Assembly: GCF_001439785.1 (NCBI RefSeq)
Contig: NZ_JYLI01000017.1
Span: 1-64,000, forward strand
DNA: 64,000 nt
Source: Pseudomonas poae
GTDB lineage: Bacteria > Pseudomonadota > Gammaproteobacteria > Pseudomonadales > Pseudomonadaceae
Reading direction: 5' to 3'
Shown: positions 1 through 64,000 of the stretch, piece after piece
How the letters are laid out: every line of letters begins with the position of its first letter
Position numbering within the stretch: position 1 is the stretch's first letter
Made by a program: the position numbers and the translations under genes
The notes under the pieces: generated by a model
The model's input: only the letters and a program-made list of their open reading frames with translations
What the model was told of the DNA's origin: nothing
Database searches by the model: none

Positions 1-1850
1 CAACCGCGCCGATCTTCACGTCCAGGGTACTGCTCGAACCCGTGTTGGTCGTGTAGCCGATTTGCGGAACGTCGCCGTTGAAGTCTTTGACCGGCGTGAA
101 GGCGTAGGCGCCGTCTGCACCGATGGTGATTGAGCCGACGCCAGCAATGGTCGCGGTTTGGCCGGCGTTATAAGTGGTGCCACCAACATTGAACGTGGCA
201 ACAGTCAGGGTGTTGTCCACGTCCACGTCATTCGAAAGGACGTTGCCGGTAGCAACGTTATCTTCCAGCGCACTACCGGTATCCGCTTTGAGGACGCTCG
301 CGTCGTCAACCGCATCAATCTTCACATCCAGCGTGCTGCTCGAACCGGTATTGGTGGTGTAGCCGATTTGCGGCACATCGCCGTTGAAGTCTTTAACAGG
401 CGTGAAAGCGTATGCGCCGTCAGCGCCGATGGTGATTGAGCCAACGCCTGCGATAACAGCGATCTGGCCGGCTGCGTAACTAGTGCCTCCCACGCTGAAC
501 GTGGCAACAGTCAATGTGTTGTCTACGTCGACGTCATTCGAAAGGACGTTGCCGGTAGCAACGTTATCTTCCAGCGCACTGCCGGTATCCGCCTTGAGAA
601 CGCTTGCGTCGTCAACCGCGTCGATCTTCACGTCCAGCGTGCTGCTCGAACCGGTATTGGTGGTGTAGCCGATTTGCGGTACATCGCCGTTGAAGTCTTT
701 GACTGGCGTGAAGGCGTAGGCGCCGTCTGCACCGATGGTGATTGAGCCGACGCCCGCGATAACGGCGGTTTGGCCTGCGTTATAAGTGGTGCCACCCACG
801 TTGAACGTGGCAACAGTCAGGACGTTGTCCACGTCCACATCATTTGAAAGGACGTTGCCGGTAGCAACGTTATCTTCCAGGGCGCTGCCGGTGTCGGCTT
901 TGAGGACGCTCGCGTCGTCAACCGCGTCAATCTTCACATCCAGCGTGCTGCTTGAGCCCGTGTTGGTCGTGTAGCCGATTTGCGGAACGTCGCCGTTGAA
1001 GTCTTTGACTGGCGTGAAGACGTACGCGCCGTCTGCACCGATGGTGATGCTGCCCACGCCCGAAATTACGGCCGTCTGGCCAGCGTTGTAGCTGGTGCCG
1101 TTGACGCTGAAAGTCGCAACGCTCAACACGTTATCGACGTCGACGTCATTGCTCAGCACATTGCCAGTGGCAACGTTGTCTTCAAGCGTGCTACCGGTAT
1201 CGGCTTTGAGAACGCTCGCATCATCTACAGCATCAATCTTCACATCCAGCGTGCTGCTCAAACCGGTGTTGGTGGTGTAACCAATTTGTTGCACATCACC
1301 ATTGAAGTCTTTGACCGGCGTAAACACATAAGCACCATCAGCACCGATGGTAACTGAGCCCACACCCACAATAGTCGCGGTCTGACCAGCGTTATAAGTG
1401 GTGCCGTTGACGCTGAAAGTCGCGACGCTCAATACGTTGTCGACATCGACATCATTCGAAAGCACGTTGCCTGTCGCAACGTTATCTTCCTGCACCGTGC
1501 TGGTGTCCGCCTTCAACACGCTCGCGTCATCAACCGCCACCACGTTCATATTCAGCGTGCTGCTGGATCCGGTGTTGGTGGTGTAGCCGATCTGCGGCAC
1601 ATCACCGTTGAAGTCCTTGATCGGGGTGAAGGTGTACGCGCCATCGGCGCCGATGGTGATGTTGCCCACGCCGGCAATGGTCGCGGTCTGGCCGGCGTTG
1701 AAGGTGGTGCCGCCTACATTGAAGGTGGCAACCGAAAGCACATTGTCGATATCGCTGTCATTGCTCAGCACGTTGCCGGAGGCGACGCCATCTTCGGCGA
1801 GGGTGGCGGTGTCGGCCACCAGTACGCTCGGGTTATCCACAGCCACCACC
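1..1850 (-). repeat. 306-bp tandem repeats inside the adhesin gene
   Basis: About six units of 306 bp recur in register. The word TTGCCGGTAGCAACGTTATC or a close variant is found near 245, 551, 857, 1163, 1469 and 1775. Each unit encodes one 102-residue cadherin/VCBS-like extender domain. The copies nearest base 1 are the most alike, which suggests recent unequal crossover or gene conversion. Such repeats are prone to collapse in short-read assemblies. Confidence 0.9.
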
Positions 1851-2941
1851 GTGGTGGTCGCCGCTTGTGGGTTGATCGCGAGGTTCTCGTAGTTGCCACC
1901 GCTGGCGGCGGTGATGCTCGCGCTGACGGTCAGGTCCTTGCCATCGGCCAGGTTCGCCGGGGTGTCGACGCTGACGGTGCCGGTGGTTTTGCCGGCTTCA
2001 ATGGTGATGGTGGTGTTGTTGGACAGCGTGACGGTGACGTCGGTCTGCGCGGCGTTGGTCACGGTGGCGGTGTAGACGATCTTGCCGCCCTCATCCACCG
2101 AGGCGGCGGCGGTGAGTGTCACGGTGGTGGTGTCGATGGTGTCGTTGACTTGGGTCACCGCAGGCGTCGGGTCCGTGGTGACGACCACGTTGCCGCCGCC
2201 GGAAGTGCCGGCGATGGTGGCGGAGATCGACGAGGCATCCAGGTACGGCGTGTCATTGCCGGCGAAGGTGACGTTCAGCGCGCCAGAGGTCTGGCCGGCA
2301 GTGATCACTACGGCCAGGCCGTTGGATAAGGTAACGGTCAGGTCGGCAGTCGGTGCCTGGGTGACGAATGCGGTGTATACCACCACGCCGCCGGCTTCGG
2401 TGATGGTCGGCGTGGCGGTCAGGGTGACGGTGACGTTTTGCGCAGTGGCGCCGTTGTTAGTGTTGCCGGCGGTGAGCGGCGCAGCGCCGGCATCTGCAGC
2501 GTTGAGGCCGTTGGTCGGATAGCCGATGGTGGGGTCGACCACGCCTGCGGTCGCGTCCAGCACCACGAAGCTGTGCCCGCCCCCAACGGCGCCGTCTGCA
2601 CCGGCGGCGCTCGGACCGGCGGCGGTGGCTTCGAGGTCCTGCGTCGGGTCGGCGCCGGCAGCGATGGCTTGCTGCAACTCGGCAACGGACGGCGCGGCCT
2701 GGGCAGTGGCGGCGCTCAGGTCGGTGGACGAGTCGGGCGCGTCGGCGCTCCACTGGCTGTCGCGGCCCAGGTCAATCACACGGCCATCGGCAAGCTCCAG
2801 CGATACGGCGCCAGCAGGGCCGGTATCGACCTGTTCTCCGGCGAACAGGCGATCACCTTCTACAAGCAGGCGGCGAATCCCTTCCGGGGATACCGCAAAC
2901 ACTTGACCGACAATGCTTTTGACGACCGCAACGCTGCTCAT
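1..2941 (-). CDS. lapA: LapA/MapA-type giant type I-secreted adhesin, N-terminal part (gene continues past the window edge)
   Basis: This gene encodes the start of a repeat-rich surface adhesin that holds cells to surfaces during biofilm formation. The ATG at 2941 opens a frame that stays open to base 1. Residues 1 to about 125 look like the LapA retention module: the start MSSVAVVKSIVGQVFAVSPE is typical, and a TAAG motif at residues 106-109 matches the site where the periplasmic protease LapG cuts LapA between two alanines. Two Ig-like domains of about 100 residues follow. From about base 1850 down to base 1 there are near-identical 102-residue units (306 bp period) containing NVLSNDVDVDN and TPVKDFNGDVPQIGYTTNTG. 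The C-terminal RTX region and secretion signal would lie outside the window. LapE, LapB and LapC homologues are divergent next door. LapA and MapA share this architecture, so the choice of symbol is uncertain. Confidence 0.9.
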   Translation of the reverse strand, partial: MSSVAVVKSIVGQVFAVSPEGIRRLLVEGDRLFAGEQVDTGPAGAVSLELADGRVIDLGRDSQWSADAPDSSTDLSAATAQAAPSVAELQQAIAAGADPTQDLEATAAGPSAAGADGAVGGGHSFVVLDATAGVVDPTIGYPTNGLNAADAGAAPLTAGNTNNGATAQNVTVTLTATPTITEAGGVVVYTAFVTQAPTADLTVTLSNGLAVVITAGQTSGALNVTFAGNDTPYLDASSISATIAGTSGGGNVVVTTDPTPAVTQVNDTIDTTTVTLTAAASVDEGGKIVYTATVTNAAQTDVTVTLSNNTTITIEAGKTTGTVSVDTPANLADGKDLTVSASITAASGGNYENLAINPQAATTTVVAVDNPSVLVADTATLAEDGVASGNVLSNDSDIDNVLSVATFNVGGTTFNAGQTATIAGVGNITIGADGAYTFTPIKDFNGDVPQIGYTTNTGSSSTLNMNVVAVDDASVLKADTSTVQEDNVATGNVLSNDVDVDNVLSVATFSVNGTTYNAGQTATIVGVGSVTIGADGAYVFTPVKDFNGDVQQIGYTTNTGLSSTLDVKIDAVDDASVLKADTGSTLEDNVATGNVLSNDVDVDNVLSVATFSVNGTSYNAGQTAVISGVGSITIGADGAYVFTPVKDFNGDVPQIGYTTNTGSSSTLDVKIDAVDDASVLKADTGSALEDNVATGNVLSNDVDVDNVLTVATFNVGGTTYNAGQTAVIAGVGSITIGADGAYAFTPVKDFNGDVPQIGYTTNTGSSSTLDVKIDAVDDASVLKADTGSALEDNVATGNVLSNDVDVDNTLTVATFSVGGTSYAAGQIAVIAGVGSITIGADGAYAFTPVKDFNGDVPQIGYTTNTGSSSTLDVKIDAVDDASVLKADTGSALEDNVATGNVLSNDVDVDNTLTVATFNVGGTTYNAGQTATIAGVGSITIGADGAYAFTPVKDFNGDVPQIGYTTNTGSSSTLDVKIGAV

Positions 2942-3288
2942 AAAAAAATCTCCGAAATACCGTTCAGGGGGCATCCATCAAGGAGACCGGCCCTAACGCT
3001 GGTGCCGATTCAATAGCTGGAGTACTTGAATGCTTGCGTAAAAATTTTGGCGTCAATATTTTGATGTTTTTTCGGAATAATTACTTTTCCGTCAAGGTAT
3101 TGACCTATCGGGCGCCATCCTAAACAATCCGCCCCGTAATGTCACATTGATATTTAAGCGGCCTCGCGACTTTCTGTTTGCGCCCTCCGGCGCCCACTAA
3201 AAACGGGCATTTCGAGCTGCCACTCCCATGCAATATTCCAAATTTGTTGCAGCTTTGCAGGCAACCAGATCTCCGGGGAAACATCAGA
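2942..3288. promoter_or_regulatory. Divergent promoter region between lapA and lapE
   Basis: This 347-bp gene-free stretch separates the divergent adhesin and exporter genes and must contain the promoters for both. Its middle (about 3040-3160) is clearly AT-rich compared with the flanks. I can see TTGAC-like hexamers on both strands (for example TTGACC near 3108) but no convincing -35/-10 pair, so no exact promoter is called. Confidence 0.5.
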
Positions 3289-4641
3289 ATGCGTTTGCAC
3301 TTTTTCATCGCCGTGCCGTTCGCTCTCGCCGCCAGTTTCGTGCAGGCCCAAACCCTCTCTGAGGCCATGCAGAAGGCGGTGGACGTGCACCCGGAGATTC
3401 AGGCTGGCGTGAATGCGCGCATCGCTGCCGACTATCAAGTGCGAGCGGCCCAAGGCGGCTATCTGCCTAAAGTGGACTTGCTGGGCGGTTATGGCCGCGA
3501 AAGCTCCGACAACACCACCACTCGCGCCGCCAGCAACAGCCATGACTGGAAAACCCTGAACCGGGGTGAGTCGAGCATTCGCCTGCAACAGAACCTGTTC
3601 CAGGGCTTCGGCACGCAAAATGAAGTCAGCCGCCAGCAAGCCACCGCCAACTCCCGTGGCTATGCGCTGCTCAACACCACCGAACGCACCGCCCTGACGG
3701 TCGCTCAGGTTTATCTGGATGTGCTGACCCGTCGCGAGATGGTGCAACTGGCAGAAGACAACCTGAAAAGCCACGAACGCATCTTTGACCAGATCAAATT
3801 GCGCACCAGTCGTGGCGTCGGAAGAATGGCGGACATGGACCAGGCCGAAGCCCGACTGGCTCAGGCGCGTAACAACCTGCTGACCGAGCAGACCAACCTC
3901 GAAGACGCCAAGGCCAATTACATCAGCGCCGTCGGCGAAGAGCCCGATCAGTTGGAACGGCCGCAAGGTTTTGTCGCCCTGATGCCGGCCAATCTTGAAG
4001 AAGCGCGGCGCCAGATGGTCGAGAGCAGCCCGGTACTGCGTTCGGCCGAGTCGGACATCGCCGCTGCCGAAAAGCAGTACGAAGCCGCCAAGTCGACCTT
4101 CTACCCGCGCTTCGACGCCGAACTGCAGCGCTCGGCCAACAACAATGTCGGCGGCGAAGAAGGGCATGACAACGGCTACTCGGCCATGCTGCGCATGCAG
4201 TTCAACCTGTACTCCGGCGGTAGCAACAAGGCCGACCTGCAGTCCAAGGCCTCCCAGGCCTCCCAGGCGCTGGATATTCGCAACAACGCCCTGCGCGAGC
4301 TGAACCAGGAACTGAGCCTGGCCTGGAACGCTTACAACAACGCCGCGGCGCAGGTACCGATCGCTCAGGAATACGTGGACCGCAGCACCCGCGTGCGCAC
4401 TTCTTACCAGCAGCAGTTCAGCCTCGGTGAGCGTACACTGCTCGACCTGCTCGACAGCGAGAACGAACTGTTCACCGCGTCGCAGCGTCTGGCGCAGATC
4501 AAAAACCTGCAGCTGTACACCCAATACCGCATCAAGGCCGACATGGGCCAACTGCTGAGAAGCCAGGGCATCGTCGCTCCGCTGGCCTCGGTCGTGCAAA
4601 ACGAAGTCAAAACGAAAGTGAACCTGCCAGGGATGAACTGA
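3289..4641 (+). CDS. lapE: TolC-like outer-membrane channel of the adhesin secretion system
   Basis: This 450-residue protein is the outer-membrane tunnel of the type I secretion system that exports the adjacent adhesin. The chosen ATG has GGGGAA eight bases upstream and gives a clean signal peptide (MRLHFFIAVPFALAASFVQA, cut before QT). Starts further upstream would put charged sequence before the signal peptide. The mature protein shows the TolC pattern: two outer-membrane-factor repeats, a long alpha-helical barrel and segments such as LRLQQNLFQGFGTQNE and LRMQFNLYSGGSNKAD that belong to the beta-barrel strands. It is followed after 45 bp by the ABC exporter gene and then the adaptor gene, so it probably forms an operon with them. 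Confidence 0.92.
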   Translation: MRLHFFIAVPFALAASFVQAQTLSEAMQKAVDVHPEIQAGVNARIAADYQVRAAQGGYLPKVDLLGGYGRESSDNTTTRAASNSHDWKTLNRGESSIRLQQNLFQGFGTQNEVSRQQATANSRGYALLNTTERTALTVAQVYLDVLTRREMVQLAEDNLKSHERIFDQIKLRTSRGVGRMADMDQAEARLAQARNNLLTEQTNLEDAKANYISAVGEEPDQLERPQGFVALMPANLEEARRQMVESSPVLRSAESDIAAAEKQYEAAKSTFYPRFDAELQRSANNNVGGEEGHDNGYSAMLRMQFNLYSGGSNKADLQSKASQASQALDIRNNALRELNQELSLAWNAYNNAAAQVPIAQEYVDRSTRVRTSYQQQFSLGERTLLDLLDSENELFTASQRLAQIKNLQLYTQYRIKADMGQLLRSQGIVAPLASVVQNEVKTKVNLPGMN

Positions 4642-4686
4642 TTTTTTACGGAGTTGGAGCACTCAACGCATTAAGAGAGAGTCAGC

Positions 4687-6840
4687 TTGAATTCTGATAT
4701 CGATGTGGCGCAGCTCAATCATGACCCGCGCAGTCAGCACGACGATCCTTTGCTGGATGGTCTGCTGACCCTCTGTTCCCTGCATTACAAACCCGCCAGC
4801 CGGGCAATGCTGACCACCGGCCTGCCCCTGGCCGCGCAACGCCTGAGCGCCGAGCTGCTGCCACGCGCAGCCGCCCGCGCGGGTTTGCAGGGGCGATTGC
4901 TGCAGCGCAAGCTGGAACAGATTCCGACGATTGCCCTGCCGGCCATGCTGCTGCTCAAGGAAGGGCGCAGTGCGGTGTTGTTGGGCTGGGACGGGGACAC
5001 GGCGCGCCTGCTGCTGAGCGAAAGTGACGGCGGCGAGGTTCAGGTCAGCCGTGAGCTGTTGAGCCAGGACTACAGCGGCCGGGTGTTCTTCGCTCAGCCG
5101 CAGCACAAGTTCGACGTCACCAACGGCACGCTGATCCCGCGTGCGCGCTCGTGGTTTCGCGACACCCTCAAACGCTCACGCTGGCTGTACGCCGACGCCA
5201 TCGCCGCGAGCCTGGTGATCAACCTGATCGCCCTGGCCGCGCCGCTGTTCGTGATGAACGTGTATGACCGCGTGGTGCCGAACCAGGCAACCGCCACTCT
5301 GTGGGTGCTGGCCATCGGCATCTGTGGCGCGTACCTGTTCGACCTGCTGCTCAAGAGCCTGCGCAGTTTGTGCCTGGACTTGGCGGGCAAGAAAACCGAT
5401 TTGATCATTTCCGCGACGCTGTTCGAGCGCATCGTGGGCATGGCGATGAAAGTGCGTCCGGCCCGGGTGGGCAGCTACGCGCAAAATATCCATGAGTTTC
5501 AGGGAATGCGCGACTTCCTCACGTCCCTGACCCTCACCAGCCTGATCGACCTGCCGTTTACCCTGATCATCCTGCTGGTGATCGCCCTGCTCGGCGGCCA
5601 CCTGGTGTGGATCCCGATCATCGCCTTCCCGTTGGCGCTGGGTATCGGCCATATGCTGCAAAAGCCGCTGACGGCGACCCTGCAACGCACCATGGCCCTG
5701 GGCGCCGAGCGCCAGTCGAGCCTGATCGAAACCCTCGCCGGGCTCGATGCGGTGAAGGTCAACAACGCCGAGAGCGAGCGCCAGTACCAGTGGGAACAGA
5801 CCATCGGCACCCTCAGCCGGCTCGAACTGCGGGTCAAGGTGCTGTCGGGCCTGGCCATGAACATCACCTTGCTGATCCAGCAAGTGGCCGGCGTGGCGAT
5901 GATCATTTTCGGCGTGTACCAGATCATCGACGGCAACCTCAGCATGGGCGGCCTGGTGGCGTGCTACATGCTCAGTGGCCGCGCGCTGGGGCCGTTGGCC
6001 CAGCTGTCGGGGCTGTTGACCCGTTACCAGCAGGCCAAGGTGACGATGGTGTCGGTGGACGAGATGATGGAGCTGCCGCAAGAGCGCAATTACGACGAGC
6101 GCCCGCTCAGTCGCAAAGCGCTGCAAGGCGCGATGGCGTTCCGTGAAGTCGACTTTACCTATCCGAATCAGCAGACCCTGGCGTTGCGCGGCATCAACCT
6201 GAACATTCGCCCCGGCGAGAAGATCGGCATCATCGGCCGCAGCGGCTCGGGCAAAAGCTCGCTGGCCAAACTGCTGGTGGGCCTGTATCAGCCGGACGCC
6301 GGCTCTTTGCTGGTGGACGGCGTGGACATCCGCCAGATCGACGTCAGCGAACTGCGCCACAACATCGGCTATGTGGCTCAGGACATCCAATTGCTGGCCG
6401 GCACCCTGCGCGACAACCTGGTGTCGGGTGCGCGCTACGTTGACGATGAAATGGTACTGCAAGCGGCCGAACTGGCCGGCGTGCATGAGTTTGCCAGGCT
6501 GCATCCGCAAGGCTACGAACTGCAAGTGGGCGAGCGTGGGCAAAACCTGTCCGGCGGCCAACGCCAGAACGTTGCCCTGGCCCGTGCGCTGCTGCTCAAC
6601 CCGCCCATCCTGCTGCTGGACGAGCCGACCAGCGCCATGGACAACACCGGCGAAGAGCGTCTCAAGCAGCGCCTGCAGTCGGTGATCGAAAACAAGACGG
6701 TGATTCTCGTCACCCACCGTGCTTCGCTGCTGAGCCTGGTCGACCGCCTGCTGGTGATCGACCGCGGCCAGATCCTCGCAGACGGCCCGAAAGCGGCCGT
6801 TATGGAAGCGCTGAAAAAGGGGCAGATCAGTGTCGCTTAA
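4687..6840 (+). CDS. lapB: Type I secretion ABC exporter, permease/ATPase
   Basis: This inner-membrane ABC transporter powers adhesin export. Residues 1 to about 135 look like the C39-peptidase-like domain common in adhesin exporters. It appears to lack the catalytic cysteine, so it would bind substrate without cutting it. Membrane helices span about 165-440. The ATPase domain has Walker A GRSGSGKSS at 517-525, the signature LSGGQ at 621-625, Walker B ILLLDE at 641-646 and the switch histidine in VTHR at 677. The start is TTG at 4687, preceded by AAGAGAGA at 4673-4680; no ATG follows close enough to compete. The 3' end overlaps lapC by 11 bases, which suggests translational coupling. The 717-residue length is normal for LapB. 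Confidence 0.95.
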   Translation: MNSDIDVAQLNHDPRSQHDDPLLDGLLTLCSLHYKPASRAMLTTGLPLAAQRLSAELLPRAAARAGLQGRLLQRKLEQIPTIALPAMLLLKEGRSAVLLGWDGDTARLLLSESDGGEVQVSRELLSQDYSGRVFFAQPQHKFDVTNGTLIPRARSWFRDTLKRSRWLYADAIAASLVINLIALAAPLFVMNVYDRVVPNQATATLWVLAIGICGAYLFDLLLKSLRSLCLDLAGKKTDLIISATLFERIVGMAMKVRPARVGSYAQNIHEFQGMRDFLTSLTLTSLIDLPFTLIILLVIALLGGHLVWIPIIAFPLALGIGHMLQKPLTATLQRTMALGAERQSSLIETLAGLDAVKVNNAESERQYQWEQTIGTLSRLELRVKVLSGLAMNITLLIQQVAGVAMIIFGVYQIIDGNLSMGGLVACYMLSGRALGPLAQLSGLLTRYQQAKVTMVSVDEMMELPQERNYDERPLSRKALQGAMAFREVDFTYPNQQTLALRGINLNIRPGEKIGIIGRSGSGKSSLAKLLVGLYQPDAGSLLVDGVDIRQIDVSELRHNIGYVAQDIQLLAGTLRDNLVSGARYVDDEMVLQAAELAGVHEFARLHPQGYELQVGERGQNLSGGQRQNVALARALLLNPPILLLDEPTSAMDNTGEERLKQRLQSVIENKTVILVTHRASLLSLVDRLLVIDRGQILADGPKAAVMEALKKGQISVA

Positions 6841-8206
6841 ATCCGGACCACGTCGCCTCAAAGACGTCATCGTCGGTTATTTCAGAGGCACCGACTCCCT
6901 CGACGACCAGCCCTTGCCCGAAGTGGAAAAAGCCCTGGTCGACGACGCACCGCGCATCGTGCGCCTGACTATCTGGGGCGTGATCGGCTTCTTCGTGTTC
7001 CTCGTGCTGTGGGCGCACTTCGCGATCATCGATGAAGTGACCAAAGGCGAAGGCAAGGCCATCCCGTCATCGCGCATCCAGAAAATCCAGAACCTGGAAG
7101 GCGGTATCGTCGCGCAGATTTACGTGCACGAAGGCCAGATCGTCGAGCCCGGCGCGCCGCTGGTGCGCCTGGACGACACGCGTTTTGCCTCCAACGTCGG
7201 CGAAACCGAAGCCGACCGCGTGGCCATGGAACTGCGCGTCGAGCGCCTGAGCGCAGAGGTGGAAAACCGCCCGCTGAACATCACCGAAGATGCCCGCAAG
7301 GCCGTCCCCAACCAGGCCTCGAACGAAGAATCGCTGTACCTGAGCCGACGCCAGCAACTGGCCGACGAGATTGGCGGGCTGCAACAGCAACTGCTGCAGC
7401 GTCAGCAGGAGCTGCGTGAATTCAGCTCCAAGCAGGAACAGTACCGCAACAGCCTGGGCCTGCTGCGCCAGGAGATCGGCATGTCCGAACCGCTGGTACA
7501 GCAGGGCGCGATCTCGCCAGTGGAAGTGCTGCGCCTCAAGCGCTCGGAAGTCGAAACCCGCGGCATGCTCGACGGCACCACCCTGGCCATCCCGCGCGCC
7601 CAGGCGGCTATCAACGAAGTGCAGCAAAAGATCAACGAAACCCGCGGCAAATTCCGCAGCGAAGCCCTGGCCCAGCTCAACGAAGCACGCACCAACCTGA
7701 GCAAGGCCCAAGCCACCTCCAAAGGCCTGGAAGACCGCGTTAGCCGCACCATGGTCACCTCGCCGGTGCGCGGCATCGTCAAACAGATGCTGGTCAACAC
7801 CGTGGGCGGCGTAATCCAGCCCGGCAGCGACATCGCCGAAGTGGTGCCACTGGACGACACCCTGCTGGTGGAAGCACGCATCCGCCCGCAGGACATCGCC
7901 TTCCTGCACCCGGGCCAGGAAGCCATGATCAAATTCACCGCCTACGACTACACCATCTACGGTGGCCTCAAAGGCAAACTGGAACAGATCGGCGCCGACA
8001 CCGTGCAGGATGAAGAGAAGAAAAACACTTTCTACGTCATCAAACTGCGCACCGAACGCAGCCACCTGGGCACCGATGAGAAACCATTGCTGATCATCCC
8101 GGGGATGGTGGCGTCGGTGGACATCATTACCGGCAAGAAGAGCGTGCTGAGCTACCTGCTCAAGCCAATCATCAAATCGCGGGCCGAGGCGTTGCACGAG
8201 CGTTGA
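6830..8206 (+). CDS. lapC: Type I secretion membrane-fusion (HlyD-family) adaptor
   Basis: This 458-residue adaptor links the ABC exporter to the outer-membrane channel across the periplasm. It has a short cytoplasmic start, one membrane helix at about 46-67 (IWGVIGFFVFLVLWAHFAII), a biotinyl-lipoyl-like half near 85-125 (NLEGGIVAQIYVHEGQIVEPG), a long coiled coil at about 170-300 rich in Q, E and L, and the second lipoyl and beta-barrel domains at the C-terminus. The start is GTG at 6830, inside the last codons of lapB, with AAAAGGGG about eight bases upstream. It ends the exporter operon. No LapD or LapG gene lies in the window. Confidence 0.95.
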   Translation: MSLKSGPRRLKDVIVGYFRGTDSLDDQPLPEVEKALVDDAPRIVRLTIWGVIGFFVFLVLWAHFAIIDEVTKGEGKAIPSSRIQKIQNLEGGIVAQIYVHEGQIVEPGAPLVRLDDTRFASNVGETEADRVAMELRVERLSAEVENRPLNITEDARKAVPNQASNEESLYLSRRQQLADEIGGLQQQLLQRQQELREFSSKQEQYRNSLGLLRQEIGMSEPLVQQGAISPVEVLRLKRSEVETRGMLDGTTLAIPRAQAAINEVQQKINETRGKFRSEALAQLNEARTNLSKAQATSKGLEDRVSRTMVTSPVRGIVKQMLVNTVGGVIQPGSDIAEVVPLDDTLLVEARIRPQDIAFLHPGQEAMIKFTAYDYTIYGGLKGKLEQIGADTVQDEEKKNTFYVIKLRTERSHLGTDEKPLLIIPGMVASVDIITGKKSVLSYLLKPIIKSRAEALHER

Positions 8207-8283
8207 TGGCGCAGGATTTACGCGGTGTAGGTGGGGAATTGGGGGAAACTGAGGATTTTGTAAAAATAGTCAGTTTTCAGGGG

Positions 8284-8311
8284 TTTACAGGATCTCGCCA
8301 ATCGCTATAAT
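8284..8311 (+). promoter_or_regulatory. Promoter of tRNA-Thr
   Basis: A TTTACA -35 box at 8284-8289 and a TATAAT -10 box at 8306-8311 are separated by 16 bases. They end 14 bases before the first base of the mature tRNA, which is the expected arrangement for a stable-RNA promoter. It lies outside the island, so the tRNA keeps its native promoter. Confidence 0.75.
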
Positions 8312-8325
8312 CGTCGCCCTAACAC

Positions 8326-8404
<79 letters not shown>

Positions 8405-8415
8405 AGAACAACGAC

Positions 8416-8448
8416 TTAGGCTCACCTCACGGTGGGCCTTTTTCGTTT
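8416..8448 (+). terminator. Terminator behind tRNA-Thr, supplied by the element
   Basis: AGGCTCACC and GGTGGGCCT form a nine-pair stem with one G-T wobble around TCAC, followed by TTTTCGTTTT. It lies just inside the island, so it replaces the original tRNA terminator, which now lies beyond attR at 23709-23731. Confidence 0.75.
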
Positions 8449-8470
8449 TGGGCCTCTTTTAGTAAAAATT

Positions 8471-8493
8471 TTCCCCGTTCGTTCCCCGTTTCT
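8471..8493. repeat. TTCCCCGTT words, possible integrase arm sites (left)
   Basis: Two direct copies of TTCCCCGTT lie ten to eleven bases apart, and the 13-mer GTTCCCCGTTTCT at 8481-8493 is identical to 23521-23533 near attR. Sharing between the two ends in the same orientation suggests binding sites for the integrase or its accessory factor. Confidence 0.5.
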
Positions 8494-8746
8494 TTAAAAG
8501 GCTGGTGATTCCACCCTCGTCAGTCATCCACGCAAAAAGCCATCTCAATCATCTATACCTCTTAAGGTCACCACCCCGGATCAGGGTAGTGGTCATTCAT
8601 GGGGTGTTTCCGTAGCGGGGTCATTCCAAGTCGGTTAGGCGCGCTTTGCCTCAGCCTGGGCGGGGTGCTTTCGTAGCCGTCGATAGCGATCAGGGAATAC
8701 GGCTGCTAGGCTCTGGGCTCTAAAGCAAATGTTCGGAGCTGTCCTT

Positions 8747-9040
8747 ATGTCGACCGATTTCTACACCCGTACTTTGGAAGATCGTTTTCCAGAAAGTTGC
8801 GCTGATCGTTGGTTGAGCTTGCTTGAGGCGATTCGAGGAGAGAAAAGTCCGTCAGAGCGTGAAAGGCAGTTTCTGTTCGCCCACGGGTTTGTTTGTGCGT
8901 TAGAGAATGCCCGGCTGCTCGGCGTTGAGGACAAAGCCGACGCAGTCGAACTTCTGATTTGGGCTCGTTATCGAAGCCATCCATCACCATGGCCCTGGGC
9001 CGATATTGAAAAGTCGAAGGAATGGCCTCCCGCCCAGTAG
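8747..9040 (+). CDS. Hypothetical protein, 97 residues
   Basis: This is the only plus-strand gene I can support in the island. I chose the ATG at 8747 because GGAG lies eight bases upstream; another ATG at 8729 would add six residues. The protein (MSTDFYTRTLEDRFPESCAD...) is acidic with an even spread of charged residues, looks soluble and mostly helical, and ends WPWADIEKSKEWPPAQ. I do not recognise a domain. It sits alone next to attL and reads into the island. Confidence 0.6.
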   Translation: MSTDFYTRTLEDRFPESCADRWLSLLEAIRGEKSPSERERQFLFAHGFVCALENARLLGVEDKADAVELLIWARYRSHPSPWPWADIEKSKEWPPAQ

Positions 9041-9170
9041 CAGATTGCTTTAACCCAGCCGGTTTTGCTTACTTTCGCTTACCCGGAATTCTCGGCCTGT
9101 ACCTGGCCTCCCATTTCGGTATGGCAGGTGCCGGAAAAGCCAACGAGATCCCGGCTGTTCCCTCTTCCGC

Positions 9171-9371
9171 CTACAAGCGCATTTCCCTGATTACGCGTCT
9201 TGGCTCAGCTCCCCGCGAAAGAGCGCGTCGGGCATCCTTCGTGAGCTGGTCGAGCGCCTGCTCCTCGAATGCAGCCGCCATTGCGCTGGCCTTCCTGACG
9301 ATCAGCAGCGCCAGCTCGGCGGGGATCTTCACTTTCTCGGTTGGCAGGTAATCGCAATCGATCACAGACAC
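9171..9371 (-). CDS. Small hypothetical protein, 66 residues
   Basis: The frame begins at GTG (9371) with GAGG about ten bases upstream. It encodes MSVIDCDYLPTEKVKIPAEL and then an amphipathic helix ending REMRL. Codon use is normal for the genus, but the gene is short and no family is recognised. It might be a small DNA-binding or antitoxin-like protein; nothing in the sequence decides this. A perfect 10-bp inverted repeat lies 86 bp upstream and could be its operator. Confidence 0.4.
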   Translation of the reverse strand: MSVIDCDYLPTEKVKIPAELALLIVRKASAMAAAFEEQALDQLTKDARRALSRGAEPRRVIREMRL

Positions 9372-10088
9372 GGCGCTGTCCTCGGGCTCGCGGAATGCTG
9401 GCGCTGGAGCGGATCGGCGCCAGCGATGATCTGCAGATGTTATCAGTGCGCAATCGAACTACCGAGAAATCCTCGGTAGTTTCCAGCCGCCTGCTCCGGC
9501 CTGCTGTCAGGAGCCAAGGCCCCCCAAAATATTAGACAGGCCAGCAGCGCGTCGGCACGCCGTCCCCGCCGGAAGCCGCGCACCACGCACACGCCCGACT
9601 CTTCACTGGTATTTTGCCGACCTGAATCCGTCTAGGGCCTGTCTAGTATTGCCTGGCGCACTAAGCATTTTTCTGGCCCGTTATTTCACCACCCCATCGC
9701 GCCAGGATATTGATCGAGCACCCACCTTTACGGCCGCCTCTCGAATTTTAGACGAGGCTGGTGCTGGTCTAGCCAAGCGAATGCCCGCAAAGCATTGTCC
9801 TGCTTGGCTTTGAGCGTTCCCGCCGCTGGTGGCGCCAGATAAATCCGTCAAGACCTGTCTAAAATTTTGTCAAGGCTGGTCAAGGATTATGGCCGCGTTT
9901 GCCCGGTTCGACGGTGTGCCACTTGTCCCGCAAGTGACTGTCGCGGCTCGCCCCGTTTCTGGACAAGGTAGCTATCCGGACGCCTACCCGATCTGCCACC
10001 AACCCTTGCAGGCTTTGGCCCATGTGCCGAGCTGGATGAACTGCGGCCTCTCCAGCCGTCCAGAGCCTGTCCAGAATCCTAACCAGCG
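9372..10088. other. Gene-free region with repeated GTC words
   Basis: I see no convincing gene here. It holds the 10-bp inverted repeat at 9457-9481 and three members of a 24-bp repeat family (9629, 9845, 10056) made of two GTC-led hexamers 10-11 bp apart. Inverted relatives (TTAGACAGGCC near 9533 and TTTTAGACGAGG near 9747) also occur. Confidence 0.6.
9457..9481. repeat. Perfect 10-bp inverted repeat
   Basis: AACTACCGAG and CTCGGTAGTT are exact inverted copies separated by five bases. No T-run follows on either strand, so this is more likely a protein-binding dyad than a terminator. It lies upstream of the small minus-strand gene at 9171-9371. Confidence 0.6.
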
Positions 10089-10697
10089 TCACGACTGGCC
10101 CAGACTCCCGGCGACGGTCAGCTCAGCAATGCCCTGGCGAATGAATACCAGGTTCTCATCGAGCGTTTCGAGAGCGCCGCGCACGTTGTTTGCAATGTCT
10201 GCCGATCCGCGCTGTTCGACCCAGTTGGAAAGCTCCTCCACCGCTGCGCCCAGGGCGAGCTGGTTTTGGTTGAGGCGGTCGAACAGGCTGGCAATCAGTT
10301 TGGTTTCCGTCATGGTGGCTCTCCGTGTTTCGGGAGAGCGTAGCACCGGCGCCGCGAATGCCCGGAATCACCTTTATGTGGTTTGCGTCTGCCGGCGGCA
10401 AAGTGCCCTGGCGATGTGATACGGGATTTCCCCGCATCTAATGCGTGAGCCCCGCCCGCATTGGCCGATGGGCGTTCTCAGGCGGCCACGCCCGCCGAAT
10501 TCGTCTCATGCCTGTCTCACATTCGCCAGCGATTCTGTAAAGGCCAGGTAAAAGTAGGCGGGCCGAAAGCGCCGTATCCGTCTGGGGTCTGTCAGGGGTA
10601 TCAGTGACCACGGTGCGCTTGTTTGACGGGCTGGCCACGCGATAAGCCTCAGACGCCCACCCGGCGTGGTTTTGGTCTGATGCCTGTCTCGCATTCC
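9629..10697 (+). repeat. Six-copy family of 24-bp degenerate direct repeats
   Basis: Copies begin at 9629, 9845, 10056, 10501, 10578 and 10673. The pattern is CCGTCTnnn, then GCCTGTCT, then nnnATT. Within most copies the hexamer after the first GTC reappears 10-11 bp later: GTCTAG twice in the first, GTCCAG twice in the third, GTCTCA twice in the fourth. Further pairs (GTCAAG at 9869 and 9879, GTCAAA at 10698 and 10709) follow two of the copies. Confidence 0.65.
10089..10313 (-). CDS. Small hypothetical protein, 74 residues
   Basis: The ATG at 10313 has a clear GGAGAG five bases upstream. The protein starts MTETKLIASLFDRLNQNQLA and is predicted almost entirely helical, with the shape of a short two-helix hairpin (ELSNWVEQRGSADIANNVRGAL then ETLDENLVFIRQGIAEL). 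I recall similar small proteins in Pseudomonas prophages and islands but know no function. It stands alone between two repeat-rich non-coding regions. Confidence 0.65.
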   Translation of the reverse strand: MTETKLIASLFDRLNQNQLALGAAVEELSNWVEQRGSADIANNVRGALETLDENLVFIRQGIAELTVAGSLGQS

Positions 10698-11447
10698 GTC
10701 AAAGTGTGGTCAAAGTAATAGTCGGCGCCAGCGTGTTGCGATCTACACGGTGAGTTGAATTCAACACTCAATGCTGGCGTGGATCGTGCGCGCCGGCGAG
10801 TCGACCCCCGCGCCGTGGGTTTGGTCTGGGCCTAGCCAGGTTGCCAGTGGAAAACACTGAAAAAGTCTGGAAACCACAGTGGAAACCAGCACCTGGCAAC
10901 CGCTCGCTTTGGTAACTTCCCGTGGTAACCAGCGTGGTAGCCGCTGGCCGGGTTCGCACCAGGTTCGCGTAAGAGGGTGCGAACCAGAGGTGCGAACCTC
11001 AGTGCGAACCTGCTGCCGGTACGCGCCCAGAATGCGTACCAACCGTGCGTACCGATCTGCGTAATTGCTGTGCGCAATTTGCGCAGTTACTGCGCAGTCC
11101 AGAGGCCGTTGCTGAGGCTTGAGCATCTGCGGTCCGCCAGGGCATCACGCAGCCCAGTGCGTGAATATGCTGCGTGAAGGGTGCGTGAAACCTTGCTGGC
11201 GGAGGGCTTCGCGCATTGACCGGGTGCGCGACGGGCGTGCGCGAAGCACTGCGCAACATGCGCCGACCTCCACGTGACGCGAGCCTTCCATGGGGCTGTT
11301 TCGCAAACTGTGTGTTGTGGGTAATGACCTGTGTTAGGTGGTGCTGAGTGTGATCACGAAGGCTTCCCATCGGCTAAATCGGGCATCTGGCTTTCGCCGC
11401 GACTCGAGGTCTTGCGTCTGCTCAGCATCAATAGTGAGATATTCAAG
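10314..11447. other. 1.1 kb gene-free region packed with short repeated words
   Basis: No open frame here looks like a gene. The left half has three members of the GTC-pair repeat family (10501, 10578, 10673). The right half (10848-11257) is a dense array of octamers 9-16 bp apart that changes word every two to four copies. A perfect palindrome GTTGAATTCAAC lies at about 10753. The region separates the left small genes from the cargo. Confidence 0.65.
10848..11257. repeat. Word-switching octamer array
   Basis: Octamers recur about every 12-13 bp. TGGAAACC is at 10868 and 10880, TGGCAACC at 10894, TGGTAACT/TGGTAACC/TGGTAGCC at 10910, 10923 and 10935. GGTGCGAACC or AGTGCGAACC is at 10976, 10989 and 11001, with its exact inverse GGTTCGCACC at 10951. 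TGCGTACC is at 11033 and 11046, TGCGCAAT/TGCGCAGT at 11071, 11080 and 11091, TGCGTGAA at 11158, 11171 and 11182, TGCGCGAC/TGCGCGAA/TGCGCAAC at 11225, 11238 and 11250. Confidence 0.75.
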
Positions 11448-12383
11448 TTAGGTCGTTTCTTTTTTGGGAGGGCTAGTTTTTTTAACTGCCTCGAATTGTA
11501 TGTGAACTTCGTGCGGGAAGCTGATGGGCTCTTTAGAGGAGAAGTCACGCTCAATGTGTAGTTGGTGCCCGTATATTGCAATATCTTCTTCCGATCGGGT
11601 GTCGGGCATGTAAGGCAGTTCGGATTGGAGGGCTACACCAGCTTTGAAGTCCAGCCCAGTTGGGACAAGTGTCATTAGCGAAAAGCTGCCAAAGGCAATC
11701 CAGAATAGGCAGTGTGGGATCGTATTAGTATTTCGAAGATAGAGCCTGTAGACACACGATGTGTACCTTGTTCCCGGCGTAAGTGTTTCGATTACGATGG
11801 CCGGATTGATACTCATCTCCCGATTAGTAAGCGGGTTCAGCCATTCGAGAGTGGGCTTAAGGAGGGGCAGGTATCTTTCATGGGCGACTGATACAGCTAT
11901 TTTGCAGAGTGCCTTGTAGGCCATGTAGGGTACGAAGTGTTTCCTCTGCATCTCCCATGAAACGTGATTGCGATCCTCGTGATGGACGAGCGCATCGTCT
12001 ACGTTAAGCGTGATAGAAATATTATTGGTGTGGCGGTCCATCTGAAACGCGCCAATTTTCTCATCACTGTGTTTTGGCGTTTTCCTAGACTTATTCGTGA
12101 TTCCATTCAGCGCTCTGAATGGATGCGTGTACTTTTCCAAGTGTGGTTCTATTGTATTGCCGAAGTGCTTGTTACAACTGTCACACTCGGAATTGAGTAT
12201 GAGCTGGTGATTGCCGAGGAACTCAGGAATGGCATGAGCCTTATTTTTGAAAGTCACAGACTCACGGCCTAGCCCGCAGAAGCGGCAGATGAATCGCTCA
12301 CCAATGTAATGCTTATGTCCTGCACCGACTATCCCTGCCTCAATTAGTCGGAACCCGTCGAGGCTTTCGTCTTCAACATTCAT
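11448..12383 (-). CDS. HNH-nuclease-like cargo protein
   Basis: The ATG at 12383 has AGGGA eight bases upstream and gives 311 residues. The N-terminal third carries an HNH/zinc-finger pattern: CRFC at 33-36, a histidine in KAHAIPEFLG at 50, and ECDSCN with cysteines 67 and 70 followed by KHFGNTIEP. This arrangement is known from small HNH nuclease families. The remaining 220 residues are unrecognised and could bind DNA or sense a signal. The gene is noticeably AT-richer than the core genome and lies at the left end of the island's cargo. An anti-phage or anti-plasmid role is possible by position and fold, but is inference. Catalytic activity cannot be judged from sequence alone. Confidence 0.75.
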   Translation of the reverse strand: MNVEDESLDGFRLIEAGIVGAGHKHYIGERFICRFCGLGRESVTFKNKAHAIPEFLGNHQLILNSECDSCNKHFGNTIEPHLEKYTHPFRALNGITNKSRKTPKHSDEKIGAFQMDRHTNNISITLNVDDALVHHEDRNHVSWEMQRKHFVPYMAYKALCKIAVSVAHERYLPLLKPTLEWLNPLTNREMSINPAIVIETLTPGTRYTSCVYRLYLRNTNTIPHCLFWIAFGSFSLMTLVPTGLDFKAGVALQSELPYMPDTRSEEDIAIYGHQLHIERDFSSKEPISFPHEVHIQFEAVKKTSPPKKETT

Positions 12384-12754
12384 TTTGTGTCCCTGCACTG
12401 TAAGGTACTCCTCAGCCGGACACCGCCTCTCTGCGAGATTTGAGGCCACTTGCGTGGAGCGCGGCGTGTCAGTGAAGTTTTTTCGACCTGGGGCCGATGG
12501 CAAACTCGCTTCCTATTAGCAAATATCAGCTCCGTAAGAGGTTGTCCAACCCGTCACCCTGTTAACAATTATCAAGGTTGGCGGGCGCCGGACGACTCTG
12601 TGACGGAGATCCCTGTGACGAATGGTAACCGGGCAGGGTGCTTACTTTTGGTGGTTGCCGGAGTGGTTACCTATCGGCTTTGGTAGGCACTAGCCATCTA
12701 TCAACACTTGGCTGAGGGTTGATGCACGCCAGAGAAGAGAGGCTCCCAGGCCTC
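12384..12754. other. Intergenic region upstream of the HNH gene
   Basis: This 371-bp stretch must contain the promoter of the HNH gene. It also holds the left copy of a 30-bp direct repeat (12642-12671) and the base of a hairpin terminator for the next gene. I see no gene in it. Confidence 0.55.
12642..12671 (+). repeat. 30-bp direct repeat, left copy
   Basis: The sequence starts TTACTTTTGGTGGTT and ends GAGTGGTTACC. It matches 14260-14289 at 28 of 30 positions. The two copies bracket the three small genes at 12755-14240. Confidence 0.8.
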
Positions 12755-12756
12755 TC
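12737..12756 (-). terminator. Hairpin at the end of the 177-residue gene
   Basis: On the minus strand GAGAGGC and GCCTCTC form a seven-pair stem around six bases, followed by TTCTCT. It overlaps the stop codon of the gene ending at 12755. The T-run is weak, so termination is only likely. Confidence 0.5.
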
Positions 12757-13288
12757 AGGGTGAAAGTTTTCGATAGCAGCTACTCAGTTCATCAAAAAGC
12801 TCCTCCCTGGCAGCTAGCAGCCTAGCGCGCCACGCTTGGGCTTGGTCCTCTGTCAGTGGATGAGAATCGCGGTTAACCTCTCGCCTGAAGGAGCTCACCA
12901 GCTCTCCATAATGGCGGGATTTGACCTGAGCCGACTTGTACCCGAGAAGTAATAGTTTTGCTTCTGCATTACTCAATTCTTTAAACGATGAGAATAGTTC
13001 GCTCGCGCATGCGTCCAATGCGGAGGAGCGTTTCTCAGGCATGGATCTATCGTTTCGCTTAAATCTCCCCCAATCGACGATCAGTGCCCAATATTTGGGA
13101 GCTACGTGGGTGAAAAGCTCGATTTGTTCGGCGGTTTGTTTAAGCACTTCAAACTCGCGCTTTATGCGTTCCTTCTCAAGCTCCCGAACATGTTGGTAGC
13201 GCCCGATGAAGAATGTCGATAGGCCGGCAATCAGCGCGCCAAGACCAATTTTTACCGCTGAATCCAGTACCTCTAACGCGGTCATCAT
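12755..13288 (-). CDS. Membrane-anchored helical protein of unknown function, 177 residues
   Basis: The start (ATG 13288, or ATG 13285 one codon later) has AGGAC close upstream. Residues about 8-28 (AVKIGLGALIAGLSTFFIGR) form one membrane helix. The rest is charged and helical (HVRELEKERIKREFEVLKQT) and likely forms a coiled coil in the cytoplasm. The family is unknown to me. It is the last gene of a three-gene cassette with an EACC1-like protein and another small membrane protein, flanked by 30-bp direct repeats. The context suggests a membrane partner in a conflict or defence module, but this is inference. Confidence 0.7.
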   Translation of the reverse strand: MMTALEVLDSAVKIGLGALIAGLSTFFIGRYQHVRELEKERIKREFEVLKQTAEQIELFTHVAPKYWALIVDWGRFKRNDRSMPEKRSSALDACASELFSSFKELSNAEAKLLLLGYKSAQVKSRHYGELVSSFRREVNRDSHPLTEDQAQAWRARLLAAREELFDELSSCYRKLSP

Positions 13289-13342
13289 GTCCTATGATCC
13301 TTGCGTGGCTATGTTTGGTATGAGCTTGCGATAATTGAACGT

Positions 13343-13705
13343 CTATGGGGCATCTACGGGCTTCGTATCGATTACGATCACGTTTGTGGAGTTTTGAAGC
13401 AGCTTTTGAACGTCAGAAGCCGAATAGCCTTTTGCTTGGATCGACTGCCCAGTCTCTGTATGGATGATTACTTCACGGCTTTTCCTTGCTTCAATCCATG
13501 CAACCACAACCTTCGCTATGGCATTCCAGGGCATTGCTTCTGATAGGGCAGTGATCGCTTCAACCAGTCCCGAGCCTTGGGGGTTAGTCGAAAACATATG
13601 GATGGGCTCATGCGGGATTTGGGCCGCATCTAATGCTGCCAGGAATGATCCTGAGCTATGTTTGAAGAGTGTTAAGCGGATTGATGTATGGGTTCCTGTA
13701 CTCAT
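13343..13705 (-). CDS. EACC1-like small protein, 120 residues
   Basis: The protein starts MSTGTHTSIRLTLF with GAGAACAG just upstream. Its middle and end (GLVEAITALSEAMPWNAIAK, then VVAWIEARKSREVIIHTETG and a final ASDVQKLLQNSTNVIVIDT) resemble the effector-associated constant component EACC1. That family has a hydrophobic helix, a W..xR turn, two short beta strands and a closing helix. EACC1 proteins were predicted from comparative genomics to be shared adaptors of bacterial conflict systems. The match is from memory of the family pattern, not from a search. The gene sits between two small membrane-protein genes on the same strand. Confidence 0.6.
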   Translation of the reverse strand: MSTGTHTSIRLTLFKHSSGSFLAALDAAQIPHEPIHMFSTNPQGSGLVEAITALSEAMPWNAIAKVVVAWIEARKSREVIIHTETGQSIQAKGYSASDVQKLLQNSTNVIVIDTKPVDAP

Positions 13706-13811
13706 TCTGTTCTCATTGGTTGGCTGGAAGTTGGGCTACGTCACGAGCTTATAGATGCTGGGGATTAGGCTGACGGCATGCAAACAGTCGTCAGCTTGGG
13801 AGCGCGAGGCG

Positions 13812-14240
13812 TCACACGGGGTACGTGGCATACACCTTTGTTACGACGTAACCGAAAAACGAAAACAGCATCGTGTAATTTCGCAGCACATACATCGTCT
13901 TCGTGCGCTCGGCCACCTTGTCGACTGCATTCCTTGCCATTTGGCGCATTGAGAGGTCATTCAGCTGCTCCATCTCAATCATGTGCAAATAGCTCGAGTT
14001 GGCGTTCATAGTTGAGATCGTCGACTCAATCCGGAGGAATCCGAATACTGCGCTCAGCGCCATCATGAATAGGGTCGCCAGGTACATCGTGGACACGTTA
14101 AGGCCAATGGGGCCGAAGGGCATTGTCTGCGCGAGATAGGCGCAAGCAGCCATTGAGGCTCCGAGGACGAAGCGATCAAAGTTTGCAGATTCAGTGCTCG
14201 CGCTTTGGTGGAGCTTTACACTCCGTTCATCCGCACTCAT
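13812..14240 (-). CDS. Small membrane protein with three predicted membrane helices, 142 residues
   Basis: ATG at 14240 has AAGGA nine bases upstream. The open frame extends to 14291 but then crosses the 30-bp direct repeat, so the later start is preferred. Helices are expected at about 25-45 (FVLGASMAACAYLAQTMPFG), 50-68 (MYLATLFMMALSAVFGFLRI) and near the C-terminus (MYVLRNYTMLFSFFGYVVTK). Between the second and third is a polar helical stretch of about 45 residues. I know no family. It is the first gene of the cassette that ends with the EACC1-like and coiled-coil proteins. Confidence 0.65.
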   Translation of the reverse strand: MSADERSVKLHQSASTESANFDRFVLGASMAACAYLAQTMPFGPIGLNVSTMYLATLFMMALSAVFGFLRIESTISTMNANSSYLHMIEMEQLNDLSMRQMARNAVDKVAERTKTMYVLRNYTMLFSFFGYVVTKVYATYPV

Positions 14241-14259
14241 TTTCAACGTCCTTGAATGG

Positions 14260-14289
14260 TTACTTTTGGTGGTTACCAGAGTGGTTACC
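14260..14289 (+). repeat. 30-bp direct repeat, right copy
   Basis: It begins TTACTTTTGGTGGTTACC and ends AGAGTGGTTACC, differing from the copy at 12642-12671 at two positions. It lies 20 bp upstream of the first cassette gene. Inside it the word GTGGTTACC is itself repeated 12 bp apart. Confidence 0.8.
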
Positions 14290-14309
14290 AACGATCCGCG
14301 AGGTAGTGG

Positions 14310-14354
14310 CGAAACAGACGATTTGGTCTGAGTGAGACCATATCGTCTGTTTCG
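14310..14354. repeat. 20-bp inverted repeat with one mismatch
   Basis: The arms 14310-14329 and 14335-14354 (outer part CGAAACAGACGAT and its inverse) pair at 19 of 20 positions around the 5-base loop GAGTG. No T-run follows on either strand. It lies between the stop of the gene at 14364 and the right 30-bp repeat. Confidence 0.75.
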
Positions 14355-14363
14355 ACCAGTCAG

Positions 14364-14918
14364 CTAAATGGAACTTGGGCGGATGTCCGTTCCATTCTGA
14401 GTACCCGAAATCCTGAATTTTTGGGTTTCTCCTGAGCTGACCTCGGCTGCCGTTTCCTTCACTGGCTGACCGATCTGCATTGCACAGAGGCCGTTGCCTT
14501 CTTCATCGCCAGCGATGCCAACGATATGCCGACCTGGCTTGACCTTGAATTTCACAATTTCGCCGGTGTCGATGCGGGCGACCTTTTTTCCGTCGATGAG
14601 CACGGTGGCCAAGCAACCGCCAGACGCCCAAAAACCGTTGTCTCGACTAACTGCCAGTGTCGCACCATCAGGAACTTCTGACTGGTAGGCATAGCAGCTC
14701 CGACAAACCATGATGTGGTTGAGGTACTGGTCACGGGCTTGCCGCCATTCGGGCGTGGCGGTGGCGGCGCTTGCGTGTGGGCTCATGATGAGCCGGGGAG
14801 TGCGCTCGACTGGGTTGGCCAGCACCAGGCGTGGGCGAGGCTGGCTATCCACTTTTGGCGAGTCGACCCCGGCAATGGCTGGCGGCAAGTGATCAAGCAG
14901 GCCGGAAAGGAGGCTCAT
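14364..14918 (-). CDS. Hypothetical protein with a PEGA-like segment, 184 residues
   Basis: ATG at 14918 is preceded by GAGGTGA. The frame stays open upstream to 15053, but that part would encode the repeat-rich region and has no ribosome site. The first 55 residues are proline-rich and probably disordered. Cysteines C72 and C75 lie in VCRSCYAYQS. From about 85 the sequence reads as a beta-sandwich like PEGA domains (LIDGKKVARIDTGEIVKF, then VKPGRHIVGIAGD). No signal peptide is visible. Its place beside the replication operon and the possible origin may mean it belongs to the core of the element, not to the cargo. Function unknown. Confidence 0.65.
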   Translation of the reverse strand: MSLLSGLLDHLPPAIAGVDSPKVDSQPRPRLVLANPVERTPRLIMSPHASAATATPEWRQARDQYLNHIMVCRSCYAYQSEVPDGATLAVSRDNGFWASGGCLATVLIDGKKVARIDTGEIVKFKVKPGRHIVGIAGDEEGNGLCAMQIGQPVKETAAEVSSGETQKFRISGTQNGTDIRPSSI

Positions 14919-15273
14919 ACCGTCACCTCGGCCTGATCGCTGGTAATCCAGTGTTCCTGTGATTTCAAAAACACCGGCAACAGCGGCAACAATGGCAACA
15001 GCCCCGCAAACCGTGGCCTCCAGATGTTGCCGATGCTGCCAAACTGTTGCCACCGGTTTTTAACCGGCAACAGTGATAACCAAATGAAGGGAAAGTGCGG
15101 GTCTCTTATGTTGAAAATGAGGTGTGCGTTGCCAGTTGTTGCCTTTTTTTTTATAGGGTGGCAACGGCTGTAAGCCACGCCCCACAAGGCCGTTGCCGGT
15201 GTTGCCACTGTTGCCAGTGATTCTAGGTTCCTGTGAACTTGGGCAATCTGGATTGCTGGTCTTTGACTGACGT
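14919..15273. other. Candidate replication origin: cluster of GTTGCC/GGCAAC words
   Basis: This gene-free stretch lies directly behind the primase-helicase gene. It contains twelve exact copies of GTTGCC or its inverse: 14976, 14985, 14994, 15026, 15046, 15066, 15128, 15138, 15160, 15192, 15201 and 15210. Two triplets have an exact 9-bp period. A T-rich run (15144-15152) lies in the middle. P4-like elements replicate from iteron-bearing sites bound by their own primase-helicase, so an origin is plausible, but this is inference. Confidence 0.55.
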
Positions 15274-17067
15274 TCATACGCCACCGCCTTCACGATCCAT
15301 GATGTCTGGGTCGATCACATAGAGGCGCGCCTGGCCACCGCCAGGGAGTCGGTAGTTTTTGGTTTTACGCTCATTGTCACGGCGTGCGAGGACGTTTGCG
15401 CCCTCCAATGCTTTGATGATGCGAGACAGGCCATATCCGTGCGCGGCCTCGATGAGCGCCGGCTTGTTGAACAGGTACAGGCGGTTGGTGCCCACCAGCT
15501 CCCAGTAACCGGCCCGGTTGAAAACTTTGGTGTCAGGCGTTTGATCGTCGACATCTGAAAAGCGGCTGCTACCGTGGCGGTCGATAAAGTCCAGGATGCC
15601 GGCCAGGATCTGACGGTCTTCGGCGTTGCCGCTGCCAACCCGGCTGAGCCATTCGCCATACAGCAAACGGCAGTCGGCGAGGGCGGTACCCGGCACCCAA
15701 GGCAGCAGGCCATACGCGATTGCCATTTCACCGGCCAGTGCGATCACCGCGAACCGATCAGCTACGCGGCCAGCTTGGGCGTTGTCTTCTACAAAGCTGG
15801 CGCGAACGCCGGCGAAGTCTTCCAGCAGGCCCGTTCGGTCGTCGCTTTCGAGCAGCTTCTCGACAAAGGCTGGCCCAAGGTGGCCATGGTGGGCGCCGAC
15901 GGCTACGGTGAGTTGTCGGTGAAAGTCCGCTCCCTCAAGCCCGTGCAATTCGTCAAAGGCCCGGTGTGTCCGGGTGCCGGCGTTCACGTCGACCATGCGC
16001 AACTCGGCGCCAGCGTGTGCGGCATTGCCGGATATGGCCGCGTGTTCAGAGAGTGAGCGCTCGCCGCTGGAGAGTGTCAGCAGGCGCCAGCTCAATTTGG
16101 CGCGGCCTTCGCGCTCGCGGGTCATGGTGCCTTTGCCCTGGCCGTTGGCGAGGGAATATGCCATTTCCTGTACGCGCTTGGGGTCGGCGCGCTTGATCTC
16201 ATCCAATGGCAGGATGGTGTCATTGCGGCTCGATGCCTCGATCTCCAGGCCGCCCTTGGTCATGTCCCAACTGGCGGCGAACACGCCCGGGTCGCCCCAT
16301 ACCGACGATCCGATCAGCTGCGCCAGTGACTTGCCGCTTGAACTGTCGCCCACCAGATGAACACCACCGCCCAGCACACCCACCAAACTCAGCAACGGGC
16401 CTGCCAGCGAGCAGCCGATCGCCAGCGTCAGTACCGGGTTGCCCGCGCACTTGGCGGCCACCTCTGATTTCCACAGCGCCAGCTCGCCACGCCGGCTGAA
16501 AAGTACCTGAGCCTTGTTGCTGGCCTGGTACCGCACATTGGCGCTGCCGATGGTTCGCCCAGGCAGCACGAACGCGCCCGACTCATGCCAGCCCGGCCGG
16601 CTGGTGGTGGCAAACACTTCTGCAGGATGCTGGTCGAGCAGGTACTCCATGAACGTGCCGCGTTTCTTGAGGGCGATAATGACGCCCATCCCGAACAAGG
16701 CGCGCCTGGCGTCTTCGCCACTGCCGCCGAACACCTCCATGGCGATGATCCATTCCTTGATGCCGCCCTCGGTGACCAGGCGCAGCAATCGCCCTTCGCT
16801 GTCATCGTCGCTGTTGGTGGTGCGGGCTACGACGGTGACGGGGCTGGAGATCCACTCATCAGTGATAGGCCGGTCGCCGGTATCGCCTTCGGCGTCGTCC
16901 TGGTCAGCGCTGGCGCGCTTGAAGCTATGCCAGTAAACGCCCGGGCGCAGCTTGCGGCCCTTCTCATTGACTACCCAATGCTCATACACCGCCCAGCAGG
17001 GGCGATCTGGCGCAATGGTCGCGGCGTCCGGCCGAAGGTTGATCACGTTGGTGTCAGGCTTGGACAT
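15274..17067 (-). CDS. DUF927-type primase-helicase (replication protein of the element)
   Basis: This 597-residue protein is the likely replicative helicase of the island. The ATG at 17067 overlaps the Toprim gene by 14 bases and follows GGAAAC. Residues 1-190 include the DUF927 entry region (WAVYEHWVVNEKGRKLRPGV). The ATPase core has a Walker A-like loop in HLVGDSSSGKSLAQLIGSS and an acidic Walker B in DTILPLDEIKRADPK. The C-terminal 90 residues (VFNRAGYWELVGTNRLYLFN onward) look like a winged helix, which in related proteins binds DNA. The protein is paired with a separate Toprim primase just upstream, splitting the functions that phage P4 alpha joins in one chain. The GTTGCC cluster follows immediately. 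Confidence 0.88.
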   Translation of the reverse strand: MSKPDTNVINLRPDAATIAPDRPCWAVYEHWVVNEKGRKLRPGVYWHSFKRASADQDDAEGDTGDRPITDEWISSPVTVVARTTNSDDDSEGRLLRLVTEGGIKEWIIAMEVFGGSGEDARRALFGMGVIIALKKRGTFMEYLLDQHPAEVFATTSRPGWHESGAFVLPGRTIGSANVRYQASNKAQVLFSRRGELALWKSEVAAKCAGNPVLTLAIGCSLAGPLLSLVGVLGGGVHLVGDSSSGKSLAQLIGSSVWGDPGVFAASWDMTKGGLEIEASSRNDTILPLDEIKRADPKRVQEMAYSLANGQGKGTMTREREGRAKLSWRLLTLSSGERSLSEHAAISGNAAHAGAELRMVDVNAGTRTHRAFDELHGLEGADFHRQLTVAVGAHHGHLGPAFVEKLLESDDRTGLLEDFAGVRASFVEDNAQAGRVADRFAVIALAGEMAIAYGLLPWVPGTALADCRLLYGEWLSRVGSGNAEDRQILAGILDFIDRHGSSRFSDVDDQTPDTKVFNRAGYWELVGTNRLYLFNKPALIEAAHGYGLSRIIKALEGANVLARRDNERKTKNYRLPGGGQARLYVIDPDIMDREGGGV

Positions 17068-17935
17068 GGGCGAGTTTCCAGTTGGCGAGGTCGTTGAAGT
17101 CGGTGAGGTCATCGGGGGCGCCTTCCGGCCATTCAGGGAAAGCCACTTGGCCACCCACGGCCGCCGCCGCTGCGTTTGCCGCTGCTCGCCCCGGGTTGCC
17201 ATCGGTGAGCCGGTCGTCGTCGCCGGCAATGACGATTGGCTGGCCCGGGTAGCGAGCGCGAAGTGCCATCGCCGCCGGGATCAAGTTGCCCGCGTTCATG
17301 GCAGCGGCAACGACATAGCCGCCGTGCTGGTGGAGGCTGGCGGCCGTCGCCCACCCTTCGCAGATGCAAAGCACAGAACCTGGCTCGATGATGCCCAGCG
17401 GCGAATAGGTGCCCTTGATCCGGCCGCCGAACAGGAAGCGCTTGTCACCGTCCGGCCCGATCCTTTGCAGGTTGACCAAGCGGCCATCCAGGTACAGCGG
17501 GATCAGCAGGTCAGCGCCACGCTGGCGCAGGCCGTAGGAGCGAACCGCCTTGGCAACCAAATACGGGTGGTCGGGCGCGGCCCGGCGTGCATTGCGCCAC
17601 CATTGATTAGCCTTCTCGGCGGCCTGCTGCTGGCGCCGGTTTTGCTCGGCTTCGCGCTGACGCCGGGCCTGGTCGACTCGCTCGCGGATTTGAGCCGCTT
17701 CGCGGGCGTCCACTGGCTCGCGACTACACCACGTGCTGGTGCCACCGGTTTTCCAACTGCCGAAAGCGCCGGACGCGATACCGTCAGTAAACAGTGTGTA
17801 CCAGCCATTGAAGGAGCCAGCCTTGTCGCCTGGAACGTGAAACCGGTGAATGGTGCCGTCGGCCAAGGGGAGCCACTCGAGAGGGCCATAGACGGCCTGG
17901 AGCGCATCACGGAATAGGATCGTTGCGTCAGTCAT
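17054..17935 (-). CDS. Toprim-domain primase
   Basis: This 293-residue protein probably makes primers for replication of the element. The C-terminal half is a Toprim domain: glycine/glutamate motif VLCICEGWATAASLH near 190, MNAGNLIPAAMALRARYPG, and the acidic motif IVIAGDDD near 245 that binds metal. A long basic, glutamine-rich helix (RERVDQARRQREAEQNRRQQ) at about 83-105 joins it to an N-terminal domain with WYTLFTDGIASGAFGSW, a pattern common in P4-like and plasmid primases. No zinc-finger cysteines are seen. The start ATGA overlaps the stop of the 75-residue gene upstream, and the 3' end overlaps the helicase gene, so the two are translated together. Confidence 0.88.
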   Translation of the reverse strand: MTDATILFRDALQAVYGPLEWLPLADGTIHRFHVPGDKAGSFNGWYTLFTDGIASGAFGSWKTGGTSTWCSREPVDAREAAQIRERVDQARRQREAEQNRRQQQAAEKANQWWRNARRAAPDHPYLVAKAVRSYGLRQRGADLLIPLYLDGRLVNLQRIGPDGDKRFLFGGRIKGTYSPLGIIEPGSVLCICEGWATAASLHQHGGYVVAAAMNAGNLIPAAMALRARYPGQPIVIAGDDDRLTDGNPGRAAANAAAAAVGGQVAFPEWPEGAPDDLTDFNDLANWKLAHVQA

Positions 17936-18159
17936 GCGGCCCCCTTCGGCGGGGTAAACCGCTTGGCCAAGTTCTCCAGTTTCTGAGTCAGGCGTTCCAG
18001 CTCATCGCAGTGGCGGCCTTGGTCGCCTTCCGAGATGCGCAGCTCTAGGAAGCCGATCAGTGTTTCCACCAGCAGGGCATAGCTGGTGCTGTCGATGTGG
18101 GCGCCCGTGGTGGGCGGTATGCCGCTGCCCTTGCGCTTGATTGGGGTCACACTACCCAT
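17932..18159 (-). CDS. Small operon protein, 75 residues
   Basis: ATG at 18159 lies eight bases inside the gene upstream and the stop overlaps the Toprim start by four bases. The protein begins MGSVTPIKRKGSGIPPTTGA and continues as helices (YALLVETLIGFLELRISEGD and LERLTQKLENLAKRF). It is basic at the start and could bind nucleic acid. No family recognised. Tight coupling to the primase genes suggests an accessory replication role, which is inference. Confidence 0.7.
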   Translation of the reverse strand: MGSVTPIKRKGSGIPPTTGAHIDSTSYALLVETLIGFLELRISEGDQGRHCDELERLTQKLENLAKRFTPPKGAA

Positions 18160-18439
18160 GGCCGACCTCCCGGCGATCAGCGCCAGCAAAGGCCCGGCAA
18201 ACCTGGCCGTTATTCACGCCATGCCAGCGGGTGATGTCGTCGATCCCATCAACGAGACAGGCCGTTACGTGAGCGCCAGCACTACGCATAACTACGCGCC
18301 CGCACTCTGCGTCGGCCTCGCTCAAGAACGGCCCTAGCAAAGCCTTGGGCACCTTCGGGTGGGTGACGAACCAAAGCTCTGTGGCTTTTTTCGGGCAAGC
18401 CGATCCCGTCGACGCAGATGCGCCGTTTTGAATTTTCAT
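18152..18439 (-). CDS. Small operon protein, 95 residues
   Basis: ATG at 18439 follows AAGAGG at a good distance. The sequence MKIQNGASASTGSACPKKAT is low-complexity. A compact alpha/beta stretch follows (ELWFVTHPKVPKALLGPFLS, then AHVTACLVDGIDDITRWHGV). The family is unknown to me. It overlaps the next gene by eight bases and is separated by 106 bp from the gene before it. Confidence 0.65.
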   Translation of the reverse strand: MKIQNGASASTGSACPKKATELWFVTHPKVPKALLGPFLSEADAECGRVVMRSAGAHVTACLVDGIDDITRWHGVNNGQVCRAFAGADRREVGHG

Positions 18440-18545
18440 GCTTAACCTCTTAGGTCAGGGTGTCGGCGCTTCGCGTGAGTACGCGTCGGCTTTGGGCAAA
18501 ATGTGAGGCTGATAAAAAAGATCGAATGTGAACGCATGTGTTGGT

Positions 18546-19055
18546 TCATAGGGCGACCTCGCGGTATTGCTGAGCGCCGCCCAGGTCGTCCGATCCGAAT
18601 AGGGCTTGATTGACGGCCTTCCGGCTTTCCAGCATCAGATCGTGTTCATCGTGCGTGCCGACGCCCGCCGCCGCCCAGTCAGGCAGTTCCTTGCGGCGCC
18701 GCATCTCGTTCAAGTGCGTCCACCACCGGGTAGCGTGCGCGCGCTCGGCAGAAATCACCTCGGCCACTTCGTTGCTGCGCTGGTCCAGCAGGTAGTGGGG
18801 CAATGGCGATGCCTTCTGCGCCTCGGCGTTCGCATCATCCAGCTCGTTTTCCATGCACTCGCACCACTGATAAACCTTGGTGTTCCAGTCGCTTATCTCG
18901 AGGGTGCCCAACTGTGCGAAAGCGTGAGGTGTACTGTCTTCGGGGAAGGTCTCAAGCATCAGCGTGAAGATTGCGCGCACGCTATCGAAGGCGCTGGTCA
19001 CTTCGTACAGATCCTGGACGGCAGTCTCGGCGATTGCCTTGTAGGAGCGGCTCAT
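18546..19055 (-). CDS. Hypothetical operon protein, 169 residues
   Basis: The start ATGA overlaps the stop of the gene before it. The protein (MSRSYKAIAETAVQDLYEVT...) is acidic and predicted helical throughout, with CECMENELDDANAEAQ in the middle and RWWTHLNEMRRRKELPDW later. No signal peptide or membrane helix. I do not recognise it. It follows the same overlap pattern as its neighbours and so belongs to the replication/regulation operon. Confidence 0.7.
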   Translation of the reverse strand: MSRSYKAIAETAVQDLYEVTSAFDSVRAIFTLMLETFPEDSTPHAFAQLGTLEISDWNTKVYQWCECMENELDDANAEAQKASPLPHYLLDQRSNEVAEVISAERAHATRWWTHLNEMRRRKELPDWAAAGVGTHDEHDLMLESRKAVNQALFGSDDLGGAQQYREVAL

Positions 19056-19315
19056 TGATCACCCCCGGCGCCCAGCGCAACACACCCGGACAGCGCGGCG
19101 ACGATTTGCTCGCGGTTGCAGTCGGCGGTGTTGGCGCCGTCAGCGGCTAGGTTCCACGCGACATCTACCAGATTGCGGACGTGCTGACTCGTGCCCTTGT
19201 CTGCCAATGCGGCATAGAGAACGGCCTCAACCTTGCGCAGGGCGATATGGGCGCTTTCGAGATCCTCAAGCGTGTCGTGGGCGATTTCTTGGATGGTGCG
19301 GGCGGGAGTTTTCAT
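19052..19315 (-). CDS. Small operon protein, 87 residues
   Basis: It begins MKTPARTIQEIAHDTLEDLE at an ATGA overlap with the preceding gene and ends with a second 4-base overlap onto the following one. It is helical and acidic, with cysteines in TADCNREQIVAALSGCVALG. Similar short proteins are common in Pseudomonas islands, but no function is known to me. Confidence 0.65.
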   Translation of the reverse strand: MKTPARTIQEIAHDTLEDLESAHIALRKVEAVLYAALADKGTSQHVRNLVDVAWNLAADGANTADCNREQIVAALSGCVALGAGGDQ

Positions 19316-19791
19316 TGCGTCCTCCCGGCCGACTCCAGGGAACGGGCAATGGTCATGTGGTGCGAATAACGCTTGAGGCGGGTTGCGAGGCTGGAGTTTG
19401 CGCGGAGGGCGCTCAGTGCCATGCGGCGGTGAGCAAATGCGCGAATCGCGAACGGATTTAGGGCGTGTTTCATGGGTGTAGCTCCCGAATCATGGGAACC
19501 ACCACGGCCTGCCGCCAAGCAGAGAAGGGTGGCGAGTTGCACAGGATTGGCGGACCGGTGATTCAGGAACCCGGCGCACCCGAGGGTGCTCCTGCACAAC
19601 CCGCCATAAAACGAGAATGCGGACACAAAAAAAGCGCCTGCAATCGTAATGGGGGCGCTGTTGCGCCTGAAATCATTCGACCCGCCAAGGTCGTTGTCAG
19701 CAATGTGACGGGAAGAACCATACCGGCGGGCGTGATTGCTTGCAACAAAAGTTATCGACCGTTTATCGCTGATCATGAGCATAGCTGTCAT
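19312..19791 (-). CDS. Ash/Icd-like ORF of P4-type elements, 159 residues
   Basis: The ATG at 19791 overlaps the stop of the Rha-like gene (ATGA) and the stop overlaps the next ATG in the same way, which favours the full 159-residue reading. A second possible start, ATG at 19473 with GGGAG upstream, would give only 53 residues. The middle part (AGAFFVSAFSFYGGLCRSTL, NHRSANPVQLATLLCL) resembles the Ash/Icd-like proteins found next to immunity functions in P4-like satellites. A terminator-like hairpin lies inside this frame (19633-19659). In P4 the equivalent leader makes a regulatory RNA, so the conserved function here may be RNA as well as protein. That link is inference. Confidence 0.55.
   Translation of the reverse strand: MTAMLMISDKRSITFVASNHARRYGSSRHIADNDLGGSNDFRRNSAPITIAGAFFVSAFSFYGGLCRSTLGCAGFLNHRSANPVQLATLLCLAAGRGGSHDSGATPMKHALNPFAIRAFAHRRMALSALRANSSLATRLKRYSHHMTIARSLESAGRTQ
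19627..19659 (-). terminator. Intrinsic-terminator-like hairpin inside the Ash/Icd-like ORF (possible attenuator)
   Basis: On the minus strand AGCGCC and GGCGCT form a six-pair stem around 15 bases, followed directly by seven T residues. It lies between the Rha-like gene and the rest of the operon, where early termination would switch off the replication genes. Confidence 0.55.
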
Positions 19792-20306
19792 GGGCGGAAG
19801 TCCTCAAAACCGAGCGGCAGCTTCAGTTGCTCCCTCAAATGAGCGACGTGCGCGTATACGCCTGGCTTGTCATAGCGCCAGTGGGCCAGGCGTCGACCAC
19901 TGCTGCTGGCTTCCTTCTTGCGAGCCTCCAGCGTCTGGCAGGCGTGTCCATACCGTGCTTCGCGGAACGCCATGATGAGGCTCGCTTTCAGTTCCACAAC
20001 ACGATCGGTATTGCGGGACAACGACAGCAGGAAGAACGCTTGATCCTCATTGAGCAAGGCGAAGCGCTCTGGCCTACCACCAGCAGTTCCGGCCAAGGGT
20101 TTCTCCGTTTGAAACGGAACAACCCCGAACTCTTCAAACTTCGCCAGGTAGCGCTCGATCAGCGCCATTGGGTTTTTGTGCTTGGTTCCCAGTTGCTTCG
20201 CGAGCTGGCGGCTATCCACGCGAGGTTCGCCCTGGTAATCAGTCACGGCAATGTGAGGATTTCCCGGATCACCCTCACCCATCGGCTCAATGATCTTGGT
20301 CGTCAT
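19788..20306 (-). CDS. Rha-family phage regulatory protein
   Basis: This 172-residue protein has the Rha signature: RVDSRQLAKQLGTKHKNPMA, then FEEFGVVPFQTEK, GGRPERFALLNEDQAFFLLS and LSRNTDRVVELKASLIMAF. Rha proteins are phage and satellite regulators known to interfere with lytic growth in hosts lacking IHF. The last 50 residues are a basic helical tail (CQTLEARKKEASSSGRRLAH). The gene overlaps its neighbours by four bases on both sides. A role in controlling the operon is likely but the target is unknown. Confidence 0.82.
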   Translation of the reverse strand: MTTKIIEPMGEGDPGNPHIAVTDYQGEPRVDSRQLAKQLGTKHKNPMALIERYLAKFEEFGVVPFQTEKPLAGTAGGRPERFALLNEDQAFFLLSLSRNTDRVVELKASLIMAFREARYGHACQTLEARKKEASSSGRRLAHWRYDKPGVYAHVAHLREQLKLPLGFEDFRP

Positions 20307-20602
20307 GAGGCCACCTTCTGCACTGGGCCAACACTTAGGTAGTAGGTCGCAACCTTCTGGTGATCGCGGCCTTGATCATCCTTCAGCGTACCCAGGTGGG
20401 TAACGATGCCGTGCCCCTGCGCACGCAGCTCAGATATTCGCGCACCAGGGCGCAGGATGTTCAGAAACATGATGGCTTGGAAGGTGTTGATCGAACCATG
20501 CAGATGCAGGTAAGCCAAAAGGCGCATGCGCTGGGCACTACCACTGGTGTCGCTAATGCTTTGCGCCGAGCAACTCTTCTCGGAATGCAGGATCTTTTCC
20601 AT
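20303..20602 (-). CDS. Winged-helix-turn-helix regulator, 99 residues
   Basis: The ATG at 20602 has GGGGTGG about eight bases upstream; a GTG at 20617 would destroy that spacing. The sequence SAQRMRLLAYLHLHGSINTF, QAIMFLNILRPGARISELRA is the fold of the helix-turn-helix family often found near the start of phage and island operons. It is the first gene of the overlapping operon and may set its expression. The 170 bp between it and alpA probably carry the operon promoter. Confidence 0.75.
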   Translation of the reverse strand: MEKILHSEKSCSAQSISDTSGSAQRMRLLAYLHLHGSINTFQAIMFLNILRPGARISELRAQGHGIVTHLGTLKDDQGRDHQKVATYYLSVGPVQKVAS

Positions 20603-20774
20603 GTCAGGCCACCCCACTATCAGAGTCAGCTTCGGGATGGACGAATTGATGGCGGCAAACTAAACGACGATTAAGCACCAAAGTGTTTAAGGGTACAGGA
20701 AGGGGTAAAGCCGCTTTTTCAAGACAAAGCGATCCTGTCCCCGCGTCAGCGCAGAGTTGATTGGTCATCATGGG

Positions 20775-20993
20775 TTAAGCCTCCTGACTGAGCAGGAAGG
20801 ATTCCACAGACTCAGGCTCCCAGCGGACTGAACGACCAAAACGGATCGGTTCAGGGAAGCCTGGAGTTTTAGACCAGCGCCACCAAGTGGAACGGCTGAC
20901 CTGATAGCGGGCACAGAGCTGAGCTGCGGTTGCGCGAGTGCCAGGGATCGGCAGGTTGGGTACATCAGTGATGCGGGCGACATTTGATGTCAT
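20775..20993 (-). CDS. AlpA-family excisionase/regulator
   Basis: This 72-residue protein has the MerR-like helix-turn-helix of AlpA proteins: TRATAAQLCARYQVSRSTWW, RWSKTPGFPEPIRFGRSVRW and EPESVESFL. AlpA proteins activate the integrase gene and promote excision of CP4-57-like islands, and P4 Vis also represses the operon. ATG at 20993 follows GAGAAA; the longer frame reaching 21080 has no ribosome site. It lies between the operon and a 1.06 kb regulatory region that ends at the integrase gene. Confidence 0.85.
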   Translation of the reverse strand: MTSNVARITDVPNLPIPGTRATAAQLCARYQVSRSTWWRWSKTPGFPEPIRFGRSVRWEPESVESFLLSQEA

Positions 20994-21153
20994 TGGTGAT
21001 TTCTCAATAAACCGAATTGAAAAACCGAGAGGATCGTCCTGTAGACCACCCGTACCTGTGAACAGGTCAAAAGGTGGCAAGTCATCGGAAAGAGCACCAC
21101 TGCATAAAAAACCAGTAGCGCATTATTCCCTCCGGTACTACAGTCCGCCCGAG

Positions 21154-21171
21154 TTTACCTTTTACGGTAAA
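21154..21171. promoter_or_regulatory. 18-bp operator-like dyad
   Basis: TTTACC and GGTAAA are exact inverted half-sites separated by six bases. It lies about 160 bp upstream of alpA and about 90 bp before the terminator at 21262, so it could regulate alpA or a short plus-strand transcript. Confidence 0.4.
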
Positions 21172-21261
21172 TTCATCGAAGCCCGTCAAAATGCTTCTCC
21201 CTCGGCGTTGCGTGCTGGCCTAGCCGGTATGCAGAGGACGTTAGAGCGTCCTTTTCCGAGC

Positions 21262-21296
21262 AGCCCCTGGAGGTCGAAGACCAGGGGCTTTCTTTT
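21262..21296 (+). terminator. Strong intrinsic terminator
   Basis: AGCCCCTGG and CCAGGGGCT pair perfectly around nine bases and are followed by TTCTTTTG. It faces the plus strand although no plus-strand gene is evident upstream. It may end a small RNA, or shield the integrase side from readthrough. Confidence 0.8.
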
Positions 21297-21459
21297 GTCT
21301 GCAATTCCAACTGTCAGCGATTCTAACAGCAAACTCTAACCAACAATGTTCGATGGCGTTTCATTTGTTGGTAGAAAGCTCTAGGCGTGGTCGCATGGTA
21401 ACGGGGCACCAAAAAAACACCAAACAGTTTTTTGCCGGCTATGTGTGGATTACTTGCAC

Positions 21460-21475
21460 TGTTCCACATGGAACA
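21460..21475. promoter_or_regulatory. parS-like dyad
   Basis: The 16-mer TGTTCCACATGGAACA differs at one central base from TGTTCCACGTGGAACA, the pseudomonad chromosomal parS site bound by ParB as I recall it. It might let host ParB act on the element, or it may be an operator for another dimer. Confidence 0.4.
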
Positions 21476-21491
21476 TTCTCCCAACTACTGC

Positions 21492-21521
21492 CCAACATGT
21501 ACCAACACGTACCAACACGTC
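21492..21521 (+). repeat. Three tandem 10-bp words
   Basis: CCAACATGTA, CCAACACGTA and CCAACACGTC follow each other without gaps. The 10-bp period puts them on one face of the helix. They lie 17 bp from the parS-like dyad. Confidence 0.7.
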
Positions 21522-21710
21522 CGTTTACGTTCGACTATGTATTGGGGAAAGCGCAAAAGATATCACCCTACCGTTTGTCTGACCGCTCGAAACGCCCTAA
21601 GCATGGGGGTCTCAGGGGGGGCGTATGAGGGCCTCAATAGGTTCCAGCAATGATCATGCATAGATTTGACGGTGATATTTTGACGATGATTGCACCAGTG
21701 TTTTGTCGTG

Positions 21711-21815
21711 CGCGCCACGAAACACAAACTAAGTAAAACGTGGCGCGGAAATCGCACCCGCGCTTTGTAATCGCAGTGTCGCGACACAAAACGTGAATTA
21801 AGAAATCGTGTCGCG
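21711..21815. repeat. Two related hairpins with different palindromic words
   Basis: The first has arms CGCGCCACG (21711-21719) and CGTGGCGCG (21739-21747). The second has CGCGACAC (21780-21787) and GTGTCGCG (21808-21815). Both loops are about 20 bases and share an AT-rich core (ACTAAGTAAAA and AATTAAGAAAT). The two units look like diverged copies in which both arms changed together. Confidence 0.7.
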
Positions 21816-22052
21816 ACATATCTCGCCAGCTCAAAATTCCAAACTAACAACGTACCGTATTACTAAACGTTGTTTATTCCCGCTTATTCGCAGTTTCAGC
21901 GTGTTTTAAGCAGAGTTTTCGGAACTGAAAAGTGCTGTAGGCCGCGTACTACGGGGATTCATCAGCGGACTGCGGTGGTGCCCTGCGTGCGACAAGATTG
22001 GGACATGGGGGCGGGGATTTTCTTTTTCAGATTCGGGTCAGCTGCACGACAT

Positions 22053-23498
22053 TCACGACATTGCATCGGGGTTTTTCTTTTTCCGGCGCGAGATGGAAAG
22101 CACGTTGCCCATATCAGTGACCTCCCCCAAAGCCTTAGCCAAAGCTCGGTCAAAGAGCTCGATAGCTTTACGTTTCTCTGGCAGCGCCGCTTCGGGATTG
22201 TTTCGGTAGTGCCGAGAAACGACACCTGTCTGGCCATGAGCCTGAAGGAGATCTGACAAACGATCATCAACACCGTGCTTCTGCATCAGCTGTGTGCAGG
22301 TCCGGCGCAGGTCTCTCGGGGAGAACGTCGGGATCTTCGCACCAGCGATTAACGCGTGCTTGGAATCCAGCCAATCTGCAACGGCATGGGTCGGACTACT
22401 GATCACAAAGGGCTGTTTACCGTGTGTAGTCCAGGGCCATGGATGATCACCATTGATTTCCCGTACTTGCCGCATTATGGCAATGGCTCGATCGGAGAGC
22501 GGTACCAAATGCGGCCGGCTCATGGTCTGACCACCTCGCCCCTTGCGGTGAATTAATAGCACCGTGCCCGCGTCTAGATCGTAGTCCCCCCAAGTGGTTT
22601 CGATCAGGTTCTTGATCCGCTGACCGCCAGTTGATATGACAAACTTGAATAGCAGCGCCATTACCGGACCAATTCCGTCTGTACTCTGAACCGTCTCCCA
22701 GAATTGCTTAAGCTCAGCATCAGACAGGGCTCGTTCGACAGGGGCCGAGACTTTATCGACCTTCACCATTGCTGCAGGGTTGATCTCAAGGCTATAGGTC
22801 TTCGCATTGGAGCGACCAACCACACTCTCAGCCGTGAGCCCATGGTTGAATGCCGCCACCAGAAACGAACGCATACGATCCGCCTGCACTTTGGAGCCGC
22901 GCTCCCAGATCGGGTTGAGAATGGTGAGGATGTGGTCAGCCCTAATATCTCGGGCCTTCATCCGCATTACCTCAGGGTGGGGCTCTTGCATGTTCGTCTT
23001 GAGCAGCCGTTCCAACTCCTTCACGACGCCAGGTGTCGCCTTCACGCGGCGCGACTCAATGTAATCCAAGAACAAATCGTGAAAGCTTCCGCGGGCCGCT
23101 TCAATTTCGGCGAGGCGGAAACGTTCTAGCCGTTCCGCTTCTTCCAATGCGGCTGTGGCTGCACGACTAGCCGCGGCCGCTACTTGTTGCACCGAGATGT
23201 GCTCCAAGTACTTGGCAATACCGCCAGCGGCAGCCGCCTCAACTGAAATTCGCAAAGCCTCACCCCGGATACCATCCAAGCTCTGCTCGTCTGTACCCAC
23301 GCGCGGCTTCTTCGCAAGCGTCCCGAGAGGCAGACGCTTGTCGCTGTCAGATGTGCGTTCCCGATAGTAGGCCTGAATAGCTCCGGAAGCTTTACGTTCG
23401 AGCAGCAAAGTCCCCTTTCCGCGAGAGCCGACCGGCTCCGACTGACGAGTCTTTACCGCATAGGCTTCCATCTCGGTCATTCGAGTACGCTTAGCCAT
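22053..23498 (-). CDS. int: Tyrosine-recombinase integrase of the element
   Basis: This 481-residue integrase inserts the element into, and excises it from, the tRNA-Thr gene. ATG at 23498 has GGGGAA five bases upstream; the longer frame to 23612 is less likely. The N-terminal part carries an arm-binding region (to about 135, including a helical stretch) and a core-binding domain (about 137-240). The catalytic domain shows R294 in GGQRIKNLIE, the RDLRR box at 395-399, H421 in AHGQT and the likely nucleophile Y431 in SRHYRNN. The usual first histidine of the HxxR box is arginine (R395), a variant also seen in other island integrases. The gene reads inward from attR, 160 bp from it. Confidence 0.95.
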   Translation of the reverse strand: MAKRTRMTEMEAYAVKTRQSEPVGSRGKGTLLLERKASGAIQAYYRERTSDSDKRLPLGTLAKKPRVGTDEQSLDGIRGEALRISVEAAAAGGIAKYLEHISVQQVAAAASRAATAALEEAERLERFRLAEIEAARGSFHDLFLDYIESRRVKATPGVVKELERLLKTNMQEPHPEVMRMKARDIRADHILTILNPIWERGSKVQADRMRSFLVAAFNHGLTAESVVGRSNAKTYSLEINPAAMVKVDKVSAPVERALSDAELKQFWETVQSTDGIGPVMALLFKFVISTGGQRIKNLIETTWGDYDLDAGTVLLIHRKGRGGQTMSRPHLVPLSDRAIAIMRQVREINGDHPWPWTTHGKQPFVISSPTHAVADWLDSKHALIAGAKIPTFSPRDLRRTCTQLMQKHGVDDRLSDLLQAHGQTGVVSRHYRNNPEAALPEKRKAIELFDRALAKALGEVTDMGNVLSISRRKKKNPDAMS

Positions 23499-23501
23499 TC
23501 T

Positions 23502-23533
23502 TTCCCCGTTTTCCCCATCCGTTCCCCGTTTCT
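23502..23533. repeat. TTCCCCGTT words, possible integrase arm sites (right)
   Basis: TTCCCCGTT occurs at 23502-23510 and 23522-23530 with the related TTCCCCATC between. The 13-mer GTTCCCCGTTTCT at 23521-23533 is identical to 8481-8493 near the left end. The first copy overlaps the ribosome site of the integrase gene, so binding here could also repress it. Confidence 0.5.
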
Positions 23534-23658
23534 CATGCAAAGGTACGCTAACAGGTGAAACATAGAAAGACACCGAATTGGCTACAGACCAAGTAAAACC
23601 TAGACCAAGCAAAACAAGTGATACTCGATGAAGCGGGGCGAAGCCTCAGAGCAAACGG

Positions 23659-23705
23659 CTTGTAATCAGTAGTTCCCGGGTTCGACTCCTGGTGCCGCAC
23701 CATAT
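23659..23705. other. attR: displaced and decayed 3' end of tRNA-Thr
   Basis: This 47-base copy of the tRNA 3' end differs from attL by one substitution in the variable arm and one missing G in the acceptor arm (GCCGCACC in place of GCCGGCACC). It has no 5' half, so it is not a tRNA gene. As the displaced original end it is free to mutate. Confidence 0.9.
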
Positions 23706-23708
23706 CTC

Positions 23709-23731
23709 AAAGCCCCGCAATGCGGGGCTTT
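23709..23731 (+). terminator. Original terminator of tRNA-Thr
   Basis: AAAGCCCCGCA and TGCGGGGCTTT pair perfectly with almost no loop and are followed by a GT-rich tail. It directly follows attR, where the terminator of the uninterrupted tRNA would be. Confidence 0.7.
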
Positions 23732-23936
23732 GTGGTTTCTGGGGTTTGGGAATTCCTCAACAGTTGATATCCCGTTTTCGTCAAAACGTCCACATCCAGA
23801 AATCAAGTACCCCACGCTCGGCGCCAACAACCCTTCTTCTTTCACTCCAACCTGCACCACGTCAGCGGAGATGAGCAAGGCGGTGATTGATGGTGTGATG
23901 AAGGAATTGCAGTCGCGCAGCCATATCAAACATTAA
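23730..23936 (+). pseudogene. Possible remnant of a host gene next to attR
   Basis: A short frame ends ...SAEMSKAVIDGVMKELQSRS plus four more residues, which reads like the helical C-terminus of a real protein, but the part before it has no ribosome site and unlikely composition. It could be the tail of a gene broken long ago, or chance. I do not recognise it. Confidence 0.25.
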
Positions 23937-24186
23937 GCAAACGTGCGCTGAGCCCCTCTTATAAAAAATAACTTTCAGATAAACACATCTCTGTGGCAAG
24001 CCCGCTCTCGCCACAGAGGCTCCGGTTTGCTGCGCGACAGCGCTAAGTCGAAGATTTGGCGGAGGCTCCCACATAAGCGATGCGTTGCAGCCCAAATCGT
24101 GGCACTTCGCCACTTTTTTCAATTGACACCCCTGCCCCACTCCGTTAAAAACCCCGCCTTGCTTTTGCTTTCCTATCGAGACATGG
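23937..24186. other. Intergenic region with REP-like palindrome
   Basis: At about 23989-24020 CTGTGGCAAGCCCGCT and its partner TCGCCACAGAGG form a degenerate REP-like stem. The rest should hold the promoter of the CHASE2 gene, but no clear boxes are seen. Confidence 0.5.
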
Positions 24187-25572
24187 ATGTTGTCGACTCT
24201 CTGGCTGTTCACTAAACGTCGCTGTCTGCTGGCGGTCATCATCGTAGCGCTCGCGATTCTCGACCCTTTCGGCCTGGCCAGTTCCAGCGACAAGGCGTCG
24301 GCGCAGTGGCTCAACCGCATGCTCTCCAGCAGTTACCCCAGCGTTGGGCAGCAGCATGTGGCGGTGGTGTTGATCGATGATGACTACCTGATGCGCAACG
24401 GCACTTCGTGGCCGATGCCCTATGGTGAGCAGAGCAAGCTGTTCAAGCGTTTGCTCGCCTACAAGCCCCAGGCGGTGTTTGCGGACCTGCTTTACAGCCA
24501 TGATCACTCGCTGGGCGATCCCACGCGCGGCAGTCAGTTGCTGGCCAATGTGTTTGAGCGCTATCAGCGTCAGGGCATTCCGTTGTGGCTGGCCAATACC
24601 GGCCAGACGCGTGGTGAAGAAGGCCAGGCCAACACGCTGGCCCCCTTCACGCAGGTCAGCCGCCCGGCGCTGGTGAAGTGGGAAGACGTGGACGACCAGT
24701 ACCCGCTGGCGGTGCACACACAGGTGGGCCTGATGGAAACGCCCGCGCTGGCGCTGTATCGCGTGTTCTGCGCAACGCGGCACTGCGACACGCCCCCCGT
24801 GGACGCCGAAGCCGCCGCGCAGCGCCAGCCGATTGCGGTGCAATGGGGGCTGAAGTTGTCGCCGGACCAGGCGCGTATCGCTGACATCGCCGACGCCAAG
24901 CCGCCGCGACATTTTCTGCTGGACGCGGTGATGCAGTTTTTCCAGGCGGTGTTCTGGAAACTGGATGACTCGGCTCAGCAAGTCTACCCCTACACGTTAA
25001 CGCTGACCGCCAGCGACCTGGAAGTCACCAGCCCCGAAGATCAGGCCCTGATCGCCGAACTGCTGCGCGGTCGCCTGGTACTGGTCGGTGCCCGTATTGA
25101 GTCTACCGGCGACCTGGTGGAGTCACCCGTACACGGCCAACTGCCCGGCGTGTATCTGCATGCCATGGCCCTGGATAACCTGATCAACAAGGGCATGGAC
25201 TACAACCACGAACCCGCCAATCTTTCCCGCCTGCCTGTCAATGGGCTGGACCTGCTGGAACTAAGCCTGCTGGCGCTGATTGCCTTGCTCAAGGAGCTTC
25301 AGAGGCGCATGCAGGCGGGCCACAGCACCTTTACCTTTTGCCGACGCCAGGAAGCATGGTTTTTCTCCTCACCCTATCCGTCCTGGCTGCTGGTGATGTC
25401 ATTGCTCATTGCTTTGAGCATTGTGCTGAGCTGTAACAGCATCACCCCGGTCAACGTGCTGGGCATCATTTCGCTGTCATTGGTGTTGTTCAGCGAGCGC
25501 ATCGAAGCCTTCTTCGATGGCGAGCGCTCTGACCGACCGCTGCGTGATTCAACTCAAGGAACCCAAGGATGA
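24187..25572 (+). CDS. CHASE2-domain membrane protein without an output domain
   Basis: This 461-residue protein has an N-terminal membrane helix (CLLAVIIVALAILDPFGLAS), a large periplasmic CHASE2 sensor domain from about 35 to 335 (VAVVLIDDDYLMRNGTSWPM and the closing LRGRLVLVGARIESTGDL, PVHGQLPGVYLHAMALDNLI are typical) and two or three C-terminal membrane helices at about 355-440. CHASE2 proteins usually end in a kinase, cyclase or GGDEF domain; here there is only a short 25-residue tail. It probably senses an extracytoplasmic signal and passes it to a partner. Its stop overlaps the next gene by four bases, and an M48 peptidase follows, so the three likely work together in the envelope. 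Confidence 0.85.
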   Translation: MLSTLWLFTKRRCLLAVIIVALAILDPFGLASSSDKASAQWLNRMLSSSYPSVGQQHVAVVLIDDDYLMRNGTSWPMPYGEQSKLFKRLLAYKPQAVFADLLYSHDHSLGDPTRGSQLLANVFERYQRQGIPLWLANTGQTRGEEGQANTLAPFTQVSRPALVKWEDVDDQYPLAVHTQVGLMETPALALYRVFCATRHCDTPPVDAEAAAQRQPIAVQWGLKLSPDQARIADIADAKPPRHFLLDAVMQFFQAVFWKLDDSAQQVYPYTLTLTASDLEVTSPEDQALIAELLRGRLVLVGARIESTGDLVESPVHGQLPGVYLHAMALDNLINKGMDYNHEPANLSRLPVNGLDLLELSLLALIALLKELQRRMQAGHSTFTFCRRQEAWFFSSPYPSWLLVMSLLIALSIVLSCNSITPVNVLGIISLSLVLFSERIEAFFDGERSDRPLRDSTQGTQG

Positions 25573-25934
25573 ACAGAAGCCTCATCGTATTGCTCACCGC
25601 CCTCTTTACTCAGGGCGCCTGGGCAGAAACCCACACCATCAACGCGTTCCTCGCCGACCCGGTGACGGTGCTGGATGAACAAGGTGCACCTCAGCGCGAC
25701 CTGGCGAAAAAAGACGCCCCCACCCAACCGCTGACGGTGCTGCAGTACAACTCGGCACTGGAAATCGTACAGGTGGAACTGGCCGGTCAGAAGGTGTGGC
25801 TGGATACCATGGATCTGCGCATCGAGCCGCCCCTGAAGGTGGTGGGCCTGCCCTGCGAAGGCCTGACCAAGAGCCAGGCAAAAAGCAGCCGCAATCATTC
25901 CACCATCGGTTTCGGTGCCGGCTGCAATCAATAA
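25569..25934 (+). CDS. Periplasmic SH3-like hypothetical protein, 121 residues
   Basis: ATG at 25569 overlaps the CHASE2 stop. A signal peptide (MNRSLIVLLTALFTQGAWA, cut before ETH) is followed by a small beta-rich domain: VTVLDEQGAPQRDLAKKD, LTVLQYNSALEIVQVELAGQ and KVWLDTMDLRIEP. The pattern resembles bacterial SH3 domains that bind cell-wall peptides. Two cysteines near the end (CEGLTK and GCNQ) may form a disulfide. It lies between a sensor and a peptidase gene. Confidence 0.75.
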   Translation: MNRSLIVLLTALFTQGAWAETHTINAFLADPVTVLDEQGAPQRDLAKKDAPTQPLTVLQYNSALEIVQVELAGQKVWLDTMDLRIEPPLKVVGLPCEGLTKSQAKSSRNHSTIGFGAGCNQ

Positions 25935-25949
25935 CAAAGGAGCGTCAGG

Positions 25950-27527
25950 GTGAAGGGATTTCTCGTGGCAGCCAGCCTGCTGGCAAGCGCGTTGCTCAGT
26001 GGTTGCGCAACCTTGAAGGGCGCCGACCAGGCGTTCCTCAACCTGGTGGGGCCGTCGACTCAATCCAGGGTCCAGGGCCACTACGTGGACAACACTGACG
26101 TGCGCCAGTACTACAAGCTCGACCCGCAGCGACAGAGCAAGCAACGCCTGAGCTACGACGGACGCGCAGTGCCGGCAGCGGAAGCGCGCCAGCAGAACCT
26201 GGTGGATATCCCGATGCTGCAGGTGTATTTGCAGGGCATCGTCACGCGCCTGTCCAAGGGCTGGCCGGGCGAGCTGCCGACCTTGCAGGTGAAGATCACC
26301 GACAGCTACAGCTTCGGGCCTGCGGCCGACCCCTACGGCAACCTGTTCGTGCCGCTGGGCATGCTGGATAACGTCGCCAGCGAAGACGAAATCGCCGCCA
26401 TGCTGGGCCACGAGATGAGCCACATCTTGCTGCATCACCATGACCGCATGGCCGCATTCCAGCAGCAGAAAGACATGTTCACCACTGTAGCGTCCACTGT
26501 CGCCCTGGCCACCATGGCCGCCGACACTCGTGTGGACCGCAGCTCCGGCACCATGAGGGTGTTCAGCAAGGACCCGGCCGGCACCCAGAAGACCATCGGC
26601 AATACCGTGCTCTACACCGCGCTGGCCAATACCTTTTCCGATCACGTGTGGAGCACCGCCTGGGGCCGCAGCCAGGAGGACCAGGCTGACCTGCTCGGCA
26701 CCGATCTGATGATTCGCGCAGGCTACGCCCCGCGCGCGGCCACCCACAGCCTGGAACGTCTCAACGATTTCCAGGGCAAGCAGAAGCCGTTGCTCGCGGG
26801 TTTTCTCACCGCACGCAAGAATGCCATGCAGGACTCGTTGCAGCAGTTCAATCTCAGCCAGTTCCAAAAGGAGCTGGACGTGCTGATCAAGGACGGCCTG
26901 GCCACCAGCATCACCGCCACCACGCAGTACTTCAACCGCTCGCACATGGCCGCGATGGACCGCGACACCGAGCTGCGCCAGTACCTGCAACGCGAATATC
27001 GAAAGGAACGCCGCGCACGGGTCAACCCTAAAAGCTGGGCGACGATGAAGAACACGCCGCAGGTGGCGAAGGCGCTGCAGGGCTATAAGGACGCGTACTT
27101 TGCCAATGACGCCCTGGAAAAAAACAAGGTGTCCGATGCCGACGCGTTTGTCCGCAAGGCGCTGGCGTCGCCGGTCAAGGATCAGCCGGGCATTCGACGC
27201 ACCGCGTACACCGTGCGCCTGGCCCAGGGCAAAGGCAGCGAGGCGGTGAAAGAGTTGCAGGCGATCAAGGACTGGTCCCTGGCCGGCCCTTCCACCTATG
27301 ACTTGATCATCAGCTACCATCTCAAGCGTGGCGACGGCCAGGCGGCGCTCGCAATGATCGACAAGGCCGAGCGCAACCTGGGCTCGGAGGAGCTGTTCAT
27401 CACCGAGAAACTGTTGGCCAACCAGCAGCTCAAGGACACGCAGCAGGTGCAAACCGTGTTGCGCAAGTGCGAGCAATACCCGACGCGCAAGGAAAACTGC
27501 AAGAAGCTCGCCCCGCAAAAAGCCTGA
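25950..27527 (+). CDS. M48-family metallopeptidase lipoprotein
   Basis: The start is GTG at 25950 with AAAGGAG eight bases upstream. A lipoprotein signal ends LLSGC, so Cys19 would be acylated; residue 20 is Ala, which favours sorting to the outer membrane. The M48 zinc site HEMSH is at 154-158, and the third ligand is probably the Glu in WGRSQEDQADLLG. The C-terminal 180 residues are helical and look like TPR repeats, as in the periplasmic quality-control protease BepA. It probably trims or clears misfolded outer-membrane proteins. It closes an operon with the CHASE2 and SH3-like genes. Confidence 0.88.
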   Translation: MKGFLVAASLLASALLSGCATLKGADQAFLNLVGPSTQSRVQGHYVDNTDVRQYYKLDPQRQSKQRLSYDGRAVPAAEARQQNLVDIPMLQVYLQGIVTRLSKGWPGELPTLQVKITDSYSFGPAADPYGNLFVPLGMLDNVASEDEIAAMLGHEMSHILLHHHDRMAAFQQQKDMFTTVASTVALATMAADTRVDRSSGTMRVFSKDPAGTQKTIGNTVLYTALANTFSDHVWSTAWGRSQEDQADLLGTDLMIRAGYAPRAATHSLERLNDFQGKQKPLLAGFLTARKNAMQDSLQQFNLSQFQKELDVLIKDGLATSITATTQYFNRSHMAAMDRDTELRQYLQREYRKERRARVNPKSWATMKNTPQVAKALQGYKDAYFANDALEKNKVSDADAFVRKALASPVKDQPGIRRTAYTVRLAQGKGSEAVKELQAIKDWSLAGPSTYDLIISYHLKRGDGQAALAMIDKAERNLGSEELFITEKLLANQQLKDTQQVQTVLRKCEQYPTRKENCKKLAPQKA

Positions 27528-27545
27528 CGCTGAAACGACGCGCAT

Positions 27546-27574
27546 AAAAAACCCCGAACCAGTCGGGGTTTTTT
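27546..27574. terminator. Bidirectional terminator between the M48 gene and oprD
   Basis: AAAAACCCCGA and TCGGGGTTTTTT form a symmetric stem around a short loop, with A and T runs on both sides. It can end both convergent genes. Confidence 0.88.
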
Positions 27575-27607
27575 ATCGCCTTGAATCAGGCGCGACGCCA
27601 AATCACT

Positions 27608-28909
27608 TTAGAACACGTTGATCGGGTAGTCGGCGAACAGGCGGATTTCGTTGCCGCCCACGTTGTACTGGTCGGCGTTGTTCGACACCCGCAGCCAGGA
27701 TGCGCGCGCGCGCAGGCTGAGGTCTTTGGCCGGGCCACCCTGGACCACGTACTTGAACTGGTTCCAGATCTCGCGCTCGGTACCATCGCCACGGCCGGTG
27801 CCGTCGTCGATGTTGGTGCCGCGCACGTAGGCAACGTTATAGGTCAGGCCCGGTACGCCGAAGGTGGCGAAGTCGATACCGTAGCCCACTTGCCACGAGC
27901 GCTCGTCCTTGCCGTTGAAGTCGGACCAGTAGGAGTTGGCCAACAGGATGGTGTTGCCGCCATCGCCGATACCGCCGGCGTTGCGGTAGCCGCCATACAG
28001 GTAGCCGGTGTCGCCGGTGCTGCGCTGGTGAGCGACGGTGAAGCTGTGCGCGCCAACGGCCCAGGTCGCGCCCAGGCTCCAGATCTTGTTGTCGCGGGCG
28101 TCAGCGTCTTTCTGGTTTTCCAGGGCGAAGCTGCGGTCCAGCTTTGTTTTGTAGCCGTTGAAGTCAAAGGTGAGCGACTGCTTCTCTGGCAGGGCCAGTA
28201 CGTAGTTGACGTTGACGTATTGCTTCTTCAGCACGTCCTGCATGTGGGAGGCATACAACGCAGCCGACAGGCTTTCGGTGAATTTGTAGCTGCCACCGAT
28301 GTAGTCGATGTTTTTGAGGCGGCCGCTGTCGGTGCCTTCGGCGCTCTTGCGCGCTTCCTTGGTGAAATGACCGGCGTCCAGTTGCAGGCCGGCAATCTCT
28401 TTGGAAACGATGGAAGTACCGGTGTAGGTTTCCGACAGCAAACGCGAGTTGTCGTACTGCAACACCGGCACGGCCGGAAACTGGTCCCCGTACTTGAGCA
28501 CAGTGTTGGACACACGAAACTTCACGGCAGCGCCGCCCTTGGCCAGGTCATGGGGGGCGGAACCAGGGTTATCGGTGGTGCCGTTGCCCTGTTTGAAGAA
28601 ATCGATACCGCCGGCGCCGGCGCGACCTTTACCGCCATCCAGACGAATGGCGTACTGGCCAATCACGTCCACACCCACGCCCACGGTGCCTTGGGTGAAA
28701 CCCGATTCCAGCTTGCCGATAAAGCCCTGGCCCCATTCGGCTTTGTCCTGCTTGCCGTTTTTATAATCACGGCTGATGTAGGCATTACGTGCGGCGATAT
28801 TCAGGTGGCTGTCTTCGACAAAACCCTTGGATTGCTCCTGATCGTTTGCCATGGCTGCCGATGCGCTCAAAATCCCCAGAGCGACCAGACTCATCCGTTG
28901 CTTCAACAT
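27608..28909 (-). CDS. OprD-family substrate-specific outer-membrane porin
   Basis: This 433-residue protein is an 18-strand beta-barrel channel of the OprD/Occ family, which takes up small acids, amino acids or peptides. The signal peptide MLKQRMSLVALGILSASAAM ends at Ala21. The mature part begins GFVEDSHLNIAARNAYISRD, followed by alternating aromatic strands, and the protein ends ...LFADYPINVF with the terminal phenylalanine needed for barrel assembly. AGGA lies ten bases before ATG. The substrate cannot be told from sequence. It stands alone, convergent with the M48 operon. Confidence 0.92.
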   Translation of the reverse strand: MLKQRMSLVALGILSASAAMANDQEQSKGFVEDSHLNIAARNAYISRDYKNGKQDKAEWGQGFIGKLESGFTQGTVGVGVDVIGQYAIRLDGGKGRAGAGGIDFFKQGNGTTDNPGSAPHDLAKGGAAVKFRVSNTVLKYGDQFPAVPVLQYDNSRLLSETYTGTSIVSKEIAGLQLDAGHFTKEARKSAEGTDSGRLKNIDYIGGSYKFTESLSAALYASHMQDVLKKQYVNVNYVLALPEKQSLTFDFNGYKTKLDRSFALENQKDADARDNKIWSLGATWAVGAHSFTVAHQRSTGDTGYLYGGYRNAGGIGDGGNTILLANSYWSDFNGKDERSWQVGYGIDFATFGVPGLTYNVAYVRGTNIDDGTGRGDGTEREIWNQFKYVVQGGPAKDLSLRARASWLRVSNNADQYNVGGNEIRLFADYPINVF

Positions 28910-29210
28910 TTCTTATATTCCTTATTACTGTTTGAGTACGCGCTGTGACACCAGGCCCCGTATCGCTTTTTCTGGTGTCGACTTTTTCCAGAACAAAAAA
29001 GGCCCGCGGACGACTGAACTGCCGCGGGCCTTTTTTTATTGGATGAGTCATGGCGGTTAGCCACAGGCGTTGGGCGCAATCCTAGTCGCGCGCTGAACTT
29101 TATGTCAATTTCGTGAATGTTCTGAGCTCAGAAGAAAAAACTCTAAACGGCCAGCTACACCGCTTGGGCTGACATTTTGGGCCAACCCCATTTTTTGATT
29201 CCGGCGTTCT
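28910..29210. other. Intergenic region upstream of oprD
   Basis: It carries the hairpin at 28995-29037 and an AT-rich stretch near 29090-29150 where the oprD promoter may lie. No gene is seen. Confidence 0.5.
28995..29037. terminator. Terminator behind the 67-residue gene
   Basis: GGCCCGCGG and CCGCGGGCC pair around a loop of about 15 bases, with AAAAAA before and TTTTTTT after, so it can work on both strands. On the minus strand it ends the small gene at 29211. Confidence 0.8.
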
Positions 29211-29414
29211 TCAGTTACGTGCCAGGTCACACAGCGCCGTCATCTCATCCTCGCTGAACAGCCCTGCCGGGTAGCGCTCATTCAAGACGCTGCGCAGGTC
29301 GGGCTGACGTGAGTCGTTTGCCTTCAACCACTGCGCCAGCGCATGAATTGCATCGCCATTCACCCGCGCCGGGTGATGCGTATACGTCTTGGACGAATTG
29401 CTGTGAGCATTCAT
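29211..29414 (-). CDS. Small hypothetical protein, 67 residues
   Basis: ATG at 29414 follows AGGGAGAG. The protein (MNAHSNSSKTYTHHPARVNG..., ending DEMTALCDLARN) is soluble and looks like a short helical bundle with VNGDAIHALAQWLKANDSRQ. Similar short proteins occur in other pseudomonads, but I know no function. It stands alone between oprD and aguA and has its own terminator. Confidence 0.65.
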   Translation of the reverse strand: MNAHSNSSKTYTHHPARVNGDAIHALAQWLKANDSRQPDLRSVLNERYPAGLFSEDEMTALCDLARN

Positions 29415-29554
29415 TTTCGCGCTCTCCCTACTGCGTGAGCGGCTAACTTACTCAAGGTTTATGACAGAACGTCACCGTCATTCACCGGGGGCCACTGTTA
29501 CGACAGCGATACAAGAGCTATGCCAATGTCTGCGGATTGCAGGCACGCAGACAC

Positions 29555-29588
29555 AAAAAAGCCCGCGACCTTGCCAGGGCGCGGGCTT
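29555..29588 (-). terminator. Terminator of aguA
   Basis: GCCCGCG and CGCGGGC pair around 12 bases; on the minus strand the stem is followed by TTTTTTGTG. It lies 60 bp beyond the aguA stop. Confidence 0.85.
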
Positions 29589-29648
29589 GCATGAGCACGT
29601 TGAAGTGATGGCCTTAATGCGTGCACTCCATCACTGTTACAACGGCAC

Positions 29649-30755
29649 TCAGTTTTTGTGCGGCGCTGGTTGCTGTTGAGTCAGGCAGTGAATATTGCCG
29701 CCGCCGAGTAACAGTTCACGTCCCGGCACCATCACCACTTCGTGCTGCGGGAAGAGGCCCTGGAGGATGTCCCTGGCCTGGCTGTCCAGCGGGTCGTCGA
29801 AGCTGGGTGCAATGATGCCGCCGTTGACGATCAGGAAGTTTACGTAGGAGCCGGCCAACCGCACGGTCGGGTTGCGTTCCTGACTGCCATCCACCGGATC
29901 CACGCCGGCGCACTCGTCCTCAGTGGCATACAGCGGCCCCGGAATCGGCATTTTGTGCACGATAAACGCGCGACCCCTGGCGTCGGTGCTGCTTTGCAGT
30001 ACATCCATGGCGGCATGGCAGCGTGTGTAGTTCGGGTCTTGCGGATCGTCGGTCCAGGCCAGCAACACCTCACCTGGACGCACGTAGCAACAGAAGTTAT
30101 CCACATGGCCATCGGTTTCGTCATTGAACAGGCCGTCCGGCAGCCAGATGATCTTGTCCACAGCCAAGTTGTCGCTGAGGACAGCCTCGATGGCCGCGCG
30201 GTCCATGTGCGGATTGCGATTGCGGTTCAGCAGGCATTCTTCGGTGGTAATCACCGTGCCTTCGCCGTCGACATGAATGGAGCCGCCTTCCAGCACAAAA
30301 CCTTCGGTGCGATAACGGGGCGTGCGTTCGATCTCGAGGATCTTGCCACCCACCTGCGTATCGCGGTTCCACGGCGCATAAAGACCGCCATCAAAACCGC
30401 CCCATGCATTGAAATCCCAGTTCACACCGCGCACTTCGCCACTGTCATTAATGACAAATGTAGGGCCGGTGTCGCGAACCCAGGCGTCGTCGCTGGACAT
30501 TTCCACCACACGAATATTCGGCACATCCAGGCGGGCGCGGGCGTTTTCGTACTGGCCGGCGGACACGGCCACCGTCACCGGTTCAAATCGCGCGATGGCC
30601 TTGGCCACGGCAACGTGAGCCGCTTGCGCCGGCTTGCCGCCCAGGCGCCAGTTGTCCGGGCGCTCGGGCCAGATCATCCAGGTCTGGGTTTGTGGCGCCC
30701 ATTCGGCAGGCATATGGAAGCCATCGGCGCGGGGTTTGCTGAGCAGGGTGGTCAT
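29649..30755 (-). CDS. aguA: Agmatine deiminase
   Basis: This enzyme hydrolyses agmatine to N-carbamoylputrescine and ammonia, the first step of agmatine use toward putrescine. The start [19 protein letters not shown] gives 368 residues, the usual length; an ATG three codons earlier (30764) is possible because GGAG lies close to both. Family motifs are present: [44 protein letters not shown], and the nucleophile Cys357 in GGGNIHC near the end. In P. aeruginosa it is paired with aguB and aguR; neither is adjacent here, so aguB would be elsewhere. Confidence 0.95.
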
Positions 30756-31089
30756 GGCGATCATGGCTCCGAATGGGGTGAAGGTCGACTTTATAACGGA
30801 TAAAAATCGGCTTTGACAGGGATAAAAAAGGGTAGGCGACAAAGAGAACATCAAATAACCGATAACAATCGGGTTAATTGCAACTACTTACGCAGCGCCT
30901 TCGACTGCGTGTCGGTGGATCAATATGGCACGTAGCATTCTGACGACCTCGGCTTTTCAGGCGTGTATATCGCGATTGTGCAGGAGAGTCACGTAACCCC
31001 AGTGCACACATCGCGCTTGCGCCGCCTGACGCCACCACTCAAGCTATGCTTCATTTGCTTGATGTCCGTCTAAGGAAAAGGCCCCCGAC
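30756..31089. other. Divergent intergenic region aguA / rfbB
   Basis: These 334 bp should hold promoters for both directions. An AT-rich stretch with AACCGATAACAATCGGGTTA, a partial dyad, lies at about 30855-30876. No gene seen. Confidence 0.5.
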
Positions 31090-32172
31090 ATGCGCATTCT
31101 CGTTACCGGCGGCGCCGGTTTTATTGGCTCCGCCCTGATTCGCCACCTGATTCAAAACACCGAGCACGAAGTGCTCAACCTGGACAAACTCACCTACGCC
31201 GGCAATCTGGAATCGCTGACCAGCATCGCCTCCAACAGCCGCTATGAGTTCGTGCAGGCCGATATCATCGATCAGAACGCCGTCAGCGCGTTACTGACGC
31301 GTTTCGAGCCGCAGGCCATCATGCACCTGGCGGCCGAATCCCATGTCGACCGCTCCATCGACGGCCCGTCGGATTTCATCCAGACCAACATCGTCGGCAC
31401 CTACAGCCTGCTGGAGGCCACCCGAGCCTACTGGCAGAAGCTGGCGGAGCCTGCCAAAAGTGCATTCCGTTTTCATCACATTTCCACCGATGAAGTGTAT
31501 GGCGACCTGCATGGGGTGGACGACCTGTTCACCGAAACCACGCCCTACGCGCCAAGCTCGCCCTATTCGGCCAGCAAGGCCGCGTCAGACCACCTGGTCC
31601 GCGCCTGGCAGCGCACCTACGGCCTTCCGGTGCTGCTGACCAATTGCTCGAACAACTACGGGCCGTTCCACTTCCCCGAGAAGCTGATCCCGCTGGTGAT
31701 TCTCAACGCTCTCGCGGGCAAACCGCTGCCGGTGTATGGCGACGGCTTGCAGGTGCGCGACTGGCTGTTCGTCGAAGACCATGCCCGCGCGCTGCTCAAA
31801 GTGGTGACCGAAGGTGTGGTGGGCGAGACCTACAACATCGGCGGGCACAACGAGCAAAAGAACATCGACGTGGTGCGCGGCATCTGCGGCCTGCTCGAAG
31901 AACTGGCGCCACAGCGCCCGGCCGGTGTAGCGCAATTCACCGACCTGATCACCTTCGTCAAGGATCGCCCCGGCCACGACCAGCGCTATGCCATTGACGC
32001 CGGCAAGATCGAACGTGAACTGGGCTGGACCCCGGAAGAAACCTTTGAAACAGGGCTGCGTAAAACCGTGCAGTGGTACCTCGATAATCTGGAATGGTGC
32101 CGCAGGGTCCAGGACGGCAGTTATCAGGGTGAACGATTGGGCAACACCGACGTGAAGGATTTGATCGCATGA
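31090..32172 (+). CDS. rfbB: dTDP-glucose 4,6-dehydratase
   Basis: RfbB (RmlB) converts dTDP-glucose to dTDP-4-keto-6-deoxyglucose, the second step of dTDP-L-rhamnose synthesis for O-antigen, core sugar or rhamnolipid. The NAD-binding loop GGAGFIG is at 7-13, the acidic pair of the active site lies in [12 protein letters not shown], and the SDR catalytic residues are Y159 and K163 in [11 protein letters not shown]. The 360-residue length is normal. It is the first of four genes that overlap by four bases each (rfbB-rfbA-rfbC-rfbD), so the pathway enzymes are made together. Confidence 0.97.
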
Positions 32173-33044
32173 TGAAGGGAATCGTATTGGCCGGCGGCTC
32201 CGGCACTCGTTTGCACCCCATCACCCTGGGTGTGTCCAAGCAACTGCTGCCGGTGTATGACAAACCGATGATCTACTACCCGATCTCGGTGCTGATGCTG
32301 GCCGGCATCAAGGACATCCTGATCATCTCCACACCGGTTGATTTGCCGCAGTATCGCAATCTGCTGGGCGATGGCAGCCAGTTTGGCGTGCGCTTCACCT
32401 ACGCTGAGCAGCCCAAGCCGGACGGCTTGGCCCAGGCGTTCATCATCGGTGAGCAATTTATCGGCACTGACCCGGTGTGCCTGATCCTGGGCGATAACAT
32501 CTTCCACGGCCAGCATTTCGGTGAGCAGCTGCGCACGGCTGCCGAGCGTCCTTCTGGCGCTACAGTATTCGGCTATTGGGTCAAGGACCCGGAGCGTTTC
32601 GGCGTGATCGACTTCGACAAGGAAGGCCGTGCCCTGTCCATCGAAGAGAAACCGGCCAAACCCAAGTCGTCTTATGCGGTGACTGGCCTGTATTTCTATG
32701 ACAACGACGTGATCGAGATCGCCAAGGCTGTCGAGCTTTCTCCACGGGGCGAGCTGGAAATCACCGACGTCAACAATGCTTACCTCAAGCGTGGCGACTT
32801 GCACGTGGAGCGCTTCGGCCGCGGGTTTGCCTGGCTGGACACCGGCACCCACGACAGCCTGCTTGAAGCTTCGACGTACGTGCAGACCATCGAGCATCGC
32901 CAGGGTCTCAAAGTGGCGTGCCTTGAGGAAATCGCCTATGAAAACGGCTGGATCAGTCGTGATTATTTGCTTGAGCGTGCCAAATATTTTGGCAAAACCG
33001 GCTACGGCCAGTATCTGTATACACTCGCAGGGGCCAATAAATGA
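32169..33044 (+). CDS. rfbA: Glucose-1-phosphate thymidylyltransferase
   Basis: RfbA (RmlA) joins glucose-1-phosphate to dTTP to make dTDP-glucose, the first and feedback-regulated step of the rhamnose pathway. The nucleotide-binding loop is [17 protein letters not shown] near the N-terminus, followed by [18 protein letters not shown] and the metal-binding LGDNIFHG. The product has the usual 291 residues. ATGATGA overlaps the rfbB stop, so either of two adjacent ATG codons could start it. Confidence 0.97.
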
Positions 33045-33586
33045 ATGTGATTGCCACTGAGCTGCCGGGTGTATTGATCATCGAGCCCAAGGTTTTCGGC
33101 GATGAACGCGGTTTTTTCTACGAGAGTTTCAATGCTCGCGATTTCGCCCGTGCCGCAGGGCTAGAACAGCAATTTGTACAGGACAACCACTCACGCTCGC
33201 AAAAAGGCGTGTTGCGTGGCCTTCACTATCAGATAGAACACGCCCAAGGGAAATTGGTGCGTGTAACCGCAGGTGAAGTGCTGGATGTTGCCGTGGACAT
33301 TCGTCGCAGCTCGCCCAATTTTGGCAAGTGGACCAGTGTGCGGCTGTCTGCCGAAAATCGTCGCCAATTGTGGATCCCGCCGGGGTTTGCCCATGGATTC
33401 GTAGTTCTCAGCGACCATGCCGAGTTCCTCTACAAGACTACGGACTACTACACGCCTGCAGCTGAACGCTGCATTCGCTGGGACGACGCAGAGCTGGGCA
33501 TTGACTGGCAATTGAGCGGTGCGCCGACCTTGTCTGCCAAAGACCAGAACGGCAAAAGCCTGAAAGATGCGGACGTGTTCCCATGA
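33041..33586 (+). CDS. rfbC: dTDP-4-dehydrorhamnose 3,5-epimerase
   Basis: RfbC (RmlC) epimerises the 4-keto sugar at C3 and C5. It has the cupin fold with [17 protein letters not shown], the substrate-binding [18 protein letters not shown] containing the catalytic histidine, and [15 protein letters not shown]. The length (181 residues) is as expected. It overlaps rfbA and rfbD by four bases. Confidence 0.97.
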
Positions 33587-34464
33587 GCAGCGCTCTCAGA
33601 ATCCTGATCACCGGCCGACACGGCCAAGTTTCTCAGGCCCTGCAGCAACAGCTCCAGGGCCTCGGCGAACTGATCGTGCTGGGCAGCGACCAACTGGACT
33701 TGGCCAACATTGAGCAGATCCGCCAGCAAGTGCGCACCCACCGCCCCGACCTGATCATCAACGCAGCCGCACACACGGCGGTCGACCAGGCTGAAAGCGA
33801 GCCGGACGCAGCCTTCGCCATCAACGCCATAGCGCCGGGCGTGCTTGCCGAGGAAGCCAAGGCGCTGGGCATCCCGCTGATTCACTACTCAACCGACTAC
33901 GTGTTTGACGGCAGCAAGCCTGCGCCCTACACCGAGGCCGACGCGACCAACCCGCTGGGCGTCTACGGCCAGAGCAAATTGGCAGGTGAGCAGGCAATCG
34001 CGGCCGTTGGCGGCGAATATCTGGTGCTGCGTACCAGTTGGGTTTATTCCAGCACCGGTAAAAACTTCCTGCTGACCATGCAGCGGCTGCTGCAAGAGAA
34101 GCCGCACATGCGCATCGTCGCCGACCAGATCGGCGCGCCGACCTGGGCCGGGACCATCGCCAACAGCACGCGCGGGTTGATCGAGCGTTGGCAGGCCGGC
34201 CAGGTGGGCGATTGGGGCGTGTATCACCTGACGGCAGGGGGCGAAACATCGTGGTTCGGCTTTGCCCAGGCCATTGCCGAGCATTTGCAGACCGCCGGCA
34301 AAACCTGCGCCGAGCTGGAAGCAATCCCCTCCAGCGCCTACCCGACACCCGCCAGGCGCCCGCTGAACTCGCGCCTCGATTGCAGCCGCCTGCAGCAGCA
34401 GTGGCAGGTCAGCCAACCGCAGTGGCAGGATGCATTGCGCGAGTGTCTTGCCGGCCAGCACTAG
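33583..34464 (+). CDS. rfbD: dTDP-4-dehydrorhamnose reductase
   Basis: RfbD (RmlD) reduces the 4-keto group with NAD(P)H to give dTDP-L-rhamnose. It shows the nucleotide-binding ITGRHGQVSQAL, DLIINAAAHTAVDQAES, the active-site STDYVFDG and the YxxxK pair in YGQSKLAGEQ. It closes the rhamnose operon; dctB begins only 36 bp later, so readthrough into the next genes is possible. Confidence 0.96.
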   Translation: MSSALRILITGRHGQVSQALQQQLQGLGELIVLGSDQLDLANIEQIRQQVRTHRPDLIINAAAHTAVDQAESEPDAAFAINAIAPGVLAEEAKALGIPLIHYSTDYVFDGSKPAPYTEADATNPLGVYGQSKLAGEQAIAAVGGEYLVLRTSWVYSSTGKNFLLTMQRLLQEKPHMRIVADQIGAPTWAGTIANSTRGLIERWQAGQVGDWGVYHLTAGGETSWFGFAQAIAEHLQTAGKTCAELEAIPSSAYPTPARRPLNSRLDCSRLQQQWQVSQPQWQDALRECLAGQH

Positions 34465-34500
34465 GCATAATGCGCCTGTACCCACAGGCGCACAGTTCAC

Positions 34501-36309
34501 ATGACTCCACCCCTTCCGCGAAGACCCCGCTGGCGCAGCCTGGCGCTGCTGGCGTTGTGCCTGGCGCCGCTGTTGTGGCCGCTGGAGCACTTGGCCGAGC
34601 GTTATTACCGCAACGAACTGGCCGGGCAGAACCGTCAGACCCTCGACCTCTATGTCGCTAACCTGCTCGGTACGCTGCATCGCTACGAGGTGCTGCCGCA
34701 GATCCTCGGCGACTTGCCGGCCTTGCGTACCGCGCTGGATGCGCCAGAGGTCAGCACCAACCTGGCCGGCGCCAACCTGCTGCTCAAAGACGTCGCCGCC
34801 CAGGCCGGGGCGGAAGTGATGTACCTGATGGACACGTCCGGCAAGACCCTCGCCGCGTCCAACTGGGACAAACAGGACAGCTTCGTCGGGCGCAACTTCT
34901 CGTTCCGCCCGTATTTCAGTGAAGCCATGGCCGGGCGCCTGGGACGCTTCTTCGGACTGGGCACCACCTCGGCCAAGCGCGGCTATTTTTTCGCCGCCGC
35001 CGTGCGCGATGGCGACAGGGTCATCGGCGTGCTGGTGGTCAAGGTCGACCTGGACCACACCGAAAGCCTGTGGGGCAACACCCCGGAACAACTGCTGGTG
35101 ACCGACCACAACGGCGTGGTGATTCTCACGTCGCGTCCGCAATGGCGCTTTCGCGCCACGCGGCCCTTGAGCGCCGAAGAGCGCCAGGCCATCAGCGCCA
35201 TCCAACCCTACCCCACGCGCGACCCGCAGCCGCTGAGCCTCAGCAATACGGCCTGGCTGCGCCAGTCCACCGCCATCGCCGAGACCGGCTGGAACGTGGA
35301 GATCCTCGCGCCGCAATCCTTGATCGACCGCCCGGTACGCACCGTGGTGGCGGTGGGCGGTGCCGCGCTGCTGGTGCTGATGCTCCTGCTTGGGCTGCTG
35401 ATGCAGCGCCGTCGCCATTACCTGGAGCGCATTGCCTTCGAAGCCAAGGCGCGCCGCGAACTGGAAATGCGCGTGGTGGAGCGCACCAGTGACCTTGAAG
35501 GCCTGAACAGGCGCCTCAAACAGGAAGTGCTGGAACGCGAACACGCCCAGCAGGAACTGGTGCGCGCCCAGGATGACCTGGTGCAGGCCGGCAAACTCTC
35601 GGCGCTGGGCACTATGTCGGCAAGCATCAGCCATGAACTCAACCAGCCCCTGGCGGCTATTCGCAGCTATGCGGAAAACGCCGAAATCCTGCTTGATCAC
35701 GAACGCACCAGCGATGCCCGTGGCAACCTCAAGCTAATCAGCGAACTGACCGGGCGCATGGCCTCGATCATCGCCCATTTGCGCGCATTCGCCCGCCGCG
35801 ACCGTCATGCGCCGGAGAGTGTGGCCCTGCAGCCGGCGCTCGACGATGCACTGGCGTTGCTGGCCAAGCGGCGTCGGTCCATGGAGGTGGAACTGATCCG
35901 CGACCTGCCGGAAGCAACCTTGTGGGTGCAGGCCGGCGAAACCCGCTTGCGCCAGGTACTGGGCAACCTGCTGGCCAACGCCCTGGACGCTCTCACCGAA
36001 AAGGGCCCGCCGCGCAGACTGTGGCTGAGTGCCGAAACCACTGCGCAGGGCGTCAACCTATACATCCGCGACAACGGCCCGGGCTTTTGCATGGAAGCCC
36101 TGGGCCGAGCCAGTGAGCCGTTCTACACCACCAAGACGCGCACCCAGGGGCTCGGCCTGGGCCTGGCGATCTGCGAAACCCTGATGCGTGCTTTTGGCGG
36201 CGAACTGTTGTTCGCCAATCACAAGGAAGGCGGCGCGCTGTTAACCTTGAAACTGCGCGCCGGCTCGCCGGGCGTAAGTCTGCAACCGTCCGAGGACCGC
36301 AGTGTATGA
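34501..36309 (+). CDS. dctB: DctB-like sensor histidine kinase for C4-dicarboxylates
   Basis: This 602-residue membrane kinase is the sensor of a DctB/DctD pair, which controls uptake of succinate, fumarate and malate through sigma-54 promoters. It has an N-terminal membrane helix at about 12-29, a periplasmic double-PAS-like domain to about 275 (SFRPYFSEAMAGRLGRFFGL is typical of DctB), a second helix at 279-301, a coiled coil, the phosphorylated His378 in SHELNQPLAAIRSYAENAEI, and a kinase domain with DNGPGF and GLGLGLAI. The stop overlaps dctD. The transporter gene itself is not in the window. Confidence 0.9.
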   Translation: MTPPLPRRPRWRSLALLALCLAPLLWPLEHLAERYYRNELAGQNRQTLDLYVANLLGTLHRYEVLPQILGDLPALRTALDAPEVSTNLAGANLLLKDVAAQAGAEVMYLMDTSGKTLAASNWDKQDSFVGRNFSFRPYFSEAMAGRLGRFFGLGTTSAKRGYFFAAAVRDGDRVIGVLVVKVDLDHTESLWGNTPEQLLVTDHNGVVILTSRPQWRFRATRPLSAEERQAISAIQPYPTRDPQPLSLSNTAWLRQSTAIAETGWNVEILAPQSLIDRPVRTVVAVGGAALLVLMLLLGLLMQRRRHYLERIAFEAKARRELEMRVVERTSDLEGLNRRLKQEVLEREHAQQELVRAQDDLVQAGKLSALGTMSASISHELNQPLAAIRSYAENAEILLDHERTSDARGNLKLISELTGRMASIIAHLRAFARRDRHAPESVALQPALDDALALLAKRRRSMEVELIRDLPEATLWVQAGETRLRQVLGNLLANALDALTEKGPPRRLWLSAETTAQGVNLYIRDNGPGFCMEALGRASEPFYTTKTRTQGLGLGLAICETLMRAFGGELLFANHKEGGALLTLKLRAGSPGVSLQPSEDRSV

Positions 36310-37691
36310 GTATCGATAACCAGATCCAGGTGGTGTTGATCGACGACGATCCACACCTGCGTCAGGCTCTGTGCCAGACCCTGGACCTGGCCGGGCTGAA
36401 TGTCCTGCCCCTGGGCGAAGCCAATGGCCTCACCGCACGCCTGTCCCGCGATTGGCCAGGCGTGGTGGTCAGCGACATTCGCATGCCCGGCATGGACGGT
36501 CTGGAGCTGCTCGCCGAACTGCACGGCCAGGACCCGGACCTGCCGGTGCTGCTGATCACCGGCCACGGCGATGTGCCGCTGGCGGTGCAAGCCATGCGCG
36601 CGGGTGCCTATGACTTTCTCGAAAAACCCTTTGCCAGCGACGCCCTGCTCGACAGCGTGCGCCGCGCGCTGGCCCTGCGCCGGCTGGTGCTGGACAACCG
36701 CAGCCTGCGCCTGGCCCTCAGTGACCGTCAGCAGTTGAGCACGCGTCTGGTCGGCCACTCGCCACAGATGCTGCGCCTGCGCGAGCAGATCGGCGCCCTG
36801 GCCGCGACCCGTGCCGACGTGCTGATCCTTGGCGAAACCGGCGCCGGCAAGGAAGTCGTCGCCCGCGCGCTGCACGACCTGTCGGGCCGGCGCAGCGGGC
36901 CGTTCGTGGCGATCAACGCCGGGGCCCTGGCCGAATCGGTGGTTGAAAGCGAACTGTTCGGCCATGAACCGGGCGCGTTCACCGGCGCGCAGAAACGCCG
37001 GATCGGCAAGTTCGAATTCGCCAACGGCGGCACGCTGTTTCTGGATGAGATCGAGAGCATGAGCCTGGATGTGCAGGTCAAGCTGCTGCGACTGTTGCAG
37101 GAGCGCGTGGTCGAGCGCCTGGGCGGCAACCAGTTGATCCCGTTGGACATCCGCATCATCGCCGCCACCAAGGAAGACCTGCGCCAAGCCGCCGACCAGG
37201 GGCGCTTTCGCGCTGACTTGTATTACCGCCTCAATGTTGCGCCGCTGCGCATTCCGCCGCTGCGCGAGCGCGGTGAGGATGCGTTGATGCTGTTCCAGCA
37301 CTTCGCCGATGAGGCCAGCAGCCGCCACGGCCTGCCGCTGCACGAACTACAACCGGGCCAACGCGCGTTGCTGTTGCGCCATAGCTGGCCGGGCAACGTG
37401 CGCGAATTGCAGAACGCTGCCGAGCGCTTCGCCCTGGGCCTGGAACTGGCACTGGACAACACGCCGGATAACCCTGCCATTAGCGTGCTGACGTCCACAC
37501 CGGGCGGATTGAGCGAACAGGTCGAGCAGTTCGAAAAAAGCCTGATCGCCGCCGAACTCACCCGCCCCCACAGCTCCCTGCGCAGCCTTGCCGAAGCGTT
37601 GGGCTTACCGCGCAAGACCTTGCACGACAAACTGCGCAAGCACGGCCTGAACTTCGCCGACAGCGCCAGCCACAGCACCGACGACGAATGA
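36306..37691 (+). CDS. dctD: DctD-like sigma-54-dependent response regulator
   Basis: This 461-residue activator partners the kinase upstream. Its receiver domain has the acidic pocket IDDD and phosphorylated Asp57 in VSDIRMPGMDG. The AAA domain has Walker A GETGAGKE at 176-183, the sigma-54 contact loop GAFTGA at 223-228, and Walker B FLDEIESM. The C-terminal Fis-type helix-turn-helix is SLRSLAEALGLPRKTLHDKL. It would open sigma-54 promoters of dicarboxylate transport genes located elsewhere. Confidence 0.92.
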   Translation: MSIDNQIQVVLIDDDPHLRQALCQTLDLAGLNVLPLGEANGLTARLSRDWPGVVVSDIRMPGMDGLELLAELHGQDPDLPVLLITGHGDVPLAVQAMRAGAYDFLEKPFASDALLDSVRRALALRRLVLDNRSLRLALSDRQQLSTRLVGHSPQMLRLREQIGALAATRADVLILGETGAGKEVVARALHDLSGRRSGPFVAINAGALAESVVESELFGHEPGAFTGAQKRRIGKFEFANGGTLFLDEIESMSLDVQVKLLRLLQERVVERLGGNQLIPLDIRIIAATKEDLRQAADQGRFRADLYYRLNVAPLRIPPLRERGEDALMLFQHFADEASSRHGLPLHELQPGQRALLLRHSWPGNVRELQNAAERFALGLELALDNTPDNPAISVLTSTPGGLSEQVEQFEKSLIAAELTRPHSSLRSLAEALGLPRKTLHDKLRKHGLNFADSASHSTDDE

Positions 37692-37717
37692 CCCGCCCCA
37701 ACCGCCAGGAGGCTGAC

Positions 37718-38173
37718 ATGCCAAGCGATAGCAGTTATTTGGAATCCGTCCTGCACCACGACATCCCGCTCACTCGGGAAATGGGCCTCAAGGTCGTCGA
37801 CTGGCAACAGGACCAACTACGGTTGCACATGCCGTTGCAGGCCAATATCAACCACAAAAGCACCATGTTTGGCGGCAGCCTGTACTGCGGCGCCGTGCTG
37901 GCGGGCTGGGGCTGGCTGCACCTGCAATTGCGCCGTAATGGCATTGAAGACGGGCATATCGTGATTCAGGAGGGGCAGATCAGTTATCCACTGCCGGTGA
38001 CCCGGGACGCGACCGTAGTGTGCGGGCCGCCGGAGGAAAAGGTGTGGCAGCGCTTCCTGGCGACCTACAAACGCCACGGGCGGGCGCGGCTGACATTGGA
38101 TACGTGGGTGTTGAACGAAGGCAGTGAAGAGCGGGCCGTGGCGTTTACCGGCCAGTACGTGCTGCACCGCTAG
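37718..38173 (+). CDS. YiiD-type thioesterase-domain protein
   Basis: This 151-residue protein is a hotdog-fold thioesterase of the YiiD C-terminal type. I chose ATG 37718, which has CAGGAGG six bases upstream; the frame is open further back to 37688 inside the dctD end. Motifs include NHKSTMFGGSLYCGAVLAGW and GHIVIQEGQISYPLPV. The family is thought to act on acyl-CoA or acyl-ACP, but the substrate is unknown. It may be cotranscribed with dctD. Confidence 0.85.
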   Translation: MPSDSSYLESVLHHDIPLTREMGLKVVDWQQDQLRLHMPLQANINHKSTMFGGSLYCGAVLAGWGWLHLQLRRNGIEDGHIVIQEGQISYPLPVTRDATVVCGPPEEKVWQRFLATYKRHGRARLTLDTWVLNEGSEERAVAFTGQYVLHR

Positions 38174-38192
38174 CGGCCCCACCAAAAAATCC

Positions 38193-38224
38193 CTGTGAGA
38201 GGGAGCAGGTCCCCTCCCACATTT
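38193..38224. repeat. REP element
   Basis: TGTGAGAGGGAGCAGGTCCC and CTCCCACA form a typical Pseudomonas REP stem, followed by TTTTG. It lies between convergent genes and may help end transcription. Confidence 0.75.
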
Positions 38225-38240
38225 TGATTGTTCAGAGGAT

Positions 38241-39077
38241 TCAGGATCTGGCCAGGCGCAACAGGCGCTCACGCCACGCCGCCTGCGCCGGCAACGCCAA
38301 AAAAAATGGGTTCAGTAACGATTCCCGCGCCGGATAGCTGAACCGCTCGCCGCTCAACTCCAACACCTCGCCGCCCGCGCCTTCCAGTACACCTTGGGCC
38401 GCCGCCGTGTCCCACTGCGACGTGGGCGCCAGCCGTGGGTAACAATCGGCGCTGCCTTCAGCCAACAGGCAGAACTTCAACGAGCTGCCGATATTCGCCA
38501 GCTTCAACTCACCCAAGTCCTGGCTCAAGCCATCCAGCAAACGCTCCTGCTCGGGACTGCTGTGGCGGCGGCTGGCGACGACGGTAAACGCTTCGCCCGC
38601 AGCCGGGGTCTTGCGCACCTGGATCTGCCGGGGCGCTTCGTTTACATCCGAACGCCACGCGCCCAGGCCTGCGCCACCGAAGTAGCAACGACCGCTGGTA
38701 GGCATCGACACCACGCCAAACACCACGCGACCCTGTTCGATCAACGCCACGTTGACGGTAAATTCTTCACTGCCGCTGATGAACTCCTTGGTGCCATCCA
38801 GCGGGTCCACCAGCCACCAGCGCTGCCAACCCGCGCGCACGCTCTGGTCGATATCGGCGTCCTCTTCGGACAGTACGGGAATGCTGGGGTCGAGCGCAGT
38901 CAGGCCGGCGAGAATCAGGTGGTGAGCGGCCAGGTCCGCCGCCGTCACCGGCGATTCATCCGCCTTGGCAGTGACCGCCACATCGGCGCGCCAATACGGC
39001 AGGATCACGTCGCCGGCCTGGCGTGCCAGCTCGATCACGGGGGCAATCAACGGGTGACCTAAAAACAGTTCGCTCAT
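38241..39077 (-). CDS. cysQ: 3'(2'),5'-bisphosphate nucleotidase
   Basis: CysQ removes phosphate from PAP/PAPS and keeps sulfate assimilation from stalling. This 278-residue inositol-monophosphatase-fold protein shows the metal-binding glutamates in LSEEDADI (residues 69-76), the DPLDGT motif at 91-96, and the closing WDTAAAQGVLEGAGGEV. It starts with ATG inside the last codons of nudE on the same strand (4-base overlap). The 3' end runs to a REP element. Confidence 0.94.
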   Translation of the reverse strand: MSELFLGHPLIAPVIELARQAGDVILPYWRADVAVTAKADESPVTAADLAAHHLILAGLTALDPSIPVLSEEDADIDQSVRAGWQRWWLVDPLDGTKEFISGSEEFTVNVALIEQGRVVFGVVSMPTSGRCYFGGAGLGAWRSDVNEAPRQIQVRKTPAAGEAFTVVASRRHSSPEQERLLDGLSQDLGELKLANIGSSLKFCLLAEGSADCYPRLAPTSQWDTAAAQGVLEGAGGEVLELSGERFSYPARESLLNPFFLALPAQAAWRERLLRLARS

Positions 39078-39640
39078 GCGCTGAAGGCTCCTCGCTGGGT
39101 CAAGAGGTCTCGTACCAGGTAAAGCGCGGCCAATGCGCGGCCTTCGCTGAACTGCTCGTTTTGCGCCAGTTGCGACAGCTCGCGCAGGTTGATCCGGTCT
39201 ACACGCATCGGCTCGGGCTCATCGCCCTCCAGGCGTTCTTCGTACAGGTCGGTGGCCAGTACCACCTGAATTTTCTGGCTCATGTAGCCAGGCGACAACG
39301 ACAACTCGGTGATGTGCTCCAACTGATGCGCACCAAAGCCCGCCTCCTCCTTAAGCTCGCGATCTGCCGCCGCCAGTACGTCCTCGCCAGGTTCGATCAG
39401 ACCCTTGGGCAACGACAGCTCATATTCGTCAGTCCCGCCACAGTACTCCTCGATCAGCAGCGCGTGATCCGCATCGATCATCGCCACGATCATCACCGCG
39501 CCATAACCGGCGCCGCGTCCGACCAGACGCTCGTAAGTCCGTTCAACGCCGTTGGAGAAGCGCAATTGCACTTCCTCCACGCGGAACAAACGGCTACTGG
39601 CGACGATTTCGCGGGCGAGGACGGTGGGTTTCTGGCGCAT
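39074..39640 (-). CDS. nudE: ADP compounds hydrolase NudE
   Basis: NudE is a Nudix hydrolase that splits ADP-ribose, AppppA and related dinucleotides. The Nudix box runs from G80 to G103: GLIEPGEDVLAAADRELKEE followed by AGFG. The N-terminal VASSRLFRVEEVQLRFSNGV and the 188-residue length match NudE. Pairing with cysQ and divergence from yrfG is the usual arrangement in gamma-proteobacteria. Confidence 0.94.
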   Translation of the reverse strand: MRQKPTVLAREIVASSRLFRVEEVQLRFSNGVERTYERLVGRGAGYGAVMIVAMIDADHALLIEEYCGGTDEYELSLPKGLIEPGEDVLAAADRELKEEAGFGAHQLEHITELSLSPGYMSQKIQVVLATDLYEERLEGDEPEPMRVDRINLRELSQLAQNEQFSEGRALAALYLVRDLLTQRGAFSA

Positions 39641-39727
39641 GAGAGGCTCCTTGGCGTGATCGGGTTACTATACCGTGGCTTTTCCGATTGTCTGTGTCGG
39701 ATATCTTTACTTACATGAGACCGCCCC

Positions 39728-40390
39728 ATGCCCGCTTTACCCTGGCACGCCATCGACACTGTCCTGCTGGACATGGACGGCACCCTGCTCGACCTGCATT
39801 ACGACAACCACTTCTGGATGGAGCACCTGCCACAACGCTACGCCGACCTGCACGGGGTGAGTCGGGCCATGGCCGAGATGGAGCTGCAGCCGTTGTTCGA
39901 GCGTAACGCCGGACAATTGCAATGGTATTGCCTGGACTTCTGGAGCGCCGAATTGAAACTGCCGGTGCGCGAACTCAAGCTGGAAACCGCCGACCTGATC
40001 GCCCTGCGCCCGGATGCCGACACCTTCCTGGCGGCGATCAAACAGGCCGGCAAGCGGGTGATCATGATCACCAACGCCCATCGTGACTCGTTATCGTTGA
40101 AGTTGGAGCGCATCGAGCTGGCGCCGTATTTCGAGCGGTTGATCAGCTCACACGACTATGGTTTCGCCAAGGAAAACCCGCAGTTCTGGGACGCCTTGCA
40201 GGCCGACATCGGCTTCGACCCTGCCCGCAGTCTGTTTATCGATGACACCTTACCGATTCTGCGCAGCGCGCGGGATTTCGGCGTGGGACATTTGCTGGCG
40301 GTGAAAGAGCCGGACAGCAAGAAGGGGCCCAAGGACACCGCAGAATTTTCTGCAGTCGAAGACTACCGCGACCTCATCGCCGGGCTCTAA
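39728..40390 (+). CDS. yrfG: HAD-type GMP/IMP nucleotidase
   Basis: This 220-residue HAD hydrolase dephosphorylates purine nucleotides such as GMP and IMP. Motif I DMDGT is at 15-19 with both catalytic aspartates, motif II is MITNAHRD, motif III includes the lysine in YGFAKENPQFWDAL, and motif IV is LFIDDTLP. ATG 39728 follows ACCGCCCC, a weak ribosome site, but alternatives are no better. It diverges from nudE with 87 bp between. Confidence 0.9.
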   Translation: MPALPWHAIDTVLLDMDGTLLDLHYDNHFWMEHLPQRYADLHGVSRAMAEMELQPLFERNAGQLQWYCLDFWSAELKLPVRELKLETADLIALRPDADTFLAAIKQAGKRVIMITNAHRDSLSLKLERIELAPYFERLISSHDYGFAKENPQFWDALQADIGFDPARSLFIDDTLPILRSARDFGVGHLLAVKEPDSKKGPKDTAEFSAVEDYRDLIAGL

Positions 40391-40393
40391 ACC

Positions 40394-40428
40394 ACTGTGG
40401 GAGGGAGCAAGCCCCCTCCCACCTTTTT
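40394..40428. repeat. REP element with T-run
   Basis: CTGTGGGAGGGAGCAAGCCC and CCTCCCAC form a long stem followed by CTTTTTG. It stands between convergent yrfG and the BON-LysM gene and probably serves as their terminator. Confidence 0.8.
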
Positions 40429-40438
40429 GATTTGCGTA

Positions 40439-40879
40439 TTACTCGGGAATACGCAGGGTCTGGCCTGGGTAGATTTTGTCCGGATGCGACAACAACGGCT
40501 TGTTAGCCTCGAAAATTTTGTTGTACTGGTTGGCGTTGCCGTACACCGCCAGGGAAATCGCGCTGAGGGTGTCGCCCTTTTTCACCACAACGAAACGGGC
40601 GGCAGCCACCACCGGACCGGATACGGTGATCTGATCATCCACACTCGCCACACCGGCAATGTTGCCCAATGCCAGCAGGATCTTTTCTTTCTCTTCCTGG
40701 GTCGCCACCTCACCCGTCACGGTTACCTTGTCGCCGTCTACCGTGGTTTGCACGTTGGGATTACCCAGGCCGACCTTGGCCACATGCTCTTTCAATTGCT
40801 CGCTGGCGTTGGCATTACCGGGCGTCAGCAGGTCGATCAACTTCTCGCCTGCTTCCTTGACAAAGCTTAAAAGACTCAT
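40439..40879 (-). CDS. BON-LysM potassium-binding protein (YgaU/Kbp family)
   Basis: ATG at 40879 follows AAGGAGAG and gives 146 residues. A BON domain (about 25-75, NPNVQTTVDGDKVTVTGEVA) is followed by a LysM domain (about 93-144, FVVVKKGDTLSAISLAVYGN and IYPGQTLRIPE). This is the layout of E. coli Kbp, a cytoplasmic potassium sensor. No signal peptide is present. Confidence in the family is high; the potassium role is by homology. Confidence 0.93.
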   Translation of the reverse strand: MSLLSFVKEAGEKLIDLLTPGNANASEQLKEHVAKVGLGNPNVQTTVDGDKVTVTGEVATQEEKEKILLALGNIAGVASVDDQITVSGPVVAAARFVVVKKGDTLSAISLAVYGNANQYNKIFEANKPLLSHPDKIYPGQTLRIPE

Positions 40880-41018
40880 GGTGCGCTCTCCTTGGGATTC
40901 GGGATTTGATTTCCAGATGCCCAAGACTAGACCCGCCCTGCCGACATGGGTTCCGGCCCGAGCACAGACCCAAACGCGCTAGAATCCCCCCGCCATTGGA
41001 ATAAGCCTCGGAGCGAAG

Positions 41019-41906
41019 ATGGACATCAAACAGCTGAAATTCCTCATCGCCCTCGACGAAACCCGTCACTTCGGCCAAGCGGCGGCGCGTTGCCACATCA
41101 CCCAGCCGACCCTGTCGATGCGACTGCGCAGCCTGGAAGAAGAGCTGGACCTGCCGTTGGTCAATCGCGGGCAGCGTTTCGAAGGCTTCACCGCCCCCGG
41201 CGAACGTGTGCTGGCTTGGGCCCGTACCGTGCTGGCGGCGTATGACGGCTTGCAGGCCGAAGCGGCGGCCTGTCGAGGCAATCTGGTGGGTACGCTACGT
41301 CTGGGCGTGGTGCCGCTGTCGAGCTTTGACCCCCTGGCGCTGATGCAGCAATTGCACAAGGAACACCCCAGCCTGCGTTTTGAACTGTCGGCCCTCAGCT
41401 CCGAACAGATCCTGGAGCAACTGGCGAACAATCGGTTGGACCTTGGCGTGTCGTACCTGGAGCGTCTGGACACCGAACGCTTCGACTCCCTGGCCCTCGG
41501 CGAAACGCGCATGGGTCTGCTCTACGATCAACGTTTCTTCAGCTTCGGCGATACGCCGTTGAGCTGGGAATCGCTGATAGAACTGCCCCTGGGCATGCTT
41601 ACCAGCGGCATGCACTTTCGCCAGTCCATCGACCACAACTTCCACAGCCGCGGCCTCAACCCACAACCGCTGTTGCAGACCGACGCCGTTCATCAGTTGC
41701 TGCAAGCGGTGCACGGCGGGCTGTGTTGCGCGGTGATGCCTCTGGAGGGCGGTCTGGATGCGCTCACCGAGCATTTGCGCCTGCAACCTATCGAAGATGC
41801 CCACACCCTCGCGCGCCTGGGGTTGATCATGCGGCGCAGTGCACCGCGATCGGCCTTGGCAGAGGCCTGCTTCGCACTGTTTCAGAAATCGCCGACAGCC
41901 TCTTGA
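41019..41906 (+). CDS. LysR-family transcriptional regulator
   Basis: This 295-residue protein has the LysR helix-turn-helix at about 3-60 (LIALDETRHFGQAAARCHIT and QPTLSMRLRSLEEELDLPLV) and a substrate-binding domain from about 88. It lies 97 bp upstream of fdhD on the same strand and may control the fdhD-oxidoreductase pair; that is inferred from position. The effector is unknown. Confidence 0.92.
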   Translation: MDIKQLKFLIALDETRHFGQAAARCHITQPTLSMRLRSLEEELDLPLVNRGQRFEGFTAPGERVLAWARTVLAAYDGLQAEAAACRGNLVGTLRLGVVPLSSFDPLALMQQLHKEHPSLRFELSALSSEQILEQLANNRLDLGVSYLERLDTERFDSLALGETRMGLLYDQRFFSFGDTPLSWESLIELPLGMLTSGMHFRQSIDHNFHSRGLNPQPLLQTDAVHQLLQAVHGGLCCAVMPLEGGLDALTEHLRLQPIEDAHTLARLGLIMRRSAPRSALAEACFALFQKSPTAS

Positions 41907-42003
41907 TCGACGCCATCTATCGACAGATCAGTACTGGCGATTAGACGCGACGCTTTGTCGCGCCTAGTCTAAGCACTGACCAATCCGCCGATGGTATTGC
42001 CCC

Positions 42004-42843
42004 ATGAACGCCAAGCACCCGGTCTGCGCGGCGCCCGCTCTCGACACGCCTGCGCCCGTCGCCAGCCAGAGCTACCAGTTCTGCAATCTTGAACACACAG
42101 AAGTGGCCAGCACCGCGCTGGCCGAAGAAGTGGCGTTGGCCATCGCCTACAACGACATCAGCCAAGCCGTGATGCTGGTGACGCCAACGGACCTGGAAGA
42201 CTTTATCGTCGGCTTCAGCCTGGGCAGCGGCATCATTGCCGACGTCAGCGACATTTATGACCTCAAACTCAGTGGCTCGGGTTCGGCGCAGTACGCCGAG
42301 GTGCAGATTTCCAGCCGTGCGTTCTGGAGCCTCAAGCAGCAGCGCCGACAACTGGCCGGCACCAGCGGCTGCGGGTTGTGCGGCGTCGAAGCGGTAGAAC
42401 AAGCCTTGCCGGACCTCAACGTGCTGCCGGGCGCGCCGTTACCGCCTGCTAACTGGCTGGACGGCCTGCGTCAACGCATCAACGCATTTCAGCCATTGGG
42501 CCAGCACAGCGGCGCCGTGCACGCGGCAGTGTTCATGAACGGCCAGGGCGAGTTGCTGCTGGGCCGTGAAGACATCGGCCGGCATAACGCCCTCGACAAA
42601 TTGATCGGTGCACTGATTCGCCAAAAGATTCCGACTGACGGCGGCCTGGCGATTGTCACCAGTCGTTGCAGCCTCGAATTGATTCAAAAAGTGCTGCGCG
42701 CAGGCATCCAGACCCTGGTCAGCCTGTCGTCGCCCACCGGACTGGCCCTGCAATGGGCACGCCGGCATAACCTCAATCTCATCCACCTGCCGCAGAAAAG
42801 TGCGCCGCGGGTCTACAGCCCCGCGATGGAGAACCAGCCGTGA
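42004..42843 (+). CDS. fdhD: Formate dehydrogenase accessory sulfurtransferase FdhD
   Basis: FdhD transfers sulfur from IscS to the molybdenum cofactor of formate dehydrogenases. The essential CGLC motif is at 123-126 within TSGCGLCG, and the binding loop GREDIGRHNALDKLIG is present. The 279-residue length is normal. ATG overlaps nothing upstream, while its stop overlaps the start of the oxidoreductase gene by four bases, which shows who its client is. Confidence 0.95.
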   Translation: MNAKHPVCAAPALDTPAPVASQSYQFCNLEHTEVASTALAEEVALAIAYNDISQAVMLVTPTDLEDFIVGFSLGSGIIADVSDIYDLKLSGSGSAQYAEVQISSRAFWSLKQQRRQLAGTSGCGLCGVEAVEQALPDLNVLPGAPLPPANWLDGLRQRINAFQPLGQHSGAVHAAVFMNGQGELLLGREDIGRHNALDKLIGALIRQKIPTDGGLAIVTSRCSLELIQKVLRAGIQTLVSLSSPTGLALQWARRHNLNLIHLPQKSAPRVYSPAMENQP

Positions 42844-45188
42844 GCAATCATCATCAAGCCGACCAAACCCCGACCCCGCGCTACAAGCCCTACAAAGGCC
42901 CGGCAGGCGGCTGGGGCGCGCTGATCAGCGTAGCCCAGGCATGGTTGACCAGCGACAATGCGTTGAAAAACCTGCGCATGATGCTCAAGACCAACCAGAA
43001 CGGCGGCTTTGACTGCCCTGGCTGCGCCTGGGGTGACTCGCCGGAAAGCGGCATGGTCAAGTTCTGCGAAAACGGCGCCAAGGCGGTCAACTGGGAGGCC
43101 ACCAAGCGCCGTGTCGATCCGGCATTCTTTGCCAGGCACAGCGTCACCGCGCTGCTGGAGCAGAGCGACTACTGGCTCGAATACCAGGGCCGCCTGACCG
43201 AGCCGATGCGTTATAACGCCGAAACCGACCGCTATCAGCCAGTCAGCTGGGAAGCGGCATTCGACCTGATCGGCAAGCACCTCAACGCCCTGCCCAGCCC
43301 GGACATGGCCGAGTTCTACACCTCGGGCCGTGCCAGCAACGAAGCGGCATACCTGTACCAGCTGTTCGTGCGCGCCTACGGTACCAATAATTTCCCGGAT
43401 TGCTCGAACATGTGCCACGAGGCCAGCGGCGTGGCCCTGGCGCAAAGCGTGGGCGTCGGCAAAGGCACCGTGACCTTCGATGACTTCGAACATGCCGATG
43501 CGATCTTCGTGTGGGGCCAGAACCCCGGCACCAACCACCCGCGCATGCTCGAACCTCTGCGTGAAGCGGTTAAACGCGGCGCCCAGGTGGTGTGCATCAA
43601 CCCGCTCAAAGAGCGCGGCCTCGAACGCTTCCAGCACCCGCAGCATCCGCTGGAAATGCTCACCAACGGTGACAAGCCCACCAACACTGCTTACTTCCGC
43701 CCGGCGCTGGGCGGCGACATGGCCATCCTGCGCGGCATGGCCAAGTTCCTGCTGCTGTGGGAACGCCAGGCGCAGGCCGAAGGCAAGGAAGCGGTGTTCG
43801 ACCATGACTTCCTCAACGAACACACCGCCAACGTGCTCGACTACCTGGGCAAGATCGACGACACCTCGTGGGATGAAATCGTCGAGCAGTCAGGGCTTAC
43901 CCTGGTCGAGATCGAGCAAGCCGCGCGCATGTACGCCAAGGGCAAGAACGTGATCATGTGCTGGGCGATGGGCATCACCCAGCATCGCCACTCGGTGCCG
44001 ACTATCCAGGAAATCGCCAACCTGATGCTGCTGCGCGGCAACATCGGCCGCCCAGGCGCCGGCCTATGCCCGGTGCGTGGCCACAGCAACGTGCAGGGCG
44101 ACCGCACCATGGGCATCAACGAGCGCCCACCGGTGGCCTTCCTCGACTCCCTGGAGCGGCGTTTCCAGTTCCAGGTGCCGCGCACCAACGGCCACAACGT
44201 GGTGGAAGCGATTCACGCCATGCTCGAAGGTCGCTCCAAAGTCTTCATAGCCCTGGGCGGTAACTTTGCCCAGGCCACGCCGGACAGTTCGCGCACCTTC
44301 GAAGCGCTGCGCAACTGCGACCTGACGGTGCAGATCAGCACCAAGCTCAACCGCAGCCATTTGATGCACGGTAAGGACGCACTGATTTTGCCGTGCCTGG
44401 GCCGCACCGACATCGACATCCAGGCCGACGGCCCCCAAGCGGTGACGGTGGAAGACTCGTTCAGCATGGTTCACGGCTCCAATGGCCAGTTGCAGCCGCT
44501 GTCGAGGCTGATGAAGTCGGAGCCTGCGATCATCGCTGGCATCGCCGCCGCCACCTTGGGCAGCAAGCCGGTGGACTGGAACTGGCTGGTGGCCGATTAC
44601 GGGCGCATTCGCGACCTGATCGCCGACACCATTCCAGGCTTCAAGGATTTCAACGAACGCATCAAGCACCCAGGCGGGTTCTACCTCGGCAACTCGGCCG
44701 GCGCACGTCGCTGGAACACCCCATTGGGCCGCGCCAACTTCCGCGCCAACATTCTGCCCAAAGACCTGATCCACGAACGCACTCACGCCACAGGCCGCGT
44801 GCCGGACCTGATCATGCAGTCGATGCGCTCCCACGATCAGTACAACACCACCATTTATGGCCTGGATGATCGTTATCGCGGAGTGAAGGGCCAGCGTGAC
44901 GTACTGTTCGTCAACGAAGCAGACATCATCCGCCTGGGCTTCAAGCCGGGGCAGAAGGCCGACATTGTGTCGCTGTGGGAAGACGGCCGTGAACGCCGCG
45001 TGAAGGGCTTCACTCTGCTGGCCTTTGATATTCCGGCGGGTCAGGCCGCCGCGTATTACCCGGAAGTGAACCCGCTGGTGCCGCTGGAAAGCACCGGGGA
45101 CGGCAGCCATACGCCGACCTCGAAATTCGTGGCGATCCGCCTGGAAGCGGCGAGTGACAACGGGTTGATCATGGCCCGCACTGCATAA
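42840..45188 (+). CDS. FdhF/YdeP-family molybdopterin oxidoreductase
   Basis: This 782-residue protein belongs to the formate dehydrogenase alpha / YdeP group. The start (GTG 42840) overlaps fdhD. The N-terminal FDCPGCAWGD keeps only C59 and C62 of the usual iron-sulfur ligands. Molybdopterin-binding stretches follow: EFYTSGRASNEAAYLYQLFV, DCSNMCHEASG, FVWGQNPGTNHPR and RPGAGLCPVRGHSNVQGDRT. The C-terminal domain has ERTHATGRVPDLIM and FVNEADIIRLGF. There is no Tat signal, so it is cytoplasmic. E. coli YdeP is linked to acid resistance; the physiological substrate here is not certain. Confidence 0.93.
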   Translation: MSNHHQADQTPTPRYKPYKGPAGGWGALISVAQAWLTSDNALKNLRMMLKTNQNGGFDCPGCAWGDSPESGMVKFCENGAKAVNWEATKRRVDPAFFARHSVTALLEQSDYWLEYQGRLTEPMRYNAETDRYQPVSWEAAFDLIGKHLNALPSPDMAEFYTSGRASNEAAYLYQLFVRAYGTNNFPDCSNMCHEASGVALAQSVGVGKGTVTFDDFEHADAIFVWGQNPGTNHPRMLEPLREAVKRGAQVVCINPLKERGLERFQHPQHPLEMLTNGDKPTNTAYFRPALGGDMAILRGMAKFLLLWERQAQAEGKEAVFDHDFLNEHTANVLDYLGKIDDTSWDEIVEQSGLTLVEIEQAARMYAKGKNVIMCWAMGITQHRHSVPTIQEIANLMLLRGNIGRPGAGLCPVRGHSNVQGDRTMGINERPPVAFLDSLERRFQFQVPRTNGHNVVEAIHAMLEGRSKVFIALGGNFAQATPDSSRTFEALRNCDLTVQISTKLNRSHLMHGKDALILPCLGRTDIDIQADGPQAVTVEDSFSMVHGSNGQLQPLSRLMKSEPAIIAGIAAATLGSKPVDWNWLVADYGRIRDLIADTIPGFKDFNERIKHPGGFYLGNSAGARRWNTPLGRANFRANILPKDLIHERTHATGRVPDLIMQSMRSHDQYNTTIYGLDDRYRGVKGQRDVLFVNEADIIRLGFKPGQKADIVSLWEDGRERRVKGFTLLAFDIPAGQAAAYYPEVNPLVPLESTGDGSHTPTSKFVAIRLEAASDNGLIMARTA

Positions 45189-45202
45189 ATTACAGGCACA
45201 AA

Positions 45203-45232
45203 AAAGGCCGCTTTTTGCATAAAAGCGGCCGT
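45203..45232. terminator. Hairpin after the oxidoreductase gene
   Basis: GGCCGCTTTT and AAAAGCGGCC pair perfectly around TGCAT. AAAAAA lies upstream, giving a T-run only on the minus strand, so it is a weak terminator in the plus direction. Confidence 0.55.
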
Positions 45233-45297
45233 TCCGAAGTAGATAGAGACTGGTCAAAACGACTTAAGTTCCCTATACAAAACAGCAAGTTAGCGAA

Positions 45298-45307
45298 TTG
45301 TATACAA
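45298..45307. promoter_or_regulatory. TTGTATACAA operator-like palindrome
   Basis: The perfect 10-bp palindrome TTGTATACAA lies 82 bp before the glycine-zipper gene's ATG. Palindromes of this form are typical of GntR-family regulators. The regulator is not in the window. Confidence 0.35.
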
Positions 45308-45388
45308 CTATTGCCACTGGTCGGATTTCGATTGTCAGCATTCTCCTGCGACCTCAGGATCGCGGCGTCATCCTCTTGAGGTCTCCCT

Positions 45389-45862
45389 ATGAAGTTCTCC
45401 TCGATTCTCTTGCTGTCCTTTAGCCTCGTCAGCGGCGCAGCCATGGCGGGTGGCACCACCGAAGCCGGTGTGGGCGGCGCATTGGGTGGGGTTCTGGGTT
45501 CGGTCGTAGGCCAGCAGATCGGCGGCAACACAGGTTCGGCCATCGGTGCAGCCTTGGGCGGCGCAGGCGGCAGCGCCGTGGGTGCCGACAAACGCAGCCG
45601 TGGCGAAGCCGCCATCGGCGGTGCATTGGGCGCGGCCGGTGGCAACGTGGTAGGTCGCAGTGTAGGCGGCAACACCGGCAGCCTGGTGGGCGCAGCCGCC
45701 GGCGGTGGTGCCGGGGGCGCGCTGGGCAACTACATGGGCAACAAGAGCGATAACGATGATCGTCGTTACCGTGGACGCGATAACCGTCGTTATGACCGTG
45801 ATGACCATCGCGGCCGTGGCCATGCCTATGGGCATCGCAAGCATCATCATCGCCACCGCTGA
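45389..45862 (+). CDS. Glycine-zipper envelope protein, 157 residues
   Basis: A signal peptide (MKFSSILLLSFSLVSGAAMA) precedes a run of glycine-zipper repeats from about 25 to 118 (GGALGGVLGSVVGQQIGG, AIGGALGAAGGNVVGRSVGG), which form paired membrane-inserting helices. The last 35 residues are extremely basic and histidine-rich (RYDRDDHRGRGHAYGHRKHH). Such proteins occur in the outer membrane or periplasm; function unknown. The histidine tail could bind metal. Confidence 0.8.
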   Translation: MKFSSILLLSFSLVSGAAMAGGTTEAGVGGALGGVLGSVVGQQIGGNTGSAIGAALGGAGGSAVGADKRSRGEAAIGGALGAAGGNVVGRSVGGNTGSLVGAAAGGGAGGALGNYMGNKSDNDDRRYRGRDNRRYDRDDHRGRGHAYGHRKHHHRHR

Positions 45863-45885
45863 GGGCTCAAGGCCACCGCACATCC

Positions 45886-45914
45886 AATGTGGGAGGAGCG
45901 TGCTTCCTCTCACA
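45886..45914. repeat. REP-like element
   Basis: ATGTGGGAGGAGCGTG and CTTCCTCTCACAT form an imperfect REP stem between convergent genes. Confidence 0.6.
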
Positions 45915-45935
45915 TCCGCCTAGAGGGTGTTTCGC

Positions 45936-46367
45936 CTAAGCAAGCAAACGCTGCAGCGCCTCGCGCAGCGTCTGCGGGATCATCACAGGCCGGTTCGAAG
46001 CCCGATCCACGAAGACATGCACGAACCGCCCCGCCGCACAGGCCTCTTCCTCGCCGGCCTTGAATACCGCCAACTCATATTGCACCGAGCTGTTGCCCAA
46101 CTTGCCCACCCGCAGGCCGATTTCGATGCGCTCGGGAAAGGCAATCGACGCAAAATAATCACAGGCTGAACTCACCACAAAACCCACCACCTCGCCGTCG
46201 TGAATGTCCAACCCGCCCTGCTCGATCAGGTAGGTATTCACCGCCGTGTCAAAAAAGCTGTAGTAGGTGACGTTGTTCACATGGCCATACACATCATTGT
46301 CGTGCCAGCGTGTGATGATCGGCTGGAAGTGAGCGTAATCGGCGCGTTGCGGCACTGAGTCAGGCAT
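45936..46367 (-). CDS. 4HBT-type acyl-CoA thioesterase
   Basis: This 143-residue hotdog protein has the YbgC/FadM-like active-site start [20 protein letters not shown], in which the aspartate is catalytic. ATG 46367 follows AAGAGA; TTG two codons earlier has poorer spacing. It probably hydrolyses acyl-CoA thioesters; the chain length is unknown. It starts 25 bp after the recQ stop on the same strand and is likely cotranscribed with it. Confidence 0.88.
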
Positions 46368-46392
46368 TGGCAAGTCTCTTCAAGGTGTCTGT

Positions 46393-48330
46393 TTACAGGT
46401 CCTGCAAATGAGCCTCGGCCCACTTGCGTACCTCTGCGTAGGGATAGTCCTCCAGCGCGGCGAACCCGGGAATGCTGCGCGCCTTCAACCGGGTAAACAA
46501 TGGCACGCTGATTCCGCCGAGGAAGCGCACGAGCCGTTCGGCGCCCGGCAAGTCGCCGGTGTTTTCATGGTGCCTGTGGATAAAATCACCGCACAGGCCC
46601 ATGAAGTTTTTATCCACAAGCGCCGGCAGGCTCGGCGGCGGTGGCAAATGCGCGATATGGCCGTGGCACACCGAACAGTTTCCACAGCGTTGCGGCGCCT
46701 GGTCATCGCCAAAATACTGCGCCAAACGATGACCGAGGCAATGTTCGGTGGCGAACAGATCAAGCATGGCGTGAATACGCCCCACTTCCGTTACCTCGTG
46801 CTGCTTGAAGCCTGTGTATAACTCGGCGCTCAATACCTGCGGGTCGAAATCCGTGTTCAGCAAACTGTAGACCTCGGTCATCTGCTTGCTCTCCAGTTCA
46901 ATCAGCCCCAGCTCCTGGAAATAATCCAGTGCCTTCACCACCCGGTTGCGCTCAGCGCCGTGCTGTTGATAAAGCACGTCGAAATCCACCGTCGCCCAGG
47001 TTTTGGCGCGTTTACACACCTGGATGATCGCCGCGACAAACTGCTGCCGCTCGCCGGAAAAACGCGCCAGCAAAGCCTGCGGCTCAATCAGGTATTTAAA
47101 ACGGTACTCTGCATAAAAAGCATAGCGCGGCGCGATCACGCCCTTGAGTTCGAGTTGTACCAGTAAGGTCTTGAGCGGCAGCTCACGGATATTGCTATGG
47201 TCCGACAACGAGCGCAGCAGGAACTCCCACTGCCCCTCGCTGCGTGAAGCCTGCAACTCCTCCAGCACACGGCGGATTCCCTCTTGCTCCGGCGTGTCGC
47301 CGTACACAAAATTTTCCAACACATTGAGGCTGTCACGGTTGGCCAGCACCAGGCAGTCCGATGGCTGCCCGTCACGTCCTGCGCGGCCGATTTCCTGGCT
47401 GTAGTTCTCGATGGATTTGGGCAGGTCGAAGTGCACCACGTTGCGGATATCACTCTTGTCGATGCCCATGCCGAACGCGATGGTGGCGACGATGCAGTTG
47501 GAGCGCCCGCCCATGAATCGCTGCTGGATGCCCTCCCGTTTATCGTGCGGCAACCCGGCGTGATACGCCTCGGCCTGGATACCGTTGCGGTTCAGGTGCT
47601 CAGCGATCTGCTCGGCGGTTTTTTGCAGGGTGACGTAGACGATGCTCGGCTGGCGGGTCCGCTCGCTCATCCACTGCACCAGACGTTGGCGCTTGTTCAC
47701 GCCGCTGACCGGCTCTACCAGCAGGTTGAGGTTGGGCCGATAGAAGCCCGTGGTAATCACATCGCTCGGCGCAATGGCGAACTTGGCCTGCATGTCGGCA
47801 ATCACCTCGGGTGTTGCTGTAGCAGTCAGCAGAAGGGCTTGCGGGATATTGAACTGGCGTTGGTAGTCCGGCAGCTTCAGATAGTCCGGACGGAAGTTAT
47901 GGCCCCACTCGGAAATGCAGTGCGCTTCGTCCACCACCAGCAGCGAGATCTGCACACTTTGCAGAAAGTTGCGAAAACGCTCGTTCTTCAAGCGCTCTAC
48001 GGAAATCATCAGGATTTTCAGCTCACCGGAGCGCGCCCGCGCCATCACCTCATTGGCATCCTCGCGACTCTGCGCCGAATCGATGCTACCGGCTGAAATA
48101 CCGTGGCGCTGCAGAAAGCCCAACTGATCCTGCATCAACGCCAGCAGCGGTGAAACCACCAGCGTCAGGTGCGGGAGCAGAACCGCCGACAGCTGATAGC
48201 ACAGGGACTTACCGGAACCGGTGGGGAAAATTGCAGCCGCCGAGCGCCCGGCCAGCACGGCGCTCACTGCCTCCTGCTGGCCCAAACGAAACTGTGTATA
48301 ACCAAAGACCTGCTGGAGGGTGTCGTGCAT
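46393..48330 (-). CDS. recQ: RecQ-family ATP-dependent DNA helicase
   Basis: This 645-residue 3'-5' helicase acts in recombination and replication-fork repair. Motif 0 is FGYTQFRLGQQEAV, Walker A GSGKS is at 38-42, DEAH at 134-137 with the RecQ aromatic loop SEWGHNF, and the helicase C-terminal half has GRAGRDGQPSDC. A zinc-binding cluster (CGNCSVCHG) lies near 555. The last 90 residues (FIHRHHENTGDLPGAERLVR...) differ from the E. coli HRDC domain, so this is a RecQ paralogue of the short-HRDC type. ATG at 48330. Confidence 0.9.
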   Translation of the reverse strand: MHDTLQQVFGYTQFRLGQQEAVSAVLAGRSAAAIFPTGSGKSLCYQLSAVLLPHLTLVVSPLLALMQDQLGFLQRHGISAGSIDSAQSREDANEVMARARSGELKILMISVERLKNERFRNFLQSVQISLLVVDEAHCISEWGHNFRPDYLKLPDYQRQFNIPQALLLTATATPEVIADMQAKFAIAPSDVITTGFYRPNLNLLVEPVSGVNKRQRLVQWMSERTRQPSIVYVTLQKTAEQIAEHLNRNGIQAEAYHAGLPHDKREGIQQRFMGGRSNCIVATIAFGMGIDKSDIRNVVHFDLPKSIENYSQEIGRAGRDGQPSDCLVLANRDSLNVLENFVYGDTPEQEGIRRVLEELQASRSEGQWEFLLRSLSDHSNIRELPLKTLLVQLELKGVIAPRYAFYAEYRFKYLIEPQALLARFSGERQQFVAAIIQVCKRAKTWATVDFDVLYQQHGAERNRVVKALDYFQELGLIELESKQMTEVYSLLNTDFDPQVLSAELYTGFKQHEVTEVGRIHAMLDLFATEHCLGHRLAQYFGDDQAPQRCGNCSVCHGHIAHLPPPPSLPALVDKNFMGLCGDFIHRHHENTGDLPGAERLVRFLGGISVPLFTRLKARSIPGFAALEDYPYAEVRKWAEAHLQDL

Positions 48331-48564
48331 AGGCTGTCACTCCATTGACCGCTGAGGGTGGCTTAAAAACGTAGCTCACCCGGGTCAGCGAATCGAGAAA
48401 GGTCGCATGGAAAAAAAGAGACAGGATGATACACAGCGTGGTGGAAAGCAGGACTATTCGCGCAAGCTTGTAGGAACAACTACCACATCTTGCCTATCCA
48501 AAGACTGCCTTCGCGCAGACGCATTGCGCTACAATCAAGCCTTGCTATCTAGGAGTACGCTGCG

Positions 48565-48735
48565 ATGAGCGAACTGACGTTTGAGCAAAAACAGGATCAC
48601 TACCACAAGATCCGCCGTTCCAATTACTTGGCCAGCCTGCGCCTGGAGGGGTTCGATACTCAGCCGGCGGACGTCGACAAACCGCTGCCCACTCGCGAAG
48701 CCGTCCTTGCCAAGTACCGCAATACCCCGCGCTGA
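48565..48735 (+). CDS. yhfG: YhfG-type antitoxin of the Fic pair, 56 residues
   Basis: This short gene begins with ATG 48565, after AGGAG with good spacing, and encodes MSELTFEQKQDHYHKIRRSN..., ending AVLAKYRNTPR. The sequence is that of the YhfG/AntF family of Fic antitoxins. Its stop TGA shares the A of the fic ATG, so the two are translationally coupled. In P. fluorescens the homologous AntF blocks Fic-1, which AMPylates GyrB. That functional link is from the literature on the family. Confidence 0.85.
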   Translation: MSELTFEQKQDHYHKIRRSNYLASLRLEGFDTQPADVDKPLPTREAVLAKYRNTPR

Positions 48736-49334
48736 TGCTCGACAAATACGGGGTGGGCCAGGATCCTTACTGCTATCCCGGTAGCAGCGTCCTGCGCAAC
48801 CGTCTCGATTTGCTCGATGAAGTACGCTTGCATGAAGCAGAGCGGGAATTGTCCGAAATCGCCATAGGTAATCTTCCCCTCTTCCCGCCGCCCTACGACC
48901 TTGATCGCCTGCAAAACATCCACCGCACTTTATTTGGCGATATTTACGACTGGGCCGGTGAGCTGCGCAGCGTCAATATCCAGAAAGGCGACACGCTATT
49001 CTGCACGCCCGAGCGTATCGCCCCGGAAGCGGAAAAGATTATTCGGCATATGGAAGAGGCGAACTGGTTTGTCGGCGCCACCCAGGCTGACCTGGTGACT
49101 CAAATCGCTGAAGTTTATGGCGACCTCAACGTCATCCATCCTTTTCGCGAAGGCAATGGCCGGGCGCAACGGATCCTGTTTGAACAAATCATCGTAAATG
49201 CGGGATTCTCGGTGAACTGGTGGCTGGTAAAAGACGCAGCGTGGATACCTGCGAACATCGACGCGGTGGCGTGTGATTACAGGGGGCTGGAAACGATTTT
49301 CAAGCGCTGCATAAGCACACCGGCAACGCCATGA
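48735..49334 (+). CDS. fic: Fic-domain AMPylating toxin
   Basis: This 199-residue Fic protein transfers AMP from ATP to target proteins; relatives with a YhfG partner modify DNA gyrase and topoisomerase IV and stop replication. The catalytic motif HPFREGNGR is complete at 135-143 with H135. The flap region YDWAGELRSVNIQKGDTLFC is also typical. No inhibitory S/TxxxE(G/N) helix is evident in it, as expected when inhibition comes from a separate antitoxin. Downstream are 291 bp without a gene. Confidence 0.92.
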   Translation: MLDKYGVGQDPYCYPGSSVLRNRLDLLDEVRLHEAERELSEIAIGNLPLFPPPYDLDRLQNIHRTLFGDIYDWAGELRSVNIQKGDTLFCTPERIAPEAEKIIRHMEEANWFVGATQADLVTQIAEVYGDLNVIHPFREGNGRAQRILFEQIIVNAGFSVNWWLVKDAAWIPANIDAVACDYRGLETIFKRCISTPATP

Positions 49335-49625
49335 TCGTTCCCATGGTTGGGCAGTGCTGATCGAAAGATCGACGCCAAGCTGAAGATGCCGGCAATCACT
49401 GTAGGAAAGGACGAAATACCGCGCAATCCGCTTCCCAAACTGCAAAAAAAACCTGCTTACCCCTCTATTGAATATCCCTCTTTCTGACCGAAACTAACGC
49501 CCTCTCCACTTTCTCGGTAAAGCCCGTGAACATCGAAAGGACTCAACACAACGGCCGTTACGGTTTCAAATTTGCCGTGATTCTCCCTTCAAGGATGATC
49601 CGGCAACGCCGGGGCGGCTGCTTCA

Positions 49626-50099
49626 ATGACTGAATATAGCTTCTGGATCAGTCTGGCTCTCTTCCTGGTAATTTCTGCCTTGATCACACGAGCCATATAT
49701 CGTCGACGACGTCATGCTCACCCACTTCTGCGAACCTCCAACATGAACCTGGCCCCAAACTTCCCCGAAGACTCCGATATGCAGCAACTCCTGCAACTGC
49801 TGCACGAAGAAATCGGATTGCCGCAACATAAAACCCTTCGCCTGCAAACCGCGATCAATCTCGACCTGGGCTGCGATGGCGGCGAAGCCAGGCAACTGAT
49901 GGAGACGCTGGAGCAGGATTTCGCCGTCGACCTGGGCGACTACGATGCCTACCGTTACTTCCAGCCGCCAGTGTTTGATGTCTTCCTCAAACACCGCGCC
50001 AAAGGCCGTGGGGAAAAAATCCCGCTGACCATCGGCATGCTCTACCTGGCTATCAAGACCCACAGCTGGGACACGCAGACGCTGGAAAACCTGAGTTAA
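49626..50099 (+). CDS. DUF1493 protein with N-terminal membrane helix
   Basis: This 157-residue protein has one membrane helix near the start (FWISLALFLVISALITRAIY), a basic stop-transfer segment (RRRRHAH), and a DUF1493 domain (about 50-157, LLHEEIGLPQHKTLRLQTAI, DLGCDGGEARQLMETLEQDF). DUF1493 resembles acyl-carrier-like folds, but no function is established. It is convergent with pckA and shares a long terminator with it. Confidence 0.8.
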   Translation: MTEYSFWISLALFLVISALITRAIYRRRRHAHPLLRTSNMNLAPNFPEDSDMQQLLQLLHEEIGLPQHKTLRLQTAINLDLGCDGGEARQLMETLEQDFAVDLGDYDAYRYFQPPVFDVFLKHRAKGRGEKIPLTIGMLYLAIKTHSWDTQTLENLS

Positions 50100-50110
50100 G
50101 TGCGCCACAA

Positions 50111-50202
50111 ACTGTGGGAGGGGGTTGCTCGCAATGACAGAGTGTCAGTCCGCGAACATTTGAATGACATACCGCTATCGGGAGCAAGCTCCCTTCCACA
50201 CC
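50111..50202. repeat. BIME: pair of inverted REPs
   Basis: CTGTGGGAGGGGGTTGCTCG and CGGGAGCAAGCTCCCTTCCA are REP halves facing each other about 60 bp apart. They lie between the DUF1493 gene and the terminator. Confidence 0.75.
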
Positions 50203-50220
50203 TGATCCCTAACGACCTGG

Positions 50221-50273
50221 CGATCGGGCACAAAAAAGCCGCCCGATAAGGGCGGCTTTTTTGTGCCCGATCG
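50221..50273. terminator. Long bidirectional terminator of pckA and the DUF1493 gene
   Basis: A near-perfect palindrome of 53 bases has the GC stem AGCCGCCC / GGGCGGCT with A6 and T6 on either side, extended outward by CGATCGGGCAC and its inverse. It works for both convergent genes. Confidence 0.92.
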
Positions 50274-50277
50274 AGTC

Positions 50278-51879
<1,602 letters not shown>

Positions 51880-51998
51880 CTACTACCGCGAAAAAAGTGG
51901 GCCGGATTATGCCAGAAAAGCCCAAAAAGAGTAGGGCCCTCCCGTCAGAACAGCGCTATCTCGGCATTTCTCAGGTGATTTACCTGTGCTTAAACGTT

Positions 51999-52901
51999 TT
52001 AGTGGCGGGTGTCGGAAGGGGTGTCGATGCCTGCGCCGGCGAATAATTGAGCAACATCGGCCGCATCGAAAAGATAACGCTGGTTACAGAACTGGCAGTC
52101 GATTTCGATATGGCCACCGTGTTCGACCACCAGATTCTGTGCATCTTCCAGGCCCAGGCTGACCAGCGCGTTGCCAGAACGCTCGCGCGAGCAGCTGCAG
52201 TGGAAGCGCAGGGTTTGCGGGTCGAACAGGCGCACGGCCTCTTCGTGATAAAGGCGGTGCAGGATGGTCGGGTTGTCCAGGCCCAGCAGCTCTTCAGCCG
52301 TGAGGGTGCCGGCCAGGGCGGTGAGATTGCGCCAGCTTTCGGCACGGTCATCGTCATCCTTGATGCGATCGGCCGGCAGTTGTTGCAGCAGCAGGCCACG
52401 AGCGCGCTTGCCGTCGGCGTTAAGCCAGAACCTGGTGCCGACTTGCTGGGACATCACGAAATAATTGGTGAAGCAGTCCGACAGCGTGTCGCCGTCGAGG
52501 TCGACAATGCCTTGATAACGCTGCCCCACAGTCGGGTCCACCGTCAACGCCAGTACGCCGTTGGGCATCAGGTCGCTCAGCGTGGCGTCAGGGGCGATCA
52601 GGTCGGCGTCGTAACGGGCCAGGCCCCGGATGTCGCGCTCGCTGGAACACTCGATCATCAACAAGGGAATAGGGCCATCGGAGCGGGCCTGCAAAATCAG
52701 TAAACCATCGAACTTCATGGTGCCCACCAGCAACGCCGCGGCCGCCATCAACTCACCGAGCAGTTGCGCAACCGGCTCCGGATAGGCGTGCTTGGCGAGG
52801 ACTTCGGCATAGCTGCGCTCCAGCGAGACCAGTTCGCCGCGGGCGTCGCTCTCGTCGAAGATGAAGCGTTGAGTGAAGTCGGTATCCGGTAGATCAGTCA
52901 T
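51999..52901 (-). CDS. hslO: Redox-activated chaperone Hsp33
   Basis: Hsp33 is a cytoplasmic holdase switched on by oxidative unfolding. The C-terminal zinc site that senses oxidants is complete: CSC within [14 protein letters not shown] and CQFC within [16 protein letters not shown] 52901 ([20 protein letters not shown]) gives 300 residues, the usual length; nine extra codons are open upstream without a better ribosome site. It lies next to pckA as in other pseudomonads. Confidence 0.95.
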
Positions 52902-53026
52902 AGGTTTGGGTATCTGAATTGATGACAAAATGATTACAAAATTTATAAAATTAAACGCTTTAGCACCATCTTGGTGCGGTTTTCTCCTGGAAACAGAGAA
53001 CTTACTAGAGCGAAGAGGGACAGTTT

Positions 53027-53830
53027 ATGAACAATCCGGGTTTGTTCCAAGCCAAGTGGAACCTCCGGCGATGGGCTCTTTGCAATCTACTCGCTATCGG
53101 ACTGCTGTGTTTTTGGCTGTGGCCCACGGGCCAGATGCTATGTGTGTTTTTCGACGAATGGCTGTTTCACCTGCTCAATGATCCGCTGGCGACCAGCGCA
53201 ACCTGGCTGCATGTGTGGGCCGTGGCCAGTCTGCGCCCGTTTGATGCGGTGGTTGGGCTGATTTTGCTGGCCCTGCTGGTTCGCGGTGACTGGGTATTCA
53301 AGGCGGTGCAGGTACGCCAGGCGTTCTTTGGCTTTCTCGGCATTCTGCTGTTGCTATTGTTTATCCGCATGCTGTTTTCCAAACTCGCCGCGCACATGGG
53401 CTGGCAGCACAGCAGCCCGTCGATGGTGATCGGCGGTGCCGTGCAGATGAGCGACTACTTCCCAGGGCTTGAGAAAACCTGGGAGCTGAAGGACCGTTCG
53501 AGCCAGAGTTTCCCGGGGGACCATGCGTCGGTGCTGCTGATCTGGGGCATGTTCATGACCGTGTTTGCCCGCAGCATCGGCCAGGTGCTGGTGATCTGGG
53601 GCCTGGCGCTGCTGTTCATGATGCCGCGCCTAGTGGCGGGCGCGCACTGGGGGCAGGACGACTATATCGGCGGCGTGTTGCTGGCGTTGCTGGCATTGGG
53701 GTGGGGCTATTACACACCGTTTGCGGCGAAGGTGTCGGGGGCGTTGCTGCGCGTGACGGCGCCGATCTTCGGGTTGCTGGGTAAGCTGCCGGTGATCGGG
53801 CGATTGAGTGTCATACGACAAACTGCGTAA
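53027..53830 (+). CDS. PAP2-family membrane phosphatase
   Basis: This 267-residue protein has five or six membrane helices and the PAP2 catalytic motifs KDRSSQSFPGDHA (with the proton-donor histidine) and RLVAGAHWGQDD (with the nucleophilic histidine and an acidic partner). The motif order matches lipid phosphatases related to LpxT and LpxE. Substrates may be undecaprenyl pyrophosphate or lipid A phosphates; sequence alone does not decide. It diverges from hslO across an AT-rich 125-bp gap. Confidence 0.88.
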   Translation: MNNPGLFQAKWNLRRWALCNLLAIGLLCFWLWPTGQMLCVFFDEWLFHLLNDPLATSATWLHVWAVASLRPFDAVVGLILLALLVRGDWVFKAVQVRQAFFGFLGILLLLLFIRMLFSKLAAHMGWQHSSPSMVIGGAVQMSDYFPGLEKTWELKDRSSQSFPGDHASVLLIWGMFMTVFARSIGQVLVIWGLALLFMMPRLVAGAHWGQDDYIGGVLLALLALGWGYYTPFAAKVSGALLRVTAPIFGLLGKLPVIGRLSVIRQTA

Positions 53831-53842
53831 CGCCGAGTATGT

Positions 53843-53936
53843 AATGTGAGAGGGGGCTTGCTCCCGATGAGGGATTGTCAGTGCATGCATAGGTGACTGA
53901 TACACCGCCATCGGGAGCAAGCCTCCCCCACATTTG
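53843..53936. repeat. BIME: pair of inverted REPs
   Basis: AATGTGAGAGGGGGCTTGCT and GGGAGCAAGCCTCCCCCACA face each other about 50 bp apart, the standard Pseudomonas REP pair, between the convergent PAP2 and hslR genes. Confidence 0.85.
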
Positions 53937-53955
53937 AACCACGAGATCAGCGCAA

Positions 53956-54363
53956 TCAGTCGTCATTGCCGCTGCCGCGAAACTTGAACAGATCGCGACG
54001 CTGCTTCTTGCTCGGCTTGCCATCCGTGGTCAGGCCTGACGCCCCGGCCTTGCGCATGGCTGCAGCGTTTTCACGCTTGGCGATGCTGGCCTCGGTCTCG
54101 GCGTACAGTGCCTGCGCTTCGGGAGCGCCACGACGTACGATGGAAAGCGCCTGCACCACAATGGTTTTTTCATCAAACCCTGTACGAATCTGAAACTCGT
54201 CGCCAACACGCGGTTCCTTGCCCGGCTTGCAGCGCTCGCCGCGATGGTGCACCTTGCCGCTTTCGATGGCAGCCTTGGCCAGGGCGCGGGTTTTATAGAA
54301 TCGCGCCGCCCACAGCCACTTGTCCAAACGGACCTTTTCTTCCTCTTCCTGCTTCTGAGCCAC
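53956..54363 (-). CDS. hslR: Heat-shock protein 15 (ribosome recycling S4 protein)
   Basis: HslR binds 50S subunits that still carry a stalled nascent chain and helps rescue them. The S4 RNA-binding domain is at about 10-70 (VRLDKWLWAARFYKTRALAK), and the C-terminal tail is basic (GKPSKKQRRDLFKFRG). I chose GTG 54363, which has GGGGAA seven bases upstream and gives 135 residues, matching the family; the open frame runs on to 54429 without a ribosome site. Confidence 0.93.
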   Translation of the reverse strand: MAQKQEEEEKVRLDKWLWAARFYKTRALAKAAIESGKVHHRGERCKPGKEPRVGDEFQIRTGFDEKTIVVQALSIVRRGAPEAQALYAETEASIAKRENAAAMRKAGASGLTTDGKPSKKQRRDLFKFRGSGNDD

Positions 54364-54479
54364 TTGAATTCCCCGCTCTGAAAAATGTCGCAACCTTACC
54401 GTCGAAACCCTTCGACGCATAAATCCCAAGGCTCACCTAAGATACGCCGGGTAGCACCCTGTTTTCGCGAGGATACGCT

Positions 54480-55259
54480 GTGACCGACTTCCCCACTTCA
54501 CTCACCTCGCCCAACCAGCGTTGCGTGGGTTGCCAGCAAAGCGAACCACTGAGCTTTGACTTTGCCTTCGCCTACCAGCCTATCGTAGACCTGCGCGATC
54601 ATTCCATTTTTGCCCACGAGGCGCTGGTGCGAGGCCCTCAGGGTGAAGGCGCCCTCTCGGTACTGAACCAGGTCAATGACAGCAATCGCTACCGCTTCGA
54701 CCAGCGCTGCCGCACCCAGGCCATCGCCCGCGCTGCGGCGCTGGATATGCAAAGCAATCTTTCAATCAATTTCATGCCCAACGCCGTGTACCGCCCTGAG
54801 CTGTGTATTCGCAGCACTCTGGACGCGGCCCGGGCGCACAATTTCCCGCTAAACCGGCTGATTTTCGAGACGGTGGAAAGCGAGTACGTCGATAACTATC
54901 GCCATTTGACGAATATTCTGCGTGAATACCGCGAATTCGGCTTCAAGACCGCCATCGACGATTTCGGCGCGGGCTATTCGGGGCTGAATCTGCTGGCCGA
55001 TTTCCAACCTGACCTGATCAAACTCGACATGGCGCTGATCCGCGATATCGACAAGGACCGTGTCCGTCAGGTGATCGTCCGGGGGATTGTCACAATCTGT
55101 GAGCAGTTGGGGGTTACTGTCATCGCTGAAGGCATCGAAAGTGCCGGCGAGCGCGACTTCCTGTCCGACTGTGGAATATTTCTGATGCAGGGCTACTGGT
55201 TCGCCAGGCCCGCATTCAACGCCCTGGCCAAGGTTGCTCCTCAAGCCTGGGCGAATTGA
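54480..55259 (+). CDS. rimA: RimA-type EAL phosphodiesterase
   Basis: This 259-residue EAL protein matches RimA of the P. fluorescens rimABK operon, which degrades c-di-GMP and controls ribosomal protein S6 glutamation by RimK. Residues expected for catalysis are all present: E47 of EAL, N97, E130 in IFETVESE, D160 and D161 in IDDFGAGYSGL, K181, and E217/E220 in AEGIE. A CxxC pair (C15, C18) lies before the domain. The start is GTG 54480 with GAGGA upstream. rimB follows after only 13 bp. Confidence 0.9.
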   Translation: MTDFPTSLTSPNQRCVGCQQSEPLSFDFAFAYQPIVDLRDHSIFAHEALVRGPQGEGALSVLNQVNDSNRYRFDQRCRTQAIARAAALDMQSNLSINFMPNAVYRPELCIRSTLDAARAHNFPLNRLIFETVESEYVDNYRHLTNILREYREFGFKTAIDDFGAGYSGLNLLADFQPDLIKLDMALIRDIDKDRVRQVIVRGIVTICEQLGVTVIAEGIESAGERDFLSDCGIFLMQGYWFARPAFNALAKVAPQAWAN

Positions 55260-55272
55260 CCGGTTATCTATA

Positions 55273-55755
55273 TTGAAGACATTTGACCATTTGACCGTTG
55301 TGGGTCTGCGTGAATGGGTGGCCCTTCCCGACCTGGGAGTGGCGGGCCTGCGCGCGAAGATCGACACCGGTGCCAGTACCTCGAGCCTGCACGCCACCGA
55401 TATCGAGCCGTTTGAGCGCGATGGTGCGCAGTGGGTACGTTTTACCGCGCACCTGGGCACGGTCGTGCAACTGCGTCATCGGCGCTGCGAGGCGCCGCTG
55501 GTGACCATGAAGACCATCAAGAGCTCCAACGGCCACGCGCAGGTGCGATACGTGATCAGCACCACGCTGGCGCTGGGTGATCGGGTATGGCGGGTGGAGT
55601 TCACCCTGGCTTGCCGCAAGGCCATGCGTTACCGCCTGTTGCTGGGCTCCAAGGCGCTGATTGACGGCCAATTGGTGGTCAGTCCCGGCGTCAAGTACGT
55701 TCAAGACAAGCCGGTGTTCCCGGTCTCTACTATTTCTGTCCCAGGTGCTGCATGA
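55273..55755 (+). CDS. rimB: RimB-type retropepsin-like protease
   Basis: RimB removes the glutamate tails that RimK adds to ribosomal protein S6. The retropepsin-like motif DTGA is at 31-34 in [17 protein letters not shown], and the closing [20 protein letters not shown] is typical of this family. The start is TTG 55273 ([15 protein letters not shown]), giving 160 residues; the ribosome site is weak, in keeping with coupling to rimA. Its stop overlaps rimK by four bases. Confidence 0.88.
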
Positions 55756-56657
55756 AGATCGCTGTGCTGTCGCGAAACCCGCGTCTGTATTCCACCCGCC
55801 GCCTGGTTGAGGCCGGTACCGAACGTGGCCACGAAATGGTGGTGATCGACACGTTGCGTGCCTATATGAACATTGCCAGCCACAAGCCGCAGATCCACTA
55901 CCGGGGCAAGCCCCTGGAAGGGTTTGACGCAGTGATCCCGCGCATCGGCGCATCGGTGACCTTCTACGGCTGCGCGGTGCTGCGCCAGTTTGAAATGATG
56001 GGGGTGTTCCCCCTGAATGAGTCCGTGGCCATTGCCCGCTCGCGGGACAAGTTGCGCTCACTGCAACTGCTGTCGCGCCGGGGTATCGGCCTGCCGGTCA
56101 CCGGTTTTGCCCACTCGCCCGACGACATCCCCGACCTGATCGAGATGGTCAACGGTGCACCGCTGGTGATCAAGGTGCTGGAGGGCACTCAGGGCATCGG
56201 CGTGGTGCTGTGCGAAACGGCGACTGCGGCAGAGTCGGTGATCGAGGCGTTCATGGGCCTTAAGCAGAACATCATGGTGCAGGAGTACATCAAGGAAGCC
56301 GGTGGCGCGGATATTCGCTGCTTCGTGGTGGGCGACAAGGTGATTGCCGCGATGAAGCGCCAGGCCAAGCCGGGCGAATTCCGCTCCAACCTGCACCGTG
56401 GCGGCAGCGCCAGCCTGATCAAGATCACCCCGGAAGAACGCATGACCGCATTGCGCGCAGCGAAGGTGATGGGGTTGGCCGTGGCGGGTGTGGATATCCT
56501 GCGCTCCAACCATGGCCCCCTGGTAATGGAGGTGAACTCATCGCCAGGCCTGGAGGGAATCGAAACCACCACGGGCAAGGATGTGGCGGGGATCATCATT
56601 CAACATCTGGAAAAGAATGGTGGACCGAATATGACCCGGACCAAAGGCAAGGGCTGA
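55752..56657 (+). CDS. rimK: Ribosomal protein S6 glutamate ligase RimK
   Basis: RimK is an ATP-grasp ligase that adds glutamates to the C-terminus of ribosomal protein S6. In P. fluorescens this changes ribosome function and colonisation traits. The 301-residue protein shows the ATP-grasp core: [40 protein letters not shown], and the metal-binding [24 protein letters not shown] overlap with rimB shows one operon. Confidence 0.96.
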
Positions 56658-56689
56658 AACCCCTCCTCCTCTGACACACCATAAAACCA

Positions 56690-56719
56690 AATGTGGGAGT
56701 AAGCCCTCTCCCACATTTT
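56690..56719. repeat. REP element
   Basis: AATGTGGGAGTAAGCC and CTCTCCCACATT form a REP stem followed by TTC. It lies between convergent rimK and envZ and may act as a terminator. Confidence 0.75.
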
Positions 56720-56735
56720 CAATCAGTGTTGTTGG

Positions 56736-58049
56736 TTAGACCGCATCTCGGGGCAGCATCAAACCAAGCGGCAAACGCACCCGTGCCTCCAGCCCACCGT
56801 CCGCACGGTTGCGCAGCTCAACATTGCCGCCATGCATCGACGCAATTCGCCGCACAATGGCCAGTCCCAGCCCGGTGCCCTTGCCACCACGGGCACGGTC
56901 GCCACGGGTGAACGGGTTGAAAATGCCTTCCAGTTCGGCGGGATCGATACCGGCGCCGCGGTCCATCACGCTCAGCACCACGTAGGGCGCCGTGCTATCC
57001 CCGGACACATATGCCGCCACCTCCACATCGGAACCAGCATGGTGCAAGGCATTGCCGATCAGGTTATTGAGCAAGCGCTTCATCGAAACCCTGCGCAACG
57101 CGAAGGGCTGGATCGGCTCAAGGCGCATGCGTACCTGTTCGCCGTTCTGGTTGTAGGGCGCCACGACTTCACGCACCAGGTCGGTCAGATCGACTTCTTC
57201 AACGACTTCATCACGGCCATCGCGGATAAACGCCAGGAACTGATCCAGAATCGCATCCATGTCCTCAATGTCGCGGACCATGTCGTCCGTCAGATCGGTG
57301 TGGTTGCCCATCAATTCAAGAGACAGCCGCAAACGCGTCAGCGGCGTACGCAGGTCATGGGATACCCCCGCCAGCATCAGCTCCCGCTCGCGCCCGGCCT
57401 GTTCGACGTCTTCCGCCATCTGATTGAACGCGCCGTACACCTCGGTCATCTCGCTGGGTGTGTCACTCACCGGCAGGCGCACGCTGCGTCCCTGGCCGAG
57501 CTGGCGGGCGGCGAATACCAGGCGTTTAAGCGGCTGGTTGAGCTGACGCACAAAAATCCACGCAGAGGCGGTGGAGAGCAAACCGATCGCCAGGAACCAG
57601 CCGAGCACGTTCCAGATCTTCTGCCCGCGTAACGGGTGCGGATACAGCGGTACCTTCAGCCAGTCTTCACCCAGACTCGGCGCACGCACCCACAGGGCTG
57701 GCGACACATGCATGCGCAAGCGCACCTCAGTGTCTTCACCGAGCTCGGCCTGCATCTGGCGCTGATAGATTTCGCTGTAGGGCCAATGTTGCTCGCCCTC
57801 CGGCACGCCCGCACCGGCAACACGCACCAGCGTGGCGGCCTTGGCGATCTTCTCGCGGTTTTCGGGGTCGGCCGCCCAGTAGGCACGCAGCGTCAGCGCG
57901 ACGCCGTGGCTGTATTGCCGGTCAACCAGCACGTCCTCGTTCATCAGCAGATAAACCAGTGTGAGTGCCTTGGAAAACAGAACGACGATCAACACCAGCC
58001 AAAGGGTGCGCGAGAAGAAACTTTGTGGGAACCACAATGGGGTTTTCAT
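56736..58049 (-). CDS. envZ: EnvZ-like sensor histidine kinase
   Basis: This 437-residue kinase has an N-terminal membrane helix (LWLVLIVVLFSKALTLVYLL), a periplasmic sensor to about 155, a second helix (VLGWFLAIGLLSTASAWIFV), a HAMP domain, the phosphorylated histidine in LAGVSHDLRTPLTRLRLSLE, and ATP-binding DRGAGI and GGKGTGLGLAI. With OmpR it senses osmolarity or envelope state. It lies 117 bp behind ompR on the same strand and is probably cotranscribed with it. Confidence 0.93.
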   Translation of the reverse strand: MKTPLWFPQSFFSRTLWLVLIVVLFSKALTLVYLLMNEDVLVDRQYSHGVALTLRAYWAADPENREKIAKAATLVRVAGAGVPEGEQHWPYSEIYQRQMQAELGEDTEVRLRMHVSPALWVRAPSLGEDWLKVPLYPHPLRGQKIWNVLGWFLAIGLLSTASAWIFVRQLNQPLKRLVFAARQLGQGRSVRLPVSDTPSEMTEVYGAFNQMAEDVEQAGRERELMLAGVSHDLRTPLTRLRLSLELMGNHTDLTDDMVRDIEDMDAILDQFLAFIRDGRDEVVEEVDLTDLVREVVAPYNQNGEQVRMRLEPIQPFALRRVSMKRLLNNLIGNALHHAGSDVEVAAYVSGDSTAPYVVLSVMDRGAGIDPAELEGIFNPFTRGDRARGGKGTGLGLAIVRRIASMHGGNVELRNRADGGLEARVRLPLGLMLPRDAV

Positions 58050-58166
58050 AAGAGACAGCTGGACACCTGGCAGGAAAAAGCAGCGCTCGCGGAATTGCAG
58101 ACGCCGAGCACCCCGTCGACCCTCAAGGGATCAAACGCCGGGATACCCGCGCCTGCAAATCATCGG

Positions 58167-58907
58167 TCACTTGGTCGCAGTGCCATCCGGCACAAACACG
58201 TAACCCACACCCCAGACCGTCTGGATATAGCGAGGCTTGGAGGGGTCCGGCTCGATCATTCGGCGCAGACGGGATATCTGCACATCGATGGAGCGCTCCA
58301 GAGCGTCCCATTCCCGGCCACGGGCCAGGTTCATCAGCTTGTCGCGTGTCAGCGGCTGGCGCGCGTTCATCACCAGGGCCTTGAGCACCGCGAACTCACC
58401 GGTGGTGAGCATGTGTACTTCGTCGCCACGCTTGAGTTCACGGGTCGCCAGCGACAGCTCGTAGTCGCCAAAGGTGACGCTTTCGTCTTCGCTGCCCGGA
58501 GCGCCCGGCACCGGCGGGGCCTGACGCCGCAGTACGGCCTTGACCCGGGCCATCAACTCGTCAGGGTTGAACGGCTTGGCCAGATAATCATCTGCACCCA
58601 GTTCCAGGCCCTTGATGCGACTCAGCTCGTCGCCCTTGGCGGTGAGCATGATGATCGGAATCTGGTTGTTCGCGCCACGCAGGCGTTTGCAGGCGGTGAG
58701 GCCGTCTTCGCCGGGGAGCATCAGGTCGAGTACGACCAGATTGAATACTTCTCGCCCCAGCAGGCGGTCCATCTGCTCGGTATTCGGCACCGCACGGGCA
58801 CGGTAGCCCTTGGAGTTGAAGAAGCGCTCCAGCAGGCTGCTCAGCCCCGGATCGTCATCAACGATGAGAATTTTTTCGCCTTCAGCAGTTTGTGCAGTGC
58901 TGCTCAT
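58167..58907 (-). CDS. ompR: OmpR-family response regulator
   Basis: This 246-residue regulator has the receiver acidic pair IVDDD, the phosphorylated Asp61 in VVLDLMLPGEDGL, and a winged helix with RVKAVLRRQAPPVP as linker and AVLKALVMNARQPLTRDKLM, RMIEPDPSKPRYIQTVWGVG typical of OmpR. It partners the kinase downstream. ATG 58907 follows GAGGAGC. Confidence 0.95.
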   Translation of the reverse strand: MSSTAQTAEGEKILIVDDDPGLSSLLERFFNSKGYRARAVPNTEQMDRLLGREVFNLVVLDLMLPGEDGLTACKRLRGANNQIPIIMLTAKGDELSRIKGLELGADDYLAKPFNPDELMARVKAVLRRQAPPVPGAPGSEDESVTFGDYELSLATRELKRGDEVHMLTTGEFAVLKALVMNARQPLTRDKLMNLARGREWDALERSIDVQISRLRRMIEPDPSKPRYIQTVWGVGYVFVPDGTATK

Positions 58908-59262
58908 TAGATGCTCCTCTTATCTCGGCGCGCATTATGGCCTAGCTGCCGTTATACGCACCGTGTGCATTGTTAGCAGATTTTTCCTCGACCACCAGCG
59001 GACCCGCGTCCTACAACCACCGGCGCAGTACCCCTCAAGGACAGAACGCTGGTTATAATGCGGCGCCGTCTTGCAGGGCAACGTCAGATCGTTTCCGGTT
59101 ACTGCCGGCTTTTTTTACCCGCTTGACGCGACTTTTTAGATTTCGAGGGTCAATTGGCTGCCTCTTGACCCAGGCAGCGGTGCCGGTCGGGCCGCTCAAC
59201 CAGTCTTGCCGGGCCTTGTTTTGCGGGCCTGCGCGCTGCTTTTCAGAATTTCAGGTGGTTTT
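58908..59262. other. Divergent region ompR / tex
   Basis: This 355-bp region should carry both promoters. A TATAAT box at 59054-59059 fits a plus-strand promoter for tex, though no good -35 box is visible. A T-run after TGCCGGC (59104-59118) may mark a leader hairpin. No gene seen. Confidence 0.5.
59054..59059 (+). promoter_or_regulatory. Possible -10 box of tex
   Basis: A perfect TATAAT is present within GGTTATAATGCGG. The corresponding -35 position (about 59031) has no TTGACA-like hexamer, so this is a tentative call. Confidence 0.4.
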
Positions 59263-61599
59263 ATGGACAGCATCAACAGCCGCATCGCCGAAGAACTAGG
59301 CGTACGCCCCCAACAGGTCGAAGCGGCCGTCGCTCTACTGGATGAAGGCTCCACGGTGCCTTTCATCGCCCGTTACCGTAAGGAAGTGACCGGCAGCCTC
59401 GACGATATTCAGCTAAGGCACTTGGAAGAACGCCTGCGCTACCTGCGAGAACTCGACGAACGGCGCATCAGCATCCTCTCCAGCATCGAGGAACAGGGCA
59501 AGCTCACCCCGCAACTTGAGCGCGATATCAAGCTCGCCGACACCAAGACCCGCCTCGAAGACCTTTACCTGCCCTACAAGCAAAAGCGCCGCACCAAGGG
59601 CCAGATCGCCCTGGAAGCCGGCCTCGGCGATCTGGCCGACGGCCTGTTCAACGATCCGTTGCTGAGCCCGGAAGCCGAAGCCGCACGCTTCATCGATGCC
59701 GACAAGGGCGTCGCCGACGTCAAGGCCGCTCTCGAAGGCGCCAAGTACATCCTCATGGAGCGCTTCGCCGAAAACGCCAACCTGCTGGAAAAACTGCGCA
59801 ACTACCTCAAGCAGGAAGCCGTGCTCAGCGCCCGCGTCATCGCCGGCAAAGAGGAAGAAGGCGCCAAGTTCCGTGATTACTTCGAGCACGACGAACCGCT
59901 CAAGAGCATGCCGTCGCACCGCGCGCTGGCCATTTTTCGCGGTCGCAACGAAGGCATTCTCAGCTCTGCGCTCAAAGTCGGCGACGAATTGCCGGGCACC
60001 ATGCACCCGTGCGAAGGCATGATCGGGCAACAATTCGGTATCCAGAACCAGAACCGTCCTGCGGACAAGTGGCTCGGTGAAGTCGTGCGCTGGACCTGGA
60101 AGGTCAAGCTCTACACCCACCTGGAAACCGACCTGCTGGGCGAACTGCGTGACGGCGCCGAAACCGAGGCGATCAACGTGTTCGCCCACAACCTGCACGA
60201 CCTGTTGCTGGCCGCCCCCGCCGGCCCGCGCGCCACCCTGGGCCTGGACCCCGGCCTGCGCACCGGTTGCAAGGTCGCGGTGGTCGACGCCACCGGCAAG
60301 CTGCTGGACCACGCCACCGTGTACCCGCATGTGCCGCACAACAAGTGGGATCAGACCCTCGCCATCCTGGCCGCACTGTGCGCAAAGCATTCGGTGGACC
60401 TGATCGCCATCGGCAACGGCACCGCCAGCCGTGAAACCGACAAGCTGGCCGCCGAGCTGATCAAAAAATACCCGGCCATGAAGATGACCAAAGTCATGGT
60501 CTCCGAGGCCGGTGCGTCGGTGTACTCGGCGTCGGAACTGGCGTCCAGAGAGTTCCCGGACCTCGACGTGTCGATCCGAGGCGCGGTGTCCATCGCCCGC
60601 CGCCTGCAGGATCCGCTGGCGGAGCTGGTGAAGATCGACCCCAAATCCATCGGCGTCGGCCAGTACCAGCACGACGTGTCGCAGCTGAAACTGGCGCGCG
60701 GCCTGGATGCCGTGGTGGAAGACTGCGTAAACGCCGTGGGCGTGGACGTGAACACTGCCTCCGTGGCGCTGCTGGCACGTATCTCCGGCCTCAACGCGAC
60801 ACTGGCGCAGAACATCGTCACCCACCGCGATCAGAACGGTGCGTTCAAAACCCGCGCCGCGCTGAAAAAAGTCGCACGTCTGGGTGAAAAAACCTTCGAA
60901 CAGGCTGCCGGTTTCCTGCGCGTCATGAATGGCGACAACCCGCTGGATTCGTCCGCCGTCCACCCGGAAGCCTACCCACTGGTGCAACGCATCGCCGCCG
61001 AAACCGACCGCGACATTCGCTCGCTGATCGGCGACGCCGCGTTCCTCAAGCGCCTGGACCCGAAGAAATACACCGACGAAACCTTCGGTGTGCCGACCAT
61101 CACCGACATTCTGCAAGAGCTGGAGAAACCCGGTCGCGACCCGCGTCCCGAGTTCAAGACCGCCGAATTCCAGGATGGCGTCGAAGACCTCAAAGACCTG
61201 CAGCCGGGCATGATCCTCGAAGGCGTGGTGACCAACGTGACCAACTTCGGCGCGTTCGTGGACATCGGTGTGCACCAGGACGGCCTGGTACACATCTCCG
61301 CGTTGTCGGAGAAGTTCATCAAGGACCCGCGCGAAGCAGTCAAGGCCGGTGACGTGGTCAAGGTCAAGGTCATGGAAGTCGACATCCCGCGCAAACGCGT
61401 GGGCCTGTCGATGCGCATGAGCGACACCCCCGGCGAGAAAGTCGACGGTGCACGCGGCGCGCGTCCGGGCTCGGCACCGCGTCAGTCGCAGAATCGCTCG
61501 GAAAACAGCCAACCGCGCAAGGAAACCGCAACCGCGGCGCCGACCAACAACGCCATGGCCTCGCTGTTCGCCAACGCCAAGCAGTTGAAGAAACGCTAG
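59263..61599 (+). CDS. tex: Transcription accessory protein Tex
   Basis: Tex is a nucleic-acid-binding protein conserved in bacteria and required for normal expression of some virulence genes. ATG 59263 ([20 protein letters not shown]) follows GGTGG and gives 778 residues, the family length; the frame is open upstream to 59206. The order is an N-terminal helical region, a YqgF-like nuclease fold ([20 protein letters not shown]), paired helix-hairpin-helix motifs ([20 protein letters not shown]) and a C-terminal S1 domain ([20 protein letters not shown]). A low-complexity tail follows. Confidence 0.95.
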
Positions 61600-61890
61600 G
61601 GGTCAAATCAAAGTCGTGCGCGTACCCGCGCGCAAGACTTGTCGCAAAAGCACAGGGCACCTTCGTTGCCCTATAGCTCCCCACCCTCGATTTGAGTTAA
61701 TTTCGGCGCTGCAATCACAGCGTCGGAATTTTCTTGATGCGCTGTAGCCCAATTCATGGAGCGATGGAGGCTTTTTCAATGCAGGTCACCTCGATTCAAA
61801 ACCAGGCGATAACGCCAGTTTCCACTTCACCCTTGTAGACCGTCCTGCCCACCCCCATATTGGGGCGACTGACGCGTGAAGGAATCCAAC

Positions 61891-63474
61891 TTGAGCGAAC
61901 TTCTCAACCGCCGCCTGGCTCTGCTCGGCAAGCGCGAACACCTCTCCCTGCTGGAGCAATGCTTGCACGGCATCGAGCGCGAATGCCTGCGGGTCACCGG
62001 TGAGGGTCGCCTGGCACAAACGCCGCACCCCGAAGCCCTGGGCGCCGCGCTGACCAACGAAATGATCACCACCGACTACTCGGAATCGCTGCTGGAGTTC
62101 ATCACCCCGGCCCTGCCCAACCCGGCCGATACCCTGAGCAGCCTGGACAGGATCCACCGCTTTGCCTACACCAAGCTCGGCAGCGAATACCTGTGGAGCC
62201 CGTCGATGCCCTGCCCGTTGCCGGCCGAGGAAGACATCCCGATTGCCTATTACGGCACTTCCAACATCGGACAGCTCAAGTACGTGTACCGCAAGGGCCT
62301 GGCGCTGCGTTACGGCAAGACCATGCAGTGCATCGCCGGCATTCACTACAACTTTTCCCTGCCGGAACAGCTGTGGCCGCTGCTCAAGGACACCGAAGGC
62401 TTCGTCGGGACCGAGCGTGACTATCAGTCCACGGCCTACATCGCGCTGATCCGCAACTTCCGCCGCTACAGTTGGCTGCTGATGTACCTCTTCGGTGCTT
62501 CGCCGGCCCTGGACGCCGGGTTCCTGCGCGGTCGCTCGCACCAGCTCGAAGTGCTGGACGCCGATACGCTGTACCTGCCCTACGCCACCAGCCTGCGCAT
62601 GAGCGACCTGGGTTACCAGAGCAACGCCCAGGCCGGCCTCACGCCGTGCTACAACGACCTGGCAAGCTACACCGATAGCCTGCGCCAGGCGGTAGCAACG
62701 CCCTACGCGCCGTACGTCGAAGTCGGCACGCACAAGGACGGTGAGTGGGTGCAGCTCAACACCAACATCCTGCAGATCGAAAACGAGTACTACTCCAACA
62801 TCCGCCCCAAGCGCGTGACCTACACCGGCGAACGGCCGATCCAGGCGCTGGTGGCCCGTGGCATCCAGTACATCGAAGTGCGCTGCCTGGACATTAACCC
62901 GTTCCTGCCCATGGGCATCGACCTGCCGGAGTCGCGCTTTCTCGACGCGTTCCTGCTGTATTGCGCACTCAACGACAGCCCGCTGTTCGCCAACAATGAA
63001 TGCGGCAACGCCAGCGCCAACTTCCTCAGCGTGGTCAAGGAAGGCCGTCGTCCGGGCCTGGAGTTGCAGCGCGACGGCGCGGCGGTGGACATGAAGCAAT
63101 GGGCCACCGAGCTGCTGGAGCAGATTGCGCCACTGGCCGCCCTGCTCGACGAGAGCCACGGCATCAGCGAACACAGCCAGGCTCTGGACGCCCAATTGGC
63201 AAAAATCCAGGACCCGTCGCTGACCCCGTCGGCCCAGGTACTGGCAGCAATGGCCGAGCGCAAAGAGAGCTTCGCGCAGTTCTCCCTGCACCAGAGCCAG
63301 CTGCATGCCGAGTATTTCCGCAAGGATCCGCTGGCAACTGACGAACAGGCGCACTTTGAAGAGCTGGCGCGCAAGTCGCTGGCGCAACAGGCGGAGCTGG
63401 AGCAAACCGAAGTGGGCGACTTTGATGTGTTCGTCGGGTCGTATCAGGCGAGCATCCTGGCCATCAGCAACTGA
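61891..63474 (+). CDS. gshA: Glutamate-cysteine ligase
   Basis: GshA makes gamma-glutamylcysteine, the first and limiting step of glutathione synthesis. I chose TTG 61891 ([13 protein letters not shown]) because GAAGGA lies seven bases upstream, giving 527 residues; a GTG at 61876 would add five residues but has no ribosome site. Family motifs include [31 protein letters not shown] and [14 protein letters not shown]. It is a single-gene unit next to tex, as in other fluorescent pseudomonads. Confidence 0.95.
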
Positions 63475-63542
63475 ACAAAGGCTGACCTGGCTATAAGTGC
63501 GGAAGAGGGCTTGCCACAACAAGCCCGATTCCCACCCTCAGC

Positions 63543-64000
63543 TTACTCAGCGCTGGACGGCTTCTCCCACAGGTTGATCCCGCCCTCCTGCGCAAACCGA
63601 TCGATCTGCGCCAGTTCCTCCTTGCTGAAACTCAGATTCTTCAATGCCCCGACGTTCTCGATGATCTGCTCCGGCCGGCTCGCGCCGATCAGCGCGCTGG
63701 TCACCCGTGGGTCACGTAACGTCCAGGCCAGCGCCAGTTGGGCCAGGCTCTGGCCGCGACGCTGGGCGATTTCGTTTAGGGCGCGCACGTGGGCGAGGTT
63801 GGCTTCGGACAGGTGACCAGCCTGCAGCGAACCACCGCCCGGACGGTTGACCCGCGCGTCGGCCGGCACGCCGTTGAGGTACTTGTCGGTGAGCAGGCCC
63901 TGGGCCAGCGGGGTGAACGCGATCACGCCGACGCCGAGTTCATCGGTGGTGTCGAGCAGGTCTTTCTCCACCCAGCGATTGAGCAGGTTGTAGGCCGGCT
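63543..64000 (-). CDS. Aldo-keto reductase, C-terminal part (gene continues past the window edge)
   Basis: The frame enters from the right edge with PAYNLLNRWVEKDLLDT and ends ...RFAQEGGINLWEKPSSAE. It shows the aldo-keto reductase C-terminal motifs GVGVIAFTPLAQGLLTDKYL and ALIGASRPEQIIENVGALKN, which bind NADPH. The pattern is that of the YghZ/MgrA group that reduces L-glyceraldehyde 3-phosphate and methylglyoxal. The catalytic half with Asp, Tyr, Lys and His lies outside the window. Confidence 0.9.
   Translation of the reverse strand, partial: PAYNLLNRWVEKDLLDTTDELGVGVIAFTPLAQGLLTDKYLNGVPADARVNRPGGGSLQAGHLSEANLAHVRALNEIAQRRGQSLAQLALAWTLRDPRVTSALIGASRPEQIIENVGALKNLSFSKEELAQIDRFAQEGGINLWEKPSSAE

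Follow-up and report, generated by a model that had tools for sequence, protein, structure and literature searches.

The window analysed here (the whole 64-kb stretch of DNA) contains, within a P4-like satellite, an array of short repeated words that is very probably a set of pac sites matching many different headful phages; TerS binding of the modules and their use in packaging are what we infer from sequence comparisons. Each module would imitate the cis site recognised by the terminase small subunit (TerS) of one phage, typically an 8-bp word in three direct copies and one inverted copy. With a matching helper active, the TerS of that helper would attach to the corresponding module on multimeric satellite DNA and recruit TerL, leading to headful filling of helper capsids with satellite DNA. 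Copies of the packaging sites of at least 12 phages would be carried in this way, and whichever phage is active would pack satellite DNA. We consider it likely that the array represents an undescribed class of part, a 'key ring' of pac sites for three unrelated terminase families and more than 15 specificities.

The host island

The 15.3-kb island around the array is a P4-like satellite, with the following features:

8357 to 8395, plus strand: attL, within tRNA-Thr (8326-8401)
14970 to 15218, unstranded: iteron cluster of GGCAACA / GTTGCC repeats, likely replication origin, outside the packaging array
15274 to 17229, minus strand: DUF927 replication protein, P4-alpha-like part
17054 to 17935, minus strand: Toprim primase
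19525 to 19611, minus strand: C4 antisense RNA, P4-type immunity (RF01695)
20775 to 21080, minus strand: AlpA/excisionase-like HTH protein
22053 to 23612, minus strand: integrase
23659 to 23697, plus strand: attR, exact 24-bp repeat of the tRNA-Thr 3' end

The edges of the island were defined by the 24-bp repeat of the tRNA-Thr 3' end (copies starting at 8372 and 23674). The C4 RNA scored 86.1 bits (RF01695 gathering score 45), and the AlpA-like protein matched HTH_17/AlpA under the Pfam cut-off as well as PHROG_66 (excisionase/regulator). The alpha-type primase/helicase is split, DUF927 and Toprim being two proteins and not one, and Rha is also encoded. The island thus has the integrase with a tRNA att repeat, the C4 RNA, and the alpha-type primase/helicase with an AlpA regulator by which P4-like membership was judged, and it resembles other P4-like satellites in its tRNA-targeted integrase, AlpA, C4 immunity RNA and primase/helicase. 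P4 relies on a cos site that it has in common with P2, whereas this island carries numerous pac-like sites in an array and no recognised capsid-size or late-control gene (sid, psu, delta) among the ten island proteins scanned. The same ten proteins included no recognisable terminase or capsid protein, and Rpp was not named among those scanned.

An HNH_5 protein, possibly a cargo gene, adjoins the array (11448-12503). Outside the island, tandem 306-bp repeats (5.7 copies) occupy positions 1-1732 of the window and are possibly a fragment of a large adhesin gene.

Structure and extent of the array

The initial annotation described octamers recurring at 9-16 bp, mostly 12-13 bp, over 10848-11257, with a word constant only among neighbouring copies. 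The autocorrelation analysis that it proposed gave a signal far above dinucleotide shuffles: 24 exact 7-mer pairs were seen at lags of 9-16 (0.37 expected; maximum of 6 over 1000 shuffles), and the array was therefore accepted as non-random. For 6-mers the count was 37 pairs (1.34 expected), more than in any other 410-bp stretch of the window. The words, and the way each stays constant only locally, were as claimed. The lags concentrate at 11-13, and the structure is tighter than described: modules consist of two or three word copies, mostly triplets spaced 13+12 bp (starts 10910/10923/10935, 10978/10991/11003, 11033/11046/11058 and 11225/11238/11250), of which the third copy is often degenerate. 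Several satellite modules have an inverted word copy about 13-17 bp upstream; the inverted copy reported at 10951 is present, and a second was found at 10962.

The interval 10848-11257 is only part of the array, which spans 9.63-11.26 kb, with GTC-type doublets at 9630-9646, 9847-9885, 10058-10075, 10503-10519 and 10698-10715, and includes a separate module at 14.26 kb (TGGTTACC x3, 14257-14289). At least 13 different modules were counted in this one island. Integrase arm sites were rejected as an identity for the array, which lies more than 2 kb from att.

The same words inside terS genes

Viral contigs were scanned for pairs of TGGAAACC or TGCGAACC, and only the genomic context was used, among the matches listed. 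These included phages with word triplets within one ORF, whose PHROG name was terminase small subunit. PHROG_1206 terS genes were then collected by family from 300 Pseudomonas genomes, together with relatives in viral contigs. Nearly every one carries a triplet at the same gene position (approximately nt 160-215) and the word varies: TGGAAACC, TGGCAACC, TGGTAACC, TGGATACC, TGGTCACC, TGGTTACC, TGCGAACC, TGCGTACC, TGCGTGAA, TGCGCGAA, TGTTACA and TGTTAACC were found, the majority of them being satellite words. The grammar is three direct copies 12-15 bp apart, often preceded, some 16 bp upstream, by an inverted one.

An in-gene repeat was present in 35 of the 39 Pseudomonas PHROG_1206 terS. The word belonged to the satellite set in 32/39 and to the array of this window in 24/39; direct reading added to the 32 three terS that had been wrongly parsed, and four of the 39 had no word known from the satellites under study. 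Other repeats in these loci matched satellite words in 3/215 (Fisher 6e-15). The TerS family was first found via two array words, which are therefore not independent; with both seed words excluded, 14/21 terS matched, and three of the seven misses were visible parsing failures. Named isolates agreed (Cruim01, HK639, USP_18, PS-1, EhrS_49 and SEN34). A further pattern, TGCGCGA(N4-7)TGCGCGA, gave matches scattered genome-wide in 60 genomes and was uninformative.

Phages and satellites also share layout. The inverted copy lies upstream in 65/95 phage sites and downstream in 0/95, and in satellite modules, when present, it is always upstream. Word-specific spacing is similar in both, e.g. 13+12 for TGGTTAC and TGCGCGA. 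The modules outside the second class (described below), with the terS carrying their words where one was found, were as follows:

10848 to 10901, plus strand: TGGAAACC (10848 degenerate, 10868, 10880) and TGGCAACC (10894); terS words of PHROG_1206 phages with helix SHTAIN / SHTAIQ, isolate Cruim01 included
10910 to 10942, plus strand: TGGTAAC(T/C), TGGTAGCC, 13+12-bp triplet; terS word of L435, L448 and L453
10951 to 10968, minus strand: inverted pair GGTTCGC, facing the TGCGAACC triplet
10976 to 11010, plus strand: TGCGAACC x3, 13+12 bp; the word (GCGAACC) is also in terS of the strain's own prophage (L370 = G000:C15:62286-62870)
11018 to 11065, plus strand: TGCGTACC x2 and TGCGTAAT, inverted GGTACGC at 11018; terS word of L360, L374, L375 and isolates HK639, EhrS_49 and SEN34
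11071 to 11098, plus strand: TGCGCAAT/TGCGCAGT x3 (TGCGCA word), kept in sister islands; no matching terS found among those collected
11145 to 11189, plus strand: TGCGTGAA x3 (11158, 11171, 11182), inverted TCACGCA upstream; terS word of L379 and L891
11208 to 11257, plus strand: TGCGCGA(C/A) x2 and TGCGCAAC, inverted TTCGCGCA at 11208; counterpart is terS word TGCGCGAAA of L888 and L889, likewise 13+12
14257 to 14292, plus strand: separate module TGGTTAC(T/C) x3, 13+12 bp; terS word of L893

Nearly all array words thus occur in or beside phage terS, as expected of pac sites. The pac of P22 lies within its terS gene and the pac of SPP1 contains direct repeats; such sites of headful phages have one specificity per phage, whereas this element has at least 13 modules for two or more TerS families.

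Two further observations concern other phage loci. Facing GGTTTCCA and TGGAAACC pairs occur in other phages (L112, L166 and L184), and the pair in L184 directly precedes a ParB-like/DNA methyltransferase gene. A further terS-like group (L861, L863 and L866) has TTTAACATC repeats with a 12-bp period, a pac-like word that was not noticed in satellites.

Agreement between the TerS recognition helix and the word

Among all TerS columns, residue 36 had the most mutual information with the word. In permutation tests that ignore the phylogeny of the 32 TerS representatives, residue 36 (N/Q/R/other) agreed with word base 4 (A/C/G/T) in 30/32 lineages, against a permutation maximum of 21. Residue 32 (D/E or H) agreed with base 3 (C or G) in 31/32 representatives, and residue 33 (T/V, G/A or N/S) with base 5 (A, T or C), also in 31/32. 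A count starting just before the DW motif labels residues 36, 32 and 33 as 32, 28 and 29. Residues 32 and 36 lie within a predicted helix (32-42) of an HTH (AlphaFold2, pLDDT 82-89 there). The word repeats encode TerS residues near 60-72; the helix is encoded elsewhere in the gene, and its agreement with the word is therefore informative.

The pairings resemble classical contacts between residues and bases. Jointly with the 'key ring' reading, and at the same strength, it is likely that TerS proteins choose their genome by a simple amino-acid-to-base code, with the word predictable from three residues. The ladder of words that change by one letter at a time would reflect TerS of one family that differ singly in recognition-helix residues. 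No clear sequence relative of PHROG_1206 TerS was found in the PDB. A 2022 review called TerS-DNA recognition still 'unclear and controversial' (PMC9611059), and TerS-pac binding in vitro was weak or non-specific for SPP1/SF6 and P22 (PMC4737164, PMC9611059).

The initial annotation had suggested binding sites for several related proteins and named the element's own AlpA, HTH, Rha and primase proteins for binding assays. The first part is the best reading; the proteins are most likely helper-phage TerS and not AlpA, Rha or the primase. Doublets near one helical turn are typical regulator sites, and the doublet spacing here would fit operators for several element regulators (AlpA, Rha, another HTH). 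Such operators are nevertheless extremely improbable given that the same words occur in terS of unrelated phages and covary with the TerS helix, and that one island holds at least 13 different modules.

Second and third word classes

The second class consists of GTCNNNN pairs, which also occur just upstream of PHROG_546 genes. Its modules in the window were:

9628 to 9650, plus strand: CCGTCTAGGGCCTGTCTAGTATT; CCGTCTAGGGCCTGTCTAGAAT upstream of PHROG_546 in L478 and L483
9845 to 9888, plus strand: GTCAAG/GTCTAA and GTCAAGG x2; cf. L468
10056 to 10077, plus strand: CCGTCCAGAGCCTGTCCAGAAT; identical 22-mer upstream of PHROG_546 in L484, L485, L489 and L490
10503 to 10524, plus strand: GTCTCATGCCTGTCTCACATTC, with a decayed copy at 10672-10696; GTCTCATGCCTGTCTCACAT upstream of PHROG_546 in L467, L474 and L486
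10696 to 10716, plus strand: CCGTCAAAGTGTGGTCAAAGT; cf. L472

Doublets upstream of PHROG_546 matched satellite words in 16/31 cases, against 21/1514 background windows. Thirty Pseudomonas PHROG_546 prophages have doublets at the same place, with words that vary and are sometimes imperfect; a GTCTCA doublet occurs in L467, L473, L474 and L486. PHROG_546, which has no assigned function and lies directly upstream of terL, is inferred to be a candidate small terminase. At L461:28369-28845 and in L462-L491, the upstream doublet differs from phage to phage, as a pac word does. Separately, a small PHROG_12397 gene (function not assigned; 10089-10316, minus strand) lies amid the class-2 modules.

A third class was found in sister islands, where AACCTGACA and TGTTGACA (GTTGACA) pairs correspond to pairs inside Terminase_2 terS genes. 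These words lie on the terS coding strand, whereas those of the other two classes lie on the antisense strand, a difference that counts against the pac-site reading.

The array in a satellite with a known helper

The same array is present in the genome of phiAH14b (73.6% identity, 86% query coverage). This satellite is packaged headful in phiAH14a capsids, as about trimers (Dziewit & Radlinska 2016, PMC4936722), at a molar ratio to its helper of about 3:1 (PMC4936722). The candidate terS of phiAH14a is a PHROG_546 gene next to terL, with CCGTCTAGAGCCTGTCAAGAAT just upstream. The phiAH14b module CCGTCCAGAGCCTGTCCAGAAT matches CCGTCTAGAGCCTGTCAAGAAT at 20/22, and the phiAH14a site is identical to no phiAH14b module. 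A text search of PMC4936722 found neither mention of a pac site nor a description of the array. The pair thus offers the same satellite type, the same array and headful packaging in helper capsids, but differs in that its array was undescribed there and its helper TerS is a candidate.

The main rival reading is a TerS decoy array, in which the modules would titrate the TerS of many phages, lower the packaging of helpers or competitors and protect the host or the satellite. Word identity, conservation and covariation fit it equally well, and many specificities side by side suit a decoy. Titration, however, needs neither the near-uniform orientation of satellite modules (103 vs 1, a count in which eight 'T-' entries are TGGTTACC read from the opposite strand) nor preserved spacing with an upstream inverted copy; moreover, the array-bearing phiAH14b is itself packaged, at the molar ratio of about 3:1 to its helper, and no other packaging gene was found among the island proteins scanned. 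We therefore regard a decoy as unlikely, although decoy and pac roles can coexist.

Conservation among sister islands

The grammar, which the initial annotation proposed to seek in other Pseudomonas islands, was found in about 20 of them, with the same words in the same order and whole modules present or absent. In aligned arrays of six islands, word bases were 88-95% identical to the window and spacers 51-82%, and the L085 island shares array words though its DUF927 protein is only about 40% identical. Tandem-repeat expansion was rejected on the finding that words are conserved while spacers drift. A trace of local copying, another earlier proposal, would leave unexplained both this conservation and the presence of the words in phage terS loci.

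In phages the words lie inside terS, and the array could accordingly be composed of leftover pieces of captured terS genes that no longer serve any function. This is very unlikely and was rejected: the array has no TerS coding similarity (best tblastn E 0.045), its words are more conserved than its spacers, and their order persists between islands whose replication proteins share only 40% identity.

An initiator region had also been proposed. P4 has iterons in ori and crr, and the element encodes alpha-like replication proteins, so that a replication initiator or copy-control region bound by its primase was considered. The origin-like iterons lie in a separate cluster just downstream of DUF927, and their word differs by island (GTTGCC, GTTCCCA, GTTCCCC or GTCCCCT) in a constant layout. 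The array is not an initiator region, because these separate iterons change word from island to island and the array words do not change with them; no array word is that of the element's own origin iterons, and array words match phage terS and not replication genes. This alternative has next to no probability. Plasmid iterons were rejected, as no plasmid match was found. Independently of the array, sister satellites appear to have switched origin specificity (14970-15218 and counterparts).

Some islands have cargo-sized insertions between modules (array regions of L058, L063 and L057), and the array may therefore also serve as a hotspot for insertions. Modules resembling those of the array lie close to AsmA or MurJ genes (L103:7700-7900 and L107:7640-7930); these, in genomes with no close DUF927 match, may be remnants or belong to other element types. 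In an AT-rich contig (L645:4650-5010), doublets of TGGATACC, AACCTGACA, CTGCGTAC and TGGCAACC share a non-coding region close to genes for Abi_2 and a tape-measure protein. The contig is possibly from another genus, and a packaging array may exist outside Pseudomonas; this similar word mixture suggests that the strategy could be general.

Comparison with other packaging systems and significance

PICIs redirect the helper terminase by means of Rpp or a TerS of their own (Feiss 2022, PMC9026076; SeCI, PMC12597102). They resemble this island as satellites that turn a helper terminase to their own DNA, but supply a specificity-changing protein, whereas only cis sites, for many helper TerS types, were found here. 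Lambda cosB likewise has several R repeats, one of them inverted, bound by a TerS HTH; it differs in belonging to a cos system with cosN and one specificity. A literature search with preprints and most subscription papers outside its reach turned up no account of a packaging array with multiple specificities.

The usual picture of a satellite is one of dependence on a few helpers, mediated either by a single packaging signal or by a protein that redirects terminase. If the pac-site reading is true, a satellite with at least 13 packaging signals could be transferred by many phages unrelated to one another, and this would bear on the spread of islands and their cargo. The array may also record the phage terminase types that a lineage has met.

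Follow-up and report, generated by a model that had tools for sequence, protein, structure and literature searches.

A candidate iteron origin beside the DUF927 helicase of a phage-satellite-type element in Pseudomonas poae

The integrated element and its iteron array

The window, by which we mean the whole 64,000-nucleotide stretch of Pseudomonas poae DNA analysed here, contains an element of about 15.3 kb. We place its integration at a tRNA-Thr gene because a 59-bp stretch that spans its 3' part recurs beside a tyrosine integrase gene (Table 1). The element encodes a DUF927 helicase (Pfam, 4e-62; PHROG DNA primase, 1.2e-92), a TOPRIM primase protein of the same replication module, two putative regulators, and a C4 antisense RNA, and an HNH_5 endonuclease gene is found at 11448-12503 (Pfam, 2.5e-9). 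No capsid, portal, or terminase family was detected among 20 proteins scanned with Pfam and 10 scanned with PHROGs, which represent a subset of the open reading frames of the element, and PADLOC returned no match for six element proteins. Elsewhere in the window, Rfam identifies the Pseudomonas sRNA P34 at 45126-45489 (167.7 bits). The same genome contains two more DUF927 genes (L169, G000:C33:45354-46988; L170, G000:C7:9434-11068) with open frames of 974 codons and 34% identity to the window helicase, and neither is followed by an array like the one described here within 1.4 kb downstream.

The array begins about 60 bp past the stop codon of the DUF927 helicase gene. A count across the 64-kb window finds twelve exact GTTGCC/GGCAAC words at 14976-15215: GGCAAC starts at 14976, 14985, 14994, 15066, and 15160, and GTTGCC starts at 15026, 15046, 15128, 15138, 15192, 15201, and 15210. 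Read along the helicase gene on the minus strand, the layout is >>><>><>><<<, with a 9-bp triplet at each outer end. Both the twelve words and the exact 9-bp period of the two triplets had been reported in the initial annotation, and every copy was found where it was described. The words fall into two sets around a middle spacer whose A+T content of 57% compares with 43% for the element and 40% for the window, a modest contrast. This spacer is a possible melting site, and a stretch with 76% A+T lies at 15144-15160, inside the proximal iteron set. Two direct copies of GTTCCTGTGA flank the array, and the iteron words form long imperfect inverted repeats with 63-nt arms that are 73% complementary. 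The array DNA is intergenic; the open reading frames at 14915-15277 and 14364-15053 are entries of a mechanical list, and the gene downstream of the array, judging from its reading frame, most likely starts at an ATG near 14921.

The word GTTGCC/GGCAAC occurs 86 times in the whole window, against 57 expected from dinucleotide shuffles. This rate equals 0.32 copies per 240 bp, so the twelve copies lie far above chance, as had been claimed from an expectation of about 0.1 per 240 bp that now appears somewhat low. When 240-bp blocks taken in 20-bp steps were ranked by their commonest 6-mer, the array block came out on top with 11 copies, and the best block elsewhere reached 5. GTTGCC words also recur with a 306-bp period at 1-2700 (197, 503, and 809; 242, 548, and 854), which suggests a gene with tandem coding repeats.

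Table 1. Coordinates of the element and candidate origin features in the window
Feature	Position	Strand	Remark
Attachment-site copy in the 3' part of the tRNA-Thr gene	8346..8404	+	tRNA-Thr gene at 8326-8401
Candidate replication origin	14950..15236	.	Two sets of 6-bp iterons, twelve in all, with an A+T-richer middle between them
GTTCCTGTGA, left copy of direct repeat flanking the array	14953..14962	+	
Outer iteron triplet	14976..14999	-	9-bp period, GGCAAC on the + strand
Three iterons of the distal set	15026..15071	.	15026 +, 15046 +, 15066 -
Middle spacer between the two iteron sets	15072..15127	.	57% A+T
Proximal-set iterons	15128..15165	.	15128 and 15138 in the same direction, 15160 inverted
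Inverted iteron pair, 32 bp apart	15160..15197	.	Encloses spacer element kept across word classes
Outer iteron triplet nearest the helicase gene	15192..15215	+	9-bp period
GTTCCTGTGA, right copy of direct repeat flanking the array	15227..15236	+	
DUF927 helicase, likely initiator	15274..17067	-	597 aa from likely ATG; mechanical ORF to 17229
Helicase C-terminal winged-helix domain, predicted origin-binding domain	15277..15642	-	
Codon of wing residue Asn625	15355..15357	-	Co-varies with iteron base 3
TOPRIM primase protein	17054..17935	-	Same replication module
C4 antisense RNA	19525..19611	-	86.1 bits
Rha-like protein, putative regulator	19788-20306		
HTH_39 protein, putative regulator	20303-20617		
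Tyrosine integrase	22053..23612	-	
Other attachment-site copy, adjoining the integrase	23648..23705	+	91.5% over 59 columns

Conservation of the array and switching of its word

We compared 138 loci that contain a related helicase: 30 from a genus search, in which such a helicase was present in 118 of 398 genomes, 21 viral contigs, 80 of 93 confirmed genome contigs, and 7 named records. These sets overlap, leaving 109 unique downstream stretches among the 138. At least six copies of one word lie within 420 bp after the stop codon in 128 of the 138 loci, mostly in one layout, so the clustering beside homologous primase genes on which the initial annotation had staked its reading was recovered. 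The word is GGGAAC in 78 loci, GGCAAC in 44, and GGGAAT in 2, and GGGGAC, GTTGCA, GGTAAC, and GGGACA were found once each. GTTGCC itself is therefore not the conserved feature it was taken for; the clustering and the layout are conserved while the word switches as a block. Blocks of 300 bp with at least six copies of one 6-mer occur just after the gene in 102 of 108 cases and elsewhere in the same loci in 12 of 3,491. Among the loci with a strong block elsewhere, at least one (L111) merely has its array displaced downstream. A search of the array DNA against phages gave no match.

A layout that starts with >>><>>, with steps near 9, 9, 32, 22, and 10, is common to the window, a Salmonella plasmid record with a 32% identical helicase and the word GGTAAC (L137), and a Legionella plasmid with the word GGGACA (L138). 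The same layout also lies beside helicases of 55% identity. The third and fourth iterons form the inverted pair; their distance is exactly 32 bp in 90 of 115 loci, and the spacer element between them is common to different word classes. The origins of L022, L038, and L049 have the word order <><<<>>><>, which suggests from the sequence that the array halves were exchanged or inverted.

The usual array place is empty in 10 of the 138 loci. In L111 the array is displaced to +1215, L036 stops at a contig end, the helicase end is broken in L109 and L110, L101 appears to be truncated, and L136 has no such array after the helicase gene. No array was found at the usual place in L051, L133, L134, and L135, which are one kind of element; L134 has six GGGAAC words in three pairs at +663 to +818. 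L133 to L135 are the Pseudomonas aeruginosa records vB_Pae_U10, pHS87b, and plasmid p3, which share one element; it has genes for an integrase, a TOPRIM protein, a P2-type capsid, and a DUF927 helicase of 54% identity.

Switching of the word as a block is visible within individual arrays. Among 97 arrays counted, 29 of the 37 GGCAAC arrays have no other GGNAAC word and 8 have one; 30 of the 60 GGGAAC arrays have none, 28 have one, and 2 have two. We also aligned six GGCAAC/GGGAAC origin pairs, which match at 10 or 11 iterons per pair. These iterons differ every time at base 3 only, with spacers that are 59-80% identical, and this points to one origin scaffold whose whole word set changes the same base. 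The spacers of L099, for example, are 76% and 80% identical to those of L086 and L104, and base 3 is the sole difference in 11 of 11 aligned words. Four named genomes with two elements each, compared with avoidance of incompatibility in mind, carry different words in L067/L094 and L092/L105 and the same word in L069/L100 and L086/L104.

A second repeat-rich intergenic stretch lies at 10820-11270, about 4 kb from the candidate origin, and contains the words GGAAACC, GGTAACC, GTGCGAACC, GTGCGTACC, TGCGCAATTTGCGCA, and TGCGTGAA. The initial annotation saw a GGNAACC theme linking this 10.8-kb array to the origin. A blastn search with 10701-11320 shows that it recurs in 20 fetched loci of both word classes, including the element phiAH14b. 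GGNAAC words are present in 17 of the 20 extracted stretches and are nearly all of A, C, and T types regardless of class, with the G type found once each in L064, L061, and L058. The proposed link did not hold, as GGA, GGC, and GGT types occur in both classes without switching, and we rejected the 10.8-kb array as part of the origin because its words do not follow the initiator class.

To cover the wider DUF927 family, we turned to distant loci whose downstream DNA extends for at least 800 bp; 128 unique ones were taken from PF06048 searches of 369, 398, and 293 genomes (27, 48, and 23 with a match), a genus search, and viral contigs. At least seven copies of one 6-mer per 300-bp block were found in 42 of the 128 loci, and at least six in 65; in 800 bp taken from within the gene, the corresponding counts are 0 and 5 of 128. 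The words vary, with GGTGAC, GGGGAC, CGTGAC, GGTTAC, and TGGGAC among others. Most loci of a Pseudomonas subfamily with helicases of about 970 aa have no array after the gene, and L176, L177, L179, L183, and L225 of this subfamily have GGAACA-type words further on. Arrays as a family-wide rule thus hold only partly: at the seven-copy threshold (42/128), they often follow DUF927 genes but are not a general feature.

Wing residue 625, iteron base 3, and the spread of the switch

Residues could be aligned for 136 of the 138 proteins (L121 and L124 are too short), of which 107 are unique: 94 rows with the two main words, 7 without an array in place, and 6 with other words. Across the 94 rows, which are related, unevenly sampled, and mostly from Pseudomonas, all 35 with GGCAAC have Asn at residue 625, and all 59 with GGGAAC have Lys (57) or Arg (2) there. 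The mutual information of column 625 with word class equals the full class entropy (0.952), and the next column reaches 0.65, which makes 625 the sole perfect column. Columns 613, 619, and 620 of the same domain come next, and these three, together with column 633 of the C-terminal part, also co-vary strongly with the word, so several residues, 625 among them, may make contact. In the model of the C-terminal domain (pLDDT 85), residue 625 sits in the wing strand (model residue 96, strand 95-98).

We assessed this association against a helicase tree built without the C-terminal end (columns 75-560; 94 rows, 91 with both traits; partial L036, L048, L109, L110, and L112 excluded). Like our other trees, it is a quick tree with many open forks, and on it the word changes 12 times, with 5 changes forced by starred branches. 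In each of the five independent pairs on starred branches, residue 625 changes along with the word; the sign test gives p 0.0625, the lowest value that five pairs allow. Two loci without an array at the usual place have Asn625. A GGCAAC array was searched for in L213 on this prediction and lies at +1053; the displaced array of L111 is likewise GGCAAC and was recognised afterwards, not predicted. From these sequence comparisons, we infer that residue 625 itself may read iteron base 3.

The correspondence is not universal. Ser625 rows of the subfamily carry GGGAAT (L129 and L130) or GGGGAC (L106), and in other subfamilies L357 combines GGCAAC with Arg and L361 combines GGGAAC with Asn at column 625. 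In a family-wide test of 55 dereplicated rows and 111 C-terminal columns, in which distant word frames were set by hand and the shuffles ignore relatedness, the top-ranked column for word position 4 was residue 625 (z 5.0), which came second for position 3 (z 4.8). Columns 639, 593, and 582 scored nearly equally for position 3, as did 643 and 592 for position 4. We thus rejected a universal one-residue code, since L357 and L361 contradict it and other columns score alike; the correspondence is strict only within the subfamily, and there for its two main words.

We evaluated how the switch spreads by counting word changes on trees of 72 rows with at least 74% helicase identity and at least nine word copies, excluding L022, L038, and L049 for their inverted layout. 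The word changes 13 times on the tree of helicase-body DNA (8 forced by starred branches), 5 times on the tree of the C-terminal part before the wing (1 forced), 3 times on the masked-origin tree (2 forced), and 3 times on the combined tree of the C-terminal part and masked origin (1 forced). Because the body tree needs 13 changes and the combined tree 3, the 3' end of the gene and the adjoining origin seem to travel as a cassette via recombination. L017 and L001, for instance, are 93-95% identical over the C-terminal part and origin, 86% over the helicase body, and 60% over the DNA past the origin. Besides recombination, we read a few probable true word switches from the alignments, such as L099 versus L086 and L104. 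Such switches would yield initiator-origin pairs that ignore each other.

Related initiators, competing readings, and biological meaning

The full-length helicase model (pLDDT 71.6, with residues 277-370 poorly predicted) matches SaPIbov1 Rep best (PDB 8TCH; Z 21.3, rmsd 6.2, 450 aligned) and SCCmec Cch second best (PDB 5DGK; Z 18.6, rmsd 4.7, 442 aligned). Both lie far above all other rows in the structure search, and a sequence-profile search returned the same two structures and no other. SaPIbov1 Rep is also the best match of the C-terminal domain alone (Z 10.5, rmsd 3.1, 105 aligned), which further resembles TcpK on oriT DNA (Z 9.5, rmsd 2.9, 96 aligned). The origin-binding domain of P4 (1KA8) is absent among the 50 structure matches listed for this domain. 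The likeness to SaPIbov1 Rep is distant, with 12-14% identity in aligned residues; the SaPI host is Gram-positive, and the window element, unlike SaPIbov1, encodes a stand-alone TOPRIM protein that is related to the one in P4. Cch, described as a DUF927 helicase in the available part of PMC7581432, belongs to a staphylococcal cassette element.

In the available parts of the literature, SaPI Rep binds iterons directly downstream of its own gene via its C-terminal domain (PMC7581432), and the DNA 3' of rep in Gram-negative PICIs holds an A+T-rich region with an iteron set on each side, an arrangement whose function was demonstrated for EcCICFT073 (PMC6092414). C4 matches are likewise reported in Gram-negative PICI-type elements (PMC10111431, available part). 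The window has the features of a PICI/SaPI pri-rep-ori segment: an initiator helicase gene followed by the array, sets that flank an A+T-rich stretch, and the Rep/Cch fold with a winged helix. Our comparison with the EcCICFT073 pri-rep-ori, likened by its partly available description, rests on an origin 3' of rep, two iteron sets, and an A+T-rich middle. Because the helicase fold matches SaPIbov1 Rep and Cch and the origins of SaPIs and PICIs sit 3' of rep, the window array is, by analogy, a putative origin of the pri-rep-ori kind. As an origin, the array is of a known kind; our literature search, which was weak on subscription papers, found nothing on DUF927 iterons in Pseudomonas satellites.

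The initial annotation had instead invoked P4-like satellites, and this analogy is borne out in part. The P4 record shows crr immediately 3' of alpha, at the same place as the window array, and the type 1 repeats of crr are like GGTGAACA. The TOPRIM part of P4 alpha matches the window TOPRIM protein at 43% over 118 aa, and the window element has a C4-type immunity RNA, as in the P4 family, although such RNAs are reported in other elements too. The helicase does not fit. P4 alpha unites a zinc ribbon, TOPRIM, a D5_N/DUF5906 helicase, and a Pox_D5 end without DUF927, whereas in the window TOPRIM is a protein of its own and the helicase is of the DUF927 type, with SaPIbov1 Rep and SCCmec Cch as its nearest relatives of solved structure, and a pairwise search of the P4 alpha helicase against the window helicase found no similarity. 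By these comparisons, the window element is apparently like P4 in its TOPRIM protein, C4 RNA, and repeat placement and unlike it in its helicase. Iterons 3' of a primase-helicase are also not diagnostic of the P4 family because SaPIs and PICIs share this placement. The proposal of a candidate origin with iterons beside the primase-helicase thus gains support from the 128 of 138 loci, and a P4-alpha-like helicase has to be dropped from it.

Among named elements, phiAH14b of Pseudomonas sp. ANT_H14 (KU708005) comes nearest: its helicase is 91.5% identical, and its array has the same place and layout. Its word is GGGAAC with Lys, versus GGCAAC with Asn in the window, and its array is that of L009/L062-type loci. 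According to the available part of its description, phiAH14b was induced with mitomycin C, was found in phiAH14a capsids, and is proposed to be a helper-dependent satellite of phiAH14a; autonomous replication is inferred there from the primase, and that part of the text names no origin (PMC4936722).

We consider it highly probable, at roughly 0.88, that the array is the replication origin of an integrated phage-satellite-type element and that the DUF927 helicase of the element is its initiator. Once the element is induced and excised, the C-terminal winged helix of the helicase would bind the twelve iterons, and the protein would probably sit there as two oligomers, one per iteron set. The middle spacer would then melt, the helicase would load and unwind, and the TOPRIM primase would start synthesis with host enzymes, leading to replication of the element.

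It is unlikely that the array is instead a cis-required accessory region like P4 crr, with synthesis starting elsewhere in the element. The P4 record lends this reading some weight, since crr, with repeats of the same type, occupies the matching place directly after alpha and the annotated P4 origin lies about 4.5 kb from it, but the only other repeat-rich intergenic stretch noticed in the window element is the 10.8-kb array, with its mixed words and no class switching, and the region 3' of rep in SaPIs and PICIs is itself described as the origin (PMC6092414 and PMC7581432, available parts). We regard as quite improbable an operator array for a regulator of the element that controls the genes after the helicase rather than replication. 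The array does lie between two genes on one strand, and the Rha-like and HTH_39 proteins are putative regulators that could serve; however, word switching goes along with a residue in the helicase itself, and the arrays of L111 and L213, 1.05-1.2 kb away, still carry the word that fits the helicase residue. Short words do cluster now and then, and the first 3 kb of the window are rich in GTTGCC with tandem-repeat spacing, but chance or low-complexity repetition without function has a negligible probability given the strong excess over control blocks, the same layout beside helicases of 55% identity, and the block-wise switching.

If the array is the origin, its pairing with the helicase offers a way to find the origins of other DUF927 elements. 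More tentatively, and at somewhat less than even odds, we propose a DUF927 recognition code in which residue 625 reads base 3 of about 12 iterons and the C-terminal end and origin form a mobile specificity cassette. A similar module is described, in the available parts of two papers, for PLE of Vibrio cholerae: the DNA-binding domain of RepA and the origin iterons co-vary and were swapped as a module at least twice, and changes in ori, with the RepA_N domain and ori exchanged, escape the phage nuclease Odn (PMC8263062). This swap resembles the cassette of the window family, but the PLE initiator is a RepA_N protein, not a predicted helicase (PMC7145576), and that of the window family is a DUF927 helicase. 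The PLE/Odn case is a precedent, not evidence, for selection of the switch in the window family.

Phage satellites must copy only themselves amid relatives and helpers. If the proposed code is true, satellites could stay blind to each other's initiators or escape Odn-like attack directed at their origins. The code might be readable from sequence, as the wing column is the best and second-best predictor of iteron bases 4 and 3, respectively, across the family. Natural pairs differ at one base in about 11 repeats and at one residue, in 94 of 94 rows, so a change of origin specificity at many sites is directly testable, and the series offers origins that may not cross-talk.
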